Source: Candidatus Kurthia intestinigallinarum
GTDB lineage: Bacteria > Bacillota > Bacilli > Bacillales_A > Planococcaceae
Assembly (NCBI RefSeq): GCF_003991225.1
Contig: NZ_JTFC01000031.1
Location: 620,001-684,000, forward strand
Direction of reading: 5' to 3'
Length of the DNA stretch: 64,000 nucleotides
Part shown: positions 1-64,000 of the stretch, piece by piece
Numbering within the stretch: the stretch's first letter is position 1
How the letters are laid out: each line of letters begins with the position of its first letter
The notes under the pieces: generated by a model
Seen by the model: only the letters and a program-made list of their open reading frames with translations
Databases searched by the model: none
What the model was told of the DNA's origin: nothing
Program-made: the position numbers and the translations under genes

Positions 1-29
1 AAGCTCCAGGCTATTTTGAAAGGTTAAAG

Positions 30-593
30 TTAGTTAGTTTCGATTAGACCGTATTTTCCATCTTTACGACGGTAGACGATATTTGTTTCGTCTGTCTCTG
101 CATCTGTGAAGATGTAGAAGTCATGACCTAGTAGGTTCATTTGAAGGATTGCTTCCTCATCATCCATTGGTTTTAATGAGAATTGTTTCGTGCGGACAAT
201 TTGTAATTCGTCCTCAGCCTCTTCTACAGCAGGTGCTCCTGTTTCTGTTGCTGGTGCAGTGGCGAAGTATAGACCAACACCCTCGCGATCACGGAACTTA
301 CGATTGACTTTCGTTTTGTGTTTGCGAATTTGACGCTCTAACTTATCTACGATTGCATCGACACCGGCATATAAATCATCGTTACGTTCCTCAGCACGTA
401 ATGTTAAGCGCTTCATAGGAATCGTCACTTCGACTTTTGTACGTTTGTCGTTGTAGATTTTTAAGTTAACGTTAGCTGTTGCGTCCATATCGTTGTTAAA
501 GTAGCGTTCTAATTTAGAAATTTTACTCTCAACGTACTCGCGAATTGCTGGAGTTACCTCAATGTTTTCACCACGAATGTTAAATGTTAGCAT
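30..593 (-). CDS. hpf: Long-form ribosome hibernation promoting factor
   Basis: A 187-residue protein. The first ~100 residues form the S30AE/HPF fold, starting [14 protein letters not shown] and rich in basic residues near 90-115. An acidic linker (~125-140) leads to the C-terminal dimerisation domain (~140-187, containing HDFYIF and [12 protein letters not shown]). Long HPFs pair two 70S ribosomes into inactive 100S dimers in stationary phase. The ATG at 593 was chosen over an upstream in-frame start at 665 because AAAAAGGAGG sits just before it and the family begins here. A candidate SigB-type promoter lies upstream. The gene is last in a long minus-strand series; in Bacilli it usually precedes secA, which would lie beyond the window edge. 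Confidence 0.95.
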
Positions 594-728
594 GTAAACT
601 CCTCCTTTTTGAACTCCATCATGTAGAATAATTGATGGATGTCTACCTGTGACTTTATCATACAAATCAATGTTGGGTAGACGTAGCCCCCGTACTATTT
701 ACGGTTGTTATAATGCTATATTCTACAG

Positions 729-753
729 TTCCCCTGCAAAGTCCTTCTTAAAC
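729..753 (-). promoter_or_regulatory. Candidate SigB-type promoter of hpf
   Basis: On the minus strand GTTTAA is followed after 13 bases by GGGGAA, close to the general-stress consensus GTTTAA-N13/14-GGGTAT. B. subtilis hpf (yvyD) is known to be SigB- and SigH-dependent. The assignment to SigB is inference; the last half of the -10 box is imperfect. Confidence 0.4.
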
Positions 754-860
754 GTTAAAATATTTAAAATATTTTTCAAAATATTTTTTAAATATAGAAA
801 AAAGAACGCTTTTCGTGTCAAAATACGCGATTTTTCACAATCGGCATTAGTCTTTTTCTT

Positions 861-1265
861 CTATTTATCGTTTGCGACTTCCTGCTTACGACGCAGTTTC
901 AAATCTTCAATAATGCTTTCTTGCATACGATCATCAATAGTTAGACGTACGCCATATGTATACGCCCCGAAACTATTAGGACGATCCCATACCGTCTCGC
1001 CTGACACATCAAACGTGCGCTCATGAATGACGAAACGCAGGATTAGCTTGCATTCATCCACATCCTTCGGTAAAGCGCGCTCAAAGCCAATGCGCAAGCC
1101 ACGCGGACTAATATCAATAATTTCCCCGTGCGCCTCTAATGCCGCATCACGGTCTGGGTGCTTCACAAGGCACACCAATTGAATTGGATAAACCAATTTA
1201 TGTCGAAATGATTCCTTACGTTTATATTCCATAGTAGACGCATTGCAGAAAGCCTTTGTCTGCAA
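861..1265 (-). CDS. PilZ-domain protein
   Basis: A 134-residue soluble protein with PilZ signatures: a basic motif R16-K17-x3-R21 and D51-x-S53-x2-G56 (DISPRG), the two elements that bind cyclic di-GMP. The usual first Arg of RxxxR is Lys17, with Arg16 just before it. PilZ proteins close to flagellar genes often slow motility when c-di-GMP rises (compare YpfA/DgrA of B. subtilis), so a motility or surface role is plausible. The start used is TTG at 1265, preceded by a G-rich ribosome site (AAGGGGGGG). An in-frame ATG at 1232 is possible but has no clear site, so the start is uncertain. Confidence 0.8.
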   Translation of the reverse strand: MQTKAFCNASTMEYKRKESFRHKLVYPIQLVCLVKHPDRDAALEAHGEIIDISPRGLRIGFERALPKDVDECKLILRFVIHERTFDVSGETVWDRPNSFGAYTYGVRLTIDDRMQESIIEDLKLRRKQEVANDK

Positions 1266-1408
1266 CGCTACGCCCCCCCTTCACTCATCAATTCATTAAA
1301 TTTATAGTCCCTTTTTCATACCCTTTATTATACCCTTTATAACATATGAATTAAATAACATAAAACTTTCTGTTCGTTTTTTGTCATTTATAACTAATAA
1401 AATATATT

Positions 1409-1438
1409 AAAAAAACAGTTCCACAAAAAATGGAACTG
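1409..1438 (-). terminator. Terminator of the 1776-residue protein gene
   Basis: Eight-base arms CAGTTCCA/TGGAACTG with an A-rich loop; on the minus strand the hairpin is followed by a run of seven T. Confidence 0.85.
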
Positions 1439-1446
1439 CCTTTTCT

Positions 1447-4400
1447 TTATTTAGGGAAAACCTCTTTGAAGTTTTTCAATTGGTTTTTCATATCAAATAC
1501 CTTGTAGTAATAATGGTAGCGTGTTTGCGCCTTCGTATCCGCTGCGTTTAATGGTTTTAACGAAACACCATTAATTTTAACCATTTTATTTAGGCCGTTA
1601 CGGATGTTCGCCATGTCGATGGCGTCTTTTAAATAGTCTTTTTTATTACTCGCTTGATTTTCATCTAAATATAGCACCAATTCTTCTAGCATGATAATCA
1701 TTTCGTATGGATTATACGTGCTCAGTTTATTAGGCGAATTCGATTTATTTTTAAAGGATCTTGGTGCCTCACCTTTGAAATCATACTTATACTGCACCTT
1801 ATCTACTTTTTTATAATACTTCGTAAGCATTTTGCGATTTTTCACATATTCTTGCTGTTGCTTCGTTAAAGCATCATACGCTTTTTGTGCTTTTACAAAT
1901 TGTTTGAAAAATGAGCTACCTTCTTTGACTGAATCAATCACCTTATCTACTGCCTCAGCTTGTGCAATATTGTACTCATCAGATAAATATTCTTTATTCG
2001 GTAGGTTCGTATTATCAAAAATTGTCTTAGCATCGCCTTTTAACGCTTTATGCAGCTTCAACGTTTCAGATAAAATCGCTGCCTGCTCATCCTTTAGCGC
2101 TGTTAATTCTTTCGTGCTATCAAAGGGTGGTAATTTATAAAGATTTTCTCGAATCGCTATCAGTGGCAAGAATTCATTATAACGTGCCAGTACTTTACTA
2201 TCTAACCATGCTTTTTGATAATCTGATAATTTATTATACATCGCCACTACTTTTGAAATATCATCTTTAATATCGTCTAAATTGACACCAATTGGATTGC
2301 CAACAGCTAATGTTGATTTCGAACTTAGCGCCGCTACTGCCTTTTCAAATTCTTGTACATTGGCAGCAGTGGCTGGCGTTAATACGTCGCCACTTAGCTT
2401 TGTCCCACTATACAGCTTCTCAAAATAACGTTTTTGCTCCATCATCTTATCTGCACTGCGTAAATACCAGCGCGCATTGTTCGATAAGCCATCATAGGCG
2501 AATACTAATGCCTTTAATGCCTCTGCATATTTTTTTGCCTCTTTATCTACAAGCGGTGGGCGTGGGTCTGACGGATCATCGCCGTAAGGAATGTCCGTAT
2601 ATTGCGTCACAAACTTCGCATATAAATCTTCCATCTTCTGTGCTTCATCGATATATTTCTTTTGATTCACATAAAACGGTAAGATTATTAATGATTTTTC
2701 AAAATCAGTTGTTGCTGTTGTTGCTGTTGTTTCTAAATTTTTCACCATCGTTTTTTGAACATTCCCAAGCTTGCCGTACGCGGTCACTGCATTTTTCAAA
2801 TCTTCCATTTCAGCTAATGTGTACGGTGTACCGATAATCGCACCAGTCGGCTTAGCAGGCGCCACAACCGTTAAAACATCATTTGCCACACCTAAAGCAA
2901 ACACTTTATCCTGTGGCACAGTTTGTTGATTTAATCGTTCTGCCTTCAACGTATACGTAACCTTTTTCTTCGTCACCGCAGAAGTCGTTACCGTACGTTC
3001 AATCACTGCGACATCATTGGCATCACGCAGTGTTGGCACAGAAAAATCAAGTAACAATACAAACTGCTCATATTTCTTCATAATGTCATCTGCGACCACA
3101 CTTTGAACGTAATCCGATAAACGATTATAGCGATTATAGACGCTTTGTACCGTTTCTGTTGCGCCGCCTGTGTTCATAATTTTGCTATCAACGGATAAGT
3201 CTTTAACGGCTTTTTCAAAGTTCGCTAAATCTTGAATCTCCGTTTTATATTTCTCCTTTAAGGCTTCGATGTCATCTGCATGCTTCACGAATGCTTTCGT
3301 TGCCGGCTCCGCTTCATCATACGCCTTAATCAATTCCATTACTTTTTCTAAATAATCCTTGCTGCTCGGCTTTAATGCCTCATACATCTTATCAATTTTT
3401 GATGCTTCATCTAAAAATGCTGCACTCGCTAAGAAGGATGTATCACGCATAACCTCGCGCTCCTGTTGCTTGTCTGGCAAATAGCAAGACGTTGTTGTTT
3501 CACTATCTGTACGATGCTTACTTGATGCAATAATCCCTTTTTGCTCCGTATCGAGTGTGTTGTATGCTTTTAACACCTTCAATAAATCCGCATGGGATAA
3601 ATCCACATATAAGTAGTCATACGATAAAATATCGTCTGTGCTACACCAGTATTTATAGAAATGCTGATAGCGCGCGACATCCTGGATTTGAATTAGCACC
3701 ATTAATTTATTGTACTCTGTCATTTTTCCCTTTGGCACAAACGCTTGAATGATCTCTGATTTTTGAACATTTTTCTCATAATAATCTTTTAAATCATTCA
3801 CTTCGCCAATATTGCTTGCGCCCGTGATTTTATCGATTTCTGCAATAAATGCGAGTGCTGCCTCGTATTCTTTTTTATACGTCGTTTCAATCGCTTTTAA
3901 ATCTTCTGCCGCCGCCACATATTTACGCACGGTTGGCGAAGCATTGATAAACGTCGTATACAGTTTAATCATATCTACTTGGTAGGTAGCCGAAGATGGC
4001 TTTAATTTTTGATAAGCCTTATCGATTTCTGTAGCTGTTTTGATTTCATCCACTTTCCCAAGCACTTTCGCCTGTGGTGTTTCAGCGCCTCCTACTGGTT
4101 TGAATGAATTCATCACTGCATTTTTCGGTCCAACCGACATCTTATCGTAAATTTTAATGGCGTCCTGAATATTTTTAATATCCTGTGTTGTCGGATGCTC
4201 AATATCAGTTGCCGCTAGTAAATTTACAACCTCATACGCCTCTACATAGGATTCGTACTTCTTCATGACCGATTTTTCGATAATACTTTGGGTGCTCGTA
4301 TCATGCTCAATCATCGTATGATAATAATCCACCGCCGTAATGACCGGTGTCGCCCCATTTGTCGCTGTATCAACCGCACTCTTCGTATTTAACTTACCTA

Positions 4401-6777
4401 CTAACTCTGTAAATTTATTCGCGATTGCCTGTGGATAATTGCCCGATGTTTTGGACACAAGCCCATTAAACCAATGCAAGCGCTCCTGGTTAATAACATA
4501 CTTCTTCACTTTTGGTGAGGCAGATTTGTATTGGTTGTACACTTTTTTCACATCTGCAGCGAACGACTTACTTCCCGTATCCAATTTCAAAATCGCCGCA
4601 TCAATTTTAATCGCATTCGCTACAAGCGTATATTCCGTTCCCCATATACGGGCGATTGGCGTCTTTTCATTATCATTTCGATTCGCTTGATCCATGATAA
4701 CTGCTTTATCGACAAGTAGACGCTGTGGCTCAGTTAACGCATTGTATGCCTTACCAAACGCCACAATACGCTCCTCATCACCTGTATTGTATTTGAAATC
4801 CTTCTCTTCTACCTTCAACTCTGCTGTACCTGGTTGATATGGCTTCTTCACTAATTCATCCGATAACGTTTGCCCCTCACGAATCAGCTGTGGCATCGTC
4901 ATATACAGCTCATAATCCTTCACAAGCTCTTTTGGCAGCATATCCATAGCTGCTGGCTTACCAGGATTTGCGGCCTTTTTCGCCTCAAGTGCCTTATATG
5001 CGCTTCGCAGTGCTTCAAGCGCTGCATCAACATCCGCCGCCGTTATAATATTTTTTTTATTATCAATTTTTAATTCATTCGGTTTATTCGCATCAGGCAC
5101 TGTAATTGTCGCAGTTTTCCCCTGATTCAGTAACGCCACTTGCTCTTTAAATTTATTAATATCCGCAATCTGGTCCTTATACGTTTCTTGAACAGACGCC
5201 ATCTCTTTGCCGAAAATCGTATATTTCTTCACTTCAGGTAATGCCTTACCAAACGCCACAGAAGAATCGATTAAGGCTTGTAAATCATTTTTATCGACAG
5301 CCTTCGTATACGTTTTATCGAGCTTTTCAGCATCTTTAATTTGCTGCTCCTCTGGGAAGAAGCTGCGGTTTTTTAAAATCTTCGTCTCATTCGCCTCATT
5401 ACTAAACTCATACGGTACGGTCCCCGCTGGATACGTCATCGCAATATTGCCTGTATTTAACGCATCGACAAATTTCTTCTGATCATCACCTAATTTATCG
5501 TATAGCTTCTGTGCCTCGACGATGGTTGTACGATGCTTCTCAAGCTGAATATTCTTTTGGTCCGCTACCGCTACATTCGCCGCCGTGCTCCAATCAATCG
5601 AATCAGATGCCTCCGCACGGTTTAGCGCACGTAATACTTCCGGCACAGCTTTATAAGCCTCATACAGCTTCACAAAATCCTTATTCAGATATTTTGATAG
5701 TTGGATGCCATTATCCGGCTTCGTAGACGCGGTATACGCATCCTCTGCTGCTTTGATTGTAGCAATTGTGACATTCGGTGTATCTTCTAATACTTCAAGC
5801 GCTTGATTATAGGCCGTGAGCTTCGCATGCGTATCGCGATACTTTTCGTAAATGATATCCATTGCCTCGACATAATACGGATCGATATAGCGCTGTGTGA
5901 ATTCACTACCGATTGTTTCTTTCGGATACAGCACACTAAAATCATGATAGGCCATCATTAATTCAAATGATTTACTATCAAAGTTTTTATTCGTCGGATT
6001 TAACGCCTCATATAATTTCGCCAGTTCCACTGATTGATTGATTTTGTCTTCATCTTTTAAATACTCGTTGATTTTCGCAATTTCGTCAGCATCAAATAAG
6101 CTTTTTTGGAAATCATCCATTTTTTTATAGTCCGCTAAAAATGCCTGTAATTGCTTTGCTGCCAATGTTTTATTCGACGTATACGTTTTATCTAAATCGC
6201 CAAACGCATCTAAAATCATGCCATCCTTGCTAATCTTTACGACAATCGACTCGCCATCTGGATCCGTTGTAATTGTCGATAATAAGTTAACAACATTTTT
6301 ATACGATGCTTTCGCCTGTACGGGTGCCGCATACTTTTCAAGCTTCTTCACCGTCGCCGCAGGAACCGCCGCCTTTGTAATCTTAGTAAGGCCATCATAT
6401 GTTTTCTGAGCCTTCGCTGCCTGTGTCACATAGTTTTTCGTCGTAATCGAATTGACCTGTGCTTTCAGCGTCGTAATCTTTTTCTCTAGTGGCGCAATTT
6501 TCGCTAAATGCTTTTTCAGCGTACTGTAATTGCTGACAAGCTTTTTATCCGTTGTTGATAACTTTTTATACGCATTATTCGCCGCACGCGTTTTCGCAAT
6601 ATAATTCGTCTTTTTTGAATTAATCGCTTTAATTTTATTAATAACCGCCTTCGCCTTTTTCGTTGGCTTCTTCGTTGCCGCCTCTGCTACCTGACCACCA
6701 TCTGGAAAAGCCGCTGTTAACCAACCCGGTACAGTCAGTGCCATCGCAAGACTCGTCGTTAAAATTTTCTTATGCAC
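1447..6777 (-). CDS. Giant secreted helical-repeat protein (1776 aa)
   Basis: I recognise no named family. A signal peptide (residues 1-34, ending VAEAA) is followed by ~1740 residues of predicted alpha-helix with degenerate repeats. One repeat type has the core Y-x-x-L-[ST]-x-x-Q-[KQ]-x-x-V, as in YDKLGDDQKKFV, YNKLSDYQKAWL and YDALTKQQQEYV. A second, ~65-residue type starts LKPSS or LNPTN and contains an aromatic-x-V/F-x-x-A-[ED] block. No LPXTG, SLH, LysM or Tyr-x-x-Gly repeats are seen, so the mode of surface retention is unknown. The start is GTG at 6777 behind AAAGGAATG. It stands alone between fliT and the PilZ gene with terminators on both sides. An extracellular matrix or surface-layer accessory role is a guess. 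Confidence 0.75.
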   Translation of the reverse strand: MHKKILTTSLAMALTVPGWLTAAFPDGGQVAEAATKKPTKKAKAVINKIKAINSKKTNYIAKTRAANNAYKKLSTTDKKLVSNYSTLKKHLAKIAPLEKKITTLKAQVNSITTKNYVTQAAKAQKTYDGLTKITKAAVPAATVKKLEKYAAPVQAKASYKNVVNLLSTITTDPDGESIVVKISKDGMILDAFGDLDKTYTSNKTLAAKQLQAFLADYKKMDDFQKSLFDADEIAKINEYLKDEDKINQSVELAKLYEALNPTNKNFDSKSFELMMAYHDFSVLYPKETIGSEFTQRYIDPYYVEAMDIIYEKYRDTHAKLTAYNQALEVLEDTPNVTIATIKAAEDAYTASTKPDNGIQLSKYLNKDFVKLYEAYKAVPEVLRALNRAEASDSIDWSTAANVAVADQKNIQLEKHRTTIVEAQKLYDKLGDDQKKFVDALNTGNIAMTYPAGTVPYEFSNEANETKILKNRSFFPEEQQIKDAEKLDKTYTKAVDKNDLQALIDSSVAFGKALPEVKKYTIFGKEMASVQETYKDQIADINKFKEQVALLNQGKTATITVPDANKPNELKIDNKKNIITAADVDAALEALRSAYKALEAKKAANPGKPAAMDMLPKELVKDYELYMTMPQLIREGQTLSDELVKKPYQPGTAELKVEEKDFKYNTGDEERIVAFGKAYNALTEPQRLLVDKAVIMDQANRNDNEKTPIARIWGTEYTLVANAIKIDAAILKLDTGSKSFAADVKKVYNQYKSASPKVKKYVINQERLHWFNGLVSKTSGNYPQAIANKFTELVGKLNTKSAVDTATNGATPVITAVDYYHTMIEHDTSTQSIIEKSVMKKYESYVEAYEVVNLLAATDIEHPTTQDIKNIQDAIKIYDKMSVGPKNAVMNSFKPVGGAETPQAKVLGKVDEIKTATEIDKAYQKLKPSSATYQVDMIKLYTTFINASPTVRKYVAAAEDLKAIETTYKKEYEAALAFIAEIDKITGASNIGEVNDLKDYYEKNVQKSEIIQAFVPKGKMTEYNKLMVLIQIQDVARYQHFYKYWCSTDDILSYDYLYVDLSHADLLKVLKAYNTLDTEQKGIIASSKHRTDSETTTSCYLPDKQQEREVMRDTSFLASAAFLDEASKIDKMYEALKPSSKDYLEKVMELIKAYDEAEPATKAFVKHADDIEALKEKYKTEIQDLANFEKAVKDLSVDSKIMNTGGATETVQSVYNRYNRLSDYVQSVVADDIMKKYEQFVLLLDFSVPTLRDANDVAVIERTVTTSAVTKKKVTYTLKAERLNQQTVPQDKVFALGVANDVLTVVAPAKPTGAIIGTPYTLAEMEDLKNAVTAYGKLGNVQKTMVKNLETTATTATTDFEKSLIILPFYVNQKKYIDEAQKMEDLYAKFVTQYTDIPYGDDPSDPRPPLVDKEAKKYAEALKALVFAYDGLSNNARWYLRSADKMMEQKRYFEKLYSGTKLSGDVLTPATAANVQEFEKAVAALSSKSTLAVGNPIGVNLDDIKDDISKVVAMYNKLSDYQKAWLDSKVLARYNEFLPLIAIRENLYKLPPFDSTKELTALKDEQAAILSETLKLHKALKGDAKTIFDNTNLPNKEYLSDEYNIAQAEAVDKVIDSVKEGSSFFKQFVKAQKAYDALTKQQQEYVKNRKMLTKYYKKVDKVQYKYDFKGEAPRSFKNKSNSPNKLSTYNPYEMIIMLEELVLYLDENQASNKKDYLKDAIDMANIRNGLNKMVKINGVSLKPLNAADTKAQTRYHYYYKVFDMKNQLKNFKEVFPK

Positions 6778-6873
6778 CCGAAAATCATTCCTTTCATCCT
6801 AAATCCCTAAGTATTCGTTACTTTCTATACCTTTTGTATCGGTAGAAAGTGGAAGAACTAAAGGGAGAGAATG

Positions 6874-6906
6874 AAAAAGAGACACTAGCCTATTCGCTAA
6901 TGTCTC
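6874..6906 (-). terminator. Terminator after fliT
   Basis: Twelve-base arms (AGAGACACTAGC/GCTAATGTCTCT, one mismatch on this strand, G-U when read on the other) followed on the minus strand by CTTTTTC. It ends the flaG-fliD-fliS-fliT transcript. Confidence 0.8.
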
Positions 6907-6910
6907 TTCT

Positions 6911-7276
6911 TTATTTACGTTTATCGTAATAAGTGCCGTCACGATTGTAAAAGGCACTATAGGGATCATGATATTGTTTCTCTGATTTTTTTGATGCTTG
7001 AAGCTGTTTCATATCATTCGCAATATCTCGTTTAAAGCTTTGCAGACGCTCAACAATTCCTTTATCAAGCGCTCGTAGCTGCGCCTCGTATTCGTGGCCA
7101 ATGATTGGATTGACAGGCAATGCCTGAAGCTGATCAATCGTTTGCCCACGCGCATCAAGTAATTTATTCACGTATGAAATATACTCATCACGTTTATCCT
7201 CTTTATCCTCAGGCTCCTTCTCTAAAAAAGAGTAGAGTTTTTCAGATAATAGCAGAAGCTGCTTCATCAAATCCAT
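6911..7276 (-). CDS. fliT: Flagellar protein FliT-like export chaperone
   Basis: A 121-residue, charged, all-helical protein starting MDLMKQLLLLSEKLYSFL, placed directly behind fliS. FliT proteins chaperone the filament cap FliD during type III export. The start overlaps the fliS stop as TAATG, showing translational coupling; the longer in-frame start at 7333 lies inside fliS and was rejected. Sequence conservation of FliT is weak, so the call rests largely on position and helix content. The C-terminal tail (YHDPYSAFYNRDGTYYDKR) is unusually Tyr-rich. Confidence 0.75.
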   Translation of the reverse strand: MDLMKQLLLLSEKLYSFLEKEPEDKEDKRDEYISYVNKLLDARGQTIDQLQALPVNPIIGHEYEAQLRALDKGIVERLQSFKRDIANDMKQLQASKKSEKQYHDPYSAFYNRDGTYYDKRK

Positions 7277-7674
7277 TACACTTGATTCCCTGTATATTGG
7301 CGTTGACGATTCATTTGGATGACTTCCTTCCACGTGTCTCGGAATTCGATTGTTAAATTTTCTACCTCATCAAGAATTGCACTATCGCTATTAATATTAG
7401 CCTGCGTTAATTGATGATACATGTAGTCATATAAATCAAACATATTTTTTGAAACAGGTACGTCCATATTTAACGTAGACATTAATTCATTCAAAATGGC
7501 CTGCGCCTTTTGAATATATTTATTACGCGCTTCAATATTTTTTACTTCAATTGCTTTTTTTGCTTGGTGGATGAATTTAATACATCCATTGTAAAGCATT
7601 AATGTCAGTTCACCCGGGGACGCGGTTGTAACACTATTTTTTTTGTATGCATTATATGCATTTTGTACTGACAA
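7276..7674 (-). CDS. fliS: Flagellin export chaperone FliS
   Basis: A 132-residue four-helix protein with the family core NAYNAYKKNSV near the N-terminus, then PGELTLMLYNGCIKFI. FliS binds the C-terminus of flagellin, keeps it unfolded for export and in Bacilli also interacts with FliW. The start is best taken as TTG at 7674: AAAAGGAG lies nine bases ahead of it, whereas it directly abuts another in-frame TTG at 7683. It lies 27 bases after fliD and is coupled to fliT. Confidence 0.93.
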   Translation of the reverse strand: MSVQNAYNAYKKNSVTTASPGELTLMLYNGCIKFIHQAKKAIEVKNIEARNKYIQKAQAILNELMSTLNMDVPVSKNMFDLYDYMYHQLTQANINSDSAILDEVENLTIEFRDTWKEVIQMNRQRQYTGNQV

Positions 7675-7701
7675 ACGAAACAACTCCTTTTAAATACTTA
7701 A

Positions 7702-9573
7702 TTACTGTGCAAAGATAGATGATTGACTATTGGCTTTTTGAATCGCCGTCTCCATTGCAGAGAACTGCTTCCAGTAACGCTCCTCGATATCTTTTAGGCG
7801 ATCTTTCCAATCATCAATTTTTGATGTTAAATCTGAAATAGTTCTGCCTAAAGAATATGATTTTTCTGATGTAGAAGTCGCTTTTCCTGCGCTAACCTCT
7901 ATATTTTTAACTGCATTTTGTGCAGCAGTACGTAGTTTAGAAACAATACCCTCTTCACCAGTTGAAGTATCGCCCGTAAAAATTCTCGTTACCGCATCGG
8001 GATCTTTTTCTAAAGCTTTACGTAGTTTATCTTCATCAACCTCTAATTTCCCATTATCTGTATATGCTTTAGATGTTGTAATACCTAGACTTGCTAACGT
8101 ATCACCTGTTTTCCCACCATATTGCGATAATGCCGTTCGCATTGAAGAAAGCGCACTATTAATATTGCTATCTCCTTTTAATAAACCCGCTTTTGCTTTT
8201 TCTTCCCATTTTGTAATTTCTGCATCCGTCATTTCAGCTTTTTGTGCATCAGTTAACGGGCTATAATCCACATTTCTTTTTTCACTTGTTTTTGTATTTA
8301 AATCTTTAATTAAACCATTATAAGTATCAATAAATTCTTTAACTTTATCAATTGTTTTATCAACATCTGAAGAAGAAGTAATGTTAATGCTTGAACCTGC
8401 ATCAATTGCTTTCGTTATTTCTAATTTATACCCTGCTACATTATACGTATTAGATGATTGCTCAATTGTCATACCATTTACAGTTAATGAACCATTTTTT
8501 GCACCTGTAGTTGCAAATGCACCTGTATTAGAACCTTCATTTGAGAAGAAGCCTAACTTTTTAAATACACCCTGATTATCTTCTGTAACACCCATGACTT
8601 TCCCGTCAATACCGGCACCTGCTGTATTAGATGTTAGAGAAATTTTGTTGCCGGACATAACAGCTGTAACACCTGCACCAGATGAATTGATTTTAGTCAG
8701 TAAAGACTCTACCGTATCAGTTTCTTTAAACGTAATTTCTTTTTCGATAAAGTCTGTTCCTGTTTCATTTAACCCAACTAATTTAAATGTGCCATTTGTT
8801 AACCCTAGCTCAGAAAGCTTTGATGTCGACTTAAGATTAGATGATGAAATTTCAGTAGTAACTAAAGTTTGTGAACTAACTGCTTGCCCAATTGAATCCT
8901 TAGTTAATTTGCCATCAGATTCTAAAGAAAAACCCAACTTATTAGCAAATGTTTTAGAATAGGAAGCATCGCTTACTTTAATATCAGCTCTAATAACTAG
9001 CTGACCTTTTTCTACTTGTGCATTAGCACCTGCTGAATTTAATTTAGATACTAATGAATCGACTGTATCATCTTTAGAATATTCAACAACTTTATCTTCT
9101 CCATTAATAGAAAATGCAAACTTCCCTGCTGTTGACGCAATACCAAAATCAGCTAATTTTTGAGTAGATGAATATGTGTTCGCTAATGTATTTTGCACAG
9201 TTCCAGATGTAGCTAGTGTTGCTGATGTAATTTCTAACTTTCCTGCCGCAGAAGATGTAGCCGTAGCTGTTACTTTATCACTACCTGTATTAGCAACTGT
9301 TTTCGTATTCCAGCTGCTTTGTTTACCATAGCTATCAAAAATACCTTGTTGGAAGGTTGTCAACGATGTATTGACTTCACGATAAGCATCGCGTTTCCAT
9401 TCATATTTTTGCTTTTGTTGCTGAAGTTTCTCCATTTGAGAGCTTTCAGCCTTCATTAATTTTTCCATAATCGAATCGATATCCATACCTGATACGAGAC
9501 CACCGATTTTATTTTTATATTGTAAGTAAGAATAAGCTGCTTGAGAGCTTGCAGTACCATTTACTGTTGCCAT
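7702..9573 (-). CDS. fliD: Flagellar filament cap protein FliD (HAP2)
   Basis: A 623-residue protein. The FliD N-terminal domain (~25-130) contains the motif GLVSGMDIDSIMEKLM; long Ser/Thr/Gly-rich beta domains occupy the centre (~130-410); the C-terminal domain (~420-620) ends in a coiled coil. FliD caps the growing filament and inserts flagellin monomers. The ATG at 9573 follows GTGAGGAGGAACA. It is the third gene of the flaG-fliD-fliS-fliT string, 15 bases after flaG. Length is at the upper end of the Bacilli range, with an N-terminal extension of ~20 residues before the conserved GLVSG motif. Confidence 0.95.
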   Translation of the reverse strand: MATVNGTASSQAAYSYLQYKNKIGGLVSGMDIDSIMEKLMKAESSQMEKLQQQKQKYEWKRDAYREVNTSLTTFQQGIFDSYGKQSSWNTKTVANTGSDKVTATATSSAAGKLEITSATLATSGTVQNTLANTYSSTQKLADFGIASTAGKFAFSINGEDKVVEYSKDDTVDSLVSKLNSAGANAQVEKGQLVIRADIKVSDASYSKTFANKLGFSLESDGKLTKDSIGQAVSSQTLVTTEISSSNLKSTSKLSELGLTNGTFKLVGLNETGTDFIEKEITFKETDTVESLLTKINSSGAGVTAVMSGNKISLTSNTAGAGIDGKVMGVTEDNQGVFKKLGFFSNEGSNTGAFATTGAKNGSLTVNGMTIEQSSNTYNVAGYKLEITKAIDAGSSINITSSSDVDKTIDKVKEFIDTYNGLIKDLNTKTSEKRNVDYSPLTDAQKAEMTDAEITKWEEKAKAGLLKGDSNINSALSSMRTALSQYGGKTGDTLASLGITTSKAYTDNGKLEVDEDKLRKALEKDPDAVTRIFTGDTSTGEEGIVSKLRTAAQNAVKNIEVSAGKATSTSEKSYSLGRTISDLTSKIDDWKDRLKDIEERYWKQFSAMETAIQKANSQSSIFAQ

Positions 9574-9588
9574 TATTGTTCCTCCTCA

Positions 9589-9963
9589 CTATGCTTGTGT
9601 ATCAAAAATTTTCCCAGCTAGTTTTTGCATTTCATAATAAGCATCTAATAAAGCTTTAGGTGGTATTTCTTTTACAACCTCTTGTGTTTGAGCATCTACT
9701 ACTTCGACATAATAACGCTCTAAATCGCCGTGAAAAATAAATTTAGAATTTCTCTGTGTATGTTCCATAAATTCATTCAACTTATTAACAGCTGTTTGAT
9801 AAGCTTGTTCAGTTGGATTACCCTTTTCATCAGTCATTTCAGAAATATCCACTTTAGACTTATGAATATCATTTGATTTTTGATTAATTTTATTTATTGA
9901 TATTCCATTAGAATGATTTGAAATATTTTTTTGAAATTCAATTTCAGTTGTTCCTAACTTCAT
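9589..9963 (-). CDS. flaG: FlaG family flagellar protein
   Basis: A 124-residue protein with the FlaG domain in the second half: FHGDLERYYVEVVDA, then EVVKEIPPKALLDAYYEM. The first ~45 residues are polar and probably disordered. FlaG proteins influence filament length and usually precede fliD. The ribosome site AAGGAAGG is nine bases from the ATG. The gene begins six bases after the stop of the aldolase gene, tying the sugar-modification genes to the filament-assembly operon. Confidence 0.93.
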   Translation of the reverse strand: MKLGTTEIEFQKNISNHSNGISINKINQKSNDIHKSKVDISEMTDEKGNPTEQAYQTAVNKLNEFMEHTQRNSKFIFHGDLERYYVEVVDAQTQEVVKEIPPKALLDAYYEMQKLAGKIFDTQA

Positions 9964-9969
9964 AACTAC

Positions 9970-11556
9970 TTACCTTCCTTCTGTATAAGCTAATTTACTT
10001 GAATGTTTGTTATATATAGATTCTGTAATCCAGTCAATATCCATACAGTCCAAATATTTATCTAAAACCTTTATAACTCCACTATTGATTCTCGATTTTT
10101 TCAATTCAGACATTGGCAAATTATCTTCAGAATCCACATAATCTTGTGTATGACCATAACCATCGAAACCTGCTAACAATATATGACGTATACCAACATT
10201 TTTTAAAAACTCTAACAACATTAGCATCGCATTGTCTGACACATGATCTACTAAATTTAAAAGACTATTATAATCAACTATATATTTATTATCGGAAGTT
10301 ATCTGTAAATTAGAAGTTACAATACATGGAATATTTTCTTTAAGTAATATTTTTTCTGCTCTTTTTGCATTACTAATAAATAGCCAATCAATTTTTATAT
10401 TTTTAGGTATAAAATTAACACTAATTACAACAGTATCCTTAGTAATATATTTTTTAATCTCTTCTTCATTTGTTTCAATTGTTTTTCCAGAAGCTAATAC
10501 TAAAATTTCTTTACTTTTGAATATCTCTCTGAAATTAATTAAAATACACTCATCATCTATAACGCTCTTTTGAAAATCATTATATAAATTTTCAATATAT
10601 AATTTATCAAATTTTTGAGAACGCTCTAAACTAATAGAAGATAGAATTTCTTCCATATTTTTTATAGTTAAAGTATTTTTATCATTTAAGTATGTTGCAT
10701 AATTTGGATGGCAATTATAAAGTGCGGATAAATAGTGTGGCAACGAATATCCCCAGTAATTCTTACTATACTCAATAGAAGTTGTTTCATCTATTATTTT
10801 CAAGAGTGGATAGATATTGTAATCTGTATCATAAGTTTCGTTTAAAAACTTTACAAATAGTTCTGTATTTAGATTTCCAGCACCTCTTCCCATCCCTTGT
10901 ATAGAAGAATCTATAATAATATCTCTTTTTTTACTTTCTTCAACCAAACTTTGTGCATTAGAAAACGCTAGTTGCAAATTATTATGTGCATGATAACCTA
11001 TTTTAATGTTTGGAAATAAATTATTTTCTAATAAATAATAAAGTCTAAGTAAATCATTTCGATTCATAACACCAAAACTATCTACTATATATAAAGCCTC
11101 GGGTGTAATTCGATTCACCTCTTGAATCAACCCTAAAAGTTCCATATCTGTATAATTAATAGTTGCCATCGGCTGTATAAACACTTTATAGCCTTTTTTC
11201 TTCACTGCTTCTGCATATATTACTGCATTTTGCCATTCTTCTTTTTTAAAAACGACTCTTATACCATCTAATGTGTTACTATCACATGAAGGAATTTTAG
11301 AAATATCAAATTCACCATAGTTAATCATGCCAACATATAATGTATCGGATTTTTTTTGAGATCTTATATTTACAAATCCTGGATAAATAGTGCTATTTTT
11401 ATCTAACTTAGCTTTATCTTTAATATATCCGCATTCAATAATATCAACATTCGCCTTTTCTAAATTTATCATGATATTTTTTATATTTTTCTCTCCAAAG
11501 AACCAATTATTAATATATCCGCCATCTCGTAAAGTGCAATCTAATATTTGAATCAT
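9970..11556 (-). CDS. DRE-TIM aldolase fused to a Maf-like C-terminal domain
   Basis: A 528-residue two-domain protein. Residues 1-~310 form a pyruvate-type DRE-TIM metallo-aldolase barrel (HMG-CoA lyase/4-hydroxy-2-oxovalerate aldolase superfamily): DCTLRDGG at 6-13, VDSFG at 158-162, the metal-binding HAHNN at 189-193 and the flexible loop QGMGRGAGN at 220-228. After a helical linker, residues ~345-528 form a Rossmann-like domain (LVLASGKTI at 353-360, later WLFISNAKR and LLAGFDGYG) resembling the core of DUF115/Maf enzymes. It sits between a CMP-sugar synthetase gene and flaG. My inference is an aldolase making a ketulosonic-acid-like sugar for flagellin. The true substrate is unknown, and the C-terminal domain may bind or transfer a nucleotide sugar. 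Confidence 0.75.
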   Translation of the reverse strand: MIQILDCTLRDGGYINNWFFGEKNIKNIMINLEKANVDIIECGYIKDKAKLDKNSTIYPGFVNIRSQKKSDTLYVGMINYGEFDISKIPSCDSNTLDGIRVVFKKEEWQNAVIYAEAVKKKGYKVFIQPMATINYTDMELLGLIQEVNRITPEALYIVDSFGVMNRNDLLRLYYLLENNLFPNIKIGYHAHNNLQLAFSNAQSLVEESKKRDIIIDSSIQGMGRGAGNLNTELFVKFLNETYDTDYNIYPLLKIIDETTSIEYSKNYWGYSLPHYLSALYNCHPNYATYLNDKNTLTIKNMEEILSSISLERSQKFDKLYIENLYNDFQKSVIDDECILINFREIFKSKEILVLASGKTIETNEEEIKKYITKDTVVISVNFIPKNIKIDWLFISNAKRAEKILLKENIPCIVTSNLQITSDNKYIVDYNSLLNLVDHVSDNAMLMLLEFLKNVGIRHILLAGFDGYGHTQDYVDSEDNLPMSELKKSRINSGVIKVLDKYLDCMDIDWITESIYNKHSSKLAYTEGR

Positions 11557-11571
11557 TTTTATCTACCTCAT

Positions 11572-12291
11572 TTACTTCATTAATGTCCTTACGATTTCTA
11601 AATCTTTCTCTGTATCAACTGATAAAACATCACATTCTACATCAATCATTGAAACATTATATCCATTTTCTAAATAGCGAATTAAATCATTATCCTCGAT
11701 TGATTCTATAACTCCTCTTTTAGTCGTATTATAAAAATCTAACGCCCGTTTATTTAAGACTGTAATACCTACATATTTTTTATATTCAAAGTTTAAATTC
11801 CCCTTTGGATAAGGTATCGGACTTCGCGAAATGTATAAACAATTTCCTTTTTCATTAGTTACAATTTTTAAATTTGTAAAATCAATCACTTCAGGAGAAT
11901 TTTTTATTGTTGTCATTGCATTAACAACACAAATTTCTGAATTATTCACTGTATTTGGAATTAATTCTTTCATTGTATTAGGAAGAATTAATGGTTCATC
12001 TCCATTAATACACATATAATAATCTGCCTGTTCATTAATAGAAACTTCGTGAATACGATCTAATGGGGTTTTATGTGTATCTAATGTTTTAACAACTTGC
12101 ATATTTAATTTATTACAAACTTCTATAATTCGATCATCGTCTGTCGCAACAATCACTTTAGAAAACTCTATTACTTTCATCGCATTTTGATATACCCACC
12201 AAATCATAGGCTTACCATTTATATCTGCTAATGGTTTTCCTTTAAATCTACTTGAATTATATCTTGCAGGAATTACACAAATAATATTCAT
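11572..12291 (-). CDS. KdsB-like CMP-sugar synthetase
   Basis: A 239-residue cytidylyltransferase of the CMP-Kdo synthetase family: the N-terminal nucleotide loop IPARYNSSRFKGKPL, VATDDDRI, the metal/sugar region INGDEPLI, and YISRSPIPYPKG. These enzymes activate an acidic keto-sugar with CTP. Kdo is not expected in a Gram-positive, so the likely substrate is another ulosonic acid destined for flagellin. The ATG at 12291 is preferred over an in-frame TTG at 12300 because AAGGA lies eight bases ahead of it. The gene sits 12 bases after the small acidic gene and 15 bases before the aldolase gene. Confidence 0.88.
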   Translation of the reverse strand: MNIICVIPARYNSSRFKGKPLADINGKPMIWWVYQNAMKVIEFSKVIVATDDDRIIEVCNKLNMQVVKTLDTHKTPLDRIHEVSINEQADYYMCINGDEPLILPNTMKELIPNTVNNSEICVVNAMTTIKNSPEVIDFTNLKIVTNEKGNCLYISRSPIPYPKGNLNFEYKKYVGITVLNKRALDFYNTTKRGVIESIEDNDLIRYLENGYNVSMIDVECDVLSVDTEKDLEIVRTLMK

Positions 12292-12303
12292 TACTATCAA
12301 TCC

Positions 12304-12648
12304 TTAATTTTTATTTAACACAGCAAATTCTTCAACAAACTCATACTCTAATATATCTGCAGCATCATCATAGTTTCTTTCAGCCAGCTTCCCATTAAAA
12401 TCAGCCCAAATTTGAAGAATTTTAACGATATCTAGAGGAAACTCTATATTTTCAACCAAACTAAAATTTTTCACTCGAATAATCCAGTTTAATCCTTCTA
12501 ACAAGTTATTTATATTATCAACAGCTATTTCTATATTATTATTTCGTAAATATTCACCAATTTTTTCACATCCATTTGGTATTTGAACACTATATTTAAT
12601 TAAATTTTTTTCTAGTTCTTCCCATGTTAATTCTATTTCTTTAGACAT
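12304..12648 (-). CDS. Small acidic protein of the flagellin-modification cassette
   Basis: A 114-residue, acidic, helical protein without signal peptide or membrane segment (starts MSKEIELTWEELEKNL, ends in a very acidic stretch EYEFVEEFAVLNKN). I recognise no family. It overlaps the end of the Maf gene by eight bases, so the two are translationally coupled, and lies 12 bases before the KdsB-like gene. Position suggests an accessory or adaptor to the glycosyltransferase or a substrate-delivery protein; the sequence itself does not prove this. Confidence 0.8.
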   Translation of the reverse strand: MSKEIELTWEELEKNLIKYSVQIPNGCEKIGEYLRNNNIEIAVDNINNLLEGLNWIIRVKNFSLVENIEFPLDIVKILQIWADFNGKLAERNYDDAADILEYEFVEEFAVLNKN

Positions 12649-14377
12649 TTTTCTCAGACCCCTCTTCTAAAATCTCTTTAATATATTCACTAAATTCTTT
12701 AGAGATTTTTAAATAAACTTCCAGCATAGCAATATTTTTATGATAAATATGGATTTGTACTTCTAAATCTGTATCTCCTTTTTTTGACAGATAAGATTCA
12801 TGTAATTGCCAATCTACAGTTTGTTTCACCTTCCAAATAGGAACTTGTAAGAATAGCTCATTGATTGTTTTAATAAAAATTGAAAGCTCTTCATTATTTT
12901 GTAATAAATCCTCTAAAATCAAATTTTCGTTTTGTAATAACTCATTGTCTTTATTTAAATTTTCAAGCTTCCCTTCAATTAAAGATGTAATTTCTTCATA
13001 AATTATGATCTCTTTAGATAAATTTTCAAAAGGTACATAAGTAGATTTTCCTTCTTGAGTACTTGCTAACAAACGTTCTTTTTGAAACTCATATTTTTCT
13101 TCTACATTACTAGACAAGAAATTCAAAAAGCTAGTTTGTTTCATACCTTGAATTCTTGCGCCACCTTCTGTACAGTTAAATACTCTCCCAGGATTTTCAA
13201 CCATTCGAATTTGTTTCTCAAAGCTTTCCTTCATTGCGTTCATTGTTAAACTAGTTAATACTTCTTCATCGTTGTATCCTTCAACATAAAAATACTGATT
13301 TTTTACAATTTCTTCCTCTGTTAATTCATGAAAATCCTTATTCGTATTTGCATGTGTGGCATTATTTGTAAAAGCTAAGTCTTGTCCAATAAAAGCAATC
13401 GGTCCTTTTGTCATTAAAGAAGCAATGGTAAAGGCAAAATTAGCACAGGAAGTTCCCATATTTAACCCCATCATCGATAAACGTAAGCTTTTTTTTGCAT
13501 ACTCCTCTAAAGCTTGCGATTCATGAGTAAAGAAGGCAAACCCTTTTTTATTAAACGATTTTCTAATTTTAAAATGTGTTTCCATCGAATAAATTAAACT
13601 ACTACTAATATTTTTTAATTTTTCGTAGTGTTGTTCATAATGACTAAGTCGACCATCTACAGAAACTACGAAATCTGGAACAATATTAGCCTGCAACACA
13701 GAATTAATTGTAGAGCCAGAAACAATAGTCAGTACGCATTTCTCATACTTTTTCAATAAAATTAATTGTTTTGCTAGTGAAGGTCCCCCTGATATAACAA
13801 CTACTGGAATATGCGTTTCAAATTCTAAATCATACAGTGTACCATCTGTAGGCAAGTTCATGATATTATGAATAATATTTTTTTGCCATTGTATACTAGT
13901 AGATGTCACCGTATATAAGCTATTAGAAAAATTTTGCATTCTTTTTTTTAATATATTTAAAAACTTCGTATATTCACTTGCAAATAAAGTATCATAATTC
14001 TTCGTACAAATAACTTTGACGCGATTATGTGTTTGATGTAAATAAAAATCAATGACAGACTCAAGAACATTCATATCATTCATTGAATAAATGTACTGTT
14101 TACACCCGGTTACAGTGTCTCGAATTTCATCTAGCAATGGATCAATAATTAATAATTGTCCGCCATTAACATCTTCGTTTATAATTTTCTGAAGCATTTT
14201 TTCTGATAAATAACCTACACCATATCCAAAAACAATATGTGTATAATAATCTGATAATTCTTTTTCAATAATACGTTCTGCTTCTTTATTTGGATTTATC
14301 TTACTTTCAATATATATATCATTAATTTTCAATATTTTTTGTTGATTTTTAGCATATTCATATGAAATATCGTACAT
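12641..14377 (-). CDS. Motility-associated glycosyltransferase (Maf, DUF115)
   Basis: A 578-residue protein of the Maf family. An N-terminal Rossmann-like part (~45-90, FGYGVGYLSEKM) precedes the DUF115 core: VVVISGGPSL at 192-201, PDFVVSVDGR near 235-245, FIGQDLAFTNNATHA near 330-345 and CTEGGARIQG near 400. The helical C-terminus includes predicted coiled coil. Maf enzymes transfer nonulosonic acids (legionaminic or pseudaminic type) from CMP donors to Ser/Thr of flagellin. It lies 123 bases downstream of hag, across a terminator, with AGAGGTG before the ATG. Acceptor is presumably Hag; the donor is expected to be the CMP product of the downstream KdsB-like enzyme. Confidence 0.9.
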   Translation of the reverse strand: MYDISYEYAKNQQKILKINDIYIESKINPNKEAERIIEKELSDYYTHIVFGYGVGYLSEKMLQKIINEDVNGGQLLIIDPLLDEIRDTVTGCKQYIYSMNDMNVLESVIDFYLHQTHNRVKVICTKNYDTLFASEYTKFLNILKKRMQNFSNSLYTVTSTSIQWQKNIIHNIMNLPTDGTLYDLEFETHIPVVVISGGPSLAKQLILLKKYEKCVLTIVSGSTINSVLQANIVPDFVVSVDGRLSHYEQHYEKLKNISSSLIYSMETHFKIRKSFNKKGFAFFTHESQALEEYAKKSLRLSMMGLNMGTSCANFAFTIASLMTKGPIAFIGQDLAFTNNATHANTNKDFHELTEEEIVKNQYFYVEGYNDEEVLTSLTMNAMKESFEKQIRMVENPGRVFNCTEGGARIQGMKQTSFLNFLSSNVEEKYEFQKERLLASTQEGKSTYVPFENLSKEIIIYEEITSLIEGKLENLNKDNELLQNENLILEDLLQNNEELSIFIKTINELFLQVPIWKVKQTVDWQLHESYLSKKGDTDLEVQIHIYHKNIAMLEVYLKISKEFSEYIKEILEEGSEKNV

Positions 14378-14397
14378 CTTTATTCACCTCTATCACT

Positions 14398-14405
14398 ATT
14401 ATCGG
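14398..14405 (-). promoter_or_regulatory. Possible SigD -10 element before the maf operon
   Basis: On the minus strand CCGATAAT lies ~20 bases before the maf start, close to the flagellar sigma -10 (GCCGATAT). No TAAA is found at the right distance, so this is weak. Confidence 0.25.
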
Positions 14406-14450
14406 TAGTAGAGTTTAAAAATAAATAACTTACATTTATCTATTTTAAAT

Positions 14451-14484
14451 AAAAAATGCAACCCCATAGTGAGGTTGCATTTTT
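14451..14484 (-). terminator. hag terminator
   Basis: Perfect 12-base arms AAAAATGCAACC/GGTTGCATTTTT flanking a short loop, 17 bases beyond the hag stop; U-rich on both strands, strong enough to separate abundant hag mRNA from the maf operon. Confidence 0.9.
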
Positions 14485-14500
14485 ATAAATTGATTTTTGA

Positions 14501-15580
14501 TTATTGTAATAAAGAAAGAACACCTTGTGGCTGTTGGTTAGCTTGAGCAAGCATTGATTGTGCAGCTTGAGTTAAGATGTTATTTTTAGTGAATTCCATC
14601 ATTTCTTTCGCCATATCAGTATCACGAATACGAGATTCTGCTGCTGTTAAGTTTTCTGATGAAGCACCTAAGTTATTAATTGTGTGCTCTAAACGGTTTT
14701 GTACTGCACCTAAGTTAGAACGTGTTGCTGATACAGCGTTAATTGCTGCATCAATAGTTGTAATTGCTGATTCTGAGTTTGCTTGTGTTTTAATATCAAT
14801 ACCTTTAGCAAATTCGTCGTTCGCATTACCAACGCCAAGCGTTTTAGCATCCATTTTACCAACTTCTAGGTTCATTGTTTGACCTTGGTTAGCTCCAATA
14901 TGGAATGTTAATTTACCATCTGTAACAGTTGAGGCTACTCCAACAACACCTTGTACTCCCGCTACTGATGTTACGCCTGCTACTGCCGCTACTGACGGGC
15001 TTGCTGCTACTCCTGGTGTTTTAACTGTTGAATTAGCAGCACCTGTATATACTGTTGCTACTGATGCTACTGCTGTTGCTGATGCTACTGCTGTTACGCC
15101 TGCTACTGATTTCACTTCAGCTACTGATGTTACTGCTGCTTTAGTTTGAGAAGCGCCTTCTAAGTTACCATTTAATAATTTTTTCGTATTGAATTCAGTT
15201 GTGTTTGAAATACGGTTGATTTCTTTTGCTAACTGATCCACTTCTGATTGTAATTTTAAACGGTCATCTGCTGTATTTGTATCGTTGGCAGATTGTACTG
15301 CTAATTCACGCATACGTTGTAGGATTGAGTGTGTTTCGTTAAGAGCACCCTCTGCAGTTTGGATTAATGAAATAGAGTCACTAGCATTTTTAGAAGCCAT
15401 GTCTAAACCAGAAATTTGGCCGCGCATTTTTTCTGAAATTGCTAGACCTGCAGCATCATCACCTGCACGGTTAATTTGGTAACCTGAAGATAATTTTTCT
15501 AAGTTTTTAGAAGCTGCTGCATTGTTCATGCCTAAGTTACGGTGTGTGTTTAAAGCTGCGATATTGTGTTGAATTCTCAT
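14501..15580 (-). CDS. hag: Major flagellin
   Basis: A 359-residue flagellin. Conserved D0/D1 parts are intact: MRIQHNIAALNTHRNLG, SGYQINRAGDDAAGLAISEK, LQRMRELAVQSANDTN at the N-side and ESRIRDTDMAKEMMEFTK to LSLLQ at the C-side. The middle (~150-230) is a low-complexity Val/Ala/Ser/Thr/Gly stretch of V-A-[SG]-V-type repeats instead of a normal folded D2. The ATG at 15580 has AAGGAGGAATCTCACA before it; 19 extra in-frame codons upstream were excluded as they include the leader. Controlled by a SigD-type promoter and probably by CsrA. The following maf cassette suggests that the Ser/Thr-rich centre is glycosylated. Confidence 0.95.
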   Translation of the reverse strand: MRIQHNIAALNTHRNLGMNNAAASKNLEKLSSGYQINRAGDDAAGLAISEKMRGQISGLDMASKNASDSISLIQTAEGALNETHSILQRMRELAVQSANDTNTADDRLKLQSEVDQLAKEINRISNTTEFNTKKLLNGNLEGASQTKAAVTSVAEVKSVAGVTAVASATAVASVATVYTGAANSTVKTPGVAASPSVAAVAGVTSVAGVQGVVGVASTVTDGKLTFHIGANQGQTMNLEVGKMDAKTLGVGNANDEFAKGIDIKTQANSESAITTIDAAINAVSATRSNLGAVQNRLEHTINNLGASSENLTAAESRIRDTDMAKEMMEFTKNNILTQAAQSMLAQANQQPQGVLSLLQ

Positions 15581-15609
15581 TGTGAGATTCCTCCTTGAAT
15601 GTTTTAATT

Positions 15610-15625
15610 TCCACGTCCCTGTGGA
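15610..15625 (-). promoter_or_regulatory. CsrA-type hairpin in hag leader
   Basis: The leader RNA can form a five-base stem UCCAC/GUGGA with loop AGGGAC, exposing GGA, the hallmark of CsrA sites. A second GGA lies in the ribosome site (AAGGAGGA) ~20 bases further. B. subtilis CsrA is known to bind two such sites on hag mRNA and block its translation, released by FliW; csrA and fliW lie just upstream here. Confidence 0.6.
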
Positions 15626-15658
15626 GTTGCTTAGCAAGTGTCTTGCTTCACACTATAT

Positions 15659-15684
15659 ATATCGTGAATGATTTAAAATGTTTA
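15659..15684 (-). promoter_or_regulatory. SigD-type promoter of hag
   Basis: TAAA, 16 bases, then CGATAT on the minus strand matches the flagellar sigma consensus (TAAA-N15-GCCGATAT, i.e. 17 to CGATAT) closely, ~80 bases before the hag start. Confidence 0.7.
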
Positions 15685-15699
15685 ACCCTTTTTTTAAAT

Positions 15700-16512
15700 T
15701 TATTTCAAAAGATTTAAAACTTCACTGCCCTTTTGATTTCCTTGACTTAAAGCTGACTGCATTGTATCACGTAAAATTTGATTTTTTGTAAGTCCCATCA
15801 TTTCGAATGCCATATTGGCATCTCGAATAATTGAATTAGCTGATGACGTATTATCACTCGTAATCGAATTATTATTTACAGTATGACCTAGACGGTTTTG
15901 CTGTGCGCCTAACCTAGAGCGCTGCGCTGATATCTTTTCAGTTGCATTATCCAGTGCTGTAATCGCTGCTTCTGAGTTGGCTTGCGTTTTAATATCAACA
16001 GTTGCTAACTGCAAATTAGTTGTCGATACTTCCTCTAATACAATACTAGTCGTCTGACTTTCATTTGCACCAAAATGAATTTGTAAATTAGTTGTTGTGC
16101 CATCAAATAGCTTCATCGTATTAAATTCAGTATCTCGCCCAATACGATCAATTTCTTCAAATAATTGCTCTAGCTCTTTTTGCAATTGCTGACGGTCATC
16201 TGCTGTATTTGTATCATTCGCAGCCTGTACCGCTAGTTCGCGCCTTCTATTTAACATACTATGAACTTCTGCGAGTGCCCACTCAGCGGTCTGTATAAGC
16301 GAGATGCCGTCTTGCGCATTTTTATTTGCTCTATCTAGGCCTGAAATTTGAGCCCGCATTTTCTCTGAGATTGATAGTCCAGCCGCATCATCACCTGCTC
16401 GCTTAATACGCAGGCTAGTTGATAATTTTTCGGTATTTTTAAACACACCTTTATTCGCCATTCCTAGCTGACGCGTCGTATTTAATGCTGAAATGTTATG
16501 ACGTATATTCAT
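15700..16512 (-). CDS. Second, divergent short flagellin
   Basis: A 270-residue flagellin lacking any D2/D3 domain, with full D0/D1 framework (MNIRHNISALNTTRQLG to LNLLK) and an intact reading frame. Many positions that are nearly invariant in flagellins are changed: TAEWAL instead of TAEGAL, LNRRRELAVQ instead of LQRMRELAVQ, SIIRDANMAFEMMGLTK instead of SRIRDTDMAKEMMEFTK, and SQGNQKGSEV near the end instead of AQANQQPQGV. It has a good ribosome site (AGGAAGGGAGG) and a SigD-like -10 box CCGATAAA at 16543-16550 but the nearest TAAA is ~20 bases away, too far for a standard -35. It may be a minor filament subunit or a paralogue losing function. Confidence 0.88.
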   Translation of the reverse strand: MNIRHNISALNTTRQLGMANKGVFKNTEKLSTSLRIKRAGDDAAGLSISEKMRAQISGLDRANKNAQDGISLIQTAEWALAEVHSMLNRRRELAVQAANDTNTADDRQQLQKELEQLFEEIDRIGRDTEFNTMKLFDGTTTNLQIHFGANESQTTSIVLEEVSTTNLQLATVDIKTQANSEAAITALDNATEKISAQRSRLGAQQNRLGHTVNNNSITSDNTSSANSIIRDANMAFEMMGLTKNQILRDTMQSALSQGNQKGSEVLNLLK

Positions 16513-16658
16513 TCGTATTCCTCCCTTCCTGTCATTGTTACTTTTATCGGAGAACTTTTATATGTGTAAATTTAGAATATTTTCTTTTTAATAGGATATT
16601 TATTCGATTTTTTCTATATTCATTTTTAGTGATTTTCGCAGTAGTTCTTTTTACCCTC

Positions 16659-16693
16659 AAAAAAACACCTCCCACAAATCTGTGAAAGGCGTT
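16659..16693 (-). terminator. Terminator after csrA
   Basis: Thirteen-base stem with three G-U pairs (AACGCCTTTCACA/TGTGGGAGGTGTT on the minus strand) followed by seven T. It closes the comFA-to-csrA gene string. Confidence 0.8.
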
Positions 16694-16704
16694 TCCTCTT
16701 AGCT

Positions 16705-16920
16705 TTATTCCCAGCCATCTAGAACACTTAAGTCACTCGCCTCAAGTGCCGCTTCATTTTCCTGCTGGATAGCTTCATATACTTCTCGTCGATAAATTTT
16801 CAGTGCGCGTGGTGCCTCGATGCCAATTTTGACTTGATCACCATCGACTGATACGATTTTCACTTGAATGTCTTCACCGAGCATCACCGTTTCACCAGGC
16901 TTACGCGTCAATACTAACAT
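16705..16920 (-). CDS. csrA: Translational regulator CsrA
   Basis: A 71-residue CsrA (MLVLTRKPGETVMLG, VKIGIEAPR, YRREVYEAIQ). The homodimer binds GGA hairpins in mRNA leaders and in Bacilli represses hag translation. The C-terminal extension (DLSVLDGWE) is acidic. The ATG directly follows the fliW stop codon (TAGATG arrangement), so FliW and its partner are made together. Its likely target leader is 1.1 kb downstream. Confidence 0.97.
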   Translation of the reverse strand: MLVLTRKPGETVMLGEDIQVKIVSVDGDQVKIGIEAPRALKIYRREVYEAIQQENEAALEASDLSVLDGWE

Positions 16921-17367
16921 CTACTTTACACTTCCTTCTGCTGCCTTCTTTATTGGATAGCGTAGTAATTTTTCATCCTCTGTTGGTAGAACAAGCTGCT
17001 TCGCTAATTTTGTTTTTTCATTTATTACAACGGGTGCTAATAAATTAATCGTTGATTCCACCAGTGTATCCTTTAACGTCAGGATAGCATAGACAAATAC
17101 GTCCTCTGGCTGCTCGATTTCAAGCTGTACGACATCGTCCTGTGGTAAATCAAATGAATAATCTGCTTTAAAGGCATACGGTGTTGCGACCATAAAGCCG
17201 ACCTTTTCCGTTTTCACAGATTGTAGCACTAAAAATGGTGATGTTTCATTTAATGGAATGAGCGCAAACTGCGTTTCATCGTGAAAGCCCGGAATGCCCT
17301 CTGGAAATGTAATAATTGCTTCTTCCTTTACATCTACTGCACCTAAAAATTTCGTTTGAATATTCAT
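16921..17367 (-). CDS. fliW: Flagellar assembly factor FliW
   Basis: A 148-residue beta-rich FliW (GIPGFHDETQFALIPL near 25-40, then FLVLQSVKTEKVGFMVATP). FliW binds CsrA allosterically and is displaced by free flagellin, forming a three-part switch that keeps cytoplasmic flagellin constant. Between yviE (3 bases) and csrA (0 bases); gene order yviE-fliW-csrA matches B. subtilis. Confidence 0.96.
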   Translation of the reverse strand: MNIQTKFLGAVDVKEEAIITFPEGIPGFHDETQFALIPLNETSPFLVLQSVKTEKVGFMVATPYAFKADYSFDLPQDDVVQLEIEQPEDVFVYAILTLKDTLVESTINLLAPVVINEKTKLAKQLVLPTEDEKLLRYPIKKAAEGSVK

Positions 17368-17370
17368 CGC

Positions 17371-17931
17371 CTAATCTCCCTTAATTACCGTTGTCTCAAC
17401 AGATGCACGCTGCACCGTCGTACCCGTTACATTTCCTGGTGTAAATTGACCACTTACATCCCCTATTCTAACATCAAAGCGTGGCTTTTGCGGTGTAATA
17501 TTGATGTCTAAACGGCCTGGCACATACGTTGTTTTCACTGAATTGACGGATGGAATCCATTTGATACCAAGGCTCGGCTGCGGTGGTTGTGCAATATTTT
17601 CTGCAATGGCCTGTAGTTGATTTTGACCGCCTGAAATTTGCATCATTTGATTTCCCTCACGTGCTCGTCTTGCTGTGCCCGCCGCAGCGTCTTGCAGTCC
17701 CTTTTGTGCAGCCTGGTCCCCTGCTTCCATTGGTGTCAGTAAACCCATATCACGCCATGCCTGTGATTGGTCAATTAATAGCTTCGCCGCCTTTGAGCTC
17801 ATTTCAAGAATAGCTGCTGGCTGCTCAATGTTCACCTGTGCATTCGTTGTATGCATGCGCAGTCGCGGCTGCGTTGAATGAATTTCTACCTTTTGATCCG
17901 TCGTTCGAATGTCCACACGATCTAATTTCAT
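17371..17931 (-). CDS. yviE: YviE-like DUF6470 protein
   Basis: A 186-residue protein with the family start (LDRVDIRTTDQKVEIHSTQP, RMHTTNAQVNIEQP), a Gln/Ala-rich middle and a beta-rich C-terminal half (SLGIKWIPSVNSVKTTYVPG). Function is unknown; it is conserved between flgL and fliW in Bacilli, as here. A terminator-like hairpin sits just upstream of its ribosome site. Confidence 0.88.
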   Translation of the reverse strand: MKLDRVDIRTTDQKVEIHSTQPRLRMHTTNAQVNIEQPAAILEMSSKAAKLLIDQSQAWRDMGLLTPMEAGDQAAQKGLQDAAAGTARRAREGNQMMQISGGQNQLQAIAENIAQPPQPSLGIKWIPSVNSVKTTYVPGRLDINITPQKPRFDVRIGDVSGQFTPGNVTGTTVQRASVETTVIKGD

Positions 17932-17945
17932 ATTTCCTCACCTCT

Positions 17946-17972
17946 TAAAAAACGCCCGCAACCGCGAGCGTT
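17946..17972 (-). terminator. Terminator-like hairpin between flgL and yviE
   Basis: Nine-base arms (AACGCTCGC/GCGGGCGTT, one mismatch) followed by TTTTTT on the minus strand. It lies inside the operon and may reduce expression of yviE-fliW-csrA relative to the hook proteins. Confidence 0.65.
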
Positions 17973-17976
17973 AAAA

Positions 17977-18936
17977 TTAACGAATGAAATCAACTAATGT
18001 TTGCTGAATAATACGACCACCAACAGACAATGCTGCACGGTGAATAGATTCTTGTGTAATCATATTCGTGATTGCTTCCTCGTATTCTACATCTTCAACG
18101 TTTGATTGTTGTTTCGTCAGTACTTCTTTTTGTATCGCCAAGCGGTCTGACATCATGTCAACGCGGTTTTGTTTAGCGCCTGCTTCAGCACGTTTACTTA
18201 ATAATAAATCAATGGAACCTTGAATCGTTTCAAATGCTTTATCTGTTGGAGAATTTGTGCCACCTAGAATGCTACCAATGTCAGCACCACTTGTTACACC
18301 ATTTGTTCCCGCTAGAGCCGCTTCAATTTTATCGAATACAATATCTAATTTGCCAAACATATTAATTGCACCCGTTGTATTCACATCAAGTGTAATATCA
18401 TTATAAATTTCTACATTAAATGAACTTTCAAACCCGCTTGTATTTGGTGCAGCATTCGTTGCCTTTGGATTCACAATAGAATTGCCAGCCGCATCTTTTG
18501 TATATAATGGTTCACTTGTACGAGTCCCACTAAAAATATATTCGTCTCCAATTTTTGTGTTAGCAATATCGTAAACTTCTTCGCGAATTTGTTTAATTTC
18601 TAGTAACATTTTTTCTCGGTCAACGGTTTGATTCGTATCATTAGCTGCTTGTGTAATTAATTCTTGTACACGTGTCATCGCACTTCCTAAGGAACCTAGG
18701 GCTGTATCTGTTGTGTCGAGCCATTTTGAAGCAGTATCTAGATTTGTATCATACTGTGCATTTTGCGCTAGTTGCGTACGATACCCCATTGCTCTCGTCA
18801 CACCTACCGGATCATCTGATGGACGTAACAGCTTAGACCCTGTTGAAAGTTGCTCTTGCCATTGTCCCATTTTATTATAGCTATTACTCAAGTTACGAAG
18901 CATCGTACTTGAAAGCATTGATTGTGTTACACGCAT
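17977..18936 (-). CDS. flgL: Hook-filament junction protein FlgL (HAP3)
   Basis: A 319-residue flagellin-like protein: MRVTQSMLSSTMLRNLSNSY, LSTGSKLLRPSDDPVG at ~30-45, and the C-terminal helix NMITQESIHRAALSVGGRIIQQTL. FlgL joins FlgK to the filament. Starts 14 bases after flgK; a standard AGGAGG precedes the ATG. Confidence 0.96.
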   Translation of the reverse strand: MRVTQSMLSSTMLRNLSNSYNKMGQWQEQLSTGSKLLRPSDDPVGVTRAMGYRTQLAQNAQYDTNLDTASKWLDTTDTALGSLGSAMTRVQELITQAANDTNQTVDREKMLLEIKQIREEVYDIANTKIGDEYIFSGTRTSEPLYTKDAAGNSIVNPKATNAAPNTSGFESSFNVEIYNDITLDVNTTGAINMFGKLDIVFDKIEAALAGTNGVTSGADIGSILGGTNSPTDKAFETIQGSIDLLLSKRAEAGAKQNRVDMMSDRLAIQKEVLTKQQSNVEDVEYEEAITNMITQESIHRAALSVGGRIIQQTLVDFIR

Positions 18937-18950
18937 TTACTTTCTCCTCC

Positions 18951-20846
18951 TTATAAACCTACTCGTCCCATACCATTAATCACCTTATCTAAAATTTCAT
19001 CAATAGCCGTCATCATACGTGCTGATGCATTATATGCTTGCTGGAACATAATCATATTCGTCATTTCTTCATCAAGTGAGACGGAACTAATCGAATCACG
19101 ATTATTTGAGATAGTTAATTGTAGTGTCCCAGAATTGTAAGCCATCTTAGTTGCTTTTTCACCTTCTGTACCAACATCTGCAACCATTTTCGAATAAAAA
19201 CCACCTGCTGAAGTATTTCCTAATCCAGCAATTGTTGTAGTTTTTAGATTAGAAAGTTTCAATGCAATATTGCCGTTTCCTTCTTCTTGCGCAGCATCTG
19301 AAGCTGCAATATTATTAAAGTCTTTCATCAAATCACTTACTTTGATATTAGCAGCATTAATTATTGGGCTACCATCTGTTGTATCAAAGAACGCACTTGC
19401 TGGCGTTGCACTTTCTAAAGCATAGCCACTTGTGTGTATGGCATTAAATTCTTTCGCAAATTCGCCTGCTAATTTATCCAGCTCCGCTAATTTGTCGTAG
19501 AAAAATCCTTTCGTTACGAGTGGCGCTGAACTATTTGTTTGCGTCGTATAGCCATATGACGTCGCGTAAGACGCTAGTTTTCCTTTATCCATCGACATCG
19601 TGTTGAACGTAATTCCGTCTGACGTACTTTGCCCTGTCGCAAACTTTACAGCGGTAATATTTTCTGACCCGTCAATTGTAGGTGTTACCGTTGTTGTGGC
19701 ACCTGTAGTTGGGTCCGTCACCGTAATAACACCTGTAGCTGGATTGATTGTACCTGGTGTTGATGGATCTAATTGATATTTTCCAGTAGCGGCATCTTTT
19801 GTCACAATAAAATTCGTTGTCCCATTACTTAATGTAGCTGCTCCCGTTGTCGCATCTATCGCAACCGTTCCTGCTACAGAAGTAGAAGATGTACGTGAAA
19901 CTTGAATACCTGAAAATGGTGTAAACGTATCATCATTTCCAACAGCTGTACCGCCAACACCGTTACCATTTGCATCAACAGCTTGTCCTGTCATTAATTC
20001 GACACGAGATGCAACAGATTTTCCATATAAATCTTTACCATTTTGCTGCGTGCCCGTTTTATCTGAACCAACAAGCATTGTCTTACTACCATCTGCCTCT
20101 ACAAAATAAACATTCAATGCGCCTTCTGCATCAGAGCCTGCAAGACCACCAGAGTATGTGCTTTCTGTTGTAATTGGCAAATAGCTTGATAATTCATCTA
20201 ATAATAAATCACGTGCATCATAAATATCATTTGGAATGTAGCCATTAGGCTCGACCTGCTTAATTTGATTATTTAGTGCCGAAATTTGTTCTAGAATCGA
20301 ATTGACCTTATCAACAGTATTAATTGTTTCTGCCTTTAAATTTTGCTGTACTTGCGTCATTTGCTTATTCATATAGTTAAATGAAGAAGCTAAATGAGAG
20401 CCTTTCGTATAAACAACCTGACGTGCCGCTGAATCTTTAGGTGTATTTGCCAACGTTTGTAACGCTGTATAGAACTCATCAAATGCCGCATTTAGCCCAT
20501 ATGTTGATGGTTCTGACATAATGTCTTCCATTTGACTAATCGCATCTGTACGCTGTGACCAGTAGCCTAAATTATTCGTCTCCTGACGGTACTGCTTATC
20601 AACAAACTCATTACGCACACGTGTAATGGACTGGCTTGTCACCCCTGTTCCTAAGTGTCCTGCAAGCATTGGTGCATTCATCCCTACACCTGGGAAGCCA
20701 TGTGTTGCTTCTAGGTTTACGCGCTGGCGTGTGTAGCCGACGGTATTGGCGTTTGAAATATTATGCCCGACTGTGTAAAGGGCTGTTTGCTGTGCGGTTA
20801 GGCCACGTTTATTTGTTTCAAGGCCCATAAATGTTGAAATTGCCAT
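18951..20846 (-). CDS. flgK: Hook-associated protein FlgK (HAP1)
   Basis: A 631-residue protein with flagellar rod motif at the N-terminus (GLETNKRGLTAQQTALYTV, NISNANTVGYTRQ) and the C-terminal D0 helix (DEEMTNMIMFQQAYNASARM). The central D2/D3 part (~270-400) is a Thr/Gly/Ala/Asp-rich stretch with repeated TG-x-x-T/AT patterns that looks like a fast-evolving surface insertion. FlgK is the first junction protein between hook and filament. Confidence 0.96.
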   Translation of the reverse strand: MAISTFMGLETNKRGLTAQQTALYTVGHNISNANTVGYTRQRVNLEATHGFPGVGMNAPMLAGHLGTGVTSQSITRVRNEFVDKQYRQETNNLGYWSQRTDAISQMEDIMSEPSTYGLNAAFDEFYTALQTLANTPKDSAARQVVYTKGSHLASSFNYMNKQMTQVQQNLKAETINTVDKVNSILEQISALNNQIKQVEPNGYIPNDIYDARDLLLDELSSYLPITTESTYSGGLAGSDAEGALNVYFVEADGSKTMLVGSDKTGTQQNGKDLYGKSVASRVELMTGQAVDANGNGVGGTAVGNDDTFTPFSGIQVSRTSSTSVAGTVAIDATTGAATLSNGTTNFIVTKDAATGKYQLDPSTPGTINPATGVITVTDPTTGATTTVTPTIDGSENITAVKFATGQSTSDGITFNTMSMDKGKLASYATSYGYTTQTNSSAPLVTKGFFYDKLAELDKLAGEFAKEFNAIHTSGYALESATPASAFFDTTDGSPIINAANIKVSDLMKDFNNIAASDAAQEEGNGNIALKLSNLKTTTIAGLGNTSAGGFYSKMVADVGTEGEKATKMAYNSGTLQLTISNNRDSISSVSLDEEMTNMIMFQQAYNASARMMTAIDEILDKVINGMGRVGL

Positions 20847-20943
20847 GTTTCATCCTCCTAAAAAAGTGTTTCGCTACGTTTATGTTCTGTATTTTTCATC
20901 GGCATCGGATGCGAGATTTCAAGTGTAAAATTATTTTTGGCGC

Positions 20944-20976
20944 ATAAAAAAAGGCCTCTCCGCTTCTCGGTGAGGC
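20944..20976 (-). terminator. Terminator-like hairpin between flgN and flgK
   Basis: Minus strand: GCCTCACCGAGAAGCGGAGAGGC then TTTTTTT. It lies within the flgM-flgN-flgK string, ~100 bases before the flgK start, so it may partly uncouple flgK. Confidence 0.7.
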
Positions 20977-20984
20977 AACATTTT

Positions 20985-21482
20985 CTATGCTTGTGAATTA
21001 AAGCGGCCAATTGTCGATGCATTACTGCGGCGACCTTGTGATTCGCCGTAGTTAAAGTTATCCTGCTGTGGGCGCATCATATCGACGGTCATATTAATAA
21101 CCTGCAGTGAATTGAATAATAATTTTTGATTCAATTCATTCGTTTTTTGTAAATGCTCAACCGTCTGCAATAGCTCGTCACGTGTTTGTTGTAACTGCAT
21201 CTTCTCCTGTGTCGTCGGCACAAGTGCAATCAGCTGTTCAATGGTCGGCTGCGTCCCGGGCGCTAGTTGTTGCCCATTAAAATAACGTAGCACCGCTTGC
21301 TGGCGTTGTCCCTCTAGCTGAGAGATAGCAGAAATATGCGATTGCTCGTCATTGATCATTTTCTTAATGCCTTCCATATCCCCGTTCGTAATCAGCTCGG
21401 TTTTATGGTCTGCGAGCTTCACTAAACTTTTATGCATGACATTTAGTTTTGCCATAATCGTATTGATTTGTTCGATAGACAT
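20985..21482 (-). CDS. flgN: FlgN-like export chaperone
   Basis: A 165-residue helical protein with long amphipathic helices (MSIEQINTIMAKLNVMHKSL, then ELITNGDMEGIKKMI and a C-terminal SLQVINMTVDMMRPQQ). FlgN chaperones FlgK and FlgL. Located between flgM (12 bases upstream) and flgK as in other Bacilli. Confidence 0.9.
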   Translation of the reverse strand: MSIEQINTIMAKLNVMHKSLVKLADHKTELITNGDMEGIKKMINDEQSHISAISQLEGQRQQAVLRYFNGQQLAPGTQPTIEQLIALVPTTQEKMQLQQTRDELLQTVEHLQKTNELNQKLLFNSLQVINMTVDMMRPQQDNFNYGESQGRRSNASTIGRFNSQA

Positions 21483-21494
21483 TTGATTTCCTCG

Positions 21495-21758
21495 CTATCT
21501 ACGGAAGTGATTTAATAAATCTTTTGCAAGCTTCTCTGAATCAATTTTGTACGTGCCGTTTTGAATTTGTGATTTCAACTCTGATAAACGGTCCGCGCGC
21601 TCACTTTCATACGATTTTACGCCTTGTAAATCTTTCGCTTGCGACGAAATCTCAAGTTGATCCTGAAAAGATAGACTCGATTTTTTCACTTCATTCGTTT
21701 TTACTTGTTGATTTTTATATGGATTCACTGCATTAACACCGTATCCTTGAACTTTCAT
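21495..21758 (-). CDS. flgM: Anti-sigma factor FlgM
   Basis: An 87-residue protein: MKVQGYGVNAVNPYKNQQ, then the C-terminal SigD-binding helices (DRLSELKSQIQNGTYKID, KLAKDLLNHFRR). FlgM holds SigD inactive until hook completion. The ATG at 21758 has AAAGGAGG nine bases ahead; an in-frame start seven codons upstream overlaps this site and was rejected. A weak SigD-like promoter lies upstream. Confidence 0.94.
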   Translation of the reverse strand: MKVQGYGVNAVNPYKNQQVKTNEVKKSSLSFQDQLEISSQAKDLQGVKSYESERADRLSELKSQIQNGTYKIDSEKLAKDLLNHFRR

Positions 21759-21800
21759 AACTAGAACCTCCTTTATCATTCTTCACTATCTTTACCCATT

Positions 21801-21826
21801 ATTTCGGATGTGGGGAGGGTATGTTA
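21801..21826 (-). promoter_or_regulatory. Possible SigD promoter before flgM
   Basis: TAAC, 16 bases, CGAAAT on the minus strand, two mismatches from the hag-type SigD promoter with the same spacing. B. subtilis flgM has a SigD promoter at this place. Confidence 0.35.
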
Positions 21827-21926
21827 AGTGATTTTCCGATAAAAGAGTTGATGTTACTATACAATGCATGATTACGTAGTACTATTTTCTGTTACAAATT
21901 CAAAAACTATTAAAATAGTGCTAGGT

Positions 21927-22343
21927 CTAGCGTGTCCGTTTTTCTGATAGGTACGTACCGCGCTCATTTTTTTCAATTGACTCGCGGAATTCCTTACTCG
22001 CCTCAAATTGATTCAAATCTCGTTGCAATTTATTTGTGCAATTATCGCATAATTTCCCTGTCGTCGTTAAATGACCACAATTATCACATGGATAGCCTAG
22101 GTTCGGGAATAGCGCTGTCTGCAAGCGTCCGCGACGTACCCATCCATATAATAATTCCTCTGTGCAGCCCGTTGCTTCCACAATTCGCTCAACCGTTGCC
22201 GCACGATTTTCACGACGACGTAAAAAGCGATACACTTCTTCGTATTTCTTTTCCTCTTCCGCCGCGCAGTTTGCACATACTTCACGAATTCCGTTGTAGT
22301 TAAATAGTTGTCCACATGTTGGACAGCTCTTAATTTCGCCCAT
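21927..22343 (-). CDS. yvyF: YvyF flagellar-operon zinc-ribbon protein
   Basis: A 138-residue protein with four Cys pairs: CPTC (~7), CANC (~23), CDNC (~86) and CDNC (~98), around a helical HTH-like part (TVERIVEATGCTEELLYGWVRRG). This pattern is typical of YvyF, of unknown function, always next to flgM in Bacilli. It lies 18 bases after comFC. Confidence 0.92.
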   Translation of the reverse strand: MGEIKSCPTCGQLFNYNGIREVCANCAAEEEKKYEEVYRFLRRRENRAATVERIVEATGCTEELLYGWVRRGRLQTALFPNLGYPCDNCGHLTTTGKLCDNCTNKLQRDLNQFEASKEFRESIEKNERGTYLSEKRTR

Positions 22344-22361
22344 GTTGTCATAGGCCCCCTT

Positions 22362-22961
22362 TCACTTTCTCGCTGAAATGAACACGAGCACCTCTATATG
22401 CGTAAAACCATCTCGCTTTAAAACTTCATGCGCATGGCGTATCGTCGTTCCTGTCGTCACAATATCATCAACAAGAACAAGATGCGTGTCTTTCCTTAAT
22501 TGTATAGCATTTCTTGTGAACAAAGTAGCACTATTTTCACGTTCTACCCGTGACTTCTGACTTTGTGTGTCCGTCGTCGTTTTTTCTAATAAATGCGTAT
22601 AGCGCACACCTGCCGCTTCTAATAGCACATCCATATGTGCAAATGTACGCGCCCGCTTTTTTGCAGGGTGCATCGGAATTGGCACTATCACGGCCTTTTT
22701 ATAGTGACTACATAGCTTTTTTATTTCATCGGCAAAAACATGCGCAATAATAGCGTCCTGTGAAAATTTGAGACGATGTAACCAGTCCCTCATCGCCTCA
22801 TTATAGACATAAATTGTGCGAATGCCCTCGTAAGCCTGCTCACTTACGCGTTCAAACTTCGCCATACAGCTAGCGCAGGTCGTCCACTTTTGCCGGCGAC
22901 TAAATAACCCTGTCCACGTCTCGATCTTTTCAACCACACGATCACATAGTAAGCAGCGCAT
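22362..22961 (-). CDS. comFC: Competence protein ComFC
   Basis: A 199-residue phosphoribosyltransferase-fold protein. N-terminal zinc ribbon (CLLC at 3-6, CASC at ~30) and PRPP loop VLVDDIVTTGTT at ~158-170. ComFC works with ComFA in natural transformation. Its start is immediately after the comFA stop. The B. subtilis comFB gene normally between them is missing, as in many relatives. Confidence 0.95.
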   Translation of the reverse strand: MRCLLCDRVVEKIETWTGLFSRRQKWTTCASCMAKFERVSEQAYEGIRTIYVYNEAMRDWLHRLKFSQDAIIAHVFADEIKKLCSHYKKAVIVPIPMHPAKKRARTFAHMDVLLEAAGVRYTHLLEKTTTDTQSQKSRVERENSATLFTRNAIQLRKDTHLVLVDDIVTTGTTIRHAHEVLKRDGFTHIEVLVFISARK

Positions 22962-24302
22962 TTAGTTCACCTCCGCATTGAGGCGTAAAATTTCACGTTT
23001 TGCCGCATCCATCTCGCGCGTCACCCCGTGATGGAAAAATACAATATCCCCCGTCGGCTCATGCTGCGCTCGGCCAACGCGCCCACTAATTTGAATAAGG
23101 GCACTCGCTGTAAAAATCGCCGACTCTGCACCGATAACTGCGACCTGAACACGTGGAATCGTAATGCCGCGCTCTAAAATGGTCGTCGTTAGGAGCCCGG
23201 CGACCTCGCCATTTCGCAGTGCCAGAACCTTCTCCTTGCGCTCCGCATCTTCAGCATAGACAGCCGGCACTGAAAATAAATGCGCTGCCTGTTTCATGAG
23301 CGCAATCGTTGGGAAGAATAGCAAATAAGGTTGGCCCTTGTCTTCACAGTTCTTAATCCAGCGTGCGATTTTTTTTGGTAAACGATTCATCTGTAGCTGC
23401 TTGTCATAAAACCATAGGGACGCAAAGCGAGGCACTGGCAAGTCAGCCCCGTGAAAGCGTCTTGGAATAAATGAATAGGCTCCAGTCTTTTGAAACTGCG
23501 CCTGCATATTTATAGATGGGGTCGCTGTCACAAGCATCGTGACACCGTCCTGTTTTCTTGCCTTCACAACCGCCTGCTGCAGCGCGACGTCAAATGTATA
23601 CGGAAAGGCATCTGCCTCGTCGACAAAAATAATGTCAAAGGCATCTTCAAAGCGAAAAAGCTGATGCGTCGTCGCCACAATAAATGGTGAATAGCTCGTA
23701 GCTAACGGGGCACCGCCATAAAGCGCCTGTACAGTAACATCTGGGAAAACTTGCTGAAAGCGCGGCGCAAGCTCGAGCACAACATCTGTACGCGGCGTTG
23801 CGACACAGACGCGCCAGTTCATCGAAAGTGCTATTTCAATCGCCGCAAATAAAATCTCGGTTTTGCCGGCACCGCATACGGCATGTACTAGATGCGAGCG
23901 CTTTGCCCTCACACTATCGATAAGCTCCTGTGACACACGTGCCTGCGCCGCTGTAAACTGTCCCTGCCACTGTAGCTTTGGCTTTACATCTGTCGTAGCT
24001 GTAGCGCCAATCCAGCGTACAAGTGTATCACAAGACGCGAGCCTGCCCATTTGAATGCAATTCCGGCAGTAGACGCAGATTTTATCACATTTTGCGCAAT
24101 AATAGCGAATATAGGTGTCAAAAGATGCACAACGACAGCGACGGCAGCTCGGCTTTCCTTTTAAAAACTCAATGGCTTGAACATCGTCAATTAATTGTCG
24201 CTCTTTTGCTTTTGCGATTACGGATTCATCAAATGGTAGCTTTCCTGCTGGCCAAATACGCCCGCTTAAAAACTGCTGTAGCCGCGCTAACTCGTCATTC
24301 AT
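22962..24302 (-). CDS. comFA: ComFA DNA-uptake helicase
   Basis: A 446-residue DEAD-like ATPase: N-terminal zinc-binding cysteines (CRRCRC, CAKC, CVYCRNC at ~50-85), Walker A VCGAGKTEI (~140), DEAD-type box VDEAD (~228), TATPS (~258) and helicase C motifs (QISGRVGRA). ComFA drives incoming single-stranded DNA through the ComEC pore. The ATG at 24302 has GAGGG seven bases ahead; the ATG seven codons earlier lacks a site. No convincing paired ComK boxes were found directly upstream. Confidence 0.95.
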   Translation of the reverse strand: MNDELARLQQFLSGRIWPAGKLPFDESVIAKAKERQLIDDVQAIEFLKGKPSCRRCRCASFDTYIRYYCAKCDKICVYCRNCIQMGRLASCDTLVRWIGATATTDVKPKLQWQGQFTAAQARVSQELIDSVRAKRSHLVHAVCGAGKTEILFAAIEIALSMNWRVCVATPRTDVVLELAPRFQQVFPDVTVQALYGGAPLATSYSPFIVATTHQLFRFEDAFDIIFVDEADAFPYTFDVALQQAVVKARKQDGVTMLVTATPSINMQAQFQKTGAYSFIPRRFHGADLPVPRFASLWFYDKQLQMNRLPKKIARWIKNCEDKGQPYLLFFPTIALMKQAAHLFSVPAVYAEDAERKEKVLALRNGEVAGLLTTTILERGITIPRVQVAVIGAESAIFTASALIQISGRVGRAQHEPTGDIVFFHHGVTREMDAAKREILRLNAEVN

Positions 24303-24350
24303 TGGACATCCCTCATTTGTCATTTTTGTCCATTTTAGCGATTTTTGCGC

Positions 24351-24385
24351 AAAAAAAAAGCATCTCTAGTTAAAACTAGAAACGC
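24351..24385 (-). terminator. Terminator after degV
   Basis: Eleven-base stem GCGTTTCTAGT/ACTAGAGATGC with two G-U pairs, then nine T on the minus strand, ~110 bases beyond the degV stop. Confidence 0.75.
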
Positions 24386-24493
24386 CCCTTTGAGATATTG
24401 TTTAGTATTATAAATAGTTTAGCCGTTTATGCTTATATTGTCACTCATTTTTTACGAATTTCGCTAAAAAATTTATCAAAAATTAATTTTCGA

Positions 24494-25339
24494 CTATTTT
24501 TTGGCAAACCAGCCCATCGCTAGCGCACCTTCACCAAGATGCGTTCCAACAACTGCGCCAAAATAAGATGGATAAAAATCAACTGTTGGGAATTCAGCGC
24601 GTAAATGATTTAGCCATTCATCACGCTCTTGCTCGCAATTTGCATGAATAACGGTTGCTTCAATGGCACCATATTTTGCTACATCTTCAGCTAACAGGTC
24701 TTCAATACGTTTTAATGCTTTTTTCTTCGTACGAATTTTTTCAAATGGTACGATGACTTTATCGCTGAAATGAAGAATTGGCTTCACTTGTAGTAAGCTA
24801 CCAATTAAAGCTGAAGCTGCTGATAGACGACCACCACGTTGTAAATGAGATAAGTCATCTACTAAAATGAATTCTTTTTCGGTTTTCTTCATTTCTTCTA
24901 AGTGCTCTAAAATTTCTTTCGCTGAGGCACCTGTTTTCGCTAAACGCGCTGCATGAATCGCATACATACCTTGCATATAACAAGCGACCTCTGTATCGAA
25001 ACCATATACTTTTACATGATCGACCATATCCGCGGCTGCAAGTGCACCCTGGTATGTGCCACTAATACCGCTTGAAAGATGAATTGTAACAATTTCATCA
25101 TAGTCTTTTGCAAGCTCTTCAAATAAAGCGACAAATTTGCCGATTGGTGGCTGTGTAGATGTTGGTAATTTTTTTCCGCCACGAATTTTCTCATAAAACT
25201 CGTCTGCTGATAAATTTACTTCTTCTTCATAGGTTTCGCCGTTAATAACAACGCTTAGTGGCACCATATGAATATTATATTTTTCAAGCTCGTCCTTTGG
25301 AATATAGGCCGTGCTGTCTGTTACGATTGCAGTTGCCAT
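24494..25339 (-). CDS. degV: DegV family fatty-acid-binding protein
   Basis: A 281-residue DegV protein: VTDSTAYIP at the start, the ligand loop TSTQPP near 60, IHLSSGISGTYQ near 85 and the C-terminal G-x-V-V-G-x-H-x-G-E-G (GAVVGTHLGEGALAMGW). DegV/FakB proteins bind a fatty acid and present it to fatty acid kinase. It lies between degU and comFA as in B. subtilis, with its own terminator and ribosome site GAGGAG. Confidence 0.94.
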   Translation of the reverse strand: MATAIVTDSTAYIPKDELEKYNIHMVPLSVVINGETYEEEVNLSADEFYEKIRGGKKLPTSTQPPIGKFVALFEELAKDYDEIVTIHLSSGISGTYQGALAAADMVDHVKVYGFDTEVACYMQGMYAIHAARLAKTGASAKEILEHLEEMKKTEKEFILVDDLSHLQRGGRLSAASALIGSLLQVKPILHFSDKVIVPFEKIRTKKKALKRIEDLLAEDVAKYGAIEATVIHANCEQERDEWLNHLRAEFPTVDFYPSYFGAVVGTHLGEGALAMGWFAKK

Positions 25340-25453
25340 TATTTCACTCCTCTACATATACTGTTCATTTTATAAAAATATATATGAAAAGGCAAATAAC
25401 ATATGACATTTATAACTTTTCAAATCTTTTTAACTATGTACTGATTAGCATAT

Positions 25454-25485
25454 AAAAAGGAATCGCGCGAAGCACGATTCCTTTT
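25454..25485 (-). terminator. Terminator after degU
   Basis: Eleven-base arms AAAAGGAATCG/CGATTCCTTTT, T-rich on both strands. Its core (GGAATCGCGC ... CGATTCC) resembles the dispersed terminator repeats at 35.4 and 51.2 kb. Confidence 0.85.
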
Positions 25486-25526
25486 CAAAGTAGGTTAACG
25501 CCTATTACCCACTGTTTGAAGTGGTA

Positions 25527-26201
25527 TTAGCGTACTTCTACCCAACCGTTTTTAATCGCTGTTACAACAGCTTGTGTACGGTCATTTACATTCATTTTTT
25601 GAAGAATGCTTGAAACATGGTTTTTAACTGTTTTTTCTGAGATGTATAATGTTTCACCAATTGCACGGTTTGATTGGCCGTCTGTTAATAATTGCAGGAC
25701 TTCACATTCACGTTTAGTTAATAAGTGGAATGGACGACGGATTTCCGTTTGGTGGAATGAGCCTTTATTTTCACGTTCGCTTAAGCGACGATATTCAGCT
25801 ACAAGATTTTTTGTGATTTTAGGATGTAAGTATGAGCCGCCAGCTGCAACGATTTTAATTGCGTCTACGATTTCATCCGCATCCATTTCTTTTAGCATAT
25901 AACCTAGTGCACCAGATTTTAATGCGTGAGATACGTATGATTCATCATCATGAATTGAAAGAATGATTACTTTCGCATCAGGATATTTTTCGATTAACTC
26001 TGAAGTTGCTTCCACACCATTTTTTTGCGGCATGTTAATGTCCATTAACACAACGTCTGGTTGGAATTCTTCATATAGAGGTAATGTATCGATACCATCA
26101 TCACCTTCTGCTACTACTTCAAATGTATCTTCAAAATCTAAAATACGTTTTACGCCTTCACGGAATAATTGGTGATCGTCAATAATAATAATTTTTGTCA
26201 T
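25527..26201 (-). CDS. degU: Response regulator DegU
   Basis: A 224-residue NarL/LuxR-type regulator. The receiver domain (1-120) carries D8/D9, phospho-acceptor D54 (VVLMDINMP) and K~104; the C-terminal LuxR helix-turn-helix (~160-220) contains [21 protein letters not shown]. DegU controls exoenzymes, competence, motility and biofilm. The ATG at 26201 follows AGGAGGAAATTT; six upstream codons were excluded. It forms an operon with degS. Confidence 0.97.
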
Positions 26202-26235
26202 AATAAATTTCCTCCTCAAGTACCTCTACAAAAGG

Positions 26236-27387
26236 TTATGTTCCCTTTTTTATGGGGATTATAAACATAATTCTCGTACCTTGTCCGATTTCGGACTGTA
26301 TATCCATAGTACCATCTAATAAATCTATGCGCTCTTTCATTCCAACGATACCGAATGAATTTTGTTTTGTTAGCGCCATATCAAACCCTGTACCATTATC
26401 CTTTATAGAAATATTAACATTTTCTTTAAGCCATTCAAAGTTCACACGAATTTCTTTTGCAGAGCCATGTTTAATGGCGTTATTCACGCTTTCTTGTACA
26501 AGTCTAAAAATGGCTGTTTCATAATTCATCGGCATACGACGATCTTCACCACGTGAGCTAAATTCAATATACGTTCCTTCATTATAATCTTGCACGGAAT
26601 TTAAATATTTCTTCAGCGTCGGCACAATCCCTAAATCGTCTAGTGCCATTGGGCGTAAGTCATAAATAATGCGACGAACCTCATGTAGCGTATCGCGCAC
26701 CATCCCTTTTAAATCACGTAGTTCTTGAATCGCACGCTCTACACCTTTTTCATCATATGAACGTGTGATTAAATCTGTGCGAAGTAACACATTCGCAAGC
26801 ATTTGCGCCGGTCCATCATGTACCTCACGCGAAATACGCTTGCGCTCTTCCTCTTGCGCCTCGATTACTCGAATCGCAAAATCCTCTTTCATTTTTGCAT
26901 TCTTAAGAGCAGGACCAACATCTTTTAAATCCTCGCTTAAGTAGTTCAGTACTACATTGACTTGGTTTACAAGCTGGTCGGCTTTTTCAATTGTATCAAG
27001 TAAGCCTCGCATATTTCTTTCTAAGTCATCCCGGCGTCCGCGTAACAATTTTTCTTCTGATTGAACAACAGACTGACGAATTTGAAATGTATTTGCTGCA
27101 TTATACGCTTGGTGCACCTGTTCCTCAGAATAAATACGGAAGTTTTGAGAAACCTCCGCAAGTCTAGCTCTAGCTTGCTTTACCTGAACTTCTAGCATAT
27201 CATTTTCTTGTATAATGTCCTGCAATTTGGTACGTACAATACCGAGCTCTAATTTCATTTCTTCAAAAGATTGACGCGATTGCTCGCTAATCGTGAAAAT
27301 ATCATTTTTAGACGTATCAATCGTTTCGACCATACTATTGAAAATCTTATCTAATACTTGAATGTCAATCTTATTTCCTTTAACCAT
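26236..27387 (-). CDS. degS: Sensor histidine kinase DegS
   Basis: A 383-residue soluble kinase. The N-terminal 165 residues are coiled coil (the DegS sensor domain), followed by HisKA_3 with phospho-accepting H190 (RISREVHDGPAQML) and a C-terminal HATPase (ESVNNAIKHG, DNGTGFD, GIVGMKERI). No membrane segment, as expected for DegS. Thirty-four bases separate it from degU; yvyE is divergent. Confidence 0.97.
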   Translation of the reverse strand: MVKGNKIDIQVLDKIFNSMVETIDTSKNDIFTISEQSRQSFEEMKLELGIVRTKLQDIIQENDMLEVQVKQARARLAEVSQNFRIYSEEQVHQAYNAANTFQIRQSVVQSEEKLLRGRRDDLERNMRGLLDTIEKADQLVNQVNVVLNYLSEDLKDVGPALKNAKMKEDFAIRVIEAQEEERKRISREVHDGPAQMLANVLLRTDLITRSYDEKGVERAIQELRDLKGMVRDTLHEVRRIIYDLRPMALDDLGIVPTLKKYLNSVQDYNEGTYIEFSSRGEDRRMPMNYETAIFRLVQESVNNAIKHGSAKEIRVNFEWLKENVNISIKDNGTGFDMALTKQNSFGIVGMKERIDLLDGTMDIQSEIGQGTRIMFIIPIKKGT

Positions 27388-27466
27388 ACTAAATACTCCT
27401 CACAATGCATACTTTATAGAATAGCATGTATTTTGTAGTACTGACATCAAAAATCTAAAATTCTTT

Positions 27467-27488
27467 ACAATAATTATACCATTATTGT
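27467..27488. promoter_or_regulatory. Inverted repeat between degS and yvyE
   Basis: Perfect eight-base arms ACAATAAT/ATTATTGT with a six-base centre in the 179-base divergent promoter region. It could be an operator; no regulator is assigned. Confidence 0.3.
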
Positions 27489-27566
27489 GATATAAGCACA
27501 TAAAAATCCTGCGTTAAAAAGATGACAATTGTATCATTTACATTAAATTTCTACTAGGAGAATCAA

Positions 27567-28202
27567 ATGAGAGAAAATTACCTAACATTAAAATCCTCTG
27601 CAAGCGACGAAATCATCATTTCAAAATCACGTTTCATTGCACACTGTGCTCGTGTGGAAACAGAAGAACAAGCGCAAGCATTTATTGAGCGTATTAAAAA
27701 AGAGCATCGTAGCGCCAATCACAACTGCTCTGCCTACCTAATCGGCGAGCATGACCAAATCCAAAAAGCAAGCGACGACGGTGAGCCAAGTGGTACAGCT
27801 GGTGTCCCAATGCTTGAAGTTTTAAAGAAACAGCACTTAAAAGATACTGTAGTAGTTGTTACCCGTTACTTTGGGGGTATTAAACTTGGCGCAGGTGGAT
27901 TAGTGCGCGCATACGGAAAAGCAACAACTGTAGGTATTGATGCCTCTGGTGTTGTAGAACGTAAATTACACCATGAGCTAAAAGTAATTGCTGATTACAC
28001 ATTGCTCGGAAAGTTAGAAAATGAACTTCGCAATTCTACCTATATACTAGACCACATTGATTATGCTGAAAACGTCGAACTGACCGTACTTGTTCCTAAA
28101 GAACAGGACGAGCTATTCCAGTCTTGGATGACCGACCTTTCGAATGGACAAACGCAAATCGATTATGTAAAGTCCATATTTTTAGAGTTTGACCGTACTT
28201 AA
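27567..28202 (+). CDS. yvyE: YigZ/IMPACT family protein
   Basis: A 211-residue protein with UPF0029/IMPACT N-terminal domain (~1-130; motifs HRSANHNCSAYLIG, DDGEPSGTAGVP, VVVVTRYFGGIKLGAGGLVRAYG) and the smaller C-terminal DUF1949 domain. The biochemical role is not settled; it is always found next to degS or the LCP gene in Bacilli. ATG preceded by ACTAGGAG. Confidence 0.95.
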   Translation: MRENYLTLKSSASDEIIISKSRFIAHCARVETEEQAQAFIERIKKEHRSANHNCSAYLIGEHDQIQKASDDGEPSGTAGVPMLEVLKKQHLKDTVVVVTRYFGGIKLGAGGLVRAYGKATTVGIDASGVVERKLHHELKVIADYTLLGKLENELRNSTYILDHIDYAENVELTVLVPKEQDELFQSWMTDLSNGQTQIDYVKSIFLEFDRT

Positions 28203-28308
28203 AATTCGTTTTACGGATTTCTTATTGCATAGTATAATAATATCCGTTGTATAATACGAATATTTTTAGAATTTTCAACCATTTCCCCTTACAAAGGAGC
28301 TTGACTAT

Positions 28309-29478
28309 ATGCCAGAGAAGAAGAAAGGCACTAGACAACAAGCCCGGAGCAGCTCATCTACTTCTACGTCAAAGGCAAAATCGCATGCGAAATCTCGCAC
28401 ATCGAAAAGCCAAGAGCGTAAGAAGAAAGAGAAAGAATCAGGTGGCTGTCTTTGGAAAATCTTGCTTGTTGTCTTAATTTTGCTGTTGACATTTGGCGGC
28501 GGCTATATTTACTACCTATTTCATTCAGGTAAAAAAGCTGCTGAGAATGCGTACGTCGAGAATTCTCGTACAAAATCGGAGTTACGTGATGAAAGCGTTC
28601 AGCCACTAACAGACAATATTTCCATCATGATCGTCGGCATTGACGATAGTGAAAAACGCAGCCAAGGCGAAGGCAACTCACGCTCAGATGCTCTCCTTGT
28701 CGCAACACTGAATAATAAAGATAAATCTATCAAACTAGTAAGTATTCCGCGTGATTCTTACGTGTACATTCCAACTGTTGGTTACAAAGATAAAATCACA
28801 CATGCCCATGCATACGGTGGCATTGATGCAACACGTGAAACCGTTGAAGGCCTACTGAATGTGCCGATTGACTACTATTTCCGTGTAAACTTTGATGCCT
28901 TCATTGAAATCGTTGATGCACTTGGTGGCGTGACAGTCGATGTCCCTTATGAAATTAATGAGCTCGACGAAAACGATAAGCGCACAGTTCACTTAATGCC
29001 AGGTACACAAGAAGTGAATGGCCGCGAAGCTTTAGCACTTGCACGTACCCGTCACCAAGATAGCGATGTCGAGCGCGGCAAGCGCCAGCAAATGATTTTA
29101 GAAGCCATTGCGTCAAAAGCAACATCTGTCACATCATTTACAAAATACGATAAAGTATTAGCAGCTGTCGGCAATAATATGCAAACAGATATGACATTTG
29201 ATGAAATGAAATCATTATTCGCATACCTACAAAACGGCATGCCAAACATCGATTCCCTATCACTCAAAGGCAGTGATGATATGTCGAGCGGCATTTATTA
29301 CTATCTACTACAAGATGATAGCTTGCTCGAAACACGTCAAACATTACAAAAGCATTTAGGCTTAACGATAGATACGAAGCTTAATCTTTCAGAAGATGAA
29401 GAAGTAATAGAAGAGCCTACAACTGAACAAAATACTGGATTCCAAAGCAACTATAATAGCTCTGGCTCTGGTAATTAA
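28309..29478 (+). CDS. LytR-CpsA-Psr wall polymer ligase
   Basis: A 389-residue LCP protein (TagTUV type). A very basic Ser/Lys-rich cytoplasmic tail (1-47) precedes a transmembrane helix (~49-70); the catalytic LCP domain (~100-290) contains NISIMIVGIDD, SRSDALLVATL, LVSIPRDSYV and ALALARTRHQDSDVERGKRQ. LCP enzymes move wall teichoic acid or other polymers from undecaprenyl phosphate to peptidoglycan. It lies near tagO and downstream of yvyE, as in B. subtilis. The tail is Asn/Ser-rich. Confidence 0.94.
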   Translation: MPEKKKGTRQQARSSSSTSTSKAKSHAKSRTSKSQERKKKEKESGGCLWKILLVVLILLLTFGGGYIYYLFHSGKKAAENAYVENSRTKSELRDESVQPLTDNISIMIVGIDDSEKRSQGEGNSRSDALLVATLNNKDKSIKLVSIPRDSYVYIPTVGYKDKITHAHAYGGIDATRETVEGLLNVPIDYYFRVNFDAFIEIVDALGGVTVDVPYEINELDENDKRTVHLMPGTQEVNGREALALARTRHQDSDVERGKRQQMILEAIASKATSVTSFTKYDKVLAAVGNNMQTDMTFDEMKSLFAYLQNGMPNIDSLSLKGSDDMSSGIYYYLLQDDSLLETRQTLQKHLGLTIDTKLNLSEDEEVIEEPTTEQNTGFQSNYNSSGSGN

Positions 29479-29552
29479 CGCCAAACAAAAAAATACTATC
29501 TTTCATCTGAATTGGACGGACGCTTTCCTAGGAATCACCGTCAAATTCTTAT

Positions 29553-29600
29553 TAAACCACCTTTTTCCGATATTCACCTGGAGAAAGGTGGTTTAATTTT
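29553..29600 (+). terminator. Possible terminator after the LCP gene
   Basis: AAACCACCTTT pairs with AAAGGTGGTTT, followed by AATTTT. It lies inside the IS remnant, so it may be fortuitous. Confidence 0.35.
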
Positions 29601-29637
29601 GCCAAAATTCACGTATGATCATCGTAGTTGATGTATG

Positions 29638-29685
29638 CTTGAACGGTTTAAACGACAACGTTATTTGTCGTTTAAACCGTTCAAG
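29638..29685. repeat. Perfect 21-base inverted repeat
   Basis: Left arm (29638-29658, starts CTTGAACGGTTT) is exactly repeated in inverse orientation at 29665-29685 around the loop CGTTAT. No T-run follows. The right arm, read on the minus strand, codes the LERFKRQ part of the IS3 remnant, so the left arm is best explained as a fold-back duplication. Confidence 0.9.
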
Positions 29686-30499
29686 ATAAAACGTTTCGCA
29701 CTTTAGACTGGCGTAGAACGCTTCCTCGCCAAGTATTGATACCATTTCATCCATGGATAAATTTGCGTATTATTTTTAACCCCACATGTCTTCATCATTT
29801 AATTCACTAGTACACTAGCTAACTTCATCTCAAATGACTTTCATTTTTATTTCGTATGAATACGTTTTTTTCAACACGGCTTCGCAATTTCGTGATTTCC
29901 TCAGAAAGCGTCTTTTACATACGACATATTTTTCAATAAGTGTCATCTGTAAGTGAATAGGGCTAGAAAAAGGCTAACTATTTGCGCAAAGCTTCCATTC
30001 CATCAAATAATTACGCATCGAGTGGCGATAGTTATGATAACTTTGCACAATCTTTTTGAAAATATCGGCAAAAATCACCCCGTAGCGCTCGATTTTCGCC
30101 CTGTTTCAGTTGTTTTCAGGGCCCGTTTTAGGTAATTTTAGGCTTTATTCGAAGGCTGCAGCTTGCAATAGATCTGTGAAATGGCGCATTTTCTAATGAT
30201 GAAAATAAATGACAGCTTTTTCTCATTCCACTAATCATTCACTGCTAAAATTACCCCGCAGTGCGTCAAAATAGACCTGTTTTTGTCGTTTTCGGGCAAA
30301 AACAGGCCCCCTTCCTTTCTGAATCATGCTAGGAATCTGCTAAAAAATCGTAAATAAAAATTTTCGTTGACAGCTTTATGCAAGATGCGTGATAAACAAG
30401 GATTTTATCCTATATAAATACGCCTGCTTTGGCACATATTTTAAAATATGTTGTAGCCAAAAGACGCTCCTTGAGGTTATGGGCGATTTCAAATGAACG

Positions 30500-30541
30500 A
30501 AAAAAAGAAGGATGACGAATTTATTCTTCGTCATCCTTCTT
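30500..30541 (-). terminator. Terminator after tagO
   Basis: Perfect 15-base stem AAGAAGGATGACGAA with inverse partner and six-base loop; T-run on the minus strand. Confidence 0.92.
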
Positions 30542-30543
30542 CT

Positions 30544-31581
30544 CTACTTTTTTCTTACAAGTTTTAATAATGGCTTGTAACGATTGCCAGCTAAGCCAAT
30601 GACCTCAACAAAAATCTCCAGTGCAATGAGTAGCACGAGGATAAGTAAAATAGCGCCCCACAGCTTTGCCATCGAGAAGATGACCGCTGCTAAACCAAAC
30701 ATCGCCGCAATCCCATAAATAATAATAACGGTTTGACGATGCGTAAAGCCGATACTTAGTAAACGGTGATGCAAATGCGATTTGTCTGGTTGGAAGGGTG
30801 GCTGTTTATTCAGTAAGCGACGTACGATGGCGAAAAACGTATCCGAAATCGGTACTCCTAGCATCACAATGGGAATAACAAGCGACACAAACGTCACATT
30901 TTTAAAGCCCAGTAATGCGAGCACCGAAATCATGAAGCCAAGGAACAATGCGCCTGTATCCCCCATGAAAATCTTTGCAGGATTGAAATTGTAAAATAAA
31001 AAGCCAATACAGCTTACCGCCAGTACAAGTGCCATAACGAGTACGAACGTGTTGCCCATAACGAAGGCCATTGCTGCCAGTGTCACAAGTGCAATCGTTG
31101 ATACCCCTGCTGCTAAACCGTCTAAGCCATCAATTAAATTAATAGCGTTTGTAATACCGACGATCCAAATCAATGTCAGTGGCACACTTAGGTAACCAAA
31201 GTCTAAAATACCGCCGAATGGTAAGTTAATAAAATCAATCTGAATGCCGCCAAAGTAAATAACGATTGCTGCTGCTACTGTTTGGCCTAAAAATTTCGCC
31301 TTTGCAGATAGCTCCAGCATATCATCGACAACACCCGTAATAATAATGATAAACGCACCGATTAAAATGGGAATCATCGCTGGATTTGTCGGTTTTAAAA
31401 TAAGTACAGCTACGAGGAAGGCTAAGAAGATAGCTAAACCACCTATACGCGGCATTATTTTCGCATGCACTTTTCGATGATTAGGCTTGTCAACTGCACC
31501 TATTCGGAAGGCCAGTTTTTTCACAAGAGGTGTGAAAATGATGGATGCGATGAAAGCCGCCGCCAATGACAGGTAAAACAT
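30544..31581 (-). CDS. tagO: Undecaprenyl-phosphate GlcNAc-1-phosphate transferase
   Basis: A 345-residue MraY/WecA-family integral membrane enzyme with ~10 transmembrane helices. Motifs: KPNHRKVH and PRIGGLAI (~37-52), catalytic Asp pair DDMLEL (~86), NAINLIDGLDGLAAG (~145), FMGDTGALFLGF (~205) and HLHHRLLSIG (~270). It starts wall teichoic acid and other wall glycan synthesis on the lipid carrier. The ATG is preceded by AAGGAGATAAGG. An extended -10 promoter lies ~90 bases upstream. Confidence 0.95.
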   Translation of the reverse strand: MFYLSLAAAFIASIIFTPLVKKLAFRIGAVDKPNHRKVHAKIMPRIGGLAIFLAFLVAVLILKPTNPAMIPILIGAFIIIITGVVDDMLELSAKAKFLGQTVAAAIVIYFGGIQIDFINLPFGGILDFGYLSVPLTLIWIVGITNAINLIDGLDGLAAGVSTIALVTLAAMAFVMGNTFVLVMALVLAVSCIGFLFYNFNPAKIFMGDTGALFLGFMISVLALLGFKNVTFVSLVIPIVMLGVPISDTFFAIVRRLLNKQPPFQPDKSHLHHRLLSIGFTHRQTVIIIYGIAAMFGLAAVIFSMAKLWGAILLILVLLIALEIFVEVIGLAGNRYKPLLKLVRKK

Positions 31582-31668
31582 GCCTTATCTCCTTTCCTTC
31601 TATATAAATTTATATTGTTATCTATGTTAAATAGTAGGTTATGCAAATTTTTTCATAAATCATCTTGT

Positions 31669-31677
31669 ATTATAGCA
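31669..31677 (-). promoter_or_regulatory. Extended -10 promoter element of tagO
   Basis: TGCTATAAT on the minus strand is a perfect -10 with the TGn extension, ~90 bases ahead of tagO; the -35 region is poor, as is common with extended -10 promoters. Confidence 0.5.
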
Positions 31678-32112
31678 CGATTCACGTCCGTAGAACACTT
31701 CTCAAAATGTTGTCAACATAGGTGAGAACGTTTTTGACGTCTTTTGGTTGCTGTCTACAGGTTATTTTCCGTCTACTTATCAATAGTCCTTATTTTTTTT
31801 ACAGTTTGTACGAATCACCCATTTTTTTTGGACCGAATGACTTATGGAAAGCCCCTTTTCAACAATTTAAAATTAAAAATGCAATATATAGGTGGCTTTT
31901 GAGATAGTAAAAATCACAAGACAGTAAAATCGCCTTACTCAATTATGTCTAAATATGCTATATAAAGAAATAAAAATTAGTCATTAACACCTTTTTTCGA
32001 TTTATCACACAATTCAACATTTCATTATTCATTTATTCATGTTAGTATATTGAAGTGATTTTATTTACAATTTAATCTAAATTTTCAGACAAAACAAATT
32101 TTTTAAGTTTTT

Positions 32113-32160
32113 CAATCTTCCTGATTTCCAGACTTATTTATCAGAACATTTCGAAGATTG
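32113..32160 (+). promoter_or_regulatory. Stem-loop in brnQ leader
   Basis: CAATCTTC-CTGAT pairs with ATCAG and, after an eight-base bulge, GAAGATTG. It ends just before the ribosome site AAGAGGAG, so it could affect brnQ translation. No terminator T-run, so not a classical attenuator. Confidence 0.4.
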
Positions 32161-32182
32161 CATCACAAGAGGAGTTGTACAT

Positions 32183-33508
32183 ATGACAAAACTTTCATTT
32201 GGAGAAAAAATCTCCGTAGGGTTCATGTTGTTCGCCTTGTTCCTTGGTGCAGGTAATATTATTTTCCCACCACAACTTGGCCAACAAGCAGGTGAACATT
32301 TCTGGGTAGCAATCTTTGCCTTTTTAATTACAGGTGTAGGGCTTCCATTACTAGGCGTTATTACCGTCGCAAAATCAGGCGGCGAACTTGAAGATATGGC
32401 GGGTAAAATTAGCCCGGCATTCGGTATTTTTTTCACAGCCGTTGTTTACTTAACAATCGGGCCATTATTCGCCCTACCTCGTACAGGGACTGTATCGTAC
32501 GAATTAGGTGTGAAGCCATTCCTTTCAGAGACAGCAGCAGCCGCTTCTTGGCCACTTGCTATCTTTACGGTAATTTTCTTCTTATTAACTACATTCTTTG
32601 CACTGAACCCAAGCAAGCTAATCGACCGCGTTGGTAAAATTTTAACGCCAATTCTTCTATTAGTCATTGCAGCGCTTGCAATCAAAGCAATCGTGACACC
32701 AATGGATGGTCCTGGCACAGCGACAGGTTCTTATATCGACAATGCATTCGGTGAAGGCTTCAAACAAGGTTACTTAACAATGGACTTCCTTGCCGCATTA
32801 ATTTTCGGTATCGTGATTATCCAAGCATTAAAAGGTAAAAACGTAACCGAAAAAGCAACAGTCATCAAAACAACAGTATTTGCAGCGTTCGTCGCAGCAA
32901 TCGGCTTAGCACTTGTGTACTTATCACTTGGCTACATCGGTTCTTCAAGTTTCCAAACAATCGGTGCATTTGAGCAAGGCTCAGACATCATTACAAACTC
33001 TGCAAATGCATTATACGGTCAATTCGGGAATATCCTATTAACAGCAGTAATCGTTCTAGCATGTTTAACAACATCAATCGGTTTATTAACAGCGGCATCT
33101 GAGTATTTCAACAAAATCATTCCTGCACTATCTTATAAAAAATGGGTTTGGATTTTCGCGATCTTCACTACATTTATCGCAAACATCGGTTTAGCTCAAT
33201 TAATTACGTTCTCATTACCAGTATTATTCTTCATCTATCCACCAGCAATCATCCTAATGCTTCTAACATTAGCATCTAAATGGTTCGGTGATAGCAAGTA
33301 CGTTTACTTATTCGGTATGCTATTTACAGCAATCTGGTCATTATACGATGGCTTAGCTGCTGCAGGAATTGCTCCAACATGGTATGAAAATATCGTTAGT
33401 GGCATGCCATTATTTGAAATGGGTCTTGGCTGGTTAATCCCAGGTATCATCGGCGCAATTATCGGCTATGTCATTTCACTATTCGTAAACGAAAAAAAAC
33501 ACGCTTAA
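32183..33508 (+). CDS. brnQ: Branched-chain amino acid transporter BrnQ
   Basis: A 441-residue integral membrane protein with ~12 helices. Family landmarks: LFLGAGNIIFPPQLGQQAG at the start, ALPRTGTVSYELGVKPF (~98) and LLTAASEYFNKI (~305). It is a sodium- or proton-coupled importer of Leu, Ile and Val. It has its own leader and terminator, so it is a single-gene unit. Confidence 0.96.
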   Translation: MTKLSFGEKISVGFMLFALFLGAGNIIFPPQLGQQAGEHFWVAIFAFLITGVGLPLLGVITVAKSGGELEDMAGKISPAFGIFFTAVVYLTIGPLFALPRTGTVSYELGVKPFLSETAAAASWPLAIFTVIFFLLTTFFALNPSKLIDRVGKILTPILLLVIAALAIKAIVTPMDGPGTATGSYIDNAFGEGFKQGYLTMDFLAALIFGIVIIQALKGKNVTEKATVIKTTVFAAFVAAIGLALVYLSLGYIGSSSFQTIGAFEQGSDIITNSANALYGQFGNILLTAVIVLACLTTSIGLLTAASEYFNKIIPALSYKKWVWIFAIFTTFIANIGLAQLITFSLPVLFFIYPPAIILMLLTLASKWFGDSKYVYLFGMLFTAIWSLYDGLAAAGIAPTWYENIVSGMPLFEMGLGWLIPGIIGAIIGYVISLFVNEKKHA

Positions 33509-33518
33509 AACTTTTTTA

Positions 33519-33546
33519 AGACGAGGAAAATTCCTCGTCTTTTTTT
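33519..33546 (+). terminator. Terminator after brnQ
   Basis: Ten-base stem AGACGAGGAA/TTCCTCGTCT followed by TTTTTT. Confidence 0.93.
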
Positions 33547-33739
33547 ATTGAGCAAAAGCTGGGTTAGCTTAGAAAATTACAGCTTTAATTAGATTCTCTT
33601 GCAAACGCTTTCAAAAGAAGCGCCGTCCGAACATTCTGTCTATTCTAAAATGCTTGAATTAATCTCTTATTGTGATATATTTGATTCCGTTATGATATGA
33701 ATTCACATTTTCGACAATAAATTAAAGGACGTGACATAT

Positions 33740-35314
33740 ATGAGTTGGACATCGATTTTAGCAATCGTACTGCTTGTTATTATCGCATTGGTCATCTTAG
33801 TGCCGGTCATTTTACTTGGAATCTTCTTCCTTACTGACCGCAAACAAAACCAACATGCAATCTTACGTAACTTCCCCGTTTTAGGACGTATTCGTTATTT
33901 AACTGAAAAAATTGGCCCTGAGCTTCGTCAGTACTTATTCGACGATGATAATAAAGGGAAGCCATTTTCTCGTGAAGATTTCCTTCACATCGTATTACCA
34001 GGTAAATATTTAGGCAGCGTTATTTCATTCGGCTCAAAACGCGATTTCGAAGACAAGGGCTTCTACATTCGCAATGCGATGTTTACAAAGCAAGTCGATG
34101 AAATGCGCGTAGACAATAGTAAAGTTATTGAATCTCAAAAATACATTATGGACCAAGATACATTATTTGGTCGTAAAGAACATGCAGAAACAGTCAAAGT
34201 GAAACCATGGCTATTACCTGAAGAAGATGCGGTCGTATTAGGCCCTAATTGCCGCGAGCCATTCCGCGTACGCTCAATGGTCGGTCAATCTGCCATGAGT
34301 TATGGTGCGCTTGGTAAAAACGCGATTACAGCTCTATCTAAAGGGATTCGTATGGCAGAAGGCTCTTGGATGAACACAGGTGAAGGTGGCGTGTCTCCTC
34401 ACCATTTAGCAGGTGGCACAGACTTAATCGCACAAATCGGTTCTGGCTTATTCGGCTATCGTGATGCACAGGGCGAATTTAGCTTTGAAAAATTAAAAGA
34501 AAAAGCAGCAATCCCACAAGTAAAAGCATTTGAATTAAAACTAGCACAAGGTGCGAAAACACGTGGTGGTCACGTTGAAGGCGATAAAGTAACACCTGAA
34601 ATCGCTGAAATCCGTGGTGTAGAAGTTGGTAAAACGATCAACTCACCAAACCGCTTCCACCAGTTCCATGACCTTGAATCTTTATTTAACTTCATTGAAA
34701 AAATGCGCGCTGAAGCTGGCCTACCAGTCGGCATCAAAATCGTTTTAGGGGCTCCTGAGGATGCAGACGATTTAGCACGCTATATGAAAGAAACTGGTAA
34801 GGGTCCAGACTTTATTACAATCGATGGTGGTGAAGGTGGTACAGGTGCGACCTTCCAAGACCTTGCAGACTCTGTTGGTCTACCACTTCACTCAGCAATC
34901 GTCTTATTAAATGATGCACTCAATAAATACGGTGTGCGTGACCGTGTGAAAATCATCGCCTCTGGTAAATTAATTACGGCCGATAAAGCAGCCGTTGTGC
35001 TTGCGCTTGGTGCTGACTTAATTAATATCGCACGTGGCTTTATGATTTCTGTAGGCTGTATTATGGCACAAAAATGTAGTTCAAATGAATGTCCTGCAGG
35101 TGTCGCAACGACAGATCCAAAACTTCAAAATGGTCTTGTCATCGAAGAGAAAAAATTCCGTGTTACAAACTATATTATCAACTTACGTGAAGGGTTATTC
35201 CGTGTAGCTGCGGCTGCTGGTATTGACTCGCCAACGAAATTTACAGATGACCACATCGTCTTTAAAGATGGCGAAGGTCGCGTATATTCTGTTGAAAACT
35301 TAAAAGCAAAATAA
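33740..35314 (+). CDS. yerD: Membrane-anchored FMN glutamate-synthase-like protein
   Basis: A 524-residue homologue of the GltB FMN/Fe-S synthase domain (archaeal-type). An N-terminal transmembrane helix (~5-30) precedes the (beta/alpha)8 barrel: SAMSYGALGKNAITAL, NTGEGGVSPHH, IDGGEGGTGA (~370) and the cluster region CSSNECPAGVAT (~448). It lacks the amidotransferase domain, so true glutamate synthase activity is doubtful; an electron-transfer or amino-acid oxidoreductase role is possible. The ATG at 33740 is preferred over GTG at 33731 because AAAGGA is properly spaced to it. Confidence 0.9.
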   Translation: MSWTSILAIVLLVIIALVILVPVILLGIFFLTDRKQNQHAILRNFPVLGRIRYLTEKIGPELRQYLFDDDNKGKPFSREDFLHIVLPGKYLGSVISFGSKRDFEDKGFYIRNAMFTKQVDEMRVDNSKVIESQKYIMDQDTLFGRKEHAETVKVKPWLLPEEDAVVLGPNCREPFRVRSMVGQSAMSYGALGKNAITALSKGIRMAEGSWMNTGEGGVSPHHLAGGTDLIAQIGSGLFGYRDAQGEFSFEKLKEKAAIPQVKAFELKLAQGAKTRGGHVEGDKVTPEIAEIRGVEVGKTINSPNRFHQFHDLESLFNFIEKMRAEAGLPVGIKIVLGAPEDADDLARYMKETGKGPDFITIDGGEGGTGATFQDLADSVGLPLHSAIVLLNDALNKYGVRDRVKIIASGKLITADKAAVVLALGADLINIARGFMISVGCIMAQKCSSNECPAGVATTDPKLQNGLVIEEKKFRVTNYIINLREGLFRVAAAAGIDSPTKFTDDHIVFKDGEGRVYSVENLKAK

Positions 35315-35362
35315 TGCCTACTAAAAGAGACGGAGACAAATACGTCCTGTTCCTTTTTTAGC

Positions 35363-35460
35363 GTTCGCAACAAAAAACCGGAACCGCGCCACAGCGCGAT
35401 TCCGGTTTTTCTTATATTCATAAGAGCGGTTGTTTTTACACGTCTATCAAAGCCTCTTTT
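35363..35460. repeat. Dispersed terminator repeat, copy B1
   Basis: About 98 bases closely matching copy B2 at 51146-51245. The core is a stem AAAAACCGGAA(C)CGCGC with inverse partner GCGCGATTCCGGTTTTT, U-rich on both strands, followed by the conserved tail CTTAT-N5-ATAAGAG(C) and GTTGTTTTTA. It serves the convergent yerD and malic enzyme genes as a bidirectional terminator. Confidence 0.85.
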
Positions 35461-35465
35461 TTATG

Positions 35466-36794
35466 TTATCCTTCATGTACCATTTCTTTTAATGCAATAC
35501 GCTCTACCGCCTTAGCAACGATTTTATGCACGTTATGATCAAGTGGTGGTGGTACAAGATCACCATGACGTGTACACTCCACTAGCGCCTCTGCTGCCGC
35601 AACGAGCATCGGATACGTAATATCCTTTGCATTCGCATTTAGTGCCCCTCTAAAAATACCTGGGAACCCTAAAATATTATTCACTAAACGACCATCTGCC
35701 GCATAGGCTGCCCCTGCCGCAATCGCATCCTCTGGAGAAATTTCAGGATAAGGATTTGATAGCGCTAAAATGATTTGTCCCTCGCGTACAAGTGATGGGT
35801 CAATTAAGCCCTTCACACCTGTCGTAGCAATGACGATATCACAATGCGCCATTACTTCTTCTATAGAATTTAGCACATTTCCGCCGTATTGGCGAAGACG
35901 CATGACCGCACTCTCTTGTGGATCCGTACCGTATACTTCACTCACCCCATATGCCATCAGCATTCGACAAATCGCTAGTCCCGCTGCACCTAAGCCAATT
36001 TGACCGACAACCGCATCCTTAATATCAACGCCCGCATAGCGACAAGCAGATAGCGTCGCCGCAAGTGTCACAACCGCTGTCCCATGCTGGTCATCATGCA
36101 TCACTGGAATCGATAAATCTTCTTTTAAGCGCTCCTCAATTTCAAAGCAGTGTGGTGAGCCAATATCTTCTAATAAAATACCGCCGTAGCCCTGTGAAAT
36201 ATGCTTCACCGTTTCAACGACTTCATCTGGGTCACTCGTATCTAATAAAATCGGTACGCCGCTAATACCAGCAAGCTGATCAAATAACACAGCTTTCCCT
36301 TCCATTACAGGCATCCCGGCAACCGGCCCGATATTACCTAAGCCTAAAATCGCCGTACCATCTGTCACGATAGCTACCGTATTCCCGATACTTGTATAAT
36401 AAGATGCCTTCTCAGGTGAACGCTGGATTTCCTCACATACACTCGCTACCCCCGGTGTATAAACGCGGCGTAAATCTTCAATCGAATGTAAATCCATGCG
36501 GCTTGTCATATGAATTTTACCGCCTTCATGCGCTTTTAATACATCATCTGAAATGGCACGTACTTCGATGCCATTGCCAAGCGCATTAATGCTTTTGACA
36601 ATCGTATCAAGTACTGTCGCATCCTCGACCGTACACGTAATGTCACGAATCGTCGTCAGCGTCCCTACCTTTAATGTTTTAATATCACCAATATCGCCAC
36701 CATGCGCCCCAATTACCGTTGTCACTTTCCCGAGATTCCCCGGCTTTGACGGCGTATGAACGATTAGATTACGCATAATATTCTGTCCCACCAT
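35466..36794 (-). CDS. ACT-domain NAD-dependent malic enzyme
   Basis: A 442-residue protein. The N-terminal ACT domain (~8-80: [19 protein letters not shown]) suggests allosteric control by a small ligand. The malic enzyme catalytic part follows with [36 protein letters not shown] and Rossmann GLGAAG, ending [10 protein letters not shown]. It converts malate to pyruvate and CO2 with NAD(P). The ATG at 36794 has GGAGGG seven bases ahead; twelve extra upstream codons were excluded. Monocistronic. Confidence 0.94.
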
Positions 36795-37455
36795 ATGTTG
36801 TCCCTCCAAAAATTCAGCTTCCATAAGCATTCTCAGCTTAGTTTTTCATTCTATTACTACTGCACTTAAAAGTAAACGGCTTTTGCATCATTTAGCCATT
36901 ATTATTCATAATAATCTATATTTTCTGACATATTTAATTTTTAGCATGTATAAACGTTATATCAAAAAAATACTATAGAAAAATGTGCATTGTTACAAAT
37001 GCATGTCGTATTTACTATATAGCTAATGTTAACTTAAAATGGCAGCTTAATCATTATTAAAACAAGGTATATTAAATCATTTATTGTTTGAGTTATGCTT
37101 CAAGATTTTTTTATTTTTTTAGGCATTTTTTAAGGTTAAACGTTTATTTATATTAAAAAATGACAAAAATATAGTCATTTAAATTTAAAAACAGAGCTTT
37201 TATACCTAATTTAAAAAATAAATAACGTATAAATAAACATATCAGTATTTTGTTCTTTTTTACCTAGTTATCATATAGGTAAAAAGACTGTTAATGTCCT
37301 CGTTAATTATAGGACTAAAATCAAAGTACGTTCATTCCTCCTCTTTTAACTTAAACCTCTTGTCGAAAAATGTTTTTTTCACTAGAATAAATTTAATTAA
37401 GCAATACGATATATTTAAAACCATTAATTTACATTTATCAAGGAGGACAGTCCCT
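36795..37455. other. AT-rich divergent intergenic region
   Basis: 660 bases, no gene. It contains malic enzyme control sequences, an inverted repeat at 37257-37285 (TTTTTACCTA/TAGGTAAAAA, nine-base loop) and a SigD-like promoter for the LysM gene. The in-frame extension from 37294 was rejected as coding: it has no ribosome site and no signal peptide logic. Confidence 0.6.
37388..37412 (+). promoter_or_regulatory. Possible SigD promoter of the LysM hydrolase
   Basis: TAAA, 15 bases, CGATAT, 44 bases before the ATG. Spacing is one to two bases shorter than in the hag promoter. B. subtilis lytF, a similar gene, is SigD-dependent. Confidence 0.35.
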
Positions 37456-38538
37456 ATGAAAAGAGGCTTATATTCAGCTTTCGCAATTGGTGCCGCAACG
37501 ATGACGTTCGGACAAACTGCCCAAGCAGCAACAACAACTTATACGGTACAGCAAGGAGATTCGCTTGGTCTTATTGCACTAAAGCATGACACAACTACCA
37601 CGAAACTACAGAAGCTTAATAATTTAACGAGCGATCGCATCTATGTAAGCCAAAAATTAAAAGTACCTGCAACTAAAAAAGCCGCTAGTAAAATGACGAC
37701 GACTAAAAAAACGACAACCACGTCAACTTATACCGTAAAAAGTGGCGATTCGCTTGGTCTTATTGCGATGAAATATAATATGAGCGTTGCGAAGTTGAAA
37801 AAGCTAAACAAGCTGTCCTCTGACTTTATATACGTTAGCCAAAAATTAAAAGTAACAGGTAAAGATGTCACACAAAATAAAAAACCAACAACTTCAAAAA
37901 AACCTACAACACCTAAGAAGGAACCAGCTTCTAAAAAACCTGTTTCTTCTACTAAAACAAAAACGTATAGTGTCGCAAGCGGTGACTCACTCGGTGTCAT
38001 CGCATCAAAGTATAATATGTCTGTTTCTTCATTAAAGGAGTTAAATAATTTAAAATCAGATTTAATTTTCGTTGGGCAAAAGTTAAAAATTAAAGGCTCA
38101 ACAAAAACGACAACTGCTTCAAAAGCACCTGAAAAAATAACGGCAACAAACCAATCCATTGAAAAAGTTTCGTATTCTACACAACGCATTTTAAATATTG
38201 CTAAAAAATATACAGGCGTGCCCTATGTTTTTGGTGGTTCTACACCGAATGGATTTGACTGCTCGGGTTATATCTATTATGTCTATAAAGAAGCTGGGCT
38301 GAATTTAGGTGGACGTAAAACAGCAGCTGGTTATGCGAGTATGGCATCTTCTGTATCTTCTCCTAAAATAGGCGATCTTGTGTTCTTCCAAGGAACCTAC
38401 TCCGGTATGCAAGGTCGCATTAGTCACGTCGGAATTTATTTAGGAAATGGTAAATTTATTTCTGCTTTAAGTAAGGGAATCGGTATTTCGGACCTGAAAT
38501 ATTGGCGGGATTCATTCGTTCGTTACGGCCGTTTATAA
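37456..38538 (+). CDS. LytF/CwlS-like LysM-NlpC/P60 endopeptidase
   Basis: A 360-residue secreted wall hydrolase. Signal peptide (1-~25, ending AQAA), three LysM domains (~27-70, ~95-140, ~175-220; each starting YTV/YSV-x-x-GDSLG) separated by Lys/Thr/Ser-rich linkers, and NlpC/P60 (~250-360) with catalytic Cys in GFDCSGYIYYVY and His in ISHVGIYLG. Such enzymes cut D-Glu-mDAP (or Lys) stem peptides to separate daughter cells. The ATG at 37456 follows AAGGAGGACAG; the longer frame was rejected. Confidence 0.95.
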   Translation: MKRGLYSAFAIGAATMTFGQTAQAATTTYTVQQGDSLGLIALKHDTTTTKLQKLNNLTSDRIYVSQKLKVPATKKAASKMTTTKKTTTTSTYTVKSGDSLGLIAMKYNMSVAKLKKLNKLSSDFIYVSQKLKVTGKDVTQNKKPTTSKKPTTPKKEPASKKPVSSTKTKTYSVASGDSLGVIASKYNMSVSSLKELNNLKSDLIFVGQKLKIKGSTKTTTASKAPEKITATNQSIEKVSYSTQRILNIAKKYTGVPYVFGGSTPNGFDCSGYIYYVYKEAGLNLGGRKTAAGYASMASSVSSPKIGDLVFFQGTYSGMQGRISHVGIYLGNGKFISALSKGIGISDLKYWRDSFVRYGRL

Positions 38539-38546
38539 AAAAAATC

Positions 38547-38587
38547 GGGATAAATGATGTTTTCTGTCATTTATCCCTTTCTTTTTA
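38547..38587 (+). terminator. Terminator after the LysM hydrolase gene
   Basis: Eleven-base stem GGGATAAATGA/TCATTTATCCC followed by TTTCTTTTT. Confidence 0.9.
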
Positions 38588-38677
38588 CAAAAAACGAAAT
38601 GATATATTTATGCTGTTATTCATTTGTAATGAAAAATAAATACTATTTTAATGTTATTTTTTCAATAAGCTAACCTT

Positions 38678-38705
38678 TGTTACATAATTGTAATACAACT
38701 GTAAC
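38678..38705 (+). promoter_or_regulatory. Triple WalR-type box
   Basis: TGTTAC, five bases, TGTAAT, five bases, TGTAAC: three consecutive hexamers, each matching TGTWAH with the exact N5 spacing of WalR (YycF) sites. It lies 127 bases before a cell-wall hydrolase gene, the usual class of WalR targets. Confidence 0.65.
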
Positions 38706-38831
38706 TAAAATGCGGTTGCGAGTGATTCTCAAATTCTATAAAGTTAGTGTCAGGAAATTTAATTACAGAACGTAAACGCAACGCATTATATACATAAAAA
38801 AACATTGTTAACTATTTGGAGGAATTATTAC

Positions 38832-39539
38832 ATGAATTTTAAAGGACTAACGACAGCATTCACTGCAGGCGCACTTGCTTTATCACTAGCATTCACATCA
38901 GTAAACCCAGTAAATGAACCAATCGAGGCACAAGCTTCTGAACAACAAGAAGACTATTCTGCTACAAAATTCGTTTATTCTTATGACGGTTCACTGAACG
39001 TACGTAAAGCAGCAAACGTAAAATCAGCAAAAGTTCAAACATTAAAAAACGGTAAAAAAGTTCGCCTTACAGCCAAAAAAGTAATCGGCAACACGACTTG
39101 GGTATACGGTACGGCAAACGGTAAAAAAGGTTGGATGAATGCTTCTTACTTAACAGAAACGAAAAAAGTATCTGCTGATACATCTAACGTTATCTCATAC
39201 GGCGAACGCTTCTTAGGCACGCCATACGTATGGGGCGGTACACGACCAGGCGGCTTTGACTGCTCAGGTTTCACTGGCTACGTTTACAAAAACACTTTAG
39301 GTAAATCTTTACCTCGTACTTCTGGTGCTCAGTATTCAGCTTCTAAAAAGATTTCTAAAGACGCTGCACAACCTGGCGATTTAGTATTCTTCTCAGGTAA
39401 TGGCCGTTCAATTACACACGTAGCAATCTACGCTGGTAACAACCGTCTATTACACGCAGCTGGCAAACAAGTGAAATACTCTAACCTTTACGATGGTTAC
39501 TGGAATAAACGTATCGTAGGCTTCGGTACTTTCCGTTAA
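38832..39539 (+). CDS. SH3-NlpC/P60 wall hydrolase
   Basis: A 235-residue secreted enzyme: signal peptide (1-~36, ending AQA), one bacterial SH3 domain (~45-110, SLNVRKAANVKSAKVQTLK, W in TTWVYG and GWMNASYL) and NlpC/P60 (~120-235) with Cys in GFDCSGFTGYVY and His in ITHVAIYAG. It hydrolyses peptidoglycan stem peptides; the SH3 domain binds the wall. ATG follows TTGGAGGAATTATTAC. Probable WalR regulon member. It and the preceding LysM enzyme share the catalytic domain but differ in targeting modules. Confidence 0.94.
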   Translation: MNFKGLTTAFTAGALALSLAFTSVNPVNEPIEAQASEQQEDYSATKFVYSYDGSLNVRKAANVKSAKVQTLKNGKKVRLTAKKVIGNTTWVYGTANGKKGWMNASYLTETKKVSADTSNVISYGERFLGTPYVWGGTRPGGFDCSGFTGYVYKNTLGKSLPRTSGAQYSASKKISKDAAQPGDLVFFSGNGRSITHVAIYAGNNRLLHAAGKQVKYSNLYDGYWNKRIVGFGTFR

Positions 39540-39584
39540 TTTTCATCTATAAATTTCTAAAAAACACTAACAATGTATATAAGA

Positions 39585-39628
39585 GAAAAGCGCTTATCCC
39601 TCAATTTTTTGAAGGACAAGCGCTTTTC
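39585..39628. terminator. Bidirectional terminator
   Basis: Eleven-base arms GAAAAGCGCTT/AAGCGCTTTTC between convergent genes, T-rich on the plus side. Confidence 0.85.
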
Positions 39629-39665
39629 TTATACAAAAAAGAGGCTACAATGAGCCCCTTCGTTG

Positions 39666-41354
39666 TTATTGTGCCGTATCAGATGTTTCTGCGTCTGTTT
39701 CTGCATCATCTGTTGCTGGTTGTTGTTCTGTATCTTGCTCACCATTAGAAGCTTCAGAATCGCCTTCTTCAGTGTCTGGTGATTCATCCTCTACGCCACT
39801 TGGTGTAATCGGCTCTTCTTCTTCTTCAGTTGGTTCATCTGTTGAAGGTGTTTGCGGTTGGTCCTCTTCTGGTTCAGCCGTATTTGGATCCTCTGTTGAT
39901 TCACCGCTCGGCTCAATGACTTCATCCGCTGTATCTGTAGAGCTATTAACGATAATATCTGATACGTAGTACTGGTCATATTCAAATACCCATTCGTACG
40001 TAATATTTTGTGTTAAGGTTTGTTTTTTACCGTCTTTTGTATAGTTGAGGACAGATTCGACGGTTACATATACTTTGTCGCCATCTGATTTCGGTTTACC
40101 AATCATTTTATACGTTAATTTTTGGTTTGATTTATCCTCTGTTGAATATTCACCAAACGTATCGATGGCTTTTTGGTCGCCAGCGCTATCGATTTGCATG
40201 ATGCTTAAATAAGTGCGTTGTCCTGGATAAGCGATCTCTTGATTAATGTACAAGTATAGTGAATCGACATAGCTTTCAAGTACGCTAAAGCCATTTTCTT
40301 CATCTAATGCAATCGAGCCTTCTGGTGTGATTTCATCTTCAGGATCATGTTGACCAAAGACGATTTCATCGCTATATGCTGTCCATTTATTCACTAAATC
40401 CATCACATTCGCCATCGGAATTGAATAGCCAATTTCTGGATGGTCTGTTAAAATGATAGAGTTGATGCCAATTACATTCCCTGTTGCTTTATTAATTAAT
40501 GGGCCACCACTTGAACCCGCTTCTAATTTAGCTGTGATTTCATACAAATTGCGATAAGCGTAGCCATCTGTAAAGTTGGCGCCTACACTTGTAATTTTAC
40601 CTGTTGTTGTTGTGTTGCTATGCATATTGGGACTACCAATTGCAACAACTTCAGTTCCTACAACCGCTTGTGCTGTATCGATAACCATTGGGTTTTTACC
40701 CGCTAAATCTGGTACACGAATTACCGAAACATCCGTTGTGTCATCAATACCGATTACACGACCATTAAACTCTTGTCCTTGTGAATTTTCTACAACGACA
40801 TCCGCTGTGTTGCCGGTACCTGTTAATTCTGTAACATGCGCATTTGTGACGATATCACCTTTCGTATTAATTAAGAATCCAGAGCCTTGCTCCCCTGTCG
40901 CATAAATTGTATACGTTTTTGTGATTGCGTTTGCTACAATTGTTTCTTTATCTTCTTTTGGCATAACAACATTTGTTTCCGCTTCATTTGTTGTCTCCGG
41001 AGAAGATTCGGTTGTCGTAGGTCCGATTTCATCACTATCAGTCGTTACTGTACTGCTAGCGCCCTCTTCACTATTCCCTTTATCCGTAATGTCATCAGCA
41101 GATACTGTCCCAGATGTTGATTGCTCTGTCTGGTCCTTGTTTTCGTCTTTTGTTTTATCTTTGTCACTTGTGTTATCCTTTTCCGCTTTTTGTACATCGT
41201 GAATACTTTGATTATCATCGTTGGCTGTTTTATCGCTTGTAACTAATGCATAAATGCCGACGAATACTGCAAAAATCAAAATAAGAGAAATGACAATTCG
41301 CTTAATGGATGCTTTTTTGGGTTTATACCGTTTATTATTTGTCACGACATCCAC
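39666..41354 (-). CDS. Membrane-anchored trypsin-like (HtrA-type) protease
   Basis: A 562-residue protein. Cytoplasmic basic N-terminus, transmembrane helix (~19-39), disordered acidic/Ser/Thr linker (~45-135), S1C protease domain (~140-310) with His173 (TNAHV), Asp208 (DDTTDVSVIRV) and Ser282 (AGSSGGPL), then a beta-rich NTF2-like part (~340-475) and a very acidic Glu/Pro/Thr tail (~475-562). There is no PDZ domain where HtrA proteins normally have one. Probably extracellular quality control or processing. Divergent from the CapA-like gene. Confidence 0.88.
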   Translation of the reverse strand: MDVVTNNKRYKPKKASIKRIVISLILIFAVFVGIYALVTSDKTANDDNQSIHDVQKAEKDNTSDKDKTKDENKDQTEQSTSGTVSADDITDKGNSEEGASSTVTTDSDEIGPTTTESSPETTNEAETNVVMPKEDKETIVANAITKTYTIYATGEQGSGFLINTKGDIVTNAHVTELTGTGNTADVVVENSQGQEFNGRVIGIDDTTDVSVIRVPDLAGKNPMVIDTAQAVVGTEVVAIGSPNMHSNTTTTGKITSVGANFTDGYAYRNLYEITAKLEAGSSGGPLINKATGNVIGINSIILTDHPEIGYSIPMANVMDLVNKWTAYSDEIVFGQHDPEDEITPEGSIALDEENGFSVLESYVDSLYLYINQEIAYPGQRTYLSIMQIDSAGDQKAIDTFGEYSTEDKSNQKLTYKMIGKPKSDGDKVYVTVESVLNYTKDGKKQTLTQNITYEWVFEYDQYYVSDIIVNSSTDTADEVIEPSGESTEDPNTAEPEEDQPQTPSTDEPTEEEEEPITPSGVEDESPDTEEGDSEASNGEQDTEQQPATDDAETDAETSDTAQ

Positions 41355-41543
41355 GCTCCCTATTTACTTCTAAAATTCATACTAAGTTCTAATGACGCAT
41401 TGATTAATGCGCAAGTTTCATGAATAATAGTTAATGAGTAAAATTTCCTAAATTATGCGGAAAAAATCTTTTATTTACTGGAAATTTACACGTACTATCA
41501 TAGCATATTTTATTAACAATATTTGACGAAAGGTTGAGATTTT

Positions 41544-42653
41544 TTGAAAAAATTTTTATCGATTCTATTGGCTTCTTCCCTTCTTGCCGCATGTTCAAAC
41601 GGGGCAGATGAATCTGCGAAAACTGCAACGGAAGAAAAGAAAGTAACTGCCCCTGCTGAGGACAAAAAAACAGAGCCAAAGGAAGAAAAGAAAACAACTG
41701 TACGCTTAGCAATGATCGGTGATGTATTACTACATACTCAAATTCTATACTACAAAGATTACAGCCCGGCACTACAACCTATGGAAAAAACATTACAAAA
41801 CTATGACTATTTAATTGCAAACCAAGAATCACTCGCAATTGGCAATGATTTCGCGCTATCTGGCTATCCTAAGTTCTCAAGTCCTGAATTTATTTTACGC
41901 GATATTAAAGAAGCCGGTACAGATATGGTCAATCTTGCAAACAACCATGTCATGGATTATGGCGAACCTGGTATGCGTACACAGTTTAAAAATATCGAAA
42001 AATACGACCTTCCTTATGTCGGTGCTTACCAATCTGAAAAGGATGCCAACAAGCCACGCGTCGTTGATATCGATGGCATTAAAGTCGGTGTACTTGGCTA
42101 CACATACGGCACAAATCCTGGCTACAATGTGCCACAGGACAAAGAATACTTAGTAAATTATATTGATGAGGCGAAGATTAAACGCGAAATTCGTGACATC
42201 AAAAAATTATCAGATGTCGTCGTTGTCAATATGCACTGGGGTAGTGAATATGTGACACAGGAAAATGACGAGCAACGCCGTTTAGCGAAGGTGATCAATA
42301 AAGCCGGTGGGGATATTATTTTCGGTGGACACCCACATGTTATCCAACCTTATGATGAAATTGTCGGTAAAGACGGTCATAAAACAAGCGTCTTTTATTC
42401 AATTGGTAACTTCTACGCAACGATCACAAGTGGCGTAGAGACAATGGTCGGCGGTGCTGCGAGCTTCCGTATTACGAAGCAAGGCGATGATGTAACGGTT
42501 GATAAACCAATCTTTAAAGCATCCGCTGTACTTCAAGATGGTGGCATGTATAAAGTATTCCCTCTTGCGAAGGTAGAAGGAAAAACACCAGCACCTTATA
42601 CAAATCTTCACTGGGTACAAGAGATAATGGGCGATAAAGTAATCGTAAAATAA
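41544..42653 (+). CDS. CapA/PgsA-family lipoprotein
   Basis: A 369-residue lipoprotein. Signal peptide with lipobox LLAAC (Cys17), Lys/Glu-rich linker (~20-50), then the CapA metallophosphatase-like domain: MIGDVLLH (~57), LANNHVMDYG (~130), NMHWGSEY (~230) and GGHPHVIQP (~265), with metal-binding Asp/His/Asn preserved. Relatives take part in poly-gamma-glutamate synthesis, but no pgsB/C-like genes adjoin, so the substrate is unknown. Start is TTG at 41544 (ribosome site GAAAGG). Confidence 0.9.
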   Translation: MKKFLSILLASSLLAACSNGADESAKTATEEKKVTAPAEDKKTEPKEEKKTTVRLAMIGDVLLHTQILYYKDYSPALQPMEKTLQNYDYLIANQESLAIGNDFALSGYPKFSSPEFILRDIKEAGTDMVNLANNHVMDYGEPGMRTQFKNIEKYDLPYVGAYQSEKDANKPRVVDIDGIKVGVLGYTYGTNPGYNVPQDKEYLVNYIDEAKIKREIRDIKKLSDVVVVNMHWGSEYVTQENDEQRRLAKVINKAGGDIIFGGHPHVIQPYDEIVGKDGHKTSVFYSIGNFYATITSGVETMVGGAASFRITKQGDDVTVDKPIFKASAVLQDGGMYKVFPLAKVEGKTPAPYTNLHWVQEIMGDKVIVK

Positions 42654-42707
42654 CTGACACATTTCTCATGTATAATAGAAGAAACATGAGATAAGTGAGG
42701 TTATGTA

Positions 42708-43439
42708 ATGAACACTGTACCAATTCTCGGCATACCCGTGGCGCAAACGACGAAAAGCGAATTTGTGCCGCATGTGCTGAATGAACTGCTTCATACGGAG
42801 CATGCGATTACAATCGTAACCGCAAATCCAGAAATTATTATGCTAGCGAAAGAAAATTATAACTACGAACGTTTACTAAAGGCATCAAGCTATGTCGTGG
42901 CGGATGGTATTGGCGTTGTAATCGGCGCAAAAATGCTCGGCACACCAATCGCTGAACGCATTCCTGGTTATGAGCTTGTACATGAATTTATGAACACAGC
43001 TGCACCTGGCCATAATCGCTTCTTCTTTTATGGTGCAAAACCAGGCGTCGCACAGGAAGCCGCAACGAAAGCAAAAGAACTGTATCCACAAATCGATGTT
43101 GTCGGGGTATGCGACGGCTATGGCAATGATGGAGACGGTGATGAAGTTGCCGCAAAAGCTGCCGTATCCGAGCCCGATTTTATCTTTGTCGCAACCGGCG
43201 CCCCAAAACAAGAAGAATGGATTGCCCTTCATAAAAAGAAATTTCCGCATACTGTTATGATGGGTGTTGGAGGCAGCTTTGACGTGCTATCAGGCAATGT
43301 CGACCGCGCCCCAGACATCTTTATCAAGCTAAACCTTGAATGGTTCCACCGCTTAATTACACAGCCCACACGCGCAAAGCGTATGCTGAAAATCCCGCAG
43401 TTTTTACTTGCGGTCAATAAAGCGAAAAAACATTTATAA
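42708..43439 (+). CDS. tagA: TagA/WecG ManNAc transferase
   Basis: A 243-residue GT26 enzyme: TANPEIIMLAKEN, VVADGIGVVIGAKMLGTP, RIPGYELVHEF, FFYGAKPGVA and FVATGAPKQEEW, with the catalytic Asp in VADGIG. It adds N-acetylmannosamine to undecaprenyl-PP-GlcNAc, the second step of wall teichoic acid linkage unit synthesis after TagO. It follows the CapA-like gene by 54 bases and has its own ribosome site; no other tag genes adjoin. Confidence 0.95.
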   Translation: MNTVPILGIPVAQTTKSEFVPHVLNELLHTEHAITIVTANPEIIMLAKENYNYERLLKASSYVVADGIGVVIGAKMLGTPIAERIPGYELVHEFMNTAAPGHNRFFFYGAKPGVAQEAATKAKELYPQIDVVGVCDGYGNDGDGDEVAAKAAVSEPDFIFVATGAPKQEEWIALHKKKFPHTVMMGVGGSFDVLSGNVDRAPDIFIKLNLEWFHRLITQPTRAKRMLKIPQFLLAVNKAKKHL

Positions 43440-43445
43440 TGACAA

Positions 43446-43477
43446 AAAGCCCCGAGTCTTTATAGGCTCGGGGTTTT
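43446..43477 (+). terminator. Terminator after tagA
   Basis: Stem AAAAGCCCCGAG/CTCGGGGTTTT with T-rich end. Confidence 0.92.
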
Positions 43478-43490
43478 GTATTGTATAAAA

Positions 43491-43516
43491 AAAGAAACCC
43501 GGTTAGGGGTTTCTTT
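43491..43516 (-). terminator. Terminator after the S-layer-like gene
   Basis: Ten-base arms AAAGAAACCC/GGGTTTCTTT, T-rich on both strands, directly after the stop. Confidence 0.9.
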
Positions 43517-43534
43517 TTTTGAAGCAGCCAACAA

Positions 43535-46132
43535 TTAGTTGTTTGCTACTTTGTTACCGTTCGCATCAGCAAGGTTTGTATCTTCAAATTTTAAAGTTAC
43601 TGTAGCGCCTGCTGGGATTTTGTTAGTGCTAGAAGTGATTACTACTGCACCATCAGTTAATGCGAATGTAGCGCCTGCTAATTCAACGCCGTTAGCGAAA
43701 GCTTTAACACCTGTGATAGATGCGTTAGCTGCTAATTTTTCAGAGAATGTAGCAGTTGCTTGAGTGTCGCTGTTTACTGTTACTTTGTCTAATTTTGGTG
43801 CAACTGTTTCTTTAAAGTCAACTGTTTGAGTAGTTTGGTCTTTAGAGATTGTGTTGCCTTTTGTAGAAGTTACATCTTTAGCGATTACTACGCGAGCACC
43901 ATCAACATCGATTGAGCCAGCTGGTAATGTTACTAAAACTGTTTTCTTGTTGTTTAAGAATGTTAAGTCAGTACCTGCTGGAAGTGCTTGACCTGCGATT
44001 GTGTAGTTTTTAGCATCAAGAGCAGATGTAGTCATATCTTCAGTGTAAACAACTGTGAATTGGTTGTTATCAGTTGTTGAAGCAGTTGCTGTGTATGTTA
44101 CTTTAGCGCCAGTAGCTTCAGAATCAGCTTTTGGTTCTACAGTGAATTTAGCTTCTTTGTTTTTAACAGCACCTTTATCAGTGAATGCACCTTCAGCGAA
44201 TGTGAATGTGTATGCACCATCAACTAATTGGCTATCTTTAGAGAATTTATTATTAACGTCTGTTAAAGTGATTTCAGCATAACGATCTTTTTCTGCACCA
44301 GTTTCTACAGTGCCGTTTTTGTTTACATCATGTCCTAATTGAGCAGCGATTGTGTAATCTTCAGGAGCTAATGTTACTAATACGCCTTCAGCAGTTTTTA
44401 CTTGTAATGATAGTTTAGAAGCATCTACAGCAGAAATAGCTTCAGAGAATTTCACTACTAATTTACCAGTAGCAGCTTCTTTTTTGAATGATACAACTTC
44501 AGCAGTTGGAGCTGTAGCATCTTTTGTTAAGTTTACTTTTGTTTCGATATTTTTAGCAGTGTTACCAGCTAAATCTGTAATACCTGAAACTAATACTGGT
44601 ACGTCATTTTTAAATGCACTATTGTCTTTGCTTAATACCGTTGTAGCATCTACAGTGTATACTTTTGGATCAGTTGCATCTTTAACAGCAGTAGCCGGTT
44701 CACCACCAACAGTGACAGTTGGAGCCGCTTTTAATTCTTCAGAGAAAGTTAATGTTAAAGTAGTATCTTTAACCGCTACAGTACCTGAAGGAGCTACTTC
44801 GTCTTTACCAGTTGATACTGATGCAGTTAATGGGTTAGATACGTTACCAGCTAAGTCTACAGCACCGACAACATCGATTTTGTATTCTTTACCTGATTCT
44901 AAACCAGTGATTTCAGCTGATTTTTTATCATCAGCTAATGTTACTGATGTAGCTACGCCATTTACACTTACAGTACCAAGTTTAGATAATTGTTCAGTGA
45001 ATTTGATAGTTGCTTTTGTGCCTGATACATCAGGAGTTACAGCAGCGATTGCTGCTGCTGTTTTATCCGATACAGAAATTGTAGTTGAGTAAGCTTGGAT
45101 GTTTTTACCGTCAGCAGATTTGATTGAGTCAGCTGCAACTTTAACATCGTAGCGGCCATCAAATTTACCAGTAACAGCTTCTAATGTGTATGATTTACCA
45201 TCTTCAGCTAATTCACCTTTGAATGTTACAGCGCTGTTATCTAAAGAATTAACAGTGAAGTCTGCATCAGCGATTGTGTTTTTATCAACAGCTTTTGTGA
45301 AGTTGATTTTGATTTGAGAAGCGCTTAAAGCTTCGATTGTTTTGATTGATAAATCTTCAACGATTTCGCCGTCTTTGATTTCAACTTTTTCACCGTTTAC
45401 AGTAGCTTCACCAGTGAATAATTTACCGTCAGTACCGTAGTATTTAGAATCTTTATCAGCTTTTGTTACTTCAGTTGGTAATTTACCGTCTACATATAAA
45501 AGATCAGAGAAGAATTCTTGGCCTACTGATTTTTTACCGTTTACGAATAAAGTATCTTCGAATAATTGAGCTTTTGTATCAACTACACCGTCAGTGTAAA
45601 GTGTATCTTTGAATAATTTAGTACCTTCAGCAAGTACACCGTTTTCGAATAAGTTTGTTACGCCGCCACGTGTAGCAGTTTTAAGGTTTTTGTATAGGTA
45701 ACCTTTGTTGTAAAGGAATTTAACGCCTTCAGCGTCAGTGTATACTTCCCAACCAGCTGCTAATTTACCGTTTTCATATAAACGTTCGTCAGCACCAGCT
45801 TGTTTGAAGCCAGGGAATAATGAACCGTCTTTGAATAATAATGTTTTGTTGTTCGCCGTTTTGAAACCTTTTTTAAGAGATGAGTTGAAGTAAAGTTTCA
45901 TTTTTGAACCAGTACCAACTTTTGCGTAGCCTTTGTTTAATTTACCGTTTTTGTAAAGTTTGCCTTTGTAAACTACGTAGCCTTTAGCGATCTTACCGTT
46001 TTTATAAAGTTTGCCGTCTTTAATTTTGTAAGTTGTCGCTGCTGAAGCCGCGCCTGGAGCTACTGCTGTTGTTACTACTGAAGCACCTAGTGCTACTGCT
46101 GCTGCTGTTTTAACGAATTTTGCATTTGCCAT
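43535..46132 (-). CDS. S-layer-like surface protein with Tyr-x-x-Gly repeats
   Basis: An 865-residue secreted protein. Signal peptide (1-~32, ending ASAA); residues ~35-260 are about ten ~20-residue repeats of the form LYKNGK-x-x-x-G (KLYKNGKIAKGY, LYENGKLAAGW, LYTDGVVD); residues ~265-865 are five to six Ig-like SbsA/Big_5-type domains (IKINFTKAVD, ITDLAGN, KLVVKFSEAIS, ANGNKVANN). Size, composition (rich in Ala/Lys/Thr/Val, no Cys) and strong regular codon use fit a very abundant S-layer protein, but the SLH domains usual in this order are absent; the repeats occupy their place. RBS AAGGAGATTG. Long upstream region suggests a long 5' UTR. Confidence 0.85.
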   Translation of the reverse strand: MANAKFVKTAAAVALGASVVTTAVAPGAASAATTYKIKDGKLYKNGKIAKGYVVYKGKLYKNGKLNKGYAKVGTGSKMKLYFNSSLKKGFKTANNKTLLFKDGSLFPGFKQAGADERLYENGKLAAGWEVYTDAEGVKFLYNKGYLYKNLKTATRGGVTNLFENGVLAEGTKLFKDTLYTDGVVDTKAQLFEDTLFVNGKKSVGQEFFSDLLYVDGKLPTEVTKADKDSKYYGTDGKLFTGEATVNGEKVEIKDGEIVEDLSIKTIEALSASQIKINFTKAVDKNTIADADFTVNSLDNSAVTFKGELAEDGKSYTLEAVTGKFDGRYDVKVAADSIKSADGKNIQAYSTTISVSDKTAAAIAAVTPDVSGTKATIKFTEQLSKLGTVSVNGVATSVTLADDKKSAEITGLESGKEYKIDVVGAVDLAGNVSNPLTASVSTGKDEVAPSGTVAVKDTTLTLTFSEELKAAPTVTVGGEPATAVKDATDPKVYTVDATTVLSKDNSAFKNDVPVLVSGITDLAGNTAKNIETKVNLTKDATAPTAEVVSFKKEAATGKLVVKFSEAISAVDASKLSLQVKTAEGVLVTLAPEDYTIAAQLGHDVNKNGTVETGAEKDRYAEITLTDVNNKFSKDSQLVDGAYTFTFAEGAFTDKGAVKNKEAKFTVEPKADSEATGAKVTYTATASTTDNNQFTVVYTEDMTTSALDAKNYTIAGQALPAGTDLTFLNNKKTVLVTLPAGSIDVDGARVVIAKDVTSTKGNTISKDQTTQTVDFKETVAPKLDKVTVNSDTQATATFSEKLAANASITGVKAFANGVELAGATFALTDGAVVITSSTNKIPAGATVTLKFEDTNLADANGNKVANN

Positions 46133-46711
46133 GTGAAATTCAATCTCCTTTTGAGTTACATATTATAATTTTGTAATGAATCACCGAGGAACGGGGATAT
46201 CATCATACTAAACAATATCTCACCTTATTACCCTCTCTGTAATCCTTATCGACTATATTACCACATAATGAAACATTTTTTTAATAAATTTAAGGTTTTT
46301 TTAATAAAAATTGTAATAATAATATATTGAGACTAACATTTTTCAATTATTTGGAATAAAAAGAAGACCTTTATTAGTTTATTAGAACTAAAAAAATCTT
46401 TTTATTTCCAATATTCAAGGACTCAATCGACTATTTTCAATTTAAAACATTTTATTGAGTCTTTTTATCCCTGTCTAGAACCCTAATAAATATACCATAT
46501 TTAAACTTTAAAAGTATAAATATGACATTTATTAGAGATTGTCGAACCATGTCGTAAAAGTACCTTTATCTCTAATTCTTTTTTCAAATAAATGGTTTTT
46601 TGATTTAATTTATTGAAAATTATCATAAAGTTATTATTTTTATTGTAAAATATTATAAAAAAAGCGGCTTTAGTTGGATTCATTCCTCTTAAATAACTTC
46701 AAATAATAAAA
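46133..46711. other. Upstream region of the S-layer-like gene
   Basis: About 580 AT-rich bases without a credible gene. It should carry the promoter and a long leader: on the minus strand TGGTAATAT (extended -10) is ~130 bases before the ATG. A 60-codon open frame at 46501-46683 has no ribosome site and was rejected. Confidence 0.55.
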
Positions 46712-46746
46712 AAACAGCAACCATATTTTCGTATGATTACTGCTTT
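46712..46746 (-). terminator. Terminator after the DUF2653 gene
   Basis: AGCAGTAATCATA pairs with TATGGTTGCTG; T-run on the minus strand. Confidence 0.85.
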
Positions 46747-46757
46747 TAATTACTCTA

Positions 46758-47063
46758 TTATTCAACGATCGCGTAAATACCTTGTTCTTCATTGAACGCT
46801 AGTTTTACGATAGCTGAAAACTGATCAATATTATATTCAAAGTTCACCCAATTACGAATTGCTTGAATCATATCACCTTTTTGGTATGTGACAACTTCAT
46901 TGTCTACCTCCGCCTCAGCACCAAATTCCTCTGGTTCACGACCATCATGATCATCGTACATAAGCTCGATCATCACATCTTCTGGAATTAAGTTTTTTTG
47001 GCGTGCATGATACGTGCAAAGCGCATTGATTACTTCTTGTTCGTCTAAAATTAGTTGTTCCAT
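46758..47063 (-). CDS. DUF2653 (YxcD-like) protein
   Basis: A 101-residue acidic cytoplasmic protein (LDEQEVINALCTYHARQ, PEDVMIELMYDDHDG, IRNWVNFEYNID) matching the YxcD/DUF2653 family of unknown function. Its start overlaps the upstream membrane-protein gene by 13 bases, so the two are translated together. Confidence 0.85.
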   Translation of the reverse strand: MEQLILDEQEVINALCTYHARQKNLIPEDVMIELMYDDHDGREPEEFGAEAEVDNEVVTYQKGDMIQAIRNWVNFEYNIDQFSAIVKLAFNEEQGIYAIVE

Positions 47064-47518
47064 TGTTTATCGTCCTTGTCGTCACGTTTGTTGCGGTTTT
47101 TATTGTTACGAATCATGTTGATTAGGCTAACGACTAACATGATAACAACTAAAATACCGATAACGTTAATAAGTAAACCAAGAATTTCACCCATGGCGCC
47201 CATGTTACCAAGCATACCACCTAGTAATAGACCTGCTAAACCACCAAGCATTAAACCTTTCATTAAGCCGCCTTTATTTGATTTTTGAGCTGCTGATGAG
47301 TTTGTTGCTTTTGAGTTATTTGTTTGGTTTTGATTTTGGTTCGTTTTGTTGTTTGTTACACCATTTTGATTGTTGGTATTTGATTTAGAATTACTAAATC
47401 CACTTTTACCTGATTTGTACGACTTTGCTGATGCTGTCGTTGGATTGTCAATTACTGCTGGAGCAACCGTCGCAAACGATAACGTTGCAGCAAATGCTGC
47501 CGCTACTAATTTTTTCAA
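47051..47518 (-). CDS. Secreted Gly-rich membrane protein, partner of DUF2653
   Basis: A 155-residue protein: signal peptide (~1-31, TASA), Ser/Asn/Gln/Lys-rich low-complexity part (~32-80, e.g. TNNKTNQNQNQTNN), a Gly/Leu/Met-rich segment (~83-110, GGLMKGLMLGGLAGLLLGG) and a transmembrane helix (~112-136), then a basic tail. Bacilli pairs of this kind are often mislabelled as Tim44-like; no Tim44 domain is visible. Starts with TTG, behind AGGAGGG. Function unknown, but the overlap with the DUF2653 gene suggests a shared role at the membrane. Confidence 0.8.
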   Translation of the reverse strand: MKKLVAAAFAATLSFATVAPAVIDNPTTASAKSYKSGKSGFSNSKSNTNNQNGVTNNKTNQNQNQTNNSKATNSSAAQKSNKGGLMKGLMLGGLAGLLLGGMLGNMGAMGEILGLLINVIGILVVIMLVVSLINMIRNNKNRNKRDDKDDKQWNN

Positions 47519-48023
47519 TTAAAACCCTCCTGAAAATATGTGCTTGTCTTCATTCTACCATCTCTAATTGATGGTGAAAAATAATATACATCCAGAATAT
47601 TTACTGAATACGTCAAATGTTGCAAAATTGTTTCAAAGAATATGGAGTTTCTTCCATTATATATGTATCTTTTCATTGACATAAAAAAAGCCATTTTATG
47701 TCTTTTTGTTACATTAACGACATATAAGATTCCAACAAAAGTAAATTTATATTTTTTTTGCATATTAATACTAATTTTTAAATTATTTTTCTTATATAAA
47801 TAGATAACATAAGAAGGAATAAAATGCTAGAAAAAGATTTTTTTATGTAATTATAATCAACTTGTTTTTATAAAAAGCAAGTCTAAAGAATCTTTTTTTT
47901 ACTTTTTAATTCATATTTCACTCAATAAAAAAATTATTCACTTTAATTTATAGTTCATTTTCTGTAGTTTAACTCCTATTAAATTTGTGAATCTAAATAA
48001 AAATAGTATAAGGAGGAACGTTT
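47519..48023. other. AT-rich intergenic region
   Basis: 505 bases between divergent genes with no supported gene. A stem GACATAAA/TTTATGTC near 47678-47702 is followed by TTTTT on the plus strand, but no plus-strand gene precedes it. Confidence 0.5.
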
Positions 48024-48656
48024 ATGTCCAAAGGAAAAATGCTGATTTCAATTATTAGTGTGCTCTTATTGCTGGGTTTATCTGGATTTATCGGTTATAG
48101 CTTAGGTCAAAAACAAACAACTATCGTTTTAAACGATAAAAAAGCGCATATCGATGAATTGACAGAACATGAAAAAATGCTAAACGAAAAAATAGATACC
48201 GCTACTAGTGCACATAATGAATTAGTGGATGAGGTCAACGCGGCTTATGATGAAATGAGCGAATACGAGGAGGCTACTGGAGATTTAGATGAAGTGGTAG
48301 CTAAAAAAACAAAACAAGAGAATAAAATAACGAAATTAAAAGATCGAAATGATGAATTACAAACAAAAATTGATAGCAAGAAAAAAGAATTGGCTTCACT
48401 AACAGGTACAATTAAACAAGTACAAGCAAAACCAATTACATTACCTGGAGGGAATTTTACAGTTGGTAAGGATTTACCTGAAGGTCGTTATAAAATCTCT
48501 ACAACAGCTAGCTCGATGAACTACTTTGTTAATGACGGAGAAGTAAATATCATTCTAGGTACAGAATCTGGATTTGCAGAGCCTACGTACACATTAGATT
48601 TATACAAAGGAGATAAAATTGAACAGGGTAGTTCGGTTACTTATACAAAAATTTAA
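48024..48656 (+). CDS. Membrane-anchored coiled-coil protein
   Basis: A 210-residue protein: N-terminal transmembrane helix (~6-27, LISIISVLLLLGLSGFIGYS), long charged coiled coil (~38-135) and a small beta domain (~140-210: GGNFTVGKDLPEGRYKI, VNDGEVNIILG, VTYTKI). The G-x-F-x-V-G-x-D-x-P-x-G-x-Y motif occurs in many small secreted Firmicute proteins of unknown function. I cannot name the gene. Good ribosome site (AAGGAGGAA); monocistronic. Confidence 0.8.
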   Translation: MSKGKMLISIISVLLLLGLSGFIGYSLGQKQTTIVLNDKKAHIDELTEHEKMLNEKIDTATSAHNELVDEVNAAYDEMSEYEEATGDLDEVVAKKTKQENKITKLKDRNDELQTKIDSKKKELASLTGTIKQVQAKPITLPGGNFTVGKDLPEGRYKISTTASSMNYFVNDGEVNIILGTESGFAEPTYTLDLYKGDKIEQGSSVTYTKI

Positions 48657-48693
48657 AAAAAGATGCGCCTGATAGTTAAATCAGACGCATCTT
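48655..48693. terminator. Bidirectional terminator
   Basis: AAAGATGCGCCTGA/TCAGACGCATCTTT stem with one mismatch between convergent genes. Confidence 0.85.
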
Positions 48694-48696
48694 TCT

Positions 48697-50061
48697 CTAT
48701 TTCATCATGACATAACGGTACGTACCATCTGTCGAATCTTTGGCATTTTTAACACGTAAATAATAATTTGTTCCAGCTTTCAACTTCGTTTTTGGTGTCA
48801 CAACAAGTGATTTCCCTTTTAGCTTAACGGTTACATCCTTCTCTTTCCCACCAATTTGTAGTAATGAGACCTTCGCTGTTTTTAACGTTTTCCAGTCCAT
48901 ATCCTTCGTCGGTTTTACAGTCATTTTTGGATTTGTCGCTGTCCGTTTGATTGTTGCCTCTTTATCAAATTTCTTTAATTGCTTTTTCAAAAAGGCTTGG
49001 TGACTCGTATACAGCTCTTTATTTTTAGGTGTTACGACATTCGGTGTGACGCCTTTATTTTGAATGACTGCATTTTTCGGTCCTCTAAATTCTGCAATCG
49101 TTAGCTTCAAGTATTCTTTATTCTTCACTTGTACAATCGACTGCATAACCCCTTTACCGTACGTTTTTTGACCGTAAATCGTTGCGGCCTTTTGGTCTTT
49201 ATAAGATGCTGCCGTCATCTCTGAGGCACTTGCTGAGTTACCGTTTACGAGCATCGCCACTGACTTATCAAAATGTGTCGTCATTTTTGCCGGCTGTACT
49301 TTATAATTGCCCTCGCGTGTTTTTAATAAATAGGCGATTTTATTTTTCTTCGCTAAGCCAATAATTTTCTCAGCCGCCTCTACATCACCGCCACCATTAT
49401 CACGTAAATCAAAAATATAGCCCTGTGTAGACGCTGGCATATTGCGAATAGCCTTCGCTACTGCGGCACCGCTATCCTCTGAAAATGAGTTGAGTCGAAT
49501 GTATGCGATATGGCCCGCAAGCACGGATGTTTCAACATTTGGAAGATTCACAAGCGCACGCGTCATTTTTTTCGTATACGATTTTCCTGTTGATGGACGA
49601 TAAAATTTCACCGTTACGGAAGTTCCCTCGTCACCTTTTAAACGATTGCTACTCTCCTCAATCGACAAACCCGCAATGGATTTGCCATTCACAGCGGTAA
49701 TAATGTCACTCGCTTTCATGCCTGCCTTTTTCGCTGGACTGCCATCATATACTTGTAAAATTTTGATGCCTTTTTTATGCTCAACAATGCCTACACCAAT
49801 GCCGACAAGCTGATTTTCAACCGCATTGTAAAACTCATTAAACTCCGCTGGTGTCATATAGCTTGAGTAGTCATCTAGCTTTTTCATCAGTTGTTTAATC
49901 GATGTAGATTTATTGACCTCTGCCTTTGAAATGCCTGGATAATAATAGTCATTGACGTATTGCTTCACATCCGCAAGTGGCTCAGCAGCGGTTGCCTGTA
50001 GTGTTCCTGATGTCAAAAATAATCCTGCTAAACAGGCTGCAGCAATTGATTTATAGTTCAT
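48697..50061 (-). CDS. S41 carboxyl-terminal processing protease (CtpA type)
   Basis: A 454-residue secreted protease. Signal peptide (~1-25, ATAAE), PDZ (~90-165: GIGVGIVEHKKGIKILQVYDG, SASDIITAVNG-like ASDIITAVNG), S41 core (~180-340) with the Ser/Lys dyad in NGNSASASEMTAA and GQKTYGKGVMQ, and a C-terminal Ig-like beta domain (~370-454, YLRVKNAKDSTDGTYRYV). CTPs process or degrade secreted proteins from a non-polar C-terminus. Monocistronic; RBS GGGGA. Confidence 0.93.
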   Translation of the reverse strand: MNYKSIAAACLAGLFLTSGTLQATAAEPLADVKQYVNDYYYPGISKAEVNKSTSIKQLMKKLDDYSSYMTPAEFNEFYNAVENQLVGIGVGIVEHKKGIKILQVYDGSPAKKAGMKASDIITAVNGKSIAGLSIEESSNRLKGDEGTSVTVKFYRPSTGKSYTKKMTRALVNLPNVETSVLAGHIAYIRLNSFSEDSGAAVAKAIRNMPASTQGYIFDLRDNGGGDVEAAEKIIGLAKKNKIAYLLKTREGNYKVQPAKMTTHFDKSVAMLVNGNSASASEMTAASYKDQKAATIYGQKTYGKGVMQSIVQVKNKEYLKLTIAEFRGPKNAVIQNKGVTPNVVTPKNKELYTSHQAFLKKQLKKFDKEATIKRTATNPKMTVKPTKDMDWKTLKTAKVSLLQIGGKEKDVTVKLKGKSLVVTPKTKLKAGTNYYLRVKNAKDSTDGTYRYVMMK

Positions 50062-50218
50062 AGTTGTCCCCGTTTCTACTTGTATTTGTTCTTAATTATA
50101 CCGTTAATTGGGAGACGAGACTATGCGCTAAAGTTAAGAATTTTCTAGAAAAGTTCGGCTTTCCTACTATAAAAAACGCAATATTTTACGATATGACTGA
50201 TGAAAGGGGGATTTTTCG

Positions 50219-51043
50219 ATGTATAAATTATTTTTAGCTAGTATATTCGCTATCATTTGCTGTCTAAGTATGTCAAATCAGGCTTCTGCTGCAGAGGATT
50301 ATAATTACTCAGCAACGACAAAGGTGCCGACTTTCCTTTATAAAAAGCATCCAGGTTCAGGGCGCATTATAGCTGTACCAAAGGGGGCGCATGTAACGTT
50401 TCATTACACGGCGAGCGATAGCTGGGGGCGCGTCACATACAATGGTAAAAAGGGCTATATTCTGACAGCCTATTTAGAAATTGATGACAAAGGTGCTTCT
50501 GCTGCCACCTATGCCGTTGACCAAACGAAGCTTTATAAATACAAGGTTATGGCAAACTCTATGTTTGAGCGCATTCACACGCCAACTAATTCACGTCCAG
50601 CAGATGGCACAAAGTATCCGTATACGAGCTATGCTTGGTACGACGCGGCTGCAGGGGCTTGGCAGCTCGACCCAATTAAATATCATCAGGAGCCACTCGA
50701 TCAATACAAGCTCGTGCAAAACCAATATGAGCTTATTTTATATCCATCGATGAATGGACGCTTTTTGCGTAGCTATCAATTGCTGGCTTTTGCGGCGATT
50801 CCAAACGCCCGCTTCTGGGACATTCCAAAGTCCAATGCAGAGCGCCGTGCAATAACCGCGAAAATGCAGTTGCTCGCTACAAAAAAAGTAAAGGCCGGTA
50901 CATTTAAAAATGTGATGAAAGTGACATATTCAAACCGAAATATCATTTACATCGCGCCAGGTGCTGGTGTTATTCAGGAATATCGCGAAAAAATTAAGGT
51001 TCGTGAGTTAATGTCTATTACGAAAAATACACAGCTCAAATAA
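50219..51043 (+). CDS. Secreted SH3-domain protein of unknown function
   Basis: A 274-residue protein: signal peptide (~1-24, ASAAE), bacterial SH3 domain (~28-90; VPTFLYKKHPGSGRIIAVPKG, WGRVTYNGKKGYILTAYL) and a ~170-residue C-terminal domain (FERIHTPTNS, SYAWYDAAAGAW, MKVTYSNRNIIYIAPGAGV) that I do not recognise; a late G-x-F-K-N-V-x-K-V motif followed by APGAGVIQEY resembles lipoprotein beta domains. Strong ribosome site (GAAAGGGGG). Confidence 0.8.
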   Translation: MYKLFLASIFAIICCLSMSNQASAAEDYNYSATTKVPTFLYKKHPGSGRIIAVPKGAHVTFHYTASDSWGRVTYNGKKGYILTAYLEIDDKGASAATYAVDQTKLYKYKVMANSMFERIHTPTNSRPADGTKYPYTSYAWYDAAAGAWQLDPIKYHQEPLDQYKLVQNQYELILYPSMNGRFLRSYQLLAFAAIPNARFWDIPKSNAERRAITAKMQLLATKKVKAGTFKNVMKVTYSNRNIIYIAPGAGVIQEYREKIKVRELMSITKNTQLK

Positions 51044-51055
51044 TTGGGTTCGCAT

Positions 51056-51113
51056 TCATCCCCTCCCTACTCACTACGTTCCTTGAGGGAGGGGTATTCT
51101 GCGAAGAAATGAT
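51056..51113. repeat. Dispersed hairpin repeat, copy C1
   Basis: CCCTCCCTACTCACTACG... closing with ...CTTGAGGGAGGG forms a GC-rich hairpin, followed by TATTCTGCGAAGAAATGA. The same series (ATTCATC, CCTACTC, GAGGAGGGTG, TCTGCGAA, AATGATAAAA) recurs at 62662-62728. Confidence 0.75.
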
Positions 51114-51121
51114 AAAACGCC

Positions 51122-51150
51122 GAACTTCTCTCCATTTGATTAGAAGTTCG
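51122..51150. terminator. Hairpin after the SH3 protein gene
   Basis: GAACTTCT/AGAAGTTC arms with 12-base loop between repeats C1 and B2. Confidence 0.4.
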
Positions 51151-51245
51151 CAACAAAAAACCGGAACCGCGCTACCGCACGATTCCGGTTTTTCTTATGC
51201 TTATAAGAGCAGTTGTTTTTATACGTATGTCCCGGCCTCTTTCTT
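51146..51245. repeat. Dispersed terminator repeat, copy B2
   Basis: Second copy of the repeat at 35363-35460. Stem AAAAACCGGAACCG with CG-ATTCCGGTTTTT, then the conserved tail CTTATAAGAGCAGTTG. It again sits between two convergent genes and can end transcripts on both strands. Confidence 0.85.
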
Positions 51246-51269
51246 CTACTTTTTTTATACGAGCCACTT

Positions 51270-52397
51270 TTATTTTTTACGACGGAATATCATATAAGCA
51301 GCGCCAAGTAAGCCTGCGCCAATCCAAGCTGGGTTACTTATACCTGTCTGTGGTAGCTCCGTTAATGTATTGCCGCTATCGTGATTTTTTGGGTTGTTTG
51401 TAATGACATCACCCGTTGTTTTAACACCATTATAAGAGGATGTATTTGATTGCTGCTCAATCGGTGCTTTTGCAGACAATGGCTCTTGCCCAGTAGATTG
51501 TGTAATGGGCTGTTTTTGGATTTCTTTCTCAGGTTCAGGTGCAATCACCTTAGCGCCCTTACCGTTCACTACTGCCTTCGCTACAATATCGTCGCTATTT
51601 AACGAATGAATCGTAAAATTATTCGTATATTTTTTTTCGATATCGGTCACCGTTGTATCGTAAGAAATTGTCACTACTTGCTCTTTAATTGTTCCTAGAT
51701 TTAACTTTAACGTACGGTCTGCCAACAAGCGTGAATTAAATTTCTTCTCTGATGTCGTGCCGTCCGCATTTTTATAGCTTACAACAACTGGACCATCTAA
51801 ATCATAGGAATCCCCAAAAGCATTTTCTAGTTGCGCGTTTGTTAAGGTTGCGCCTGACGCATCAATGGTCACCGTCCATGAAATCGTCGAGCCACTCACT
51901 GTGCCATCTCCCTCAACCGTTGCAGGGGCCGCTGATGCTACAACTGTATAATCAACGTTCTTCATACCGTTTTTCAGCGGTAATTCTAGTGTATGCTTCC
52001 CTGCCGTTGTATCTTGAAAAGTCACCGGAATATCGACAATTAGCTGACTATACTTGCTCGCCGCTGCGATATCATTTAGCGTCACAATCGCCTCATTTTT
52101 CTCCTTATTAAAGGCGACATTTCCGGCAACCTTGCCTTCTGTGTTTTTGACATCACTTGTCTGATTGCTATAGAGCATCACATCGGCTGGGAGCGCAATC
52201 GTAATCGTATCTCCTGCTTGTGCATCTTTCGCTAAGGTCACTGTATATTGAATGGTCTCTAATGTCTTCATCTCAATGTTTTCATGTTGCTTAATTTGTG
52301 CATCTGTTAGCATTCCAGTTCCTAATTCTTTCGCCTCTGCTGTCGCAAAAGGCACTAAAAGCGTTAAAGCTACTGCTGCACTTGTTAATCTCCACAC
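51270..52397 (-). CDS. LPXTG-anchored surface protein
   Basis: A 375-residue sortase substrate. Signal peptide (~1-23, AEAKE); two beta-rich adhesin-like domains (~35-140 and ~140-270: YTVTLAKDAQAGDTITIALP, SWTVTIDASGATLTNAQL, VVSYKNADGTTSEKKF) that look like collagen-binding/isopeptide folds; a Pro/Gln/Thr linker (~290-340); sorting signal LPQTG (~348-352), hydrophobic helix and RRKK tail. It will be covalently fixed to peptidoglycan. It begins 11 bases after the CZB gene, so the two form an operon. Confidence 0.92.
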   Translation of the reverse strand: MWRLTSAAVALTLLVPFATAEAKELGTGMLTDAQIKQHENIEMKTLETIQYTVTLAKDAQAGDTITIALPADVMLYSNQTSDVKNTEGKVAGNVAFNKEKNEAIVTLNDIAAASKYSQLIVDIPVTFQDTTAGKHTLELPLKNGMKNVDYTVVASAAPATVEGDGTVSGSTISWTVTIDASGATLTNAQLENAFGDSYDLDGPVVVSYKNADGTTSEKKFNSRLLADRTLKLNLGTIKEQVVTISYDTTVTDIEKKYTNNFTIHSLNSDDIVAKAVVNGKGAKVIAPEPEKEIQKQPITQSTGQEPLSAKAPIEQQSNTSSYNGVKTTGDVITNNPKNHDSGNTLTELPQTGISNPAWIGAGLLGAAYMIFRRKK

Positions 52398-52408
52398 ATC
52401 ACTTCCCC

Positions 52409-53389
52409 CTAACCCTCTCGTGCTTTGATTTCGATAATTAAGGCGATGGATGCTGACAGAAATGCCATTGACTCCTGTAGCATCCTACGCGAATTTTCGA
52501 ATGAATCTTTTTGTAATAAATCTTGTGCTGCATCATGAAAAGCCTCGTGCTGCTCGATAAATTTACGAAATGCCTCAATGTGTAAAAATTGATCTTTATT
52601 CGCGACAATCCAGCGTCCCATAATGCATTCTGTTGACCCCGGCGCCTGATAATTCGTACCGATATGGTCAAGGAGCATCGCTAAGTAATCTGCATGATTA
52701 ATAATACGCGCACTCAGTATACTAATCGATGTTTTCTCAGAGGGCATGGGAATCGTTGGAATAATCATTTCCATCACTTCGACAGCGTTTTCATAAATTT
52801 CTTTATAACTATCCGTCGCCAGCAATTCAAAAATTTCCGCTATCAACTCTTCAATCGTTGGCATCGGTGTAGCTGGATTATGCTCTAGCTCCGCGAGAAA
52901 AACTTTTTCAAGCACTTGTAGCTGATTCATCGTCATTAACAAACGCTCTCGAATGGCTTCCTGTTTCTGCAATAATAAGTCAATTAATTTCTGTGAATGC
53001 GCATTTAAATTTTTCTCGGTAAACAACGCCCCACTTAATTCAGAAAATCGTGAATCTGTGTTACGCAAAATTTCCTCGACTTCAATTTCGATATCTACAC
53101 CATGGAAGTGATATATGCTTCGATAAAAAGAAAAGAACGCTCGATATGATGACATCATGAGTTGCTCAAATTCGGTACAAAACTCGATTAATTTTGAAAT
53201 CGTATCGGCATAGGATAATGTGGAATAATCAAAACCTTTGAGACCCTGCTCTAATACTTGAACGCCATATAATAAACGATGACCTACAAACTCCGTATGC
53301 GTCAACGTATAATAATGTAAAGCATTTTGAAAATCTTTGTAATCTTCGTACGATAAATTTTGTGTAAACCAATCTTGCTGTGCCGCCAT
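52409..53389 (-). CDS. Soluble CZB-domain protein
   Basis: A 326-residue cytoplasmic protein without membrane segments. The first ~215 residues are helical and unrecognised. The C-terminal part (~225-295) matches the chemoreceptor zinc-binding (CZB) signature: H232 (NHADYLAML), C255 in CIMGRW, and H281-x3-H285 (EQHEAFHDAA), with C-to-H and H-to-H spacing (26 and 4) as in known CZB proteins. CZB domains bind zinc and sense zinc or hypochlorite, usually attached to chemoreceptors or diguanylate cyclases; neither output domain is here. It is directly upstream of the LPXTG gene. Confidence 0.75.
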   Translation of the reverse strand: MAAQQDWFTQNLSYEDYKDFQNALHYYTLTHTEFVGHRLLYGVQVLEQGLKGFDYSTLSYADTISKLIEFCTEFEQLMMSSYRAFFSFYRSIYHFHGVDIEIEVEEILRNTDSRFSELSGALFTEKNLNAHSQKLIDLLLQKQEAIRERLLMTMNQLQVLEKVFLAELEHNPATPMPTIEELIAEIFELLATDSYKEIYENAVEVMEMIIPTIPMPSEKTSISILSARIINHADYLAMLLDHIGTNYQAPGSTECIMGRWIVANKDQFLHIEAFRKFIEQHEAFHDAAQDLLQKDSFENSRRMLQESMAFLSASIALIIEIKAREG

Positions 53390-53477
53390 AGGTCATACCC
53401 CCTTATTCCTTACTTTTTTCATACCCTTTTATTGGTGAAATATGTTTGAAATCAGGCTATTGTGTCACAGTTTTTCA

Positions 53478-54449
53478 CTATATCCAATCATCCGGCCCCC
53501 AACTAGAAGGAGGCTCCATATCATTCTCCCAGTCATTCGTTGTTGGTGGCTCTAAGTCATTTGGTGATGATTCAGGAAAATCAGGAGGCTCCATGTCATT
53601 CTCCCAGCCATTCATTGTTGGTGGCTCTAAATCGTTTTGCGGTGGCAATGTAGTGGATGGTGGCTCTGCATCATTTTGTGGTGGTGCAGTTGATGATGAA
53701 GGATAGTCAGGAGGCTCCATATCATTCTCCCAGCCATTCACTGCTGGAGGCTCCATATCATTGCCTTCATTTCCTCCTGGGTTTTCGATGTTTGATTCAG
53801 ACCCAGTTTCTAAATTTGGCGGTGGTACGGCATCCTTAATTTGAAAGCCAAAGTCATCAATTTTAATCCAGCCAAGCTGCTTTGTTCGAATCCACCCCGG
53901 CTGAGTGGTTGCGCCCGTATACCATGCACCCTCTACATTCACGACGGTTGTATTTTTACGGCCATCTTTATAGAGCACCCCTTCATATACATAATAACCC
54001 GCATATAATGAATCATCCAAATACAATTTTTTGTTATATAAAGCAATTCCTACATTCAGTTTTTCTTTATGATAGAGCTGGTCGTTGTAGACGTAATATT
54101 CCTTATTTAAAACACCTGAGCGATACAGCTTCCCTTCATATAAACCAGACGCAAGCTGGCCACTACGGTAAAATTTCTTCTTATAAATACCGGTGCCAAG
54201 CTTCCCTTTTTTAAAATAGACACCATTTACCGTTCCCGTTAAGCGAACACCATTCTTATACATAAAGCCCTTGTATTGTGCATATTTTTTCAGCGGACGC
54301 TTCGTCATACGGTCATGCAACTTACTCCCCTTTAGGTAAACTTGATAAGATTCTGGATATTTAATGGTCGCCGCTTCGGCCTCGATCGTTTGCACCGTCG
54401 AAAAGCCGAGTGTCGTCACCATTGTTAGCATCAGTAATTGCTTCTTCAT
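53478..54449 (-). CDS. Secreted Tyr-x-x-Gly repeat protein with acidic tandem tail
   Basis: A 323-residue secreted protein. Signal peptide (~1-26, AEAA); ~8 repeats of Tyr-x-x-Gly type (~55-175: FMYKNGVRLTG, FYRSGQLASG, LYRSGVLNKE, VLYKDGRKN); W-rich stretch (~178-200, GAWYTGATTQPGWIRTKQLG); then a Pro/Glu/Asn/Asp-rich tail (~215-323) with six copies of N-D-[MLA]-E-P-P, often preceded by GWE. The ATG at 54449 has AGAGGTG seven bases ahead; a GTG three codons earlier was rejected. Function unknown; the repeats may bind the wall as in the S-layer-like protein, displaying the acidic tail. Confidence 0.8.
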   Translation of the reverse strand: MKKQLLMLTMVTTLGFSTVQTIEAEAATIKYPESYQVYLKGSKLHDRMTKRPLKKYAQYKGFMYKNGVRLTGTVNGVYFKKGKLGTGIYKKKFYRSGQLASGLYEGKLYRSGVLNKEYYVYNDQLYHKEKLNVGIALYNKKLYLDDSLYAGYYVYEGVLYKDGRKNTTVVNVEGAWYTGATTQPGWIRTKQLGWIKIDDFGFQIKDAVPPPNLETGSESNIENPGGNEGNDMEPPAVNGWENDMEPPDYPSSSTAPPQNDAEPPSTTLPPQNDLEPPTMNGWENDMEPPDFPESSPNDLEPPTTNDWENDMEPPSSWGPDDWI

Positions 54450-54534
54450 GTCGATCACCTCTTTGTCTATATCGGACTTTTACGTTTCGCCTTAACCAAA
54501 AAAGCAATCCTAGTAGCGAAGAAGCTATCATCCC

Positions 54535-54570
54535 AAAAAAAACACATTCAAAGATGATCTTCGAATGTGC
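54535..54570 (-). terminator. Terminator after the lipoprotein gene
   Basis: CACATTCGAAGAT/ATCTTTGAATGTG stem and eight T on the minus strand. Confidence 0.88.
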
Positions 54571-54575
54571 TTCTT

Positions 54576-55202
54576 CTATTTTTCGTACACAAGTACACTA
54601 GTTGTATTGTCTGCCTTTGAATACGTTACGCTCATTAAATGCCCTTCATCTGTGAAGAATAGCTTTTGCGTCGATTTTTGTGAGGCATTGTTTTTGTTGT
54701 ACCATTCCGTCACATTATACGCATCATACGTTGCTGTCGAATTGGTAAGCGTTGCGCCGTTATCTTGCAGCTGCTTTAGACCATCATAATTCATCATGAG
54801 TGAGCCATCTTCATTTTTATAGGCTTTGAGCTCATACGTGTTATCATCCGTTGTTGTCGTTAAATGAACGTTTTTTCCGTCATTTGTATAGCCATCATAC
54901 TGAATGATTTCCTGGTACATTTTCTCCTGAGACTGATCATCATAAAACTGGATTATATTGACGTAGTCACCGTTTTTTTTCAGCTCAATTTTTTCTGCGT
55001 ACGCTAAATCCTCACTCAGCGGCACCGTACGATAGTTCTTTAGTTGATTGCCATCTGCTTGGCCCATACTCATAAGTGTATAGCTTCCCACATACTGCGT
55101 ATCAACATTCTTCGCCGCCTTGTCCGACTTTTTCTCTTCACTACAGGCGCCGAGGATAAGCATTAGTAGCACCGAGGCTATTACGAAACTGATTTTTTTC
55201 AT
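54576..55202 (-). CDS. Lipoprotein of unknown function
   Basis: A 208-residue lipoprotein with lipobox LGAC (Cys20) after a basic-hydrophobic signal. The mature part is beta-rich (YVGSYTLMSMGQADG, IELKKNGDYVNIIQFYDD, GHLMSVTYSKADNTTSVLVY) and resembles lipocalin-like or META-type small secreted domains, without a clear family. RBS AAGGAG. Monocistronic. Confidence 0.85.
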   Translation of the reverse strand: MKKISFVIASVLLMLILGACSEEKKSDKAAKNVDTQYVGSYTLMSMGQADGNQLKNYRTVPLSEDLAYAEKIELKKNGDYVNIIQFYDDQSQEKMYQEIIQYDGYTNDGKNVHLTTTTDDNTYELKAYKNEDGSLMMNYDGLKQLQDNGATLTNSTATYDAYNVTEWYNKNNASQKSTQKLFFTDEGHLMSVTYSKADNTTSVLVYEK

Positions 55203-55615
55203 TTTAAAAACTCCTTACATTCACCCTATTATACGCTACTTCACTGACGATGAAAAAGGAGAGTTGTTCCATTAAAAAAGAGCCGCCTCTGAAACTGACC
55301 CACGAAAGTGAGACAATATATTCTAAATGAATTTGACGGACGCTTTCCTGGGGCATGGCGGAAGCCTCCTCGCTCACAAGCTCACTGCGGGGTCTTCCAC
55401 TCATGCTAAGGGCTAGGGCTCCCCTAGGAGTCGCCGTCAAATTCTTGTTTCGCCACCTTTCTCTGGTACGCAACTGGGTTTAACGTTACCAAAATCTGCG
55501 TATTATTTTTAATCTTATATGCCTTCATCATTTCATTCACTGGCACATTTGATACCTTTATCTCGAGTGACTTTCATTTTTATTTAATAGGAATCCGTTT
55601 GTTTTTTTGCCCATC
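55203..55615. other. Gene-free interval with IS3 debris
   Basis: No intact gene. It contains the A2 IS remnant (listed separately); the remainder shows no coding signal. Confidence 0.65.
55332..55605 (-). pseudogene. Decayed IS3-family transposase 3' end (copy A2)
   Basis: A minus-strand frame of ~40 codons reads VPVNEMMKAYKIKNNTQI and LVTLNPVAYQRKVAKQEF, like the N-x-x-RI-x-x-x-L-x-PV-x-YR-x-x-V terminus of IS3-group OrfB. It runs into a 110-base element (55332-55441) with outer inverted ends TTTGACGG/CCGTCAAA and an inner GC-rich palindrome (GACGGACGCTTTCCTGGGG and partner), a sequence type scattered in many Bacilli. Compared with A1 this copy has kept the whole end element but lost the catalytic-Glu block. 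Confidence 0.6.
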
Positions 55616-55653
55616 AAAAAACACCTTCAAAGAGTGTATATCCTTGAAAGTGT
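55616..55653 (-). terminator. Terminator after the Usp gene
   Basis: Ten-base arms ACACTTTCAA/TTGAAGGTGT on the minus strand followed by six T. Confidence 0.85.
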
Positions 55654-55713
55654 CTTTTTCTTCTTATGTTGTCACAGATTTTTAGGTCAGTTCGTCTAGC
55701 AGCTCTCTGTTCT

Positions 55714-56145
55714 TTATCGTACAACAAGCGTATCACAAGGTGCTGTGCGCACGATGGCTTCTGATACACTGCCTAAGAAAATGCGTTCTGTTGCGGTTAC
55801 ACCGGTCGCACCGCAAATGATTAGATCAGCGCCAATACGAGGCGCTACCTCCTGCGTAATAACGGTACGCGGTGAGCCAGCCTCTGTAATAATTTCAATT
55901 TGCTCAATGCCCGCTTTCTCCGCATCATCATAGCTATCTACAAGACTTGTCGCAAATTGCTGCGCATCGGCCTCTAATTTATCGCGATTACGTGCTTCTA
56001 GGCTCGCCCATACACGTGTATCAATCACATTGACAATATTTAACACCGCTTTATTACGCTGTGCCACTTGAATCGCGCGCTGCAGGGCTGCCTTTGATGA
56101 TTCAGAGCCATCTACTGCCACGATAATATTTTTGTAGTCTTCCAT
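55714..56145 (-). CDS. Universal stress protein UspA family
   Basis: A 143-residue Usp protein: IIVAVDGSESSKAAL at the N-terminus and the ATP-binding G-x2-G-x9-G-S motif in GATGVTATERIFLGSVSEAI. Usp proteins bind ATP or AMP and help survival under stress; partners are unknown here. The ATG at 56145 is preferred; a GTG two codons earlier is possible. Monocistronic. Confidence 0.94.
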   Translation of the reverse strand: MEDYKNIIVAVDGSESSKAALQRAIQVAQRNKAVLNIVNVIDTRVWASLEARNRDKLEADAQQFATSLVDSYDDAEKAGIEQIEIITEAGSPRTVITQEVAPRIGADLIICGATGVTATERIFLGSVSEAIVRTAPCDTLVVR

Positions 56146-56207
56146 AATCACTTCACCCTCTCTTTTGTCTTATTATACCAATTTCTAAACAAACGAGGAA
56201 CGAATAG

Positions 56208-56825
56208 CTATGGCTGACGTTCAAGTGCTAGGCGCACACCAAATGTGACTAATACCGCACCCGTTGTACCTTGCAATGCCTTTTGCACAATTGGTTTTTT
56301 CAGCCAACGTGAGAACGCTTCGATTAGTAATACATACAACGTAAAGACCATAATCGTCATGACGCCATATGCTAGCCCCATTAATGAAAACTGCAGCATA
56401 TGATTTAGATTATCCGTCACAAACTGCGGTAAAAATGTAAGGAAAAATACTGCTACCTTTGGATTCGATGCACATGTGATGAACCCCTGTAAGTAGAATG
56501 ATTTTTGTTTTTTTGCTTTCGTCATCGCAGCCGGCTCCTCTTTACGAAGCACTGTGCGTAGGGATGAAATGCCGATATAAATTAAATACGCGGCCCCGAC
56601 CCATTTTAGTATAGTAAAGAGCCATGCTGATTTGACGATCAGTGCAGACAACCCAAGCACTGCCGCCGCTGTATGAATGAATAGCCCTGACACCGAGCCA
56701 ATCACCGTTTTCATGCCCGCCTTTTTGCCATGAACAATCGAGTTTTGAATGACAAGTCCAGAATCTGGTCCCGGTACTAAAATAAGTAGTAGGGACATTA
56801 ATAAAAATACGCCGATATTTTCCAT
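56208..56825 (-). CDS. LysE/RhtB family amino acid exporter
   Basis: A 205-residue membrane protein with six predicted helices and family motifs LVPGPDSGLVIQNSI (~17-31) and CASNPKVAVFFLTFLPQFV (~117-135). The family exports amino acids such as homoserine, threonine or leucine; the substrate cannot be told. RBS GAAAGGA. Confidence 0.93.
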   Translation of the reverse strand: MENIGVFLLMSLLLILVPGPDSGLVIQNSIVHGKKAGMKTVIGSVSGLFIHTAAAVLGLSALIVKSAWLFTILKWVGAAYLIYIGISSLRTVLRKEEPAAMTKAKKQKSFYLQGFITCASNPKVAVFFLTFLPQFVTDNLNHMLQFSLMGLAYGVMTIMVFTLYVLLIEAFSRWLKKPIVQKALQGTTGAVLVTFGVRLALERQP

Positions 56826-56957
56826 CTTGCGCCGTCCTTTCGATTAAAATACTGACGCCATCATATCATACAGATTTTGGCTTGTGTGCTATTTCAAAAA
56901 AACAGTCAGCGTAGTAGTTTGCTAAAGCAATAGACTGCTAAAACACTGTTATACCAA

Positions 56958-56987
56958 CAAAAAAGAGACCCTTCAGCTGAAGAGTCT
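56958..56987 (-). terminator. Terminator after the glycosyltransferase gene
   Basis: GAGACTCTTC/GAAGGGTCTC stem around AGCT, then TTTTTT on the minus strand. Confidence 0.85.
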
Positions 56988-56994
56988 CGTCGTC

Positions 56995-58509
56995 TTAATA
57001 TTTTTTCCAAATATTTTCTCGTAGTCGTTGAATCAATTGAATCCAATAAATTTTCGTATTGTTCGCATTGAAGCGCAGTGCCTCACCGTACGCATGATTA
57101 CTCATTGCTTCGGTTTCCTTTTGATCTGATAATCGCTCTACAATTAACGCCGCAAGCTCTTCCTCATTATTACGACTCGCAAGCAACCCGCTAATCTTAT
57201 GTAAAATCAAATCACCAGGACCGTATAAATAATTGTAGCTCGCAGTTGGCACGCCGTACGCTAGATTGTATAAAATCGGTAATGGCACCTCACTATCGAT
57301 GCTCGTCGAAATCGCCATCTGCACATGATTGTACACATTCGCGTCAAGCTCTAAAACAATGTCAATCTTGTCATCGAGCCCAAGCTCCTGAATCAACGCC
57401 TCGACCGCTTCTCGCTCCGAGCCTTCGCCGCACATATACAGTGTCGCCTCTGGTAGCTGCTGTACGATGCGGTTGAAAACACGTACTGCCGCCTGTGGAT
57501 TATAGCGCGGCTCAAATGGTGCCACAAATAATAATGCATATGGCTGACGGTCTTTGAAATTCACACGCTGTGGCACTTCGACAAGCCCTGTCGGAATCGC
57601 AAATTGATTTTTCACATCACCAAAGCGCTCCTGCACATGGTCATACTGCTCGTTTGAGTCATAGACGACTGCCGCCGACTTATCAAACTGTTGGAACACA
57701 TGACGGTATTCCTCATTTAATGAGCCATCAATGGGATTATTCGGGAAGTCAATATGCGGCTCATGGATCATTGTCACGATTTTTGCTCGTGGACCTAAAT
57801 CCTCTAAAATCGCCGCATACGGTTTTTGTGAATCGACGAAGCAGTAATTTGTCTCCGTCTCCTCTAGCACCATTTTCAACCAAAAGCCCGCAAGCTCCGT
57901 TTCCGTCTCACATTGATATAAAATCGAGCCATCTTCATCCACTAATTGAATTAATGCTAACTCATCCTGTTCAAAGAAATGATACATACAAACGCGGCCA
58001 TCTGTGCGGTAAAAAATCTCACATGTTACTTCATCACGTTGAATGACCTGTACTTTACTTAAAAAGCCATTCGAATCATAAATATCACTACGAATAATGC
58101 GACCATGCGTATCATAATGCACGACCATTTCTAAGCGGCCTTCCTCACTATAATTTCGATATTGAACGGGCTTGCCTTCACTATCTAGCACGCCAACATC
58201 ATTTGAATCCGGTACCTTTTCATAGGACCATAGCGGATTGAGCGGCCATTCTTTCGGCTGTCCCATCTCCATATTCGTCTCTTGAAGGTCGGCATATAAA
58301 TTTAAAAACTGTGTGTCACTGTCCAACACACCGCGCTCAATTAAAGTGCGGCGTGCCTTCGCTAATTGTGGCTCATATTCAACCGTCACAATTGTTGGTG
58401 AGACATGTAGTTTACGCTCAAATAATTGTGAGCGCAATAAAATAACTTGTTCCAAATTCGTACGGCCATCAGCTAAGTGTTCTGTAAAAAAATAAAATCG
58501 TTCCTTCAC
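56995..58509 (-). CDS. GT4 glycosyltransferase, TagE/GtfA-like
   Basis: A 504-residue GT-B enzyme with the extended beta-sheet insertion (DUF1975-like, ~105-200: GVLDSEGKPVQYRNYSEEG, VVHYDTHGRIIRSDIYDSNG) typical of TagE (poly-glycerol-phosphate alpha-glucosyltransferase) and GtfA of accessory Sec systems. The C-terminal GT4 part has APFEPRYNPQAAVRVF, LYMCGEGSEREAV and a degenerate E-x7-E region (DSEVPLPILYNLAYGVP). It probably glucosylates wall teichoic acid; protein O-glycosylation is the alternative. GTG start behind AGGGGG. Confidence 0.85.
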   Translation of the reverse strand: MKERFYFFTEHLADGRTNLEQVILLRSQLFERKLHVSPTIVTVEYEPQLAKARRTLIERGVLDSDTQFLNLYADLQETNMEMGQPKEWPLNPLWSYEKVPDSNDVGVLDSEGKPVQYRNYSEEGRLEMVVHYDTHGRIIRSDIYDSNGFLSKVQVIQRDEVTCEIFYRTDGRVCMYHFFEQDELALIQLVDEDGSILYQCETETELAGFWLKMVLEETETNYCFVDSQKPYAAILEDLGPRAKIVTMIHEPHIDFPNNPIDGSLNEEYRHVFQQFDKSAAVVYDSNEQYDHVQERFGDVKNQFAIPTGLVEVPQRVNFKDRQPYALLFVAPFEPRYNPQAAVRVFNRIVQQLPEATLYMCGEGSEREAVEALIQELGLDDKIDIVLELDANVYNHVQMAISTSIDSEVPLPILYNLAYGVPTASYNYLYGPGDLILHKISGLLASRNNEEELAALIVERLSDQKETEAMSNHAYGEALRFNANNTKIYWIQLIQRLRENIWKKY

Positions 58510-58569
58510 TCGTTAGCCCCCTATATTCCCTCGAAATTTCATTACTTTTATTATAACGGATATGTACTA

Positions 58570-58608
58570 AAAAAAGCCCGTTCCCTCGCTAAAATGAGCG
58601 GAACGGAC
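58570..58608 (-). terminator. Terminator after the 660-residue repeat protein gene
   Basis: Long stem TCCGTTCCGCTCA with partner GAGGGAACGGG and T-run on the minus strand. Confidence 0.85.
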
Positions 58609-58646
58609 TGCATTTCAATCAGCTGACCACAAGCAGAATACCCATA

Positions 58647-60629
58647 TTATGGTTGTTCTATCCCGTCTACATAGTTCTTCCCGTTGTGAGGTCCTTGCGC
58701 AAGAACACCCTCCCAAAAGTAGCGCTTCTGGTAAAGTCCTGTAAATTTCACGCCATTGTCAAAGCAATACGTCACATTATTTATCGTGTAAACGCCATGT
58801 GCCGGCTTTGTGCGTGCATACCAAATTCCTTCATACTCGACTATATGATTGTGTGGGCGACCATTAAAGTACAATTCGCCGCTTCGTAATACATACCCTT
58901 CTTCAAGCTTCCCATTCACATAATAGGCCAATTGATAAAAACCTGTAACACCTTTGCCATTTTCTACCGCATATTCCTCACCAGCAGCCGTAAAAATAAT
59001 GCCCGTTGCCGGATACTGATTGTAATACCAACTGTCCTCAAAGCGCTTTACACCAGTATTTGGCAGACCATCATAGTAGAGCTTGCCACCAATGAGCATA
59101 AGCCCACGCATTCGCTCGCCGTCCCTATAATAAATCCCCTGCACAAGCCCATTTGCGAGCACACCATTCACTAAATAGCGCACACCAAGCCCTGGCACAT
59201 CATAGCGCCCCGTCGCAAGCACCCCGTTGACGTAATAAATGCCGTTATCTAGGAAAATTCCCTCGACCTGCAGCCCATCGACGAAAAAGAGTCCGCCATG
59301 CCACTTACGTCCGGTCTCACGTACCCCATTTGTATACAGAATCTTTTGTGCCACACCAGTAAAGCGCACACCGTCCTTATAGTAAATGTCACCTACGAGA
59401 CCCGTCACATTGACACCTTGCGATAGCATTCGCTCTCCCCCATGAATGACCGTCAGCCCATTCGCTAGAGATGCACCGTTAAACCATTTATCTCGAAATA
59501 ACACGACACCGACATTGGGCTGCCCTTTAAAATAAAGCGTACCATTCGTGTAATAAAAATCACTCACTGCCTCACCATTCACATACTCCACATAGTCCTT
59601 CACACCACTCGCCAGGCGTCCCTGTGACACGAGTAGCTGCTGATTGCCGACTATGATCAAGCCATTTGCGAGCGTCCCATTTTCATAATAGCGATCATGA
59701 TACGACGCAATCCCTACTGAAAGGACTCCGTTACTATACAGGGTTTCATTATAAAGCTGTGTTCCTGTCGCAATCACTCCATCATAATAAAGCTTCCCTG
59801 AAATCAGCTCATAACCACGTAGTTGCGGTTGTTTCGGAGCTTCAGAAACTTCATCATCAGTCTCTGAGTCAGGCGCCGTTGTGTCATCTGGTATCTCCGG
59901 CTCAGAATCTGACACCTCAAGCCCATTCACCACATGGAACTGCTCACCCGCTTCTGTCGTAATCGAGCCATTCGCAAGCTTGCCGCCCGCATACCACACA
60001 TCATTGACTTGCACCGTCGCCGTTTCGATATCCCCGTCACAATAAAGGGTCCCCTCATACAGCTTATAGCCCGCTGGTTTTTTACCATCCACATACAGTG
60101 ACTGGTCAACCACACCTGAAAACACCTTGCCTTCCTCTAAATAAAGGCCATCCTGCTCCCCCGAATACGGCGCGCCTTCCTCGTAATAAACGCCCCCTAC
60201 TAAGCCACTTACCTTCTCACCGTCCGCATATAATACCTCATCTTTTAGCCCAGAATAAAGCGCGCCTTTCGCATACACTTTCCCTTTATAGGTACCGCTA
60301 CTCGCTACACCTTTTTTGTAGTACACATCACGAATCACCCCGGTATAAGGAGCGCCTTTTCGGTAGATTTTTGCCTTGTATGTACCACTCGCTGTACTGC
60401 CTTTTTTGTAATAGGTGCGATCCTTTACACCCGTAAAAAGCTTGCCATTGTGATAGACCTTTGCTTTGTAGCGCACATGACCCTTGACGACCTTGCCTGT
60501 TTTTTTCGATACGAGCTTTCCTGATTTTAATTCGACACTCGCCCCGACCTTTTTAATCGCTGCCTCTGCCTCGCCCGCCATCGATACAAACAAGGCCGTC
60601 GCGGTTATTCCTGCTACAAACTTTTTCAT
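58647..60629 (-). CDS. Secreted protein made entirely of Tyr-x-x-Gly repeats
   Basis: A 660-residue secreted protein. Signal peptide (~1-23, GEAEAA), then around 30 units of ~18-22 residues of the type Y-Y/L-x-x-G-x-x-x-[ST]-G (TYYKKGSTASGTYKAK, VYAKGALYSGLKD, LYADGEKVSGLVG, IYYVNGVLATG), interrupted at ~240-275 by an acidic Pro/Asp/Glu spacer. Units are reminiscent of choline-binding repeats but have Tyr in place of the Trp pair. ATG at 60629 has GGAGG six bases ahead; the ATG two codons earlier abuts it. Shares repeats with two other genes in the window. Function unknown. Confidence 0.82.
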   Translation of the reverse strand: MKKFVAGITATALFVSMAGEAEAAIKKVGASVELKSGKLVSKKTGKVVKGHVRYKAKVYHNGKLFTGVKDRTYYKKGSTASGTYKAKIYRKGAPYTGVIRDVYYKKGVASSGTYKGKVYAKGALYSGLKDEVLYADGEKVSGLVGGVYYEEGAPYSGEQDGLYLEEGKVFSGVVDQSLYVDGKKPAGYKLYEGTLYCDGDIETATVQVNDVWYAGGKLANGSITTEAGEQFHVVNGLEVSDSEPEIPDDTTAPDSETDDEVSEAPKQPQLRGYELISGKLYYDGVIATGTQLYNETLYSNGVLSVGIASYHDRYYENGTLANGLIIVGNQQLLVSQGRLASGVKDYVEYVNGEAVSDFYYTNGTLYFKGQPNVGVVLFRDKWFNGASLANGLTVIHGGERMLSQGVNVTGLVGDIYYKDGVRFTGVAQKILYTNGVRETGRKWHGGLFFVDGLQVEGIFLDNGIYYVNGVLATGRYDVPGLGVRYLVNGVLANGLVQGIYYRDGERMRGLMLIGGKLYYDGLPNTGVKRFEDSWYYNQYPATGIIFTAAGEEYAVENGKGVTGFYQLAYYVNGKLEEGYVLRSGELYFNGRPHNHIVEYEGIWYARTKPAHGVYTINNVTYCFDNGVKFTGLYQKRYFWEGVLAQGPHNGKNYVDGIEQP

Positions 60630-60690
60630 CGCCATCCTCCATCCACTATCTTTTCATCTTATATCGACATAGGCTCTTCAAATTAAAATT

Positions 60691-60722
60691 AAAAACCCCA
60701 ACCATTGGAAGTGGCTGGGGCT
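60691..60722 (-). terminator. Terminator after the SH3-helical protein gene
   Basis: CCCCAGCCAC pairs with GTGG(T)TGGGG-type partner, then TTTTT on the minus strand. Confidence 0.85.
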
Positions 60723-60728
60723 TTTCCT

Positions 60729-61892
60729 TCATCGATAAAACACAATATTCGTCACAGCCATACCTTTTGGCACATTTTCAAACTCAAAAAAGATCGCACT
60801 ATCATCCGCAACAACCGCTTCTTTTTCAATTGGCTCATTTAATGGTTCAATCGTCGTTGTCTCACGCAACTGCTTATCTCCGCGAAGTGTCATCGTCACA
60901 GGCGCCTCTAACAAACTATCATTCATCGCCTGGCTACGCGACAATGTATAGCGCATTTTTTTGAAGACTACATGTTTGTTGAATACATTATTATCCGGCA
61001 AATGCAAGCTCACCATGACTGCTGCGCGCTTTGCATCTTGCTGTAGCACAAAGCCTGTCGTTTGCTTGTTATCGTTCGAATCAATATACGGCGATGCTGT
61101 TGTGATCGACTCAAACTGAAAATCGCTCATCCAATGCACATGGCCTTCCGCTAATAGGTCATTAAATGTTGAAGAAGTAAAACGTTTTTTAATCACTGCC
61201 GCACGCTTATCAATTTTTTTCTGAAATTTTTTTGGAAGCGCCGGATAGTTCATTTTTTTACGCAATGCCTTGCCAGCTTTTAGCTCCGCCTGCGCCCTCT
61301 TATATGTAGCCTCTGCTTCGTCATACTCTAAAGCACGCACTTGCGCTTCCGCTGTTTCAAGCATCTGCCACGCCGTCAGCTCATGCTGCACGCGCTTCAT
61401 TGCACGCTTTCCTGGATTGACATATGCTGTCGTCAGCCGCTTCGTTGCGGCCTTACCCGGATTGACCGTCTTAATTTGTCCTTCAAATTTAGCAAGCGCA
61501 AGGCGATATTTCAAATCTTCTTGGCCAATCAAGCGTGAAATATCCCCCTTTTCGACTACGCGATTGTAGACAGCCGTTTGTTTTTTCAACGCCTCACCTT
61601 GCTTCGCTAACTTTTGTTCTTTTTCCTTATTCGTCTGTGGGAAAGTTAAATCCTTCGTTGCCACATAGCCAAATTTATTGCGATATTCAATTTTCGTCCA
61701 TACTTTACCGCGCTTTCGAATCAGTACAATTTCTCCTGCCTCGATCGTGCGCAGCTCCACTTTTCCTGCATGCTTGTACATGATTGTCACCTTTTTCGTC
61801 GTCGAACGAACAATTTCACGTGCCTCTACTTGTACTGGTAATGACGCCATCAATATCGTAGCCGCTAAACTACTAGTGATTAGTCGCTTCAT
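60729..61892 (-). CDS. Secreted SH3-helical-beta protein of unknown function
   Basis: A 387-residue protein: signal peptide (~1-24), SH3-like domain (~28-85: VTIMYKHAGKVELRTIEAG, WTKIEYRNKFGYVATKDL), a basic helical part (~90-240) with a tandem motif VNPGKAATKR/VNPGKRAMKR, and a beta-sandwich C-terminus (~245-387). I recognise no family for the latter two parts. Same SH3 type as the gene at 50.2 kb. RBS GAAAGGGGG. Confidence 0.78.
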   Translation of the reverse strand: MKRLITSSLAATILMASLPVQVEAREIVRSTTKKVTIMYKHAGKVELRTIEAGEIVLIRKRGKVWTKIEYRNKFGYVATKDLTFPQTNKEKEQKLAKQGEALKKQTAVYNRVVEKGDISRLIGQEDLKYRLALAKFEGQIKTVNPGKAATKRLTTAYVNPGKRAMKRVQHELTAWQMLETAEAQVRALEYDEAEATYKRAQAELKAGKALRKKMNYPALPKKFQKKIDKRAAVIKKRFTSSTFNDLLAEGHVHWMSDFQFESITTASPYIDSNDNKQTTGFVLQQDAKRAAVMVSLHLPDNNVFNKHVVFKKMRYTLSRSQAMNDSLLEAPVTMTLRGDKQLRETTTIEPLNEPIEKEAVVADDSAIFFEFENVPKGMAVTNIVFYR

Positions 61893-61927
61893 CTAGTCGT
61901 CCCCCTTTCTTCGTATATCGGTCAATT

Positions 61928-61950
61928 AAAAAAAGGCTGCAGCCGCAACC
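61928..61950 (-). terminator. Terminator after the small helical protein gene
   Basis: GGTTGC-GGCT-GCAGCC hairpin followed by seven T on the minus strand, adjoining the stop codon. Confidence 0.75.
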
Positions 61951-62328
61951 TTAAATCGATACTTTCATCTCATCATATACAAGCTGTGCTTTCGCCTGAC
62001 GTAGTGCATTTTTCACCTTCAGTAGCTCGACTAATTTCGTCTTGCGCCCACTTTGCACCTTTTTCGCCTGCGCCAATGCCCCCATATAATGCTGCCACGA
62101 TGTTTCCGTATAAAAATTAGCCGTACGTTCCGCTTCGTCGATGAATGAGGCAAGCGCATACGCCACTTCACGCTGTACATGACTAGCTGTTGACTCTAGC
62201 CCATCTACCGCAGTAGCAAGCATTTTCGTCATTTTCGTATAATCCTCTACTGCATCGTGCATACTTTCAGCTACCTGCTTCGTATGCGTTAATATATCAA
62301 CATATGAATCGAGTGTGTGCTTTTCCAT
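61951..62328 (-). CDS. Small helical cytoplasmic protein
   Basis: A 125-residue all-helical protein with no signal peptide (MEKHTLDSYVDILTHTKQ ... RQAKAQLVYDEMKVSI), heptad-like in the first 75 residues. No family recognised. The ATG at 62328 is chosen because AGAGGATGAGG precedes it; another ATG three codons upstream overlaps that site. TATAAT occurs ~35 bases upstream of the start. Confidence 0.7.
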   Translation of the reverse strand: MEKHTLDSYVDILTHTKQVAESMHDAVEDYTKMTKMLATAVDGLESTASHVQREVAYALASFIDEAERTANFYTETSWQHYMGALAQAKKVQSGRKTKLVELLKVKNALRQAKAQLVYDEMKVSI

Positions 62329-62518
62329 CGTCCTCATCCTCTCATATATTTTTTCTATTATATACCTTATTACCCATAAATTAAACCTTTAAAACTATTT
62401 AATTTGTAAAATTTTTCAATAAAACGTTTACATAAGGTTCATAAGACCTTTTAAAGTAGGTTTTTTGGCTCAACAAAAAAAGCTCATGCATTATTCTACG
62501 ATAACACACGACCTATTA

Positions 62519-62661
62519 TTATTGTGCTTTTATTGTTTTTTGAGCTGTTACCTTATCACCGTTTAATACACGCACGTCCACTAAATGGTCGTCATACTTT
62601 GCGTTAAATTGCTTCGCATATGTCGGCACCAATTTTTGAGCAACACTTCTCTTACTACTAG
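62519..62661 (-). pseudogene. Truncated 3' end of an unknown gene
   Basis: The minus-strand frame SVAQKLVPTYAKQFNAKYDD ... VTAQKTIKAQ-stop looks like real protein sequence, but its 5' side runs straight into repeat C2 and no ribosome site is found. It is probably the tail of a gene whose body was lost when the repeat arrived. Family unknown. Confidence 0.45.
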
Positions 62662-62728
62662 AATTCATCACCCACCTACTCGCTCCACACATTGAGGAGG
62701 GTGTCTTCTGCGAAAAAATGATAAAAAA
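62662..62728. repeat. Dispersed hairpin repeat, copy C2
   Basis: Imperfect copy of 51056-51113: ATTCATC, CACCCACCTACTCGCTC, TGAGGAGGGTGTCTTCTGCG, AATGATAAAA. The hairpin is weaker here (CACCC.../...GGGTG). Confidence 0.65.
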
Positions 62729-62777
62729 CAAAAAAAAGAAACCATTATAACAACTGGCCCCTTTTTCACTCTATAAC

Positions 62778-64000
62778 TTACTTCGCTGCCTCAATTGCTT
62801 GCTCGAAAGCCTCAACATATTCATCGAATGTAGCATTTTCATAATCTTCTGTTACTTGGATACGCTTTAGTACTTCTTGCTCTAAAATTTCTTTTTCAAT
62901 GCCTGTATAGCTTTTAATTAGAATTAAGAATTGCTGAGCTTGCGCTTTATTTTCTACCGTAACGTCTTCAGGCGTTGGGAACTTTCCATTATCAATATAA
63001 GCTGACAGCCCAAGAACATCTGCAGCGCCTAGTAAAAGACTGTACCACATACGTTGGAACTCATCTTGTAACACCTTCAATAATTCTACTCGAATCTGTT
63101 GTTCAACAGAATTTGCTGTGCCATTAGATGTGTATAACGCCGCAATTTTGCTTTGATATTTTTTTATAATGGCCAGTTTTTCTTCGTTACTTTGTGCTGT
63201 GTCAAACTCATCGTCAAAATCTGAACTCGACCCCATAAAATCGTTAATCGGTAAAAATGCGGCAATAAATGCTAATCTGACTGGTGCTACTCCTTGTTGG
63301 ATTGCTTTAATTGTTGTCGCATCTTTTACATTTTCATATAACGCCGCGTTTAAAATACTTTCTAATTCCCCAGGAAATTGTCCGCTACTACTCGCTAATA
63401 ATGGTAACTGTAACACTTCTCCATACTGTGCAAGCACTTGTGCAATATTATCCTTCGTTGCACCTTTCACAGCGGTTAACGCTTCTTGTTCTTTTTGAAG
63501 TTGCTCTACTACTGCAGCATTCCATAATGCCTTGAATGCATCTATATTACTAAATGAATCCGTAATAGCCACACTTTGTGGAAGCTCTAGCTCGTTATAT
63601 CCCGTCAAATCTAAGCCAAGTACTTGTGCGTGAGCTGCCGCATATTTAACACCAGCAATTGTAGAATCTTTAAAAGAGGCCTGTAGCTCAAAGAACGCTA
63701 AGTCAGCTTCTGACAATCCCGCAGATTCCTTTTTCACTGCCGCATCTAATACAGCTAAAATACTTTTCACACTAGAATAATCTGCATCAAGTGGCAACAC
63801 TAGCGAATAATTTTCATCCTCTTGCTGTTTATAAGCGACTAATGCATCATATGCGACACGGCTATACCCAACCATCTTATGATATTCTGTGATTTGGTTG
63901 GCTAGCTGATATTGTTTATCTTTATCTTCTATTTCACTAGTTAATAGCTGTTCAATACTTTGAATAAACTGTTCTTCGCTGTGTTTTTGTGCATCTACTG
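62778..64000 (-). CDS. Partial gene: acidic helical protein (C-terminal part)
   Basis: The frame stays open from the stop at 62778 to the window edge (at least 407 residues); an internal Met at 63875 has no ribosome site, so the start lies beyond the window. Visible protein is acidic, helical and Cys-free (SEEQFIQSIEQLLTSEIEDK, RVAYDALVAYKQQEDENY ... EYVEAFEQAIEAAK). No domain recognised. The YDAL-x-x-Y and similar heptads recall the 1776-residue protein, but this is too weak to claim homology. Confidence 0.7.
   Translation of the reverse strand, partial: VDAQKHSEEQFIQSIEQLLTSEIEDKDKQYQLANQITEYHKMVGYSRVAYDALVAYKQQEDENYSLVLPLDADYSSVKSILAVLDAAVKKESAGLSEADLAFFELQASFKDSTIAGVKYAAAHAQVLGLDLTGYNELELPQSVAITDSFSNIDAFKALWNAAVVEQLQKEQEALTAVKGATKDNIAQVLAQYGEVLQLPLLASSSGQFPGELESILNAALYENVKDATTIKAIQQGVAPVRLAFIAAFLPINDFMGSSSDFDDEFDTAQSNEEKLAIIKKYQSKIAALYTSNGTANSVEQQIRVELLKVLQDEFQRMWYSLLLGAADVLGLSAYIDNGKFPTPEDVTVENKAQAQQFLILIKSYTGIEKEILEQEVLKRIQVTEDYENATFDEYVEAFEQAIEAAK

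Follow-up and report, generated by a model that had tools for sequence, protein, structure and literature searches.

A KdsB-like gene and a two-domain aldolase as a candidate donor-sugar cassette in the Maf flagellin island of Candidatus Kurthia intestinigallinarum

The stretch of DNA analysed here, referred to as the window, comprises 64,000 nucleotides of Candidatus Kurthia intestinigallinarum (contig NZ_JTFC01000031.1, positions 620,001 to 684,000). The order hag, maf, small acidic gene, kdsB-like gene and aldolase gene, leading into flaG-fliD-fliS-fliT, had been proposed in the initial annotation and is confirmed by the open reading frame coordinates (Table 1); the family matches listed there also bear out the presence of a DRE-TIM aldolase and a KdsB-type gene in the island. 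The maf gene overlaps the small acidic gene by 8 bp, and the gaps that follow are 3 bp between the small gene and the kdsB-like gene (12 bp from its ATG), 15 bp between the kdsB-like and aldolase genes and 6 bp between the aldolase gene and flaG. A pattern scan of the minus strand from 6700 to 16700 detected no terminator-like sites. The window holds a Maf glycosyltransferase near hag and a glycan cassette between maf and flaG.

Table 1. Features of the flagellin glycosylation island and its flanks (positions in the window)
Feature	Position	Strand	Remarks
second flagellin-like gene, divergent, 270 aa	15700..16512	-	Flagellin_N and Flagellin_C above cut-off
hag, likely acceptor flagellin	14501..15580	-	likely start ATG at 15580; ORF from TTG at 15637
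maf, flagellin glycosyltransferase, 578 aa	12641..14377	-	PF01973 105.3 bits, cut-off 34.6
small acidic maf companion, 114 aa	12304..12648	-	homologues beside maf in relatives
kdsB-like, predicted CMP-ulosonate synthetase	11572..12300	-	ATG at 12291; PF02348 136 bits, cut-off 22.6
two-domain aldolase, 528 aa	9970..11556	-	HMGL-like PF00682 68 bits, cut-off 29
C-terminal Maf/MptE/sialyltransferase-like domain of the aldolase protein	10012..10539	-	about residues 340-515
flaG, island boundary	9589..9963	-	PF03646 79 bits, cut-off 23.8
fliD	7702..9573	-	
fliS	7276..7683	-	family match above cut-off
fliT	6911..7333	-	21.7 bits, below its cut-off of 29.5

The small acidic gene gave no family match. 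Beside maf, BLAST detected its homologue in 19 of the 20 relatives and clustering identified that of the twentieth; it is also present in genome G495. Since it follows maf next to NeuB-type cassettes as well, it was rejected as a pathway enzyme; it appears to be a general companion of maf, a point missed in the initial annotation, and seems to lie outside the sugar pathway. In the 20 relatives, the slot past maf and the small gene contains, within the stretches fetched, nonulosonate-type genes: SDR (20 loci), aminotransferase (16), NeuB (14), NeuA-like (12) and NeuC-like (10), all except NeuB being named by eye. The cassette of the kdsB-like and aldolase genes sits where the relatives carry these genes. 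When aligned with the Maf proteins of the 20 relatives, the window Maf showed a mean identity of 31.8%, the lowest of the 21 compared. Among 201 genomes surveyed, NeuB (E <= 1e-30, counted anywhere in the genome and not in the island alone) was present in 62 of the 63 with a Maf match, the sole exception being this genome, and 20 of the 201 have NeuB without a Maf match. Genome G038, which has NeuB, stands outside the Maf list despite a divergent Maf-like protein.

The claimed absence of NeuB was upheld for the whole genome, where no NeuB-, LegI- or PseI-type synthase was found at E <= 1e-30. A hidden NeuB was dismissed, since the only NeuB-family match (34.8 bits, above the Pfam cut-off) is a DAHP synthase/chorismate mutase. 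The same protein was the only match for KdsA in the genome (113.9 bits versus a cut-off of 314), and the KdsC and KpsF/KdsD models gave no genome match above cut-off; there are weaker matches, and their role could be taken over by other HAD or SIS proteins. With KdsA, KdsC and KdsD lacking matches above cut-off, a canonical Kdo supply was rejected. Genome-wide, PF02348 matched only the kdsB-like gene of the window and a GlmU-like protein (C1); the latter is GlmU by sequence and was discarded as a second cytidylyltransferase. A NeuA-, LegF- or PseF-type cytidylyltransferase was not found in the genome (PseF model 47 bits versus a cut-off of 206), and the KdsB-like protein is its only candidate CMP-sugar synthetase. 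The search for neuB or legionaminic genes, suggested earlier as a check, revealed no complete neuB/pse/leg or Kdo supply elsewhere in the genome.

The best solved relative of the KdsB-like protein is 1gq9, a 3-deoxy-manno-octulosonate cytidylyltransferase. The protein passes the NCBIfam subfamily model NF003952 (216 bits, cut-off 193) but falls below the TIGR00466 kdsB equivalog (126.6 bits versus 155.2). It retains R10, R15, K19, D100, R157 and R213, which we take to be the catalytic positions of KdsB. In E. coli KdsB the positions presumed to contact Kdo are Q98, H181, E210 and Q211; the window protein has N, Y, D and L there. Of the window protein and 27 cluster members, 28 in all, none retains Q211 and 6 retain H181, whereas five solved KdsB chains have both Q and H together with the LEQLR motif; the G495 enzyme retains Q98 and E210. 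Because these presumed pocket positions are changed, a sugar other than Kdo is suggested.

The aldolase protein was predicted with pLDDT 90.9 and pTM 0.86. Its N-terminal DRE-TIM domain (about residues 1-300) forms an HMGL-like barrel that contains both the RD and the HxH motif, and R10, D11, H189 and H191 are invariant across 49 aligned sequences, which cover part of the aldolase loci described below (L066, L095, L098 and L106 excluded for stop codons; the aldolase tree has 82 rows, with sequences shorter than 500 aa excluded). The closest folds are 3dxi and the 4-hydroxy-2-oxovalerate aldolases, and the closest sequence matches of the domain are aldolases. The protein also has a separate C-terminal domain that was overlooked in the initial annotation. 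Modelled alone, this domain gave a clear fold match to Maf, MptE and sialyltransferases. By sequence its hits were weak: it reached 14.2 bits versus a Pfam gathering cut-off of 34.6, matches at E <= 0.5 came from 11 of 28 members (the best at 3.1e-4), comparison with the Maf alignment by hhalign gave no match (3%), and the 28-row alignment contains no invariant His. As modelled, the domain has the CMP-ulosonate transferase fold, and it may bind a CMP-sugar, for hand-over or feedback, or act as a second transferase.

Full-length aldolase occurs in 5 of 261 family genomes, in all five within the hag to flaG interval. The cassette is repeated in G495 (50% identity), which belongs to another genus; there, maf and the small gene stand in the opposite order to that in the window. 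This genome has no true NeuB, and its only NeuB-family match (32.5 bits) is AroA-sized. The survey of gene order that had been called for showed that the order recurs, and its recurrence in G495 points to more than chance. Stand-alone aldolases of about 320 aa from nine genomes, four of the same genus, were not considered further; their genomic settings are unrelated and showed no kdsB-like gene.

There are at least 80 aldolase loci. Among the matches listed, a KdsB- or NeuA-type gene lies directly beside the aldolase at 48 of 78 loci, compared with an expectation of 5.6 for a gene picked at random from the same locus (L096 and L109, where ORF labelling gave no aldolase, were excluded from neighbour counts; another count used the 78 together with L035 and L036). 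All 7 members of the PfkB-type neighbour cluster resemble KDG/KDGal kinases, with scores below the equivalog cut-offs, and all 3 neighbouring phosphatases of the KdsC type passed their subfamily cut-off; from the NeuA-, HAD-, acetolactate-synthase-, RfbH-type and other neighbour clusters one member each was scanned. In G038, a KdsC-family phosphatase adjoins the aldolase. These 2-keto-3-deoxy-acid enzymes, absent from the window cassette, would fit the proposed product class. No flagellar genes were found near the 80 loci listed within stretches of up to 10 kb each side, and in G038 they appear only in wider stretches. This is not proof of a non-flagellar role, because the long islands of G038 and G595 were missed at that range.

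We propose that the kdsB-like gene, together with that of the two-domain aldolase, makes up a compact cassette for the donor sugar, which would replace the NeuB-type nonulosonate cassette in the Maf island. With the help of a divalent metal, the DRE-TIM domain would generate the enolate of pyruvate and condense it with a sugar aldehyde to yield a 2-keto-3-deoxy-aldonic (ulosonic) acid. The KdsB-like enzyme would convert this acid with CTP to a CMP-sugar, from which Maf would pass the sugar on to Ser/Thr residues of Hag. That other Maf enzymes accept CMP-Kdo (PMC11339370) also speaks for this scheme. We infer each of these reactions, and the nature of the sugar, from the observed gene order, position, recurrence, folds and residue conservation and from the known synthases not being found. 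The gene logic of the cassette is well supported, and the earlier interpretation of aldolase, KdsB-like enzyme and Maf acting in turn is supported on genomic and structural grounds. Overall, we consider it likely that the aldolase makes an ulosonic acid which reaches Hag in this way.

Alternatively, the aldolase could join pyruvate to D-arabinose, or its 5-phosphate, to give Kdo, which the KdsB-like enzyme would activate and Maf would transfer. The KdsB family membership, the phosphatase beside the G038 aldolase and the residues kept in the G495 enzyme agree with this, as does the acceptance of CMP-Kdo by other Maf enzymes described in PMC11339370. Against it stand the changes at the presumed pocket positions of the window enzyme, the residues kept in the solved KdsB chains, the missed equivalog cut-off and the absence of KdsD and KdsC matches above cut-off in the genome. 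We regard Kdo as a rather unlikely product, and the transferred sugar is probably other than Kdo itself. It was also considered that the domain is a Claisen-type synthase joining a 2-oxo acid to acyl-CoA in the manner of homocitrate synthase or isopropylmalate synthase, with a branched acid in place of a sugar acid as its product. This is very improbable, as its top sequence matches are aldolases and its neighbours elsewhere are KDG-type kinases, KdsC-type phosphatases and KdsB- or NeuA-type synthetases.

The two enzymes might instead serve another surface polymer and be located here by chance, with Hag unmodified or Maf using another donor. Most relatives may serve polysaccharides, as the loci listed without flagellar genes in range would suggest, and the low identity of the window Maf also speaks for this. 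Nevertheless, the long flagellar islands of G038 and G595 weaken the former point, the aldolase lies between hag and flaG in each of the five family genomes with the fusion, the cassette is tightly packed, no gap from maf to flaG being longer than 15 bp, and no synthase for another donor was found in the genome. We therefore hold an unrelated polymer to be quite improbable.

The proposed donor cassette for Hag shares with the Maf and legionaminic or pseudaminic acid systems of Campylobacter, Aeromonas, Geobacillus and Clostridium the position of Maf beside hag, a glycan island up to flaG-fliD and, as proposed here, a CMP-activated 2-keto-3-deoxy acid donor. Unlike them, the window island has no genes for a NeuB-type PEP synthase, dehydratase, aminotransferase or acetyltransferase; in their stead it encodes an aldolase of the pyruvate type and a KdsB-like activator. 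With the Kdo pathway (KdsD, KdsA, KdsC, KdsB) it would share CTP activation of an ulosonic acid by the KdsB family, but here formation of the C-C bond is predicted to fall to a DRE-TIM aldolase, the KdsB-like protein differs from KdsB at four positions, and KdsA, KdsC and KdsD were not found above cut-off in the genome. A literature search, with subscription journals mostly outside its scope, found no publication on an aldolase/KdsB flagellin or ulosonic-acid pathway, including the available parts of PMC5109656, PMC11339370, PMC3149649, PMC13317340 and PMC12409901.

With more reserve, we lean towards the wider view that RDGGY pyruvate aldolases with a sialyltransferase-like domain and interchangeable KdsB- or NeuA-like activators form a further route to CMP-ulosonic acids beside the PEP-dependent NeuB/KdsA routes, spread across phyla in glycan loci and apparently brought into Maf islands more than once, with a sugar acid new on flagellin. 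If so, Maf-type flagellin glycosylation would be possible independently of the NeuB family, two enzymes would suffice to reach CMP-ulosonic acids, a large family whose single solved member is named just 'putative aldolase' would be ulosonic-acid synthases, and new acidic sugars would be predicted on flagella and surface polymers of gut and soil bacteria. The KDG/KDGal kinases and KdsC phosphatases beside the aldolase at some other loci point to a 2-keto-3-deoxy-acid product. The window aldolase shares the DRE-TIM barrel with RD and HxH with both the DmpG-type 4-hydroxy-2-oxovalerate aldolase (1nvm) and Bacteroides vulgatus BVU_2661 (3dxi). It has RDGGY in common with 3dxi, whereas 1nvm, a complex with a dehydrogenase, has RDGSH, with His where the window aldolase family has Tyr. 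Unlike either of them, the family carries the sialyltransferase-like C-terminal domain, which as modelled shares the fold of the MptE-like/GT42 sialyltransferase/Maf group, with its sequence below the Pfam cut-off, and is fused to the aldolase.

In the present study, the genes from the flagellin gene hag to fliT were re-read in the window, and their order as proposed in the initial annotation, without wide gaps, was confirmed (table). The genes from maf to flaG overlap or are spaced by 15 bp or less, and a pattern scan found no minus-strand terminator-like site between maf and flaG. In the family search, the FliT score was under its family cut-off. The G+C content of maf, the small gene, the kdsB-like gene, the aldolase gene and flaG is 0.26-0.28 versus 0.387 for the window, which suggests that this stretch is an acquired island. 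Adjoining hag there is a second flagellin-like gene with a divergent C-terminal region (Flagellin_C 66 bits versus 110 for Hag), perhaps a minor or decaying flagellin.

Features of the flagellin island and its surroundings in the window
Feature	Position	Strand	Remark
Divergent flagellin-like gene	15700-16512	-	first of the ordered genes
hag	14501-15580	-	
maf	12641-14377	-	PF01973 over cut-off
Small acidic gene	12304-12648	-	
kdsB-like gene	11572-12300	-	PF02348 over cut-off
Aldolase gene	9970-11556	-	HMGL-like PF00682 over cut-off
flaG, fliD, fliS, fliT		-	follow the aldolase gene in that order; FlaG and FliS over family cut-off
1776-aa protein	1447-6777	-	directly downstream of the flagellar genes

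It is likely that the kdsB-like gene and the aldolase gene make the CMP-ulosonate donor used by Maf on Hag. The aldolase would join pyruvate to an aldehyde to give a 2-keto-3-deoxy acid, the KdsB-like enzyme would convert this acid with CTP into its CMP form, and Maf would transfer it to Hag as an O-glycan. The gene logic of this cassette is strong; the individual chemical steps we infer. A different donor for Maf is plausible, because CMP-Kdo and CMP-Neu5Ac are reported to be accepted by Maf from Clostridium botulinum and from Geobacillus kaustophilus (PMC11339370). The cassette would give Maf glycosylation a donor pathway that differs in its first step; no published account of such a pathway was found in the literature searched.

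The genome of the window (247 contigs, estimated 99.99% complete) was searched for other donor pathways. The claimed absence of NeuB was upheld, as the NeuB and KdsA models matched only one DAHP synthase/chorismate mutase and these searches found no known ulosonic-acid synthase; the KdsC and KpsF/KdsD models gave weak matches, none over cut-off. The cytidylyltransferase family PF02348 has two proteins in this genome, and the second was dropped as a CMP-sugar synthetase because its sequence is that of GlmU, so that the KdsB-like protein is, as judged from sequence, the only candidate CMP-sugar synthetase. Furthermore, among 201 genomes (its own and 200 relatives), 63 had a Maf match at E <= 1e-8; NeuB was matched in 82 at E <= 1e-30, a threshold that excludes the DAHP synthase. 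NeuB was present somewhere in 62 of the 63 Maf-matched genomes, and the sole exception was the genome of the window.

The order fliW, hag, maf and small gene is kept in 20 relatives fetched around maf, with csrA called in 19 and an extra ORF between hag and maf in one. After the small gene, the fetched stretches, which reach flaG in 6 of 20, contain nonulosonate-type genes (SDR 20/20, aminotransferase 16/20, NeuB 14/20, NeuA-like 12/20, NeuC-like 10/20; NeuB set by search positions, the others named by eye from sequences), whereas the window has the kdsB-like and aldolase genes at this place. A homologue of the small gene accompanies maf, beside other sugar cassettes, in all 20 relatives (19 identified by BLAST, one by clustering). 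The small gene therefore seems to be a companion of Maf outside the donor pathway and is a candidate Maf partner or chaperone.

A full-length aldolase (E <= 1e-50) was found in 5 of 261 family genomes, the window's included, and in all five it lies between hag and flaG. The cassette proposed initially recurs in one of them, G495 (csrA, hag, small, maf-like, kdsB at 47%, aldolase at 50%, flaG, fliD, fliT, fliS), with maf and the small gene exchanged; its sole NeuB-family match is AroA-sized (32.5 bits). In G489, a NeuA-like gene and the aldolase share a longer island with NeuB, and G038 (read apart from one 2.5-kb stretch) and G595 each carry kdsB and aldolase together with a long Maf-like protein in an island where NeuB is also present; in G595, NeuB is separated from flaG by unrelated ORFs. 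KdsA over cut-off was found in none of these four genomes. On an aldolase tree of 82 rows, the five flagellar rows required four label changes, two forced by well-supported branches, and 30 of 500 shuffles were equally low. Bacillus sp. EAC (L071) was the partner of G595 on this tree, and G489 that of G495. The simplest reading is repeated recruitment into flagellin islands, gain and loss not being separable with certainty. Two flagellin islands encode, near kdsB and aldolase, a Maf-like protein about 970 aa long (L035:10833-13742, L195:5293-8211) whose long C-terminal extension matched no Pfam family over cut-off.

More widely, a scan of one genome per species (84,980 species) was examined through its best 80 relatives of the aldolase (36-49% identity), from Bacillota, Bacteroidota, Fusobacteriota, Spirochaetota, Verrucomicrobiota, Melainabacteria and one archaeal MAG. 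The match reached at least residue 490 in 72 of these, the shortest covering residues 2-392. The window's flagellar proteins, used as queries, found no flagellar genes in stretches of up to 10 kb on each side at these 80 loci, a range that long islands may escape because the flagellar G038 locus showed none there either. Of 78 loci, 48 have a KdsB-like or NeuA-like gene directly beside the aldolase on the same strand, where a gene drawn at random from the same locus would give 5.6; this neighbour is upstream in 46 and mostly touches or overlaps the aldolase. Such a gene lay within three genes in 52 of 80, with L035 and L036 counted. Along the aldolase tree, KdsB-like and NeuA-like activators replace each other repeatedly (18 and 16 changes), which suggests a common kind of substrate. 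PfkB-type KDG/KDGal kinases and KdsC-type phosphatases act on 2-keto-3-deoxy sugar acids. All seven members of a PfkB-type neighbour cluster resemble 2-keto-3-deoxygluconate/galactonate kinases, under equivalog cut-offs, and all three KdsC-type neighbours were over the KdsC/YrbI subfamily cut-off; the commonest phosphatase neighbour (27/80 loci; phosphoglycolate phosphatase-like in one scanned member) was little informative. We lean towards the wider claim of a further route to CMP-ulosonates.

In 16 of the 80 loci (L063, L085, L095, L107, L120 and others) an acetolactate-synthase-like enzyme adjoins the two-domain aldolase, with no KdsB/NeuA-type gene within three genes. Here a 2-keto acid made by the aldolase may enter a thiamine-diphosphate-dependent transfer, possibly feeding a branched-chain sugar pathway, and the aldolase product would be a 2-keto acid in both neighbourhood types. 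CDP-3,6-dideoxyhexose enzyme genes occur at some of these loci, as single members over cut-off: RfbH (L063), CDP-glucose 4,6-dehydratase (L095) and glucose-1-phosphate cytidylyltransferase (L120). RDGGY-type aldolases that stand alone and lack the C-terminal domain, with a length of about 320 aa (L037-L045), were seen in unrelated contexts, in same-genus genomes and others of the class.

In the KdsB-like protein of the window, R10, R15, K19, D100, R157 and R213 of E. coli KdsB are kept. In the enzyme of G495, H181 and Q211 are changed but Q98 and E210 are retained. In the window protein, Q98, H181, E210 and Q211, which we take to be the Kdo pocket, are replaced by N, Y, D and L, unlike five solved KdsB chains, which all retain the LEQLR motif, the H and the Q that precedes GDEP. 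Among 28 sequences (the window protein and the 27 proteins that cluster with it at aldolase loci), these four positions are kept in 8, 6, 9 and 0, respectively. The changes point to a substrate other than Kdo, though the protein could possibly be a loosened Kdo enzyme.

Downstream of the flagellar genes, the 1776-aa protein has no Pfam match over cut-off, and its start, as judged by eye, resembles a signal peptide.
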